Below are positions 1-16,626 of a stretch of 16,626 nucleotides of DNA, piece after piece. Origin of the DNA: Acidimicrobiales bacterium (GTDB taxonomy: Bacteria > Actinomycetota > Acidimicrobiia > Acidimicrobiales > Palsa-688); assembly GCA_030039575.1 (NCBI GenBank), contig JASHVH010000241.1:1-16626 (forward strand), in the 5' to 3' direction. The position numbers and the translations under genes are program-made. Each line of letters starts with the position of its first letter. The first letter of the stretch is position 1. The notes under the pieces were generated by a model, which was given only the letters and a program-made list of their open reading frames with translations, ran no database searches and had not been told where the DNA came from.

Positions 1-309
1 GTCGGTGGTCCAGTCCACTCCGGTCGTCGACACGACCAGGCGGCGCAGGTTGGCCGCGTTGACCCCGGCGTCGTCACCCTGGTCGATCACTTTCAACACG
101 TCGGTAGCGCCGATGACGGCCAGCGTCACCTGGAGGCCACCAGAGCCCCAGCCTCTGGCCACGGGCATTTCCCGGCTGGCAAAGGGGACTTGATAACCCG
201 GCACGGCTACCGCCGTAAGGATGGCCCGCCGGATCTCGCGTTTGGACGACTCGTCGAGGTAGCCGAACTCCTCCGTGGCGTTCGCTTCCACCAGGTCCCT
301 GACGCTCAT
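1..309 (-). CDS. phnJ: PhnJ, carbon-phosphorus lyase catalytic subunit (N-terminal part)
   Basis: PhnJ is the radical-SAM subunit that cleaves the C-P bond of 5-phosphoribosyl-1-phosphonates in the C-P lyase core complex (PhnGHIJ). About 103 codons are visible; the gene leaves the window at the left edge. The ATG at 309-307 overlaps the phnI stop as ATGA. The translation contains the family's N-terminal stretches: a YLDE..KREIRRAIL helix, the PGYQVPF segment, REMP, a GWGSGG glycine turn and a DVLKVIDQG segment, all close to E. coli PhnJ as I recall it. The iron-sulfur cysteines and catalytic cysteine lie in the missing C-terminal part and cannot be checked here. Confidence 0.95.
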   Translation of the reverse strand, partial: MSVRDLVEANATEEFGYLDESSKREIRRAILTAVAVPGYQVPFASREMPVARGWGSGGLQVTLAVIGATDVLKVIDQGDDAGVNAANLRRLVVSTTGVDWTTD

Positions 310-1586
310 TCGGTTGCCCCTAGAGGTAAGACGGGGCTCCCGGCGGGCTGGGCATCGGCGCAATCGCCACCCGCGGTCGAGCCGGCCACGGGCCCGGCCG
401 CTGGAGCCGGTCCCGGCTGAGGCGAGCCCGTTCGGGCCCGGCCGTTCACGGGAGACGCCGCTCGCACCGCCCTTTTTCGGTCCACCATCGAACGGAAAGT
501 CACGTAATGGGGAAGTTTCAGGTGCTCCAGGAACCCTGAAGCGTCCAGGCCGTCGGTGGTCATGATGACGCTTTGTTCGAGCATGGTGGCGCCCTGGTCC
601 CGTCGCACGGCGATGTCGAGGTTGGCCATGGCGATGGCTTTTCGTTCGTTATGGCCGAAGCACAACCCGTACCCGACGTCAAAGCGGTCTCGTTGCTCGT
701 CAGGCCCGTTGAGGTCCTCGATGGCCTCCACCTCGGTGACCCGCACGGTCCCGATGGTGACGGGCCGCTCGGTGTGGGGGTGGAGGACCCGGACGGGGAC
801 CCGGCCATGGCGCACTTCGCCCAGGGTGACCTCGTGGATATACCCGTCGGGGCCGAGCACATTGCGGTACCACAGGTTGACCAGGGCACCCGTCTCCGCC
901 CGGGCCATCACGGACAGGATGGCTGAGCGAGGAAGGCCCGGCCGAACAGGCTGCGCAGTGATGTCGAACGGCTCGGGGTCGTCGTCCCGGGGGTGGTCGA
1001 CCAGCAGGTCCATCGACGCCAGCACGTTCAGTAACCGTCCGGGGTGACGCTCCAACGGCGCGCCGTTGGACTGCTTTGGCCGGTTTGTGACGCTTTCTGC
1101 GTACAAACGGGGCACATCCGTCCGCTCACCCGTTGCCACCGCCGGCTCCGCTCCGACCGAAGGGGTTCCCGGCCGGGCTTTGCTGCTGCCCCCCGTGTCC
1201 AGGATGCGCCCCACGTAATCGAGGGTCCGCCCGAGCAACTGGGGGCCGGGTGGCGTCCGGTAGGCGGGGACGATCCGGCGCAGGATCTCCAGCTCGGCCA
1301 TTTCCACTACGAGGCCGTGGGCTAGGCGCGGCAGGGTCGAGCGGTACGCCCGCAGGAGGTGGACGGCCTCGATGACGTCGCCTTCGGTTTGGCGCAGGGC
1401 GAAAGCGGCCAGTTCGGGCGCCCAGAGGCCGCCTTCGCCCACCACCCGGTCGACGGCCAGACCGAGGCGCTCGATCAACTGCCCGACTTCAAGCTTCGGG
1501 CTCGAGCCCTCGTCCCTTTTCCGCCGGACCAGTTCCTCGGCCGCAACAATGGCATCTATGCCGCCACGGGCGGCTGCGTAACCCAT
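306..1586 (-). CDS. phnI: PhnI, C-P lyase core subunit (nucleosidase)
   Basis: PhnI swaps the adenine of ATP for a phosphonate to give the 5'-triphosphoribosyl phosphonate that is later cut by PhnJ. The protein is 426 aa from the ATG at 1586, which overlaps the phnH stop as TGATG. A longer in-frame start at 1652 lies inside phnH and is unlikely, because family members begin with a YxAxxGG-like N-terminus, as seen here. Recognisable stretches are the LGLAVDRVxxEGGL segment, the LLRAYRSTLPRL helix, the DVGYGLCFGxNERKAIAMA segment and the C-terminal LKLPHYVTF motif. At 426 aa it is longer than E. coli PhnI (about 354 aa). Much of the excess is a tail of about 55 residues rich in Ala, Pro and Gly after the conserved core. 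Confidence 0.96.
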   Translation of the reverse strand: MGYAAARGGIDAIVAAEELVRRKRDEGSSPKLEVGQLIERLGLAVDRVVGEGGLWAPELAAFALRQTEGDVIEAVHLLRAYRSTLPRLAHGLVVEMAELEILRRIVPAYRTPPGPQLLGRTLDYVGRILDTGGSSKARPGTPSVGAEPAVATGERTDVPRLYAESVTNRPKQSNGAPLERHPGRLLNVLASMDLLVDHPRDDDPEPFDITAQPVRPGLPRSAILSVMARAETGALVNLWYRNVLGPDGYIHEVTLGEVRHGRVPVRVLHPHTERPVTIGTVRVTEVEAIEDLNGPDEQRDRFDVGYGLCFGHNERKAIAMANLDIAVRRDQGATMLEQSVIMTTDGLDASGFLEHLKLPHYVTFRSMVDRKRAVRAASPVNGRARTGSPQPGPAPAAGPVAGSTAGGDCADAQPAGSPVLPLGATE

Positions 1587-2200
1587 CAGGCCACCTCGAT
1601 CCTGGTCGAACGGGGAAGGCCCACGACGTTGCCTTCGGGGCCCACGAGCCATGCGTCCAGCCCGGCCGGGAAGTGGCGGTTCGACGTGGCGATGGCCTCG
1701 AAGACATCCCCCTCGATGCCTTCGATGAACACCTTTCGGGTGCCCTCCACTCCAGGCCCCTCGAGCACGAGCGTTACGCCTGACGGTGAATTTGGCTCTG
1801 GGCCGGGCTCACCTCCTGCGCCCGCCACCAGGCCCGAGCACGCCAGGCCGACTTTGGCTCCAAGCTCGGGCGCCTCGGCGCTGCCCGTCCGGCATTGGGC
1901 AACGAGTTGCCGAGCCGGGTGCAAGAGCGCCACCAGACGCGCCTCACCCACTGGCACCAGTGGCGCCCGGGTGGCCTCGGACACCTCGGAGGCCAATTTT
2001 TCATCGCCCACAATGGCCACTGGCGTGTCGATATCGGCCAAAGCAAGGGCGATAACAGCCGCCCCCGCCGCCACCGCGTCCGGCTCCTCGAGGGTGACCA
2101 ACTGGCCGGGGTTGGCCAGCGCCTGCAACAACGACCGGAAGCAGCGCTGCGAAGCATGAGTTGAGAGGGCCAGGGAACCAGTCAAAAAGGAACTGGTCAA
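1586..2200 (-). CDS. phnH: PhnH, C-P lyase core subunit
   Basis: PhnH forms part of the (PhnGHIJ)2 C-P lyase core; it is structurally important and not known to be catalytic. I place the start at the TTG at 2200-2198. It overlaps the phnG stop as TTGA and has GAGGAG five bases upstream, inside the end of phnG. This gives 204 aa against about 194 in E. coli. The frame stays open upstream to 2413, but that extension lies wholly inside phnG and reads as Arg/Gly-rich noise. Family features visible: the CFRSLLQALANPGQ N-terminal helix, the ALADIDTPV segment and the C-terminal FPAGLDAWLVG...LPRSTRIEV, close to the E. coli C-terminus. The non-ATG, overlapping start suggests translational coupling to phnG. 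Confidence 0.93.
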   Translation of the reverse strand: MTSSFLTGSLALSTHASQRCFRSLLQALANPGQLVTLEEPDAVAAGAAVIALALADIDTPVAIVGDEKLASEVSEATRAPLVPVGEARLVALLHPARQLVAQCRTGSAEAPELGAKVGLACSGLVAGAGGEPGPEPNSPSGVTLVLEGPGVEGTRKVFIEGIEGDVFEAIATSNRHFPAGLDAWLVGPEGNVVGLPRSTRIEVA

Positions 2201-2649
2201 AGCAGCTCCTCGAAGCGCACAACCGTCTCCGCCAATTCGGACTCCTCCTCTCGGGCGGCCGCCCGGAGAGCCGCCTCCGTGTCGGCGCACAACCCTTCGA
2301 CTTCGGCTGAAAGGGGGCCCCCGGCCTCCAGCTCCGCGTCGCAGATTGCCGCCGCCAGTGCCGCGGCCCGGTCCCGCCCGAGCAACGTGGCCCACCCTCG
2401 CTTCCCTCGCCACTCCACCTCGGCGCTCGTGACGAGGACATCGCCAAGTATGAACCGCTGTCCGAGCACCGGTTCTCGTACCTCCAGGGCGACGGTCCCA
2501 ACGGCCGGGCCCGAACGGAGGTCGAGCGAGACGGAACCGTCTTCCAGGCAGCGGTCCGCTAGAGCCACCAGCCGGCCAGGCGCACTAGCCGCCAGCAACT
2601 CGCACCGCCGTTCCCTGCCCAACCTCACACGCCCACCAAACCATCCCAA
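2197..2649 (-). CDS. phnG: PhnG, C-P lyase core subunit
   Basis: PhnG is the small scaffold subunit of the C-P lyase core. The 150 aa match the family length. Visible features are an N-terminal helix with RRCELLAAS, a central GQRFILGDVLVTSAEVE segment and the GWATLLGRDRAAALAAAICDA region, corresponding to the GYSWVQGRDKxHAExCALIDA region of E. coli. The start is uncertain: a TTG at 2649 gives the length used here, while a GTG at 2628 also fits the usual family N-terminus; neither has a strong ribosome-binding site. It is the first phn gene on this strand and begins 66 bp after the stop of the RCC1-like gene. It therefore heads the phnGHIJ run. Confidence 0.93.
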   Translation of the reverse strand: MGWFGGRVRLGRERRCELLAASAPGRLVALADRCLEDGSVSLDLRSGPAVGTVALEVREPVLGQRFILGDVLVTSAEVEWRGKRGWATLLGRDRAAALAAAICDAELEAGGPLSAEVEGLCADTEAALRAAAREEESELAETVVRFEELL

Positions 2650-2667
2650 GTTGAACCCCGGCCAACA

Positions 2668-2689
2668 TACGGGTCAATGCAAAATGACA
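2668..2689 (-). promoter_or_regulatory. Possible PHO-box-like direct repeat upstream of phnG
   Basis: Two adjacent 11-base units on the minus strand, TGTCATTTTGC and ATTGACCCGTA, lie 20-40 bases upstream of the phnG start. By eye they match about 8 and 7 of 11 positions of the actinobacterial PhoP direct-repeat unit as I remember it (GKTCAYYYRSG). C-P lyase genes are commonly phosphate-starvation controlled, so the location makes sense. The match is imperfect. Confidence 0.25.
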
Positions 2690-2715
2690 AACAGGCGAAG
2701 GCTGGCTATACAGGG

Positions 2716-3915
2716 CTAGGACAGGCCACGTACCTGCACAGGCACGTCGGAGCTGCCCGTTCCCCCGTCACCCAGTTGGCCGTAGGTGCCGTAACCCCAC
2801 GCCCACACCGTGCCATTGGACTGGAGGGCGTAGGCGGCGTTCCCTCCGGCAGCGATGGATACGACGTGCCGAAGCCCGTTTACGCGCACGGGTATATCCG
2901 AGCTGTCGGTGTTGCCGTCGCCCAACTGGCCGTAGCCGCCATACCCCCACGCCCATACGGACCCGTCAGCGGCGAGGGCGTAGGCGGCGTAGGTCCCGGC
3001 GGCGATGGCGAGCACTTGGGGAACGCGTCCTACGGGCTCTGGGCGAGACGAGCCGGCGCAATTGGTCGGGTGGCGTATTGGGCAGGTCCCGGTCCCGAGG
3101 TCTCCGAACGAGCCGTCCCCCCACGCCCGGACGGTACCGTTCTGCAGCAAGGCAAAGCCGGCATCGGCACCGGCAGCCACAGCCGTTACGCCCCGGAGGC
3201 CCTGAATTTCGACGGGGACCTCGCTCCCGATCAGGCCCTTTTGCCGGGCCAGCTCGCCGAAGGCGTTGTCGCCCCAGGCCCACACCGTCCCATCTGCGCG
3301 CAGGGCGTACGCGGTGCCGGCGCCGGCGGCGAGTGCCCGCACTGCGTTGAGCCCGATGACTTTTACCGGGAGATCACTGGTAGCCACCGACAACTTCTCG
3401 CCCAACTGCCCGACACCGTTCGAGCCCCAAGCCCAGACCGTCCCCCGCCGCGTCACGGCGTACGCCGCGAATTCTCCCGCCGCGATTTGTTTCACCCCGC
3501 GCAGCCCTTTGACCCGAACGGGGACCTCACTGGTGAACGTCTCCTTCCCGTTACCAAGCTCGCCTTCGCCGTCGTCGCCCCAGGCCCACACGGTCCCGTC
3601 GCCTCGCAGGGCAAACGCGCTGTTGGACCCGGCGGCCACGGCCACCGCGTCAGACAATTGGAGGGCCCGCACGGGGGCATCCGTCGCGGTGCCATCGCTG
3701 CCGTTACCGAGCTGGCCTTCGAGGTCGTCGCCCCAGCCCCAGACGCTCCCGTCACTCGACAGGGCGTAGGCCGAGTAACCACCGCCGGCCAGTTGACTCA
3801 CCCTCCCTGCGGCGACGGCATGAGCAAGCGGGGAGGCCTCAATGGCCGTACTTGGGACGTAAACGGCCGCCAGCCAGGCCAACACGGTCACGGCGGCCAC
3901 CGGCCCCGCCGCCAT
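2716..3915 (-). CDS. Exported RCC1-repeat beta-propeller protein
   Basis: The 399-aa protein starts with a signal-peptide-like hydrophobic segment (residues about 5-25). Seven tandem RCC1 repeats of roughly 50 residues follow. Each carries the pattern AAG..xAYAL..DG(T/S)VWAWG....GxLG.G. Seven repeats are what a complete seven-bladed RCC1 propeller needs. RCC1 domains are protein- or ligand-binding scaffolds; no catalytic function can be assigned. I use the ATG at 3915, which has GGGGG eight bases upstream; a GTG at 3924 is in frame but lies within an inverted repeat. The gene follows the sugar ABC ATPase by about 47 bp and precedes phnG by 66 bp on the same strand, so it may be co-transcribed with either. 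I infer that it is secreted or surface-located. Confidence 0.85.
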   Translation of the reverse strand: MAAGPVAAVTVLAWLAAVYVPSTAIEASPLAHAVAAGRVSQLAGGGYSAYALSSDGSVWGWGDDLEGQLGNGSDGTATDAPVRALQLSDAVAVAAGSNSAFALRGDGTVWAWGDDGEGELGNGKETFTSEVPVRVKGLRGVKQIAAGEFAAYAVTRRGTVWAWGSNGVGQLGEKLSVATSDLPVKVIGLNAVRALAAGAGTAYALRADGTVWAWGDNAFGELARQKGLIGSEVPVEIQGLRGVTAVAAGADAGFALLQNGTVRAWGDGSFGDLGTGTCPIRHPTNCAGSSRPEPVGRVPQVLAIAAGTYAAYALAADGSVWAWGYGGYGQLGDGNTDSSDIPVRVNGLRHVVSIAAGGNAAYALQSNGTVWAWGYGTYGQLGDGGTGSSDVPVQVRGLS

Positions 3916-3922
3916 GGCTGTC

Positions 3923-3962
3923 ACCCCCGAAGAAAAGAGAGGTCGTCACGCTCCTCGGGGGT
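3923..3962 (-). promoter_or_regulatory. Inverted repeat between ABC ATPase and RCC1 gene
   Basis: ACCCCCGA (3923-3930) and TCGGGGGT (3955-3962) form a perfect 8-bp inverted repeat with a 24-base loop. It begins directly after the ABC ATPase stop. On the minus transcript the downstream arm contains the G-run that serves as ribosome-binding site for the RCC1 gene. The element could weaken translation of the RCC1 gene or act as a partial terminator. No U-tract follows it. Confidence 0.35.
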
Positions 3963-4802
3963 TCAGCTCGCTCGCAACTCCCGTTGGCCGGCCTGGATCT
4001 GCGCACGGTACGAAGAGACCATAAGGTCGGTTAGCTCTTCGATCGAGGTGTCCTTGACCGGTTTATCAAAGGTGATAGTGCCGCGCTGGATCACGGCCAA
4101 CCGGTCACACAGCTCAAAGAGGTGGGTGTGGTTGTGGTCGATGATGATCATCGTCTCTTTGCGGTTGCGCGAAAGGTCCTTGACCAGGTCGATGATCATG
4201 GCCGACTCCTTGGCGCCCATGGCCGCCAGCGGCTCGTCCAGGAGGAGGATCTTGGCCTGCTGCTGGGTGGCCCTGGCCACCGCGATGGCTTGGCGCTGGC
4301 CCCCCGAAAGGCTCTCGACTTCGGCGTCGATGTTGGGGATGTTCACCTTGATCTCATCGAGATATTGTCTCGCCAACCGGCGCATCTTGTGCTTCGATAG
4401 CCACCCGATATTGGCCAACGACGTGTGCTCACGGTTCAGGAACAGGTTGAGGTAAACCGGCAACTGGGGGATGAGGGCCAGGTCCTGGTACACCGTCTCG
4501 ATGCCGTAAGCACGGGCCTCTTTCACGGACCGGAACCGCACCTCTTTACCCTCGAGGAAGATCTTGCCGGCGTCCGGACGGTGGAAACCGGTAAGGATCT
4601 TCACGAACGTGCTCTTGCCGGCACCGTTGTCACCGACGAGGCCGAGCACTTCCCCTCTGTGCAGTTCGAGGTCGATATGGCGAAGGGCGACGATGGCGCC
4701 GAAGGTCTTGGCGATGCCTTCGGTCCGCAGGACTTCATCCCCACTGGCGCCCGCCGCCGGGACCTGCCCGTCGGCGGCCGCGTTAATACCGGCCTCGCTC
4801 AT
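3963..4802 (-). CDS. Sugar ABC transporter ATP-binding protein (single domain, FrcA-like)
   Basis: ATPase subunit of a carbohydrate-uptake ABC transporter of the ribose/fructose (CUT2) class. The 279 aa hold one complete ABC domain: Walker A GDNGAGKST at 57-65, Q-loop Gln106 in VYQDLAL, signature LSGGQ at 165-169, Walker B ILLLDE at 185-190, and switch His223 in IIDHN. RbsA-type CUT2 ATPases are about 500 aa with two domains, so this one resembles the short FrcA form and should work as a homodimer. The ATG at 4802 overlaps the permease stop as ATGA, indicating translational coupling. The substrate is not readable from the sequence; the neighbouring IolG/IolE-like genes point to an inositol-like or related sugar. 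Confidence 0.95.
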   Translation of the reverse strand: MSEAGINAAADGQVPAAGASGDEVLRTEGIAKTFGAIVALRHIDLELHRGEVLGLVGDNGAGKSTFVKILTGFHRPDAGKIFLEGKEVRFRSVKEARAYGIETVYQDLALIPQLPVYLNLFLNREHTSLANIGWLSKHKMRRLARQYLDEIKVNIPNIDAEVESLSGGQRQAIAVARATQQQAKILLLDEPLAAMGAKESAMIIDLVKDLSRNRKETMIIIDHNHTHLFELCDRLAVIQRGTITFDKPVKDTSIEELTDLMVSSYRAQIQAGQRELRAS

Positions 4803-5848
4803 AATTTCACCCTCCGGCCGAAGCGGCTCATAGCCATGCGGTGGAGCTGGACGTTGGCGATCATGGCCACCAGGATGGCGATGCCGAGGACGAGCTGGAA
4901 CGTGTAGGCGCTGACGCCGGTGATGTTCAGGCCGTCATAAAGGAAGGCCAGGACGATGGCGCCGAGGGCGCCTCCCACTACCGTGCCCCGTCCGCCGGAC
5001 AGGGCAGTCCCACCGATAACCGCGGCGGAGATGCCGTAGAACATGATGAGGGTCCCGTCGTTGCCTGGGTCAAGCGTGGTGATCCGCACGCCGTCGATGA
5101 CCCCGATCATCGCCGCGAGCGCCGCCGCCAACATGAAACACCAAATCTTCACCCGCCTCGTGGGCACGCCGGCCTCGGCGGCACCGAGGAGGTTCCCTCC
5201 GGTGGCCGTGATGTGGTTGCCGAAACGCATCCTGTGCAGGATCAGGTAGAGCACCAGGACGGCCCCTCCGGCCCACAAGATCTCGGCCCACGACCAGTTC
5301 CCGAGGATATTGCCCCCGGTGCCGTTCACGGTCATCGTCTCCTGGGTCCCGTTGGAAAGAAGGAGCATGGCGCCGTCAAGCGCGAACAACGTGCCGAGGG
5401 TGGTCACGAAGGAGGGCACGCTGAACAGCGTGGTGATCAACCCGTTGATGAGCCCGAAAATGGCCGCCCCGACTATGCCCACCGCCATGGCCAGACCGAT
5501 AGGGAACCCGTGGCCGGTCCACAGGAAGTAAACGATGAAGGGAAAGGCGATGAACACCGTCCCGAGAGACAGGTCGACCTCGCCGGAAGTGAGCAGCAAG
5601 ACCTCCGCACACCCGATGACGGCGATAGGGGCAAGGAACTGCGTCATCGTGACGAAGTTGGCGTAGGAGATGAAGGCCGGCGACTTGATGGCGAAATAAA
5701 TGAAAAGGAGCACTGCCACGAGGAAGATCGCCGCCTCGCGGCGTTCGATGAGTTGCCGGAGCCGTTGGCTGCCCGGCCCCGCCGTTCTCGGCGGGGCCGG
5801 GGAGACGCCAACGGACGCTTCCGGTACCTGAAGCGTCGGGCTGCTCAT
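4799..5848 (-). CDS. Sugar ABC transporter permease (RbsC/FrcC family)
   Basis: Inner-membrane permease of the same CUT2 transporter, 349 aa. It shows the family marks: several hydrophobic spans starting with AAIFLVAVLLFIYFAI near residue 40, the EVDLSLG motif (family GxxDLSVG), an ATGGN loop, and a C-terminal AAVIGGTALSGGRGTVVGGALGA segment that contacts the ATPase. The N-terminal 35 residues are polar, cytoplasmic and Pro-rich. The start at 5848 has GGAGG upstream at a long spacing of about 14 bases; no better in-frame start is visible. It lies 48 bp after the binding-protein gene and overlaps the ATPase gene by four bases. Confidence 0.95.
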   Translation of the reverse strand: MSSPTLQVPEASVGVSPAPPRTAGPGSQRLRQLIERREAAIFLVAVLLFIYFAIKSPAFISYANFVTMTQFLAPIAVIGCAEVLLLTSGEVDLSLGTVFIAFPFIVYFLWTGHGFPIGLAMAVGIVGAAIFGLINGLITTLFSVPSFVTTLGTLFALDGAMLLLSNGTQETMTVNGTGGNILGNWSWAEILWAGGAVLVLYLILHRMRFGNHITATGGNLLGAAEAGVPTRRVKIWCFMLAAALAAMIGVIDGVRITTLDPGNDGTLIMFYGISAAVIGGTALSGGRGTVVGGALGAIVLAFLYDGLNITGVSAYTFQLVLGIAILVAMIANVQLHRMAMSRFGRRVKL

Positions 5849-5896
5849 GGCTGGAGTTCGTACCTCCGTTCAGCTGGACCAGGCCAGCGTGGGCTT

Positions 5897-7069
5897 TTAT
5901 GACAAACCGGCGTCAGCCTTGAGGATCGTGGTGGTCGGCTTCGGCAGGACCTTTTGGGCGGTCGTGCTGCCCTCGACCCGGGACGGCGTGGCCAGGTAAG
6001 GATCGACGTTGTCCTTGGTGATGAAGTACAGGCCGGTGTCCGTGTCGGACGGGCGCATCAGCCCGCCGGTGATCGTGAACAGGAACAGGTACATCACCGG
6101 GAGGAAGCCCTGCAGGTAGGCCTGCTGGTCGATCGAGAAGGCGAGTGCTCCGGACTTCACAGCTTGCAGTTCCGGCACCGCGATGTCCCATCCGGACCCG
6201 AAGACCTTGCCCGCCAGACCGTGCTTGGTGATGGTCGTGGCCACCGCCTCCCCGGTCCCGTCGTCTACGGCGTACATGAACTTCACGTCTTTGTGACCGA
6301 GGTAGTACGCCTCGACCGCGGTGGACTCCTCGCTCAGCAGGGCTCCCGTGCCCTGCTCCACGAAATCGATCCCGGCCGGCTTCAATATCGACGAAGCCCC
6401 ATCGATACGGGGCTGGATGTTCAAGGAGCCGGGCGTAGCGATGAGCCCGGCCACCAAGTCGCCCTTGGTCACGAACGGCAGGATGCGCTGCCCGGCCTCG
6501 ACACCCGCCTGGAACAGGTCCTGGCCGATGTAGCAGAGCTGGTGGTTCTCTGAGGCCGTCGACGATGGCGGGTTGGCGTTGTAGGCCAGCACGGGGATGC
6601 CGGCGTCGAGGGCCGCGTTGGTCGGCTTGACAAACGCGGTCGGGTCGATGACCGGGACCGAAATACCGTTGACGCCGGCGGCCGTCGCCGTGTCCATAGC
6701 GGTCACCATCTGGGCCACGTCTGAGGTGGCCGACCCCGTCCATTGGTACTTGGTCCCGAACAGGGCGCAGGCGTCAGCGGCACCGTACTGAGTGGGGACG
6801 AAGAACGGGTTGGTCGTTACGTGGTTGACGAAGTTGAACGTATAAGTCGGGTGCGCCGCGAAGACGGCGCCTTGGGCCAATATGTCGTTCCTCTTCGTCA
6901 GGTTCTGCCTGTCCCGGACGCTGGCGTCGGCCGGTACCTCGGAAAGTGTTTCGACGAGGCCACCGAGCAGCGGGATGCTGACCGCAGCCGCACTGGCGTT
7001 GCGGAGGAACCGTCGGCGCGTGACCTCCCATTTGCGGGGGTCTTGTTCGCCTAGGTCAAATTTGGGCAT
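5897..7069 (-). CDS. Tat-exported sugar-binding protein of the ABC transporter
   Basis: Periplasmic-binding-protein-like domain (Peripla_BP_4 type, as in RbsB) of 390 aa, the ligand-capture subunit for the adjacent permease and ATPase. The N-terminus carries a twin-arginine motif, TRRRFLR at residues 17-23, followed by a short hydrophobic stretch and an Ala-X-Ala-like site near residue 48. No lipobox cysteine is visible, which is unusual for an actinobacterial binding protein because most are Sec lipoproteins. The central GISVPVIDPTAFVKPTNAALD region and the FGSGWDIAVPELQAVK region are typical of the family. Start ATG at 7069 with AAAGGA seven bases upstream. It is the first gene of the transporter set. 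Confidence 0.93.
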   Translation of the reverse strand: MPKFDLGEQDPRKWEVTRRRFLRNASAAAVSIPLLGGLVETLSEVPADASVRDRQNLTKRNDILAQGAVFAAHPTYTFNFVNHVTTNPFFVPTQYGAADACALFGTKYQWTGSATSDVAQMVTAMDTATAAGVNGISVPVIDPTAFVKPTNAALDAGIPVLAYNANPPSSTASENHQLCYIGQDLFQAGVEAGQRILPFVTKGDLVAGLIATPGSLNIQPRIDGASSILKPAGIDFVEQGTGALLSEESTAVEAYYLGHKDVKFMYAVDDGTGEAVATTITKHGLAGKVFGSGWDIAVPELQAVKSGALAFSIDQQAYLQGFLPVMYLFLFTITGGLMRPSDTDTGLYFITKDNVDPYLATPSRVEGSTTAQKVLPKPTTTILKADAGLS

Positions 7070-7092
7070 TCATTATTCCTTTCCCCTCGCGT

Positions 7093-7105
7093 GCTGACTG
7101 TCAGC
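7093..7105. promoter_or_regulatory. Palindrome upstream of binding-protein gene
   Basis: GCTGACTGTCAGC is a perfect palindrome around a central T. It lies 24 bases upstream of the binding-protein start, a position suited to an operator or to pairing in the 5' leader. Confidence 0.3.
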
Positions 7106-7416
7106 CAGCTATCGCATTGCGACCCGACAAGCCCTGGCAATCCATTGCCCTTTTGCAATGCAGAACGGCGCCGGAGCCGGGCTCAGTCTCTTAGGTGAAC
7201 TTCCACTAACTGACATGGCTCTGGGAACTGGGCAGGCATTCGGTACCAAACCAGCGCGGGACCGGAAGGGCGGCAGGCGTGCTGGCTCTGCCCCTTGCCG
7301 GAACTTGCCCCGGTACACAACCCCGGCGGCTCACTACGCAAGGCCCCTCCCGTGTCGACAGCTTCTCGGTCCAACCGATCGAGGCGGATCCTAACTCCTA
7401 GTTGGTACCCCGTGCT

Positions 7417-7439
7417 GTCGGGCGCCTGCGGCGCCGGAC
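7417..7439 (-). terminator. Possible terminator of the IolG-like gene
   Basis: Two 10-base arms (7417-7426 and 7430-7439) pair with one mismatch around a TGC loop. The hairpin lies about 90 bases downstream of the IolG-like stop. There is no U-run, as is common for actinobacterial hairpin terminators. Confidence 0.4.
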
Positions 7440-7464
7440 GGCACTCCCAGCTTCCTCCCTCCTG

Positions 7465-7492
7465 TTAAGTGTCCATATCATGGACAACTTAA
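7465..7492. promoter_or_regulatory. Candidate IclR-type operator
   Basis: The plus strand reads TTAAGT-GTCCAT-ATC-ATGGAC-A-ACTTAA, a long, nearly symmetric palindrome offset by one base. The core TGTCCATATC recurs exactly at 9528-9537 in the region upstream of the IolE-like and iclR genes, and TGGACA half-sites recur near iclR. The A/T-rich palindrome contrasts with its GC-rich surroundings. I infer that it is a binding site for the IclR protein at 9869. Confidence 0.4.
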
Positions 7493-7526
7493 CCACAATA
7501 CAAATTAGGTTGGCCTCGAGTCCGAG

Positions 7527-8528
7527 TCAAGGCCCCGAAAGTTTCGGCGTCATGGACACGAGTGCCCTGTCTCCTGTCTGCAGCGACTTGACACAGGCCT
7601 CTGCCACCGCCGTAGCCGCGTACCCGTCAAACGCGCCCGGGCCGGTGACGATGCCCTGCCGGACGCCTTTGACCCATTCTTGTAGCTCATCGCGGTAGGC
7701 CTGGCCGAAGCGCCCTTTCCAGTCGAGGGGTACTGGTGCGCTCCTGTTGCCCGCAGTCGTGAGCACCCCGGTTGATGGAAGGTCGAGCGAAGCCGTCCCG
7801 ACGGAGCCGACGACCTCGCAGCGGACCTCGTAGCCGTACTGGCAGTTGACGAAAATTTCGATCTCCACCACCGCGCCCGAGGCCGCCTCGAGCAGCACCA
7901 ACTGTGGGTCAAGAAGGCTGTCGGGCGCCAGCGGGCTCTTCCTCCCCACGACCACCCTGGCCGCCACCAGTTCGTCAGAAAGCAACCAGCGGGCGACGTC
8001 GATCTCGTGGATCACCGAGTCGGTGAGAAGCATTTCGCTCCGGAAGAAGGGCGGGGATTGAGCATTGCGATGGACGCAATGGGCCAGCAAGACGTCGCCC
8101 ACGCTGCCGTCGTCGATGGCCCGCTTCACGCGCTGGAAACCCTCGTCGTACCGGCGCATGAAGCCGACCTGGACGAGCCGGGCGCCGGCGGCCGATTCAG
8201 CCTCCACGACCTGCACGCACTCCTCGGAGGTTGGCGCCAGCGGCTTTTCGCACAACACCGGCCTGCGAGCCTCAATGCAAGCGATGGTCAGCTCAGCGTG
8301 CACCGGGGACGGAGCGGCAATCAGGACGGCTTCAACCTCACCGTCGTCAATGAGGTCCTGGGCGGTTTTATGGGCTACCGCCCCCACCTCGGCGGCCAGC
8401 GCGGCGGCCCTGTCCGCATCGACGTCGAACACAGCCTGTACTCGAGCACCGGCTATTTCGGCGGACAAACGCCGGACGTGCTCGGCGCCGATGTCACCGG
8501 TGCCGATAACCCCGACATTCAGCTCCAC
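7527..8528 (-). CDS. Inositol 2-dehydrogenase-like Gfo/Idh/MocA oxidoreductase
   Basis: NAD(P)-dependent dehydrogenase of the IolG type, which oxidises myo-inositol to scyllo-inosose or a related sugar alcohol to its ketone. The GTG start at 8528 has GGAGAGG seven bases upstream and gives 333 aa, the normal family size. The frame stays open upstream to 8882, but that part lies inside the IolE-like gene. Features: Rossmann motif GVIGTGDIG at residues 6-14, EKPLA at 94-98 with catalytic Lys95, GFMRRYD near 122-128 as in IolG, and D170-x3-H174 in DSVIHEIDVARW. Lys95/Asp170/His174 fit the IolG catalytic triad. It follows the IolE-like gene by 32 bp on the same strand. True substrate unknown. Confidence 0.9.
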   Translation of the reverse strand: MELNVGVIGTGDIGAEHVRRLSAEIAGARVQAVFDVDADRAAALAAEVGAVAHKTAQDLIDDGEVEAVLIAAPSPVHAELTIACIEARRPVLCEKPLAPTSEECVQVVEAESAAGARLVQVGFMRRYDEGFQRVKRAIDDGSVGDVLLAHCVHRNAQSPPFFRSEMLLTDSVIHEIDVARWLLSDELVAARVVVGRKSPLAPDSLLDPQLVLLEAASGAVVEIEIFVNCQYGYEVRCEVVGSVGTASLDLPSTGVLTTAGNRSAPVPLDWKGRFGQAYRDELQEWVKGVRQGIVTGPGAFDGYAATAVAEACVKSLQTGDRALVSMTPKLSGP

Positions 8529-8560
8529 TACGTTCCCTCTCCAGTAATGGGCCTCATTAA

Positions 8561-9493
8561 TTACCCGGTTACCCCGATCGACCCGTAGTAATTGGACGTC
8601 CGGCGGGCGATAGGCAGCGGGACGTCCGGGTCGCACGGGTACAAGTCCTGTTCGACTATGGCAAAAAGGTCGGCACCGAGCCGGCCCAGAGCCTCGATAA
8701 CCGGCGCCATGTCGGGGATACCACCCGGAGGTTCGCACATAACCCGGAGGCGCACCGCTTCGGCGAAACCGAGGTCGTCGGCCCGCACCTGGTCGAGCAC
8801 GGCGGGGTCTACCTGCTTGAGGTGGACGTACTTGACCCTGTCGGGGAACTGCTGGATTATTGCCAGGTTGTCGCCCCCGCAATAAGAAATGTGGCCGGTG
8901 TCAAGGCACAATGACACCGTTGACGGGTCGGTCTCCTGCAGGAAGCGGTCCACCTCGTCCCCGGTACCGACGTGGGTGTCGGCGTGAGGATGGAACACCA
9001 GCGTCACCCCGTAGTCGCCCGAGACGATCCTGCCCATCTCCGACGCCTGCCGGGTCAGGCAGTTCCAGTCGTCATTATCAAGCCTGCGCTTATCAGTGAA
9101 ATTGCCGTCCAGGTCCCGGTACGACTGCGGCAGGTATATCAAGTAGCGGGCGCCCACAGCGTGGACGAGGCCGGCCACCTGGCGCGCTTCGGCGACGTCA
9201 TGCTCCCAGGTCGTCCTCTTGTGCAGCGCCCCGACGACCCCTCCCCCCGTCACCTTGAGGCCCCGCCGGCCAACCTCGTCGGCAAGGCGGGCCGGGTCGG
9301 TCGGTAGGTAGCCATGCGGCCCGAGCTCCAGCCATTTGTACCCGGCCGCCGCCAGTTCGTCGAGGAACCGCTCCCAGTGAACCTGCTTCGGGTCGTCGGG
9401 AAACCACACCCCCCACGAGTCGGGGCAACTACCAAGGTGCAGCCGCGTCGCAGCAGTGCCGGGCCTGCCGTCTGACGGTGCGGCCAGTGTCAT
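8561..9493 (-). CDS. IolE-like TIM-barrel protein (inosose dehydratase / sugar isomerase-epimerase family)
   Basis: AP-endonuclease-2-type TIM barrel of 310 aa. The N-terminus LGSCPDSWGVWFPDDP and the segment LELGPHGYLPTDPARLADE are typical of the IolE-like group in actinobacteria. Likely metal- and substrate-binding residues are His168/His170/His174 in the FHPHADTHVG motif, Asp198 and His201 in CLDTGHISY, His224 in KYVHLK and Glu281 in IVEQD. IolE removes water from scyllo-inosose, the product of IolG, so the adjacent IolG-like gene supports an inositol-type role. Other members are ketose isomerases or epimerases, so the reaction is not certain. It is the first gene of the minus block and divergent from iclR. 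Confidence 0.87.
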   Translation of the reverse strand: MTLAAPSDGRPGTAATRLHLGSCPDSWGVWFPDDPKQVHWERFLDELAAAGYKWLELGPHGYLPTDPARLADEVGRRGLKVTGGGVVGALHKRTTWEHDVAEARQVAGLVHAVGARYLIYLPQSYRDLDGNFTDKRRLDNDDWNCLTRQASEMGRIVSGDYGVTLVFHPHADTHVGTGDEVDRFLQETDPSTVSLCLDTGHISYCGGDNLAIIQQFPDRVKYVHLKQVDPAVLDQVRADDLGFAEAVRLRVMCEPPGGIPDMAPVIEALGRLGADLFAIVEQDLYPCDPDVPLPIARRTSNYYGSIGVTG

Positions 9494-9603
9494 CGGTACT
9501 CCCCTCGGTCTGAACCGTTGCCCTGACTGTCCATATCGGCTCGGAACACCCTATACCTCCCGGGACGCGTGCCCGCTTACAGGGCCACTGGGGACGTCAT
9601 GCG

Positions 9604-9632
9604 TTGACATTACGCCTGCCGGCCATTTTTAC
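9604..9632 (+). promoter_or_regulatory. Possible housekeeping promoter toward iclR
   Basis: A perfect -35 hexamer TTGACA at 9604-9609 is followed after 17 bases by TTTTAC at 9627-9632, a modest -10. It would give a leader of about 230 bases before iclR. Confidence 0.3.
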
Positions 9633-9655
9633 GCGGTGACATCGCGATTTGTAAA
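9626..9655 (-). promoter_or_regulatory. Possible promoter toward the IolE-like gene
   Basis: On the minus strand TTTACA (9655-9650) and TAAAAA (9631-9626) stand 18 bases apart, a plausible -35/-10 pair. It overlaps the candidate plus-strand promoter, so the two would compete. The predicted leader to the IolE-like start is about 125 bases. Confidence 0.3.
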
Positions 9656-9807
9656 AACATCCGCTGGCACGGACCAACCCATTTAGGGAATAACCACTGG
9701 ACCGAGGTTTAGACCGAGCTGGTTAGTCGACAAAGGTTGGCTTTGCGTCTGCGCGGCCCGTCCCCCCGACAGACCGCATCGCTGGCGCCGAAACGGTGTT
9801 ATTACAT

Positions 9808-9834
9808 TGTGGACGCTCTATGTACCATGTGGAC
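9808..9834. promoter_or_regulatory. TGTGGAC direct repeats upstream of iclR
   Basis: TGTGGAC occurs at 9808-9814 and 9828-9834, exactly 20 bp apart, so both copies face the same side of the helix. The second continues as TGGACA, the half-site seen in the palindrome at 7465-7492. The position 35-60 bp before the iclR start suits autoregulation. Confidence 0.35.
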
Positions 9835-9868
9835 ACTAGCCCGCCCGGCCCGTTAGGATCCAGGAGGG

Positions 9869-10633
9869 ATGGATAGCCCCCGGGTGAAAGTCCTGGGCAA
9901 AGTAGCGAGGCTGCTGAAGCTCTTGGCCGACCACCCGGGTTCGACCGTGCCGGCACTGGCGGTGCTTCTCGGGGAGCCCAGGCCGACCGTGTACAGGCTC
10001 ATCCAGGACCTGACCCTGTTCGACTATGTGGAGGAGGGGCCGCGTCCCGGTACGTACCGCCTCGGCCTGGAACTGTTCCGCCTGGGGTCGCTGGTCGCCC
10101 TGCGCTTCGACGCCCGCGAAGCGGCCGCCCCGGTAATGAACGAGATCCACAAAGCCCTCGAAGAGACGGTGTACCTGGTTATCCGGCGCGAACACGAAGC
10201 GGTCTGCATCGAGAGGGTGGAAGGGTTACGCATCCTTTCCATGGCTTTGCAGCTGGGCGGTTCGCTCCCCCTGCACCTCGGCGCCGGCCCCCGCGTGCTA
10301 CTGGCTTACCAACCCCGCCAGTACTGGGACGAGTACTTTGCCAAGGTGAAGCTCGAGCCGCTCACGCCCCGCACACCGACGACCAAGGCCGGGAACATCG
10401 CTCTCCTCGAGGAGGCCAGGCACCTCGGGTACGCCATCAGCGACGAGGACGTGACCGTCGGGATCAGCTCCGTGGGGGCACCGATCTTCGACCACACCGG
10501 GCAGGTCCACGCGGCCATCTCGGTCGGCGGCCTTCGCGCTGCCGTGATGGGCGACGGAGGCGGCGAGCGGGCCGTGCAGCTCGTCACCGAAGGAGCGGCT
10601 GAGATCTCCCGGAAGATGGGGTACTTACCATGA
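9869..10633 (+). CDS. IclR-family transcriptional regulator
   Basis: 254 aa, the usual IclR length. The N-terminal winged helix-turn-helix spans about residues 8-70, with the HTH at 27-48 (VPALAVLLGEPRPTVYRLIQDL). The C-terminal effector domain contains the family block VGISSVGAPIFDHTGQVHAAISVGG. Such proteins bind a small catabolite and control nearby uptake and degradation genes. Here the natural targets are the adjacent transaldolase and the divergent IolE/IolG/ABC genes. Only one base separates AGGAGG from the ATG at 9869; that spacing is too short, so an upstream TTAGGA or a different start may be used. The gene ends in an ATGA overlap with the frame of the transaldolase gene. Confidence 0.95.
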   Translation: MDSPRVKVLGKVARLLKLLADHPGSTVPALAVLLGEPRPTVYRLIQDLTLFDYVEEGPRPGTYRLGLELFRLGSLVALRFDAREAAAPVMNEIHKALEETVYLVIRREHEAVCIERVEGLRILSMALQLGGSLPLHLGAGPRVLLAYQPRQYWDEYFAKVKLEPLTPRTPTTKAGNIALLEEARHLGYAISDEDVTVGISSVGAPIFDHTGQVHAAISVGGLRAAVMGDGGGERAVQLVTEGAAEISRKMGYLP

Positions 10634-10686
10634 GCGACGGTGCTGGCGCCGGGGTCACAGTAGCCCCGGCGGGAGAGGAGACAACG

Positions 10687-11796
10687 ATGGCCTTAGGCGC
10701 CAAGCAGAGCCAGTTCAAGAGCCCCTTGTACGAGATGACGCAGACCACGCCGACGTGCTTGTGGAACGACTCGGCGTCAGAGGCCGAGCTGATGTACGCC
10801 ATCGATAACGGCGCGGTGGGGGCCACGTGCAACCCGGTCATCGCCTTGACCGTGGTGCGACAGGAGATCTCCCGGTGGATGCCTCGGCTCCAGCAGCTGG
10901 TCCGCGACAACCCGGCTGCCACCGAAGACGACGTCGGGTGGCGGCTCGTCGAAGAAGTGTCGAAAAACGCCGCCGGTTTGCTCGTCCCTATTTTTGAACA
11001 GGCCAAAGGCCGTAATGGACGATTGTCCATCCAGACCGACCCTCGGTACTACCGCGACACGAGAGCGATCCTGGCCCAGGCCGTCCATTTCAACGACCTG
11101 GCGCAGAACATGATCGTGAAGATACCGGCCACGGCCGCCGGGGTACCGGCCATAGAAGAGGCCACTTACGCAGGCATCAGTATCAACGCGACGGTGAGTT
11201 TCACCCTCTCTCAGGCGCTCTTGGTGGCCGAGGCGGTGGAGAGAGGCCTGCGCCGGCGAGAGGCGGAAGGCAAGGACATCTTGTCCATGGGCCCGGTCTG
11301 CACGCTGATGGTCGGACGGCTGGACGACTGGCTCAAAGTCGTGATGGACAAGGAGGGGATCCTCACCGACCCCGGGCACCTCGAGTGGGCCGGCGTGGCC
11401 GTGTTCAAGAAGGCGTACCAAATCTTCACCGAACGCGGTTACCGCACCCGGCTGCTGTCGGCGGCATTCCGTAACCATTTCCACTGGAGCGAGCTGATCG
11501 GCGGCGACGTGGTCATATCACCACCCCACGCCTGGCAGGTGCGCATCAACGCCAGCGACATCCCCGTCGAGCCCCGGATCGACCGCCCGGTCAGCCCGGT
11601 GATCGTCGACGACTTGGTCAGGCGCTTCCCGGAGTTCCGCAAGGCTTACGACGAGGACGGTTTGTCCGTGGACGATATCGACTCGTACGGCCCGACCCTG
11701 CGCACTCTGCGCCAGTTCATCAGTGCCTCCGCCGACCTAGCCAGCCTGGTGCGTGACGTGATGACTCCGGACCCAGATCTGCGCCGGCACAGTTGA
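10687..11796 (+). CDS. Transaldolase-family protein
   Basis: TAL/FSA-family class I aldolase. These enzymes form a Schiff base with a ketose phosphate and transfer or release a dihydroxyacetone unit. The start I chose (369 aa) has GGAGAGGAG six bases upstream. An in-frame ATG at 10630 overlaps the iclR stop and would add 19 Gly/Ala-rich residues. Numbered from 10687, the GATCNPVIAL segment lies near residues 45-54, the IQTDPR strand near 115-120, the predicted Schiff-base lysine is Lys145 in MIVKIPAT, and SINATVSFTLSQA and GPVCTLMVGRLDDW follow. It is longer than E. coli TalB (about 317 aa). Beside IclR, inositol-type enzymes and a sugar importer, it probably acts in substrate breakdown rather than in the pentose phosphate pathway. 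Confidence 0.9.
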   Translation: MALGAKQSQFKSPLYEMTQTTPTCLWNDSASEAELMYAIDNGAVGATCNPVIALTVVRQEISRWMPRLQQLVRDNPAATEDDVGWRLVEEVSKNAAGLLVPIFEQAKGRNGRLSIQTDPRYYRDTRAILAQAVHFNDLAQNMIVKIPATAAGVPAIEEATYAGISINATVSFTLSQALLVAEAVERGLRRREAEGKDILSMGPVCTLMVGRLDDWLKVVMDKEGILTDPGHLEWAGVAVFKKAYQIFTERGYRTRLLSAAFRNHFHWSELIGGDVVISPPHAWQVRINASDIPVEPRIDRPVSPVIVDDLVRRFPEFRKAYDEDGLSVDDIDSYGPTLRTLRQFISASADLASLVRDVMTPDPDLRRHS

Positions 11797-12085
11797 CACA
11801 AACTTGTTGACGGCGCTGCTTCAGGACAAAACTGAGGCGCCTTCGGTCACAGATCAGCGTTTCTGGGTGCACGAAGAACAACTGGTTGCGCTATCCGGGA
11901 AAAAATTGACGAAAGCGCGACGAGAGGGATTTAGTGCACCCAGAGCACGCAATTTAGGGCCGGAGTTGGGCGAAAATGCCCAATATTTCGCCGTGCACCT
12001 GCCCGAGCTCGGCCGGACCGGGTGACGAAGGGGACGAAATTGGCCTTGCGCCTTTGCTGACCAGAGGTCCGGCGGCCGGGCCAGT
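11797..12085. other. Convergent non-coding interval with repeated GTGCAC and hairpins
   Basis: This interval is less GC-rich than its neighbours. GTGCAC occurs three times (11867, 11934, 11993). The first two belong to an 11-bp perfect inverted repeat, TCTGGGTGCAC (11862-11872) and GTGCACCCAGA (11934-11944). Two mutually exclusive small hairpins lie at 11966-11992. An 8-bp inverted repeat GCCGGACC (12012-12019)/GGTCCGGC (12066-12073) lies next to the anti-sigma stop and may terminate the minus transcript. A 73-codon open frame at 11804-12025 is not convincing. Confidence 0.55.
11966..11988 (+). terminator. Probable terminator of the iclR-transaldolase transcript
   Basis: TTGGGC, loop GAAAAT, GCCCAA forms a perfect 6-bp stem followed by TATTT, a short rho-independent shape. 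A competing 7-bp stem GGCGAAA/TTTCGCC (11969-11992) overlaps it. Confidence 0.45.
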
Positions 12086-12751
12086 TCACACCTTGGCCGT
12101 GTCGAGCACCTGGCCCTCGAAGGTGACCACCTGAACGGCAGCCACGTCATCGCGCGGCACCAGGGCGGAGCCGCTGACCCGCTCGCCCCCGGCCGGGGAC
12201 TTGTACGGCGCCAGCCAGCTCCCGGCGACCACGCGGCGCCCAGACTTGTCGACCACCATCAGGTAGCAACGGGCGTGGCCAGGGACACCGGTGAAGGCGC
12301 CCTCGAGCCGTACCCACCCGCTGGCAGGGGTGATGACCACGGTCATGTGGACGCCGCTGGCCGGGTTGCTGGCCGCCACCCGGGTGCTGCCGGCGGGGAC
12401 AGCCAGAGGGGCGGGGCCGCTCGAAGAGTTGAGCCCGATGAGCAGGCCCCCCGCCAGCGCGACCAGGACCAACAGGACGGCGGCGGCCACCGACCAGACG
12501 GGCGGCCGGCGGCGTTCGGCCCCGGCCTGGCGGACCGTGCGGGCCAGGAGTAGGTCGGCTCCCTCAGGCGGCCCGTCGAGAAAGGCTTCGGGTGGGACCT
12601 GTGCGAGCAGGGAGCGGAGGGACTCGAGCTCGTGGAGCTCCTCACGGCAGCCAGGGCAACCGGCGAGGTGCTCGCTTACCTGGCGCTGCTCGTCGGCGTC
12701 GAGCGCTGCGAGAGTGTACGGCCCGAGGAGGTCGTTAGGGTGCTCGCTCAT
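12086..12751 (-). CDS. Membrane anti-sigma factor with zinc-finger N-terminus (RskA-like)
   Basis: The 221-aa protein starts at the ATG at 12751, which overlaps the sigma-factor stop as TAATG. The N-terminal zinc-binding anti-sigma domain has His28-x3-Cys32-x2-Cys35 (the HxxxCxxC pattern). One transmembrane helix spans about residues 86-107. An extracytoplasmic domain of about 110 residues resembles the RskA C-terminal type, with GWVRLEGAFTGVP, ARCYLMVVDKSGR and VAGSWLAPY stretches. Known relatives hold the sigma factor at the membrane until proteolysis or a redox signal frees it. The frame stays open upstream to 13090, but that part lies inside the sigma gene. It is translationally coupled to the sigma factor. 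Confidence 0.92.
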   Translation of the reverse strand: MSEHPNDLLGPYTLAALDADEQRQVSEHLAGCPGCREELHELESLRSLLAQVPPEAFLDGPPEGADLLLARTVRQAGAERRRPPVWSVAAAVLLVLVALAGGLLIGLNSSSGPAPLAVPAGSTRVAASNPASGVHMTVVITPASGWVRLEGAFTGVPGHARCYLMVVDKSGRRVVAGSWLAPYKSPAGGERVSGSALVPRDDVAAVQVVTFEGQVLDTAKV

Positions 12752-13305
12752 TACGCCGACTCCTTTTCGTCCGGCTCGCTCGGGGCCATGATGCCACGGA
12801 GGGTCTGTAGCCCGTAATAAGCCCTCGACTTGACCGTACCCGGCGGGACACTGAGGCGCTGGGCAGCCTCCGCCACGCTGCTCCCCCGCCAATACAGCTC
12901 CACCAGGACGTTGCGGTGCTCCGGTGACAGCTGGTCGATGGCCCCTAGGATGGCGACGCTGTCGACCACGTCCTCCGGCTTGTCGGGGGCGACGCTCGGG
13001 TTGGTGGGGTGCTCGCGGACCTCCGCCGGCCGGGCCGAACGGGCCCTGGCCCGGTCGACGACTATGTTGCGGGCCACCGTGAGCAACCATCCCCGCACCG
13101 AGCCCTGGCCGTTGACCAGTACCTCGGGGTGCTTCCAGGCCCGCAATAACGTTTCCTGGACGACGTCTTCGGCCTCGGTGCGGTCGTTCGTCAAGCGGGT
13201 GACGTAAGCGAGAAGGCTACGACCGTGCTCGTAGTACAGCGCGGTGATGAGCGCCTCTGGGCCACCCGTGTCACCGCGCTTGCCTCGGCGGGCTCGTAAG
13301 CTCAA
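12751..13305 (-). CDS. ECF sigma factor (SigK/SigL-like)
   Basis: RNA polymerase sigma-70 factor of the extracytoplasmic-function class. From the TTG at 13305 it is 184 aa, the typical size. Region 2 covers about 22-88, with AEDVVQETLLRAW and GWLLTVARNIVVDRAR. Region 4 covers about 116-172, with LSPEHRNVLVELYWRGSSVAEAAQRL and the PPGTVKSRAYYGLQTLR recognition helix. I prefer this start because GGGAGGGAG lies just upstream and region 2 begins about 20 residues later. ATG at 13470 and TTG at 13536 are also in frame but add residues unlike the family, and the 13536 start would overlap the predicted promoter. It overlaps its anti-sigma gene and is probably autoregulated. Confidence 0.9.
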   Translation of the reverse strand: MSLRARRGKRGDTGGPEALITALYYEHGRSLLAYVTRLTNDRTEAEDVVQETLLRAWKHPEVLVNGQGSVRGWLLTVARNIVVDRARARSARPAEVREHPTNPSVAPDKPEDVVDSVAILGAIDQLSPEHRNVLVELYWRGSSVAEAAQRLSVPPGTVKSRAYYGLQTLRGIMAPSEPDEKESA

Positions 13306-13507
13306 ACGCTCCCTCCCGTGCCCGGGCGATTTCTTCTCCCCTCTGCGTAGCAGATCCGTGACTACGGTCGCGCGATTAAGGCCTCCGTCGGCGGGCTGGG
13401 CCGGCAGTCGCTCGAGATGGGCGGCTGACCGGCGCCAGGCAGCTAGTTCAGTGGTCACGGTCATGGTCATGGGGTGGTGGAACCTCTTGGGAACGCTCGT
13501 GCCTATG

Positions 13508-13535
13508 TACACGTGCCATAGGCCGCCACGGTTCA
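13508..13535 (-). promoter_or_regulatory. ECF-type promoter of the sigma/anti-sigma genes
   Basis: On the minus strand TGAACC (13535-13530), a 16-base spacer and CGTGTA (13513-13508) match the plus-strand element at 13724-13751. The general form, a GAAC-type -35 and CGT-type -10 with 16-17 bases between, is that of ECF promoters. The implied start of transcription is near 13500. Confidence 0.6.
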
Positions 13536-13723
13536 ACGCCAGGGGTTTCTTAGGTTGTCTTCAGAGCTGCGGCCGCGGTCCGTCGCCTTGTGCCTTGAAC
13601 AGTGGGCGGGCGCACTGCGACCGGGTGGCGCCATCTCTCGTGCACCAAGGTTGTCCGGCTGCGATTTTTTTTGGCCTATTTGCTGGGCTTTTTTCCGTTG
13701 GGCCGAATTTTTTCTGATCCCGT

Positions 13724-13751
13724 TGAACCGCAACCGGCCCGGCCACGTGTC
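13724..13751 (+). promoter_or_regulatory. ECF-type promoter of the DUF3455 gene
   Basis: TTGAACC with TGAACC at 13724-13729, exactly 16 bases, then CGTGTC at 13746-13751. This shares both boxes and spacing with the element before the sigma gene, while the spacers differ. The predicted transcript would start near 13758, with a leader of about 80 bases. Confidence 0.6.
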
Positions 13752-13838
13752 ATTGGCTCGTGGCACTTAGCCACAGCGCCCACGAAGCACCTGCGGCGCA
13801 AACCCACCCCAAACCACCCCACCCCAAAGGAGACAACG

Positions 13839-14387
13839 ATGTCCCGCAAATGGCTCATCGCCGCCGCCCTGGCAACGGCCGGCGCGATTGCCCCTACCGC
13901 TACCGCCTTGGCCGCCACCGATGGCAGCCCGGCCTTCGTGGCCGCCCCCGGCCAGGCCGGGGTCCCGTCCGCCCTGCGGGTCCCGGCCGGCAACCACCTC
14001 GTGGTCAGCTTGCACGTGATCCAGGGCGTGCAGGTCTACAGCTGCACCAACGGTGCCTGGACCTTCACCGAGCCCGACGCCGACATGGGCGTCAGCAACC
14101 GTCCCATCGTGCTGTACACGGCCGGGCCCGAGTGGGTCTCAACCGTCGACGGCAGCGCCGTGTGGGGCATGCCCCTGGCCAGTGCCAACCGCACCGGCAC
14201 CATCCCCGAACTGCTGGTAAAGGCGGTGAAGAACCGGGGCCAAGGGCTCTTCGGTTCGGTTGACTACATCCAGCGCCTCGACACCTTCGGTGGCCTGGCC
14301 CCCTCCGGCAGCTGCACCAGCGGCGCCATCACGGCCTCGCAGTACTTCGCCACCGAGGACTTCTGGGCCCCGGGCGCCGCCGCCTAG
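13839..14387 (+). CDS. Secreted DUF3455 protein
   Basis: 182 aa. The start ATG at 13839 has AAGGAG six bases upstream; the frame stays open further up to 13602 but that part looks non-coding. A Sec signal peptide covers residues 1-25, with an Ala-Leu-Ala cleavage site. The mature protein has the DUF3455 pattern: PAGNHLVVSLHVIQGVQVYSC, a TAGPEWVSTVDGSAVWG region, a hydrophobic IPELLVKAV helix, and VDYIQRLDTFGGLAPSGSC. Two cysteines in these blocks could form a disulfide. Function is unknown. Codons end in C or G almost throughout, stronger than in neighbouring catabolic genes, which suggests high expression. It lies directly behind an ECF-type promoter. Confidence 0.88.
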   Translation: MSRKWLIAAALATAGAIAPTATALAATDGSPAFVAAPGQAGVPSALRVPAGNHLVVSLHVIQGVQVYSCTNGAWTFTEPDADMGVSNRPIVLYTAGPEWVSTVDGSAVWGMPLASANRTGTIPELLVKAVKNRGQGLFGSVDYIQRLDTFGGLAPSGSCTSGAITASQYFATEDFWAPGAAA

Positions 14388-14564
14388 GCCCGTCCTCTCG
14401 ACCGGCGCGCAGCCACCCCTCACCCCCAGCCCCGCAACACCCCGGCAACAGCACCCTGCACACCAAACCCCTCAGCACCGACCCTCCTCACCAACCCTCC
14501 GCACCGACCCTCAAAAAACCAAACCCTTAGCCTCGCCTACCCTCAGAAAGGCAGCCAAACCAAA
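14388..14564 (+). other. C-rich, G-poor spacer between DUF3455 and HAF genes
   Basis: The plus strand is very rich in C and poor in G; 14461-14520 has 33 C and 4 G by hand count. GCACCGACCCTC is repeated exactly at 14475-14486 and 14501-14512. No ECF-type boxes or hairpin terminator were seen. Such a C-rich, unstructured RNA could be a Rho loading site or an unstructured leader for the next gene. Confidence 0.4.
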
Positions 14565-15617
14565 ATGAAACTCCTCTCCTCCCTCCCCGCCCGGGGCAGC
14601 TTCGCCGCCCGGGCCCTTGGCACCCTGGCCCTGGCCACAGCCACGGCGGCGGGCGCCATCGCCGCCTCGGCCGGCCCGGTGCACGCCCAGGGCACCCCCG
14701 GCTACACCTACACCACCCTGGACAACAGCAACGACCTCACCTTCAACCAGCTGCTCGGCATCAACAACTCGGGCGTCATCGCCGGCTACTTCGGCTCGGG
14801 CATGGCCGACCACCCCAACAAGGGCTACCAATTGCTGCCCCCCGGCTACGGGCAGGCCGGCTACCGGGTGGAGAACTTCCCCGGCTCGGCCCAGACCCAG
14901 GTCACCGGGCTCAACGACGGCACCGCCCAGGTCGGCTTCCAGTCCCCCACCGACACCGGCACGGACGCCAACTACGGCTGGTACACGACTGACAACGGGG
15001 CCAGCTTCACCCAGGTGGACGTGCCCCTGCCCTCCGGCTTCAGCCCCGCCAGCCCGGCCGTGACCCAGCTGCTCGGCATCAACGACAACAACACCGCCGT
15101 CGGCTTCGAGAACGACTCGGACGGCAACGCCCACGGCTTTACCTACGACCTGCGCACCAATAAGGCCACGTTCACCACCATCGCCGGGGCCAGCTCGGTC
15201 ACCGACGCCGCCATCAACAACAACGGCCAGGTGGCCGGCTTCTTCACCCCGGCCACGGGCCCGGTGGCGTCGTTCCTGGCCACCCCGGGGGGCCTGGAGA
15301 CCTTCGCCTTCAAGGGCGCCACCTCGACCGAGGCCCTCGGGGTCAACGACCACGACGAGGTGGTCGGGGTGTACACCACGGGCTCGGGCGCTAACACCCA
15401 GAACTTCGGCTTCACGTGGACCAAGCAGGCCGGCTTCACCACCATCGACGACCCCAACGGCATGGGCATGACCACCGTCAACGGCGTCAACGACAACGGT
15501 GACCTGGTCGGCTTCTACGTCGACGGCAACGGCTTCACCGACGGCATGCTGGTCACCCCCAACCCGGTCCAGGTCTCCACCCCTGGCTCGAACACGGTGA
15601 CCGCCACGGTCAGTTAG
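14565..15617 (+). CDS. Secreted HAF-repeat beta-propeller-like protein
   Basis: 350 aa with a long Sec signal peptide of about 41 residues, ending at an Ala-His-Ala site. The mature part has six repeats of the HAF type, each with a core such as LLGINNSGVIAGYF, LGINDNNTAVGFE or VNGVNDNGDLVGFY, plus aromatic blocks such as HGFTYD and FGFTWT. The spacing is about 45-60 residues. HAF proteins are extracellular and of unknown function. There is no sorting motif, membrane anchor or PEP-CTERM at the end, so it is probably released. Start ATG at 14565 follows AAAGG. Codon use is strongly C-ending, like the DUF3455 gene upstream, and both may share one transcript. Confidence 0.85.
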   Translation: MKLLSSLPARGSFAARALGTLALATATAAGAIAASAGPVHAQGTPGYTYTTLDNSNDLTFNQLLGINNSGVIAGYFGSGMADHPNKGYQLLPPGYGQAGYRVENFPGSAQTQVTGLNDGTAQVGFQSPTDTGTDANYGWYTTDNGASFTQVDVPLPSGFSPASPAVTQLLGINDNNTAVGFENDSDGNAHGFTYDLRTNKATFTTIAGASSVTDAAINNNGQVAGFFTPATGPVASFLATPGGLETFAFKGATSTEALGVNDHDEVVGVYTTGSGANTQNFGFTWTKQAGFTTIDDPNGMGMTTVNGVNDNGDLVGFYVDGNGFTDGMLVTPNPVQVSTPGSNTVTATVS

Positions 15618-15664
15618 GTCAACTTCGAGGCCGGCTTATGGCGGCCCCGTTTACACAGCTCCCG

Positions 15665-15702
15665 CCCTCAGCCCAGGCGCTACGGCGCACCTGGGCTGAG
15701 GG
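15665..15702 (+). terminator. Strong hairpin terminator after the HAF gene
   Basis: A 13-bp perfect stem (15665-15677 with 15690-15702, arm CCCTCAGCCCAGG) and a 12-base loop lie 48 bases downstream of the stop. Only a short TTCT follows. Confidence 0.75.
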
Positions 15703-15754
15703 TTCTCCGCACTAAGGGACAAGCTCGCGTTGCCGGCTGCTAGCGTCCTGCGCC

Positions 15755-16525
15755 GTGGAAGCCTTGCCGTCGTTCGACCTCGACGGACAGGTGGCCCTGG
15801 TCACCGGGGCCGCCCGCGGGCTGGGCCGCTCCATAGCCGTAGCTCTCGCCCATGCCGGCGCTGACATAGCCCTCGGCTTGCGGTCAGAGACCGGGGCCGA
15901 AGAGGTGGTCTCGGCCGTCGAGTCGCAGGGCCGCCGCTGCCTCCCGCTGGCCATGGACATGCTCGACCTGGACCAGGTCCGCTCCGCTGTGCAGGCGGCA
16001 GCCACCAGGTTGGGACGGCTCGACATCCTGGTCAACAACGTTGGGATCGGCCCGGAGAACCTGGCCGTGGACGTCACCGTCGAAGACTTCGATTACACCG
16101 TCGCCGTCAACCTGAAGGGGACTTTTTTTGCCAGCCAGGCGGCGGCCAAGGTGATGATCCCCCAGGGCTACGGCCGGGTCATCAACCTGAGCAGCCAGGC
16201 TGGCTTCGTGGCCTTGCCCACCGAGTCGGTGTACTGCATGACCAAAGCTGCTATCGCCCACTTGACCAAGTGCCTGGCCATCGAGTGGGGGCCTTTCGGC
16301 ATCACCGTCAACGGCGTGGCGCCGACGTTCATCCGTACGCCAGGCACAAAGGACGCGCTGAGCGACCCCGTCTTCGAAAGAGACGTCACGGAGCGGATCG
16401 CTGCGCTGCACCGCATCGGAGAGCCAGTGGACGTGGCCGGAGCGGTAGTGTTCCTGGCCTCGCGGGCAGCTGCCCTGATCACGGGTGAGACGATCCTGAT
16501 TGACGGAGGCTGGACCGCCCGCTGA
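15755..16525 (+). CDS. Short-chain dehydrogenase/reductase (SDR)
   Basis: Classical SDR of 256 aa. Cofactor motif TGAARGLG at residues 18-25, NNVG at 94-97, Asn119 of the catalytic tetrad, Ser146/147 in NLSSQAG, Tyr160-x3-Lys164 in YCMTKAA, and a C-terminal ITGETILIDGGW block. An acidic residue at the end of the second strand is not obvious, so the NAD or NADP preference is unclear. The substrate is unknown; close relatives act on sugar acids, polyols or acyl ketones. Start is GTG at 15755 with no clear ribosome-binding site and a hairpin about 50 bases upstream, so it is a separate unit from the HAF gene. Confidence 0.92.
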   Translation: MEALPSFDLDGQVALVTGAARGLGRSIAVALAHAGADIALGLRSETGAEEVVSAVESQGRRCLPLAMDMLDLDQVRSAVQAAATRLGRLDILVNNVGIGPENLAVDVTVEDFDYTVAVNLKGTFFASQAAAKVMIPQGYGRVINLSSQAGFVALPTESVYCMTKAAIAHLTKCLAIEWGPFGITVNGVAPTFIRTPGTKDALSDPVFERDVTERIAALHRIGEPVDVAGAVVFLASRAAALITGETILIDGGWTAR

Positions 16526-16529
16526 CAAC

Positions 16530-16547
16530 GGGCGCCGCGGTGCGCCC
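16530..16547 (+). terminator. First hairpin after the SDR gene
   Basis: GGGCGC, loop CGCGGT, GCGCCC: a 6-bp GC-only stem starting five bases after the stop codon. It can also re-pair with the GCGCACC just downstream. Confidence 0.5.
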
Positions 16548-16580
16548 GAAGCGCGCACCCGATTGAACGTCCCCGACAGC

Positions 16581-16624
16581 CCGGGCTCACCTGCCACGTT
16601 TGACGGGCGGGCAGGTCAGCCCGG
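16581..16624 (+). terminator. Second, longer hairpin after the SDR gene
   Basis: Arms 16581-16595 and 16610-16624 pair over 15 positions with a single C-C mismatch around a 14-base loop. The window ends before any U-tract could be seen. Confidence 0.6.
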
Positions 16625-16626
16625 CT

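Follow-up and report, generated by a model that had tools for sequence, protein, structure and literature searches.

The −35 element of promoters read by Mycobacterium tuberculosis SigL has the consensus TGAACC. According to the passages of PMC6372665 on promoter contacts, the SigL −10 element consists of C-G followed by T-G-N-C/A-A-G, with Asp60 of SigL setting the preference at −11 and His54 that at −12. The anti-σ paired with SigL, RslA, is redox-sensitive and carries an HxxxCxxC motif; specifically, oxidation leads to a disulphide within CxxC and to loss of zinc, as described in the passages of PMC2877774 on this protein.

Here, we analysed a 16,626-nt stretch of DNA from an Acidimicrobiales bacterium, hereinafter designated the window. 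The intergenic region 13471-13838 separates a minus-strand gene for a σ-L-like ECF σ factor (12751-13470) from a divergent plus-strand gene for a DUF3455 protein (13839-14387), and very likely holds a divergent promoter pair through which this σ factor would drive both its own operon and the DUF3455 gene. Specifically, TGAACC-N16-CGTGT occurs twice with zero mismatches and a 16-nt spacer each time, and a search of the window with spacers of N14-18 returned no third match. The candidate promoter of the σ/anti-σ operon is on the minus strand at 13509-13535 (−35 TGAACC at 13530-13535, N16, −10 CGTGT at 13509-13513), 38 nt from the σ ATG at 13470, and transcription of the operon would start near 13502. 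The candidate promoter of the DUF3455 gene is on the plus strand at 13724-13750 (−35 TGAACC at 13724-13729, N16, −10 CGTGT at 13746-13750), 88 nt from the DUF3455 ATG at 13839. The initial annotation had described two copies with identical spacing but different spacers, and both points hold, the spacer letters being GTGGCGGCCTATGGCA in one site and GCAACCGGCCCGGCCA in the other. Chance predicts a mean of 0.03 matches to TGAACC-N14-18-CGTGT per window, and none of 200 dinucleotide shuffles reached two. The window −10, CGTGT followed by C or A, agrees with the σ-L −10 given in the promoter passages of PMC6372665.

The window σ factor contains Sigma70 region 2 and region 4 (Sigma70_r2 and Sigma70_r4) and lacks region 3, and is thus an ECF (group 4) factor. 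Its start codon is likely the one at 13470, although conservation is poor over the first ~65 residues. Among all solved structures its best match is M. tuberculosis SigL (2.7e-35), to which it is closer than to other solved ECF factors, and it narrowly exceeds the NCBIfam PRK09645 cut-off (203.6 against 202). SigK is matched at only 5e-13, and an ECF19/SigK identity was rejected on this comparison. A quick tree built from 87 rows places the window factor in a fully supported set of nine, where it is joined by factors from Amycolatopsis, Kutzneria, Kribbella, Streptomyces, Actinokineospora and Pseudonocardia, while SigL clusters with Mycobacterium rows, apart from this set. The window factor therefore lies outside the clade of SigL (σ-L proper) and, judged by its separate and fully supported place in the tree, is σ-L-like and not SigL itself. 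The top match to the window σ among 13 loci of the same order (L070) is 51% identical over 159 residues, and a Kribbella factor is 68% identical over 161 residues; this difference hints at transfer of the module, the order having been searched with the anti-σ protein and not with the σ factor.

The adjacent gene (12086-12751, minus strand) encodes a putative membrane anti-σ with a zf-HC2 domain match. Reading of the sequence shows that its start codon overlaps the σ stop codon in TAATG, indicating that σ and anti-σ form one operon. The zinc motif is H28-x3-C32-x2-C35, and one apparent hydrophobic membrane segment is visible by eye, so that the protein resembles ZAS anti-σ factors of the RslA kind in both motif and segment. 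Among solved structures, RslA is matched at 4.4e-5, and the following matches are unrelated (>0.07).

The DUF3455 gene, assigned by domain match, has an AAAGGAG ribosome site upstream, and the N terminus of its product looks by eye like a signal peptide. The model of the protein is confident and all-beta (pLDDT 87.8), but no PDB match was found at E 0.001 or better, so the fold gives no function for DUF3455. Three T-rich tracts at 13660-13720 lie directly 5′ of the DUF3455 promoter and are possibly an UP-like element. Downstream on the plus strand is a gene for a secreted-looking repeat protein (14565-15617), which has no Pfam match and scores just under the cut-off of the NCBIfam HAF repeat (21.8 against 22.65). 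No separate TGAACC-N16-CGTGT site serves this gene within the window; it probably belongs to the same regulon. A paralogue in the same genome (G000:C253), with 46% identity across 285 residues, carries an exact copy of the motif 105 nt 5′ of its start, and an A/T tract is also found 5′ of that site. The motif is absent upstream of a further paralogue in the same genome (C307) and of the full-length homologues in genomes G012 (two) and G018 (one); this comparison covered full-length homologues, and further matches, weaker and partial, are present in G001 and G079. The adjoining cluster at 7527-11796 encodes a GFO/IDH/MocA oxidoreductase, a xylose-isomerase-like protein, an IclR regulator and a transaldolase family protein, looking like genes for sugar or polyol breakdown.

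The genome to which the window belongs is a MAG of 3.83 Mb in 565 contigs and is just 68% complete, so the regulon size reported here is a lower bound. Exact TGAACC-N16-CGTGT occurs at six sites in this genome, and TGAACC-N15-17-CGTGT at nine, against three for the reversed control pattern. With up to one mismatch, there are 60 sites against 45 for the control, which is almost no excess and leaves the exact form alone informative in this genome. Gene calling was crude, putting the window sites inside spurious frames, and own-genome sites were read by hand. Five of the six exact sites (the two of the window, that on C253 and a pair on C178) were read as correctly oriented and 5′ of a gene, although for one the case is weak (~300 nt to the nearest called start), while the sixth (C312) is antisense within a gene. 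The initial annotation would have been contradicted by a motif that is common and away from genes; the exact motif is rare in this genome and mostly upstream of genes. A second divergent pair of exact sites is present on contig C178 (L010) at 3400-3491. One of its sites is 5′ of a gene that the contig end truncates and whose product looks secreted, and the other is ~300 nt 5′ of an apparently broken hydrolase/cyclase-like frame, the leftward gene looking frameshifted. No σ match was found on this short contig. The two spacers of the C178 pair resemble each other and include small inverted repeats.

Sites of lesser quality add little. Among the 24 loci examined of 54 one-mismatch sites, just L023 and L034 were called intergenic, neither with a called target gene. 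Three N17 sites were not counted: one on C52 is by eye within a groEL-like gene, one on C145 is inside a gene, and one at G000:C488:8097-8124 overlaps the starts of divergent regulator-like and transporter-like genes. Also not counted was TGAACC-N16-CGT at L254, a Lipoprotein_15 locus of the own genome, where it is ~650 nt 5′ of the open frame and continues with CG and not GT. None of the six Lipoprotein_15 genes of the own genome has a site close upstream.

A similar element is found upstream of related σ genes. Using the window σ factor we found 387 loci, and the best 80, all from named actinobacteria, were scanned over 700 nt 5′ of the σ match and 60 nt into it. TGAAC-N17-CGT is present in 49 of these best 80 of 387 loci, which are not 49 independent cases because the 80 include numerous close relatives within Streptomyces, with near-identical rows in the quick tree. 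A scan of spacings from 10 to 25 in the same best 80 loci gave 49 at 17 and 0-11 at every other spacing. For 500 shuffled words the mean is 0.46 of these loci, and the top single word reaches 18. The element is absent within 700 nt in 31 of the 80 loci and within 1100 nt in 28. On the opposite strand the same spacing occurs in ten loci, four of which also have the forward element. A small second peak, with 11 of the 80 loci, is seen at spacing 13, four bases below the main one.

Within the clade of the window factor, L084, L085, L086, L087 and L091 have TGAACC-N16-CGTGT facing the σ operon, L088 has CGTAT as the second part, L089 has CGAACC-N16-CGTGT, and L090 has CGTCC in the forward and CGTGT in the divergent direction. 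At the level of the order, the anti-σ was matched in 83 of 148 genomes, and 13 loci were picked from the best of these matches. The element is present in nine of the 13, eight of them by script (facing the σ gene within 1000 nt, spacing 17 or 18) and one by hand (L072, minus strand at 6251), where the site overlaps the beginning of the tblastn match and so escaped the script. The four order-level loci in which no element was found include one that offered just 82 nt of upstream sequence, and most of the weaker anti-σ matches (L049-L069) are also without it. The conservation in relatives that the initial annotation had asked about is thus found at both levels, and its proposal that the ECF factor recognizes the motif and drives itself gains support from the same loci. 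In a Mycobacterium MAG (L133), a divergent TGAACC-N16-CGTGT pair (8710 plus and 8684 minus) lies away from the σ gene of that locus.

Of the SigL residues that contact the promoter, His54 and Trp68 are kept in the window factor, and Asp60 is replaced by Asn; its own promoter has TGAACC-N16-CGT with G at −11. Across the 59 rows with an element, the −11 base is G in six of seven rows with Asn at the position of SigL Asp60 and A in 17 of 19 rows with Arg, while rows with Asp divide into three with G and three with A. The A/G state requires at least eight changes on the quick tree. This pattern is suggestive of a −11 base that follows the residue reading it, though not proof of it, since all seven Asn rows fall within the window's clade and represent largely one event.

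DUF3455 is rare in the order, being found in two of 148 genomes, one of which is the window's own. Among relatives it is found in 20 of 50 genomes (50 of the 80 loci), with 22 genes including that of Streptomyces orinoci. The strict element TGAACC-N16/17-CGT is 5′ of five of these 22 genes (four of 21 without L230, whose upstream region, 600 nt before the domain in a very long frame, was set by hand after the site had been seen), and 1000 shuffled words gave a mean of 0.09 and a maximum of 2. The five are the DUF3455 genes of Amycolatopsis eburnea (L230, exact CGTGT), Amycolatopsis thailandensis (L231, N17 and CGTGT) and Lentzea alba (L233, CGTTT), and two Nonomuraea genes (L234 and L236, CGTAC). 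Just S. orinoci among the 22 DUF3455 loci has a σ relative within ~1.5 kb, so the five element-bearing genes are unlinked copies; among the five genomes, A. thailandensis alone is known here to have a σ gene of the window's clade. The strict element is absent at the other 17 of the 22 genes, many of them from Streptomyces, and at the DUF3455 genes of six further loci of the phylum (L183-L188), one of which (L183) has TGAACG-N17-CGT near the 5′ end of the gene. Given these counts, DUF3455 is, by its upstream sequences, a recurrent but not universal target.

The S. orinoci locus (L104) has the same layout as the window, with the DUF3455 gene divergent from the σ gene; the N-terminal half of its DUF3455 protein looks CHRD-like by eye. 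The strict element is absent on this divergon. After the pattern was relaxed, TGAGCG-N16-CGTA was found 5′ of both genes (4828 plus and 4752 minus), and 26 of 20,000 shuffles of the region hold such a variant pair. The suggestion that the ECF factor drives secreted proteins therefore stands for DUF3455, with its counterparts in other genera; for the repeat protein, which lacks a site of its own and has a C253 paralogue with one, it is inferred. No literature tying DUF3455 to σ factors was found among the titles and abstract openings surveyed, and its role as a recurrent σ target appears new.

Another protein family takes the place of DUF3455 in related loci. Three of the 13 order-level loci (L070, L072 and L077) have a divergent promoter pair facing a gene for Lipoprotein_15 (PF03640), which in L072 is the second divergent gene, after a small membrane protein. 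A Lipoprotein_15 gene is present in the analysed stretch of 20 of 93 loci (21 genes). TGAAC-N17-CGT is close upstream of 14 of these 21 genes, a count to be read with the fact that the profile was built from seven of the 21 proteins, most first met via the motif; outside those seven it is found at eight of 14. The L071 Lipoprotein_15 gene has the element with a spacer one longer. In the metagenome protein P0070, Lipoprotein_15 and DUF3455 are joined in one chain. In a literature search for σ factors together with PF03640 or COG4315, none of the papers listed contained either term, which is no proof of absence.

Six near-relative genomes (L084-L088 and L091) together contain 74 exact sites, against five for the reversed control. 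Nine of 30 sites examined in relatives are intergenic by crude gene calling, and ten targets were picked from the 30 with preference for clear genes, so that they represent types of target and not proportions. Those passing the Pfam cut-off are Lipoprotein_15, three Rieske proteins, a ferric-reductase-like protein, a zinc peptidase, a subtilase, an HSP70-like protein and a mannosyltransferase, while a sulfatase match is below the cut-off. The three Rieske proteins have starts that look by eye like export signals. The motif precedes Rieske and ferric-reductase-like genes in L206, L215, L218 and L217, and a Rieske gene is in the divergent cluster of L090. This suggests a redox theme among the motif-bearing genes of relatives. 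It is possible, though we hold it only tentatively, that the window's clade of σ-L-like factors operates an extracytoplasmic programme of redox reactions or electron transfer that is conserved in Actinobacteria. DUF3455 and Lipoprotein_15 (Yx[FWY]xxD) proteins would then be alternative secreted components, fused in some cases, that accompany secreted Rieske and ferric-reductase-like proteins, and DUF3455 would act outside the cell in redox reactions or in the handling of metals.

The sites, their spacing, orientation and conservation, the factor family and the zinc motif are features of the sequence itself, and other readings of them deserve consideration. GAAC-containing −35 elements are common to many ECF groups, and at least one further stretch of the own genome (C113) matches σ and anti-σ. 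Both window sites might thus be promoters of another ECF factor of this genome with overlapping specificity, the neighbouring σ being a mere target, and in four of the five genomes with a strict-element DUF3455 gene the σ relative that was found is indeed outside the window's clade. We regard this as improbable, because the element travels with the σ family (49 of the 80 loci), changes with it in S. orinoci, where TGAGCG is on both promoters, and has a −11 base that tends to follow the residue reading it.

It is still less probable that the σ promoter alone is functional, with the DUF3455 site having arisen by chance or being left over from duplication of the intergenic region. Two exact matches are very unlikely by chance (0.03 expected), and a duplication is at odds with the differing spacers. 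The scarcity of DUF3455 in the order and the 17 genes elsewhere without a strict element would fit this reading, but the five element-bearing genes in other genera and the matched variant pair on the S. orinoci divergon argue for a functional site. A bipartite motif repeated in an intergenic region could also be a pair of binding sites for a conventional regulator; with a fixed spacing, each copy polarized toward its gene, a fit to the σ-L −10 and the element upstream of the σ family itself, this reading is scarcely credible.

If 13471-13838 holds divergent promoters of the σ-L-like factor, a simple circuit can be proposed. The zinc-binding HxxxCxxC domain of the membrane anti-σ would hold σ in check. 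Once a surface signal, which by analogy with RslA is probably oxidative, had disarmed the anti-σ, σ would be released to bind −35 TGAACC and −10 CGTGT, 16 nt apart. The freed σ would transcribe its own operon, providing both positive feedback and renewed inhibitor, and, divergently, the gene of the secreted DUF3455 protein, possibly with the repeat protein gene downstream. A small unlinked set would also be transcribed, namely the genes for the repeat-protein paralogue on C253 and for the secreted-looking protein on C178. Actual transcription, the signal and the role of the secreted proteins are what we infer from this arrangement. The initial annotation anticipated that the locus would give the motif of a σ factor; the motif was found, but because the factor is of σ-L type it is not new for such factors, and motif and autoregulation are both of an already known kind.

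Pfam assigns no function to DUF3455. A promoter tie to a redox-type σ/anti-σ pair provides a testable condition for its role and a first working context for the family, and in relatives the tie extends to genes of the Lipoprotein_15, Rieske and ferric-reductase kinds. Naturally occurring variation, with TGAGCG in S. orinoci and either G or A at −11, provides a comparative set for the co-change of ECF factors and promoters.

Compared with SigK/RskA (ECF19), the window pair shares the general plan of an ECF factor with an anti-σ, although SigK is a far weaker match than SigL to the window σ. MPT70 and MPT83 are secreted proteins. SigK controls both of them, according to the passages of PMC7509140 on this system. 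RskA is independent of a zinc motif in the account given in the relevant passage of PMC7406223, whereas the window anti-σ has one. The likeness to M. tuberculosis σ-L/RslA is closer: both have an ECF factor with a zinc-motif membrane anti-σ, and both have a −10 of CGTG type (promoter passages of PMC6372665). The Mycobacterium locus L149, the tree row nearest to M. tuberculosis SigL, has TGAACC-N16-CGTGTC at 5039, estimated to be just 5′ of the conserved σ domain. SigL itself differs in its place outside the window factor's nine-row set and in its targets, reported to include pks7/pks10 and Rv1138c-Rv1139c; the passages of PMC13002591 on these targets do not mention DUF3455. The σ-L-like/Lipoprotein_15 divergons resemble the window in their divergent layout, with a promoter on both sides, and differ in the partner, which is Lipoprotein_15 there and DUF3455 in the window.
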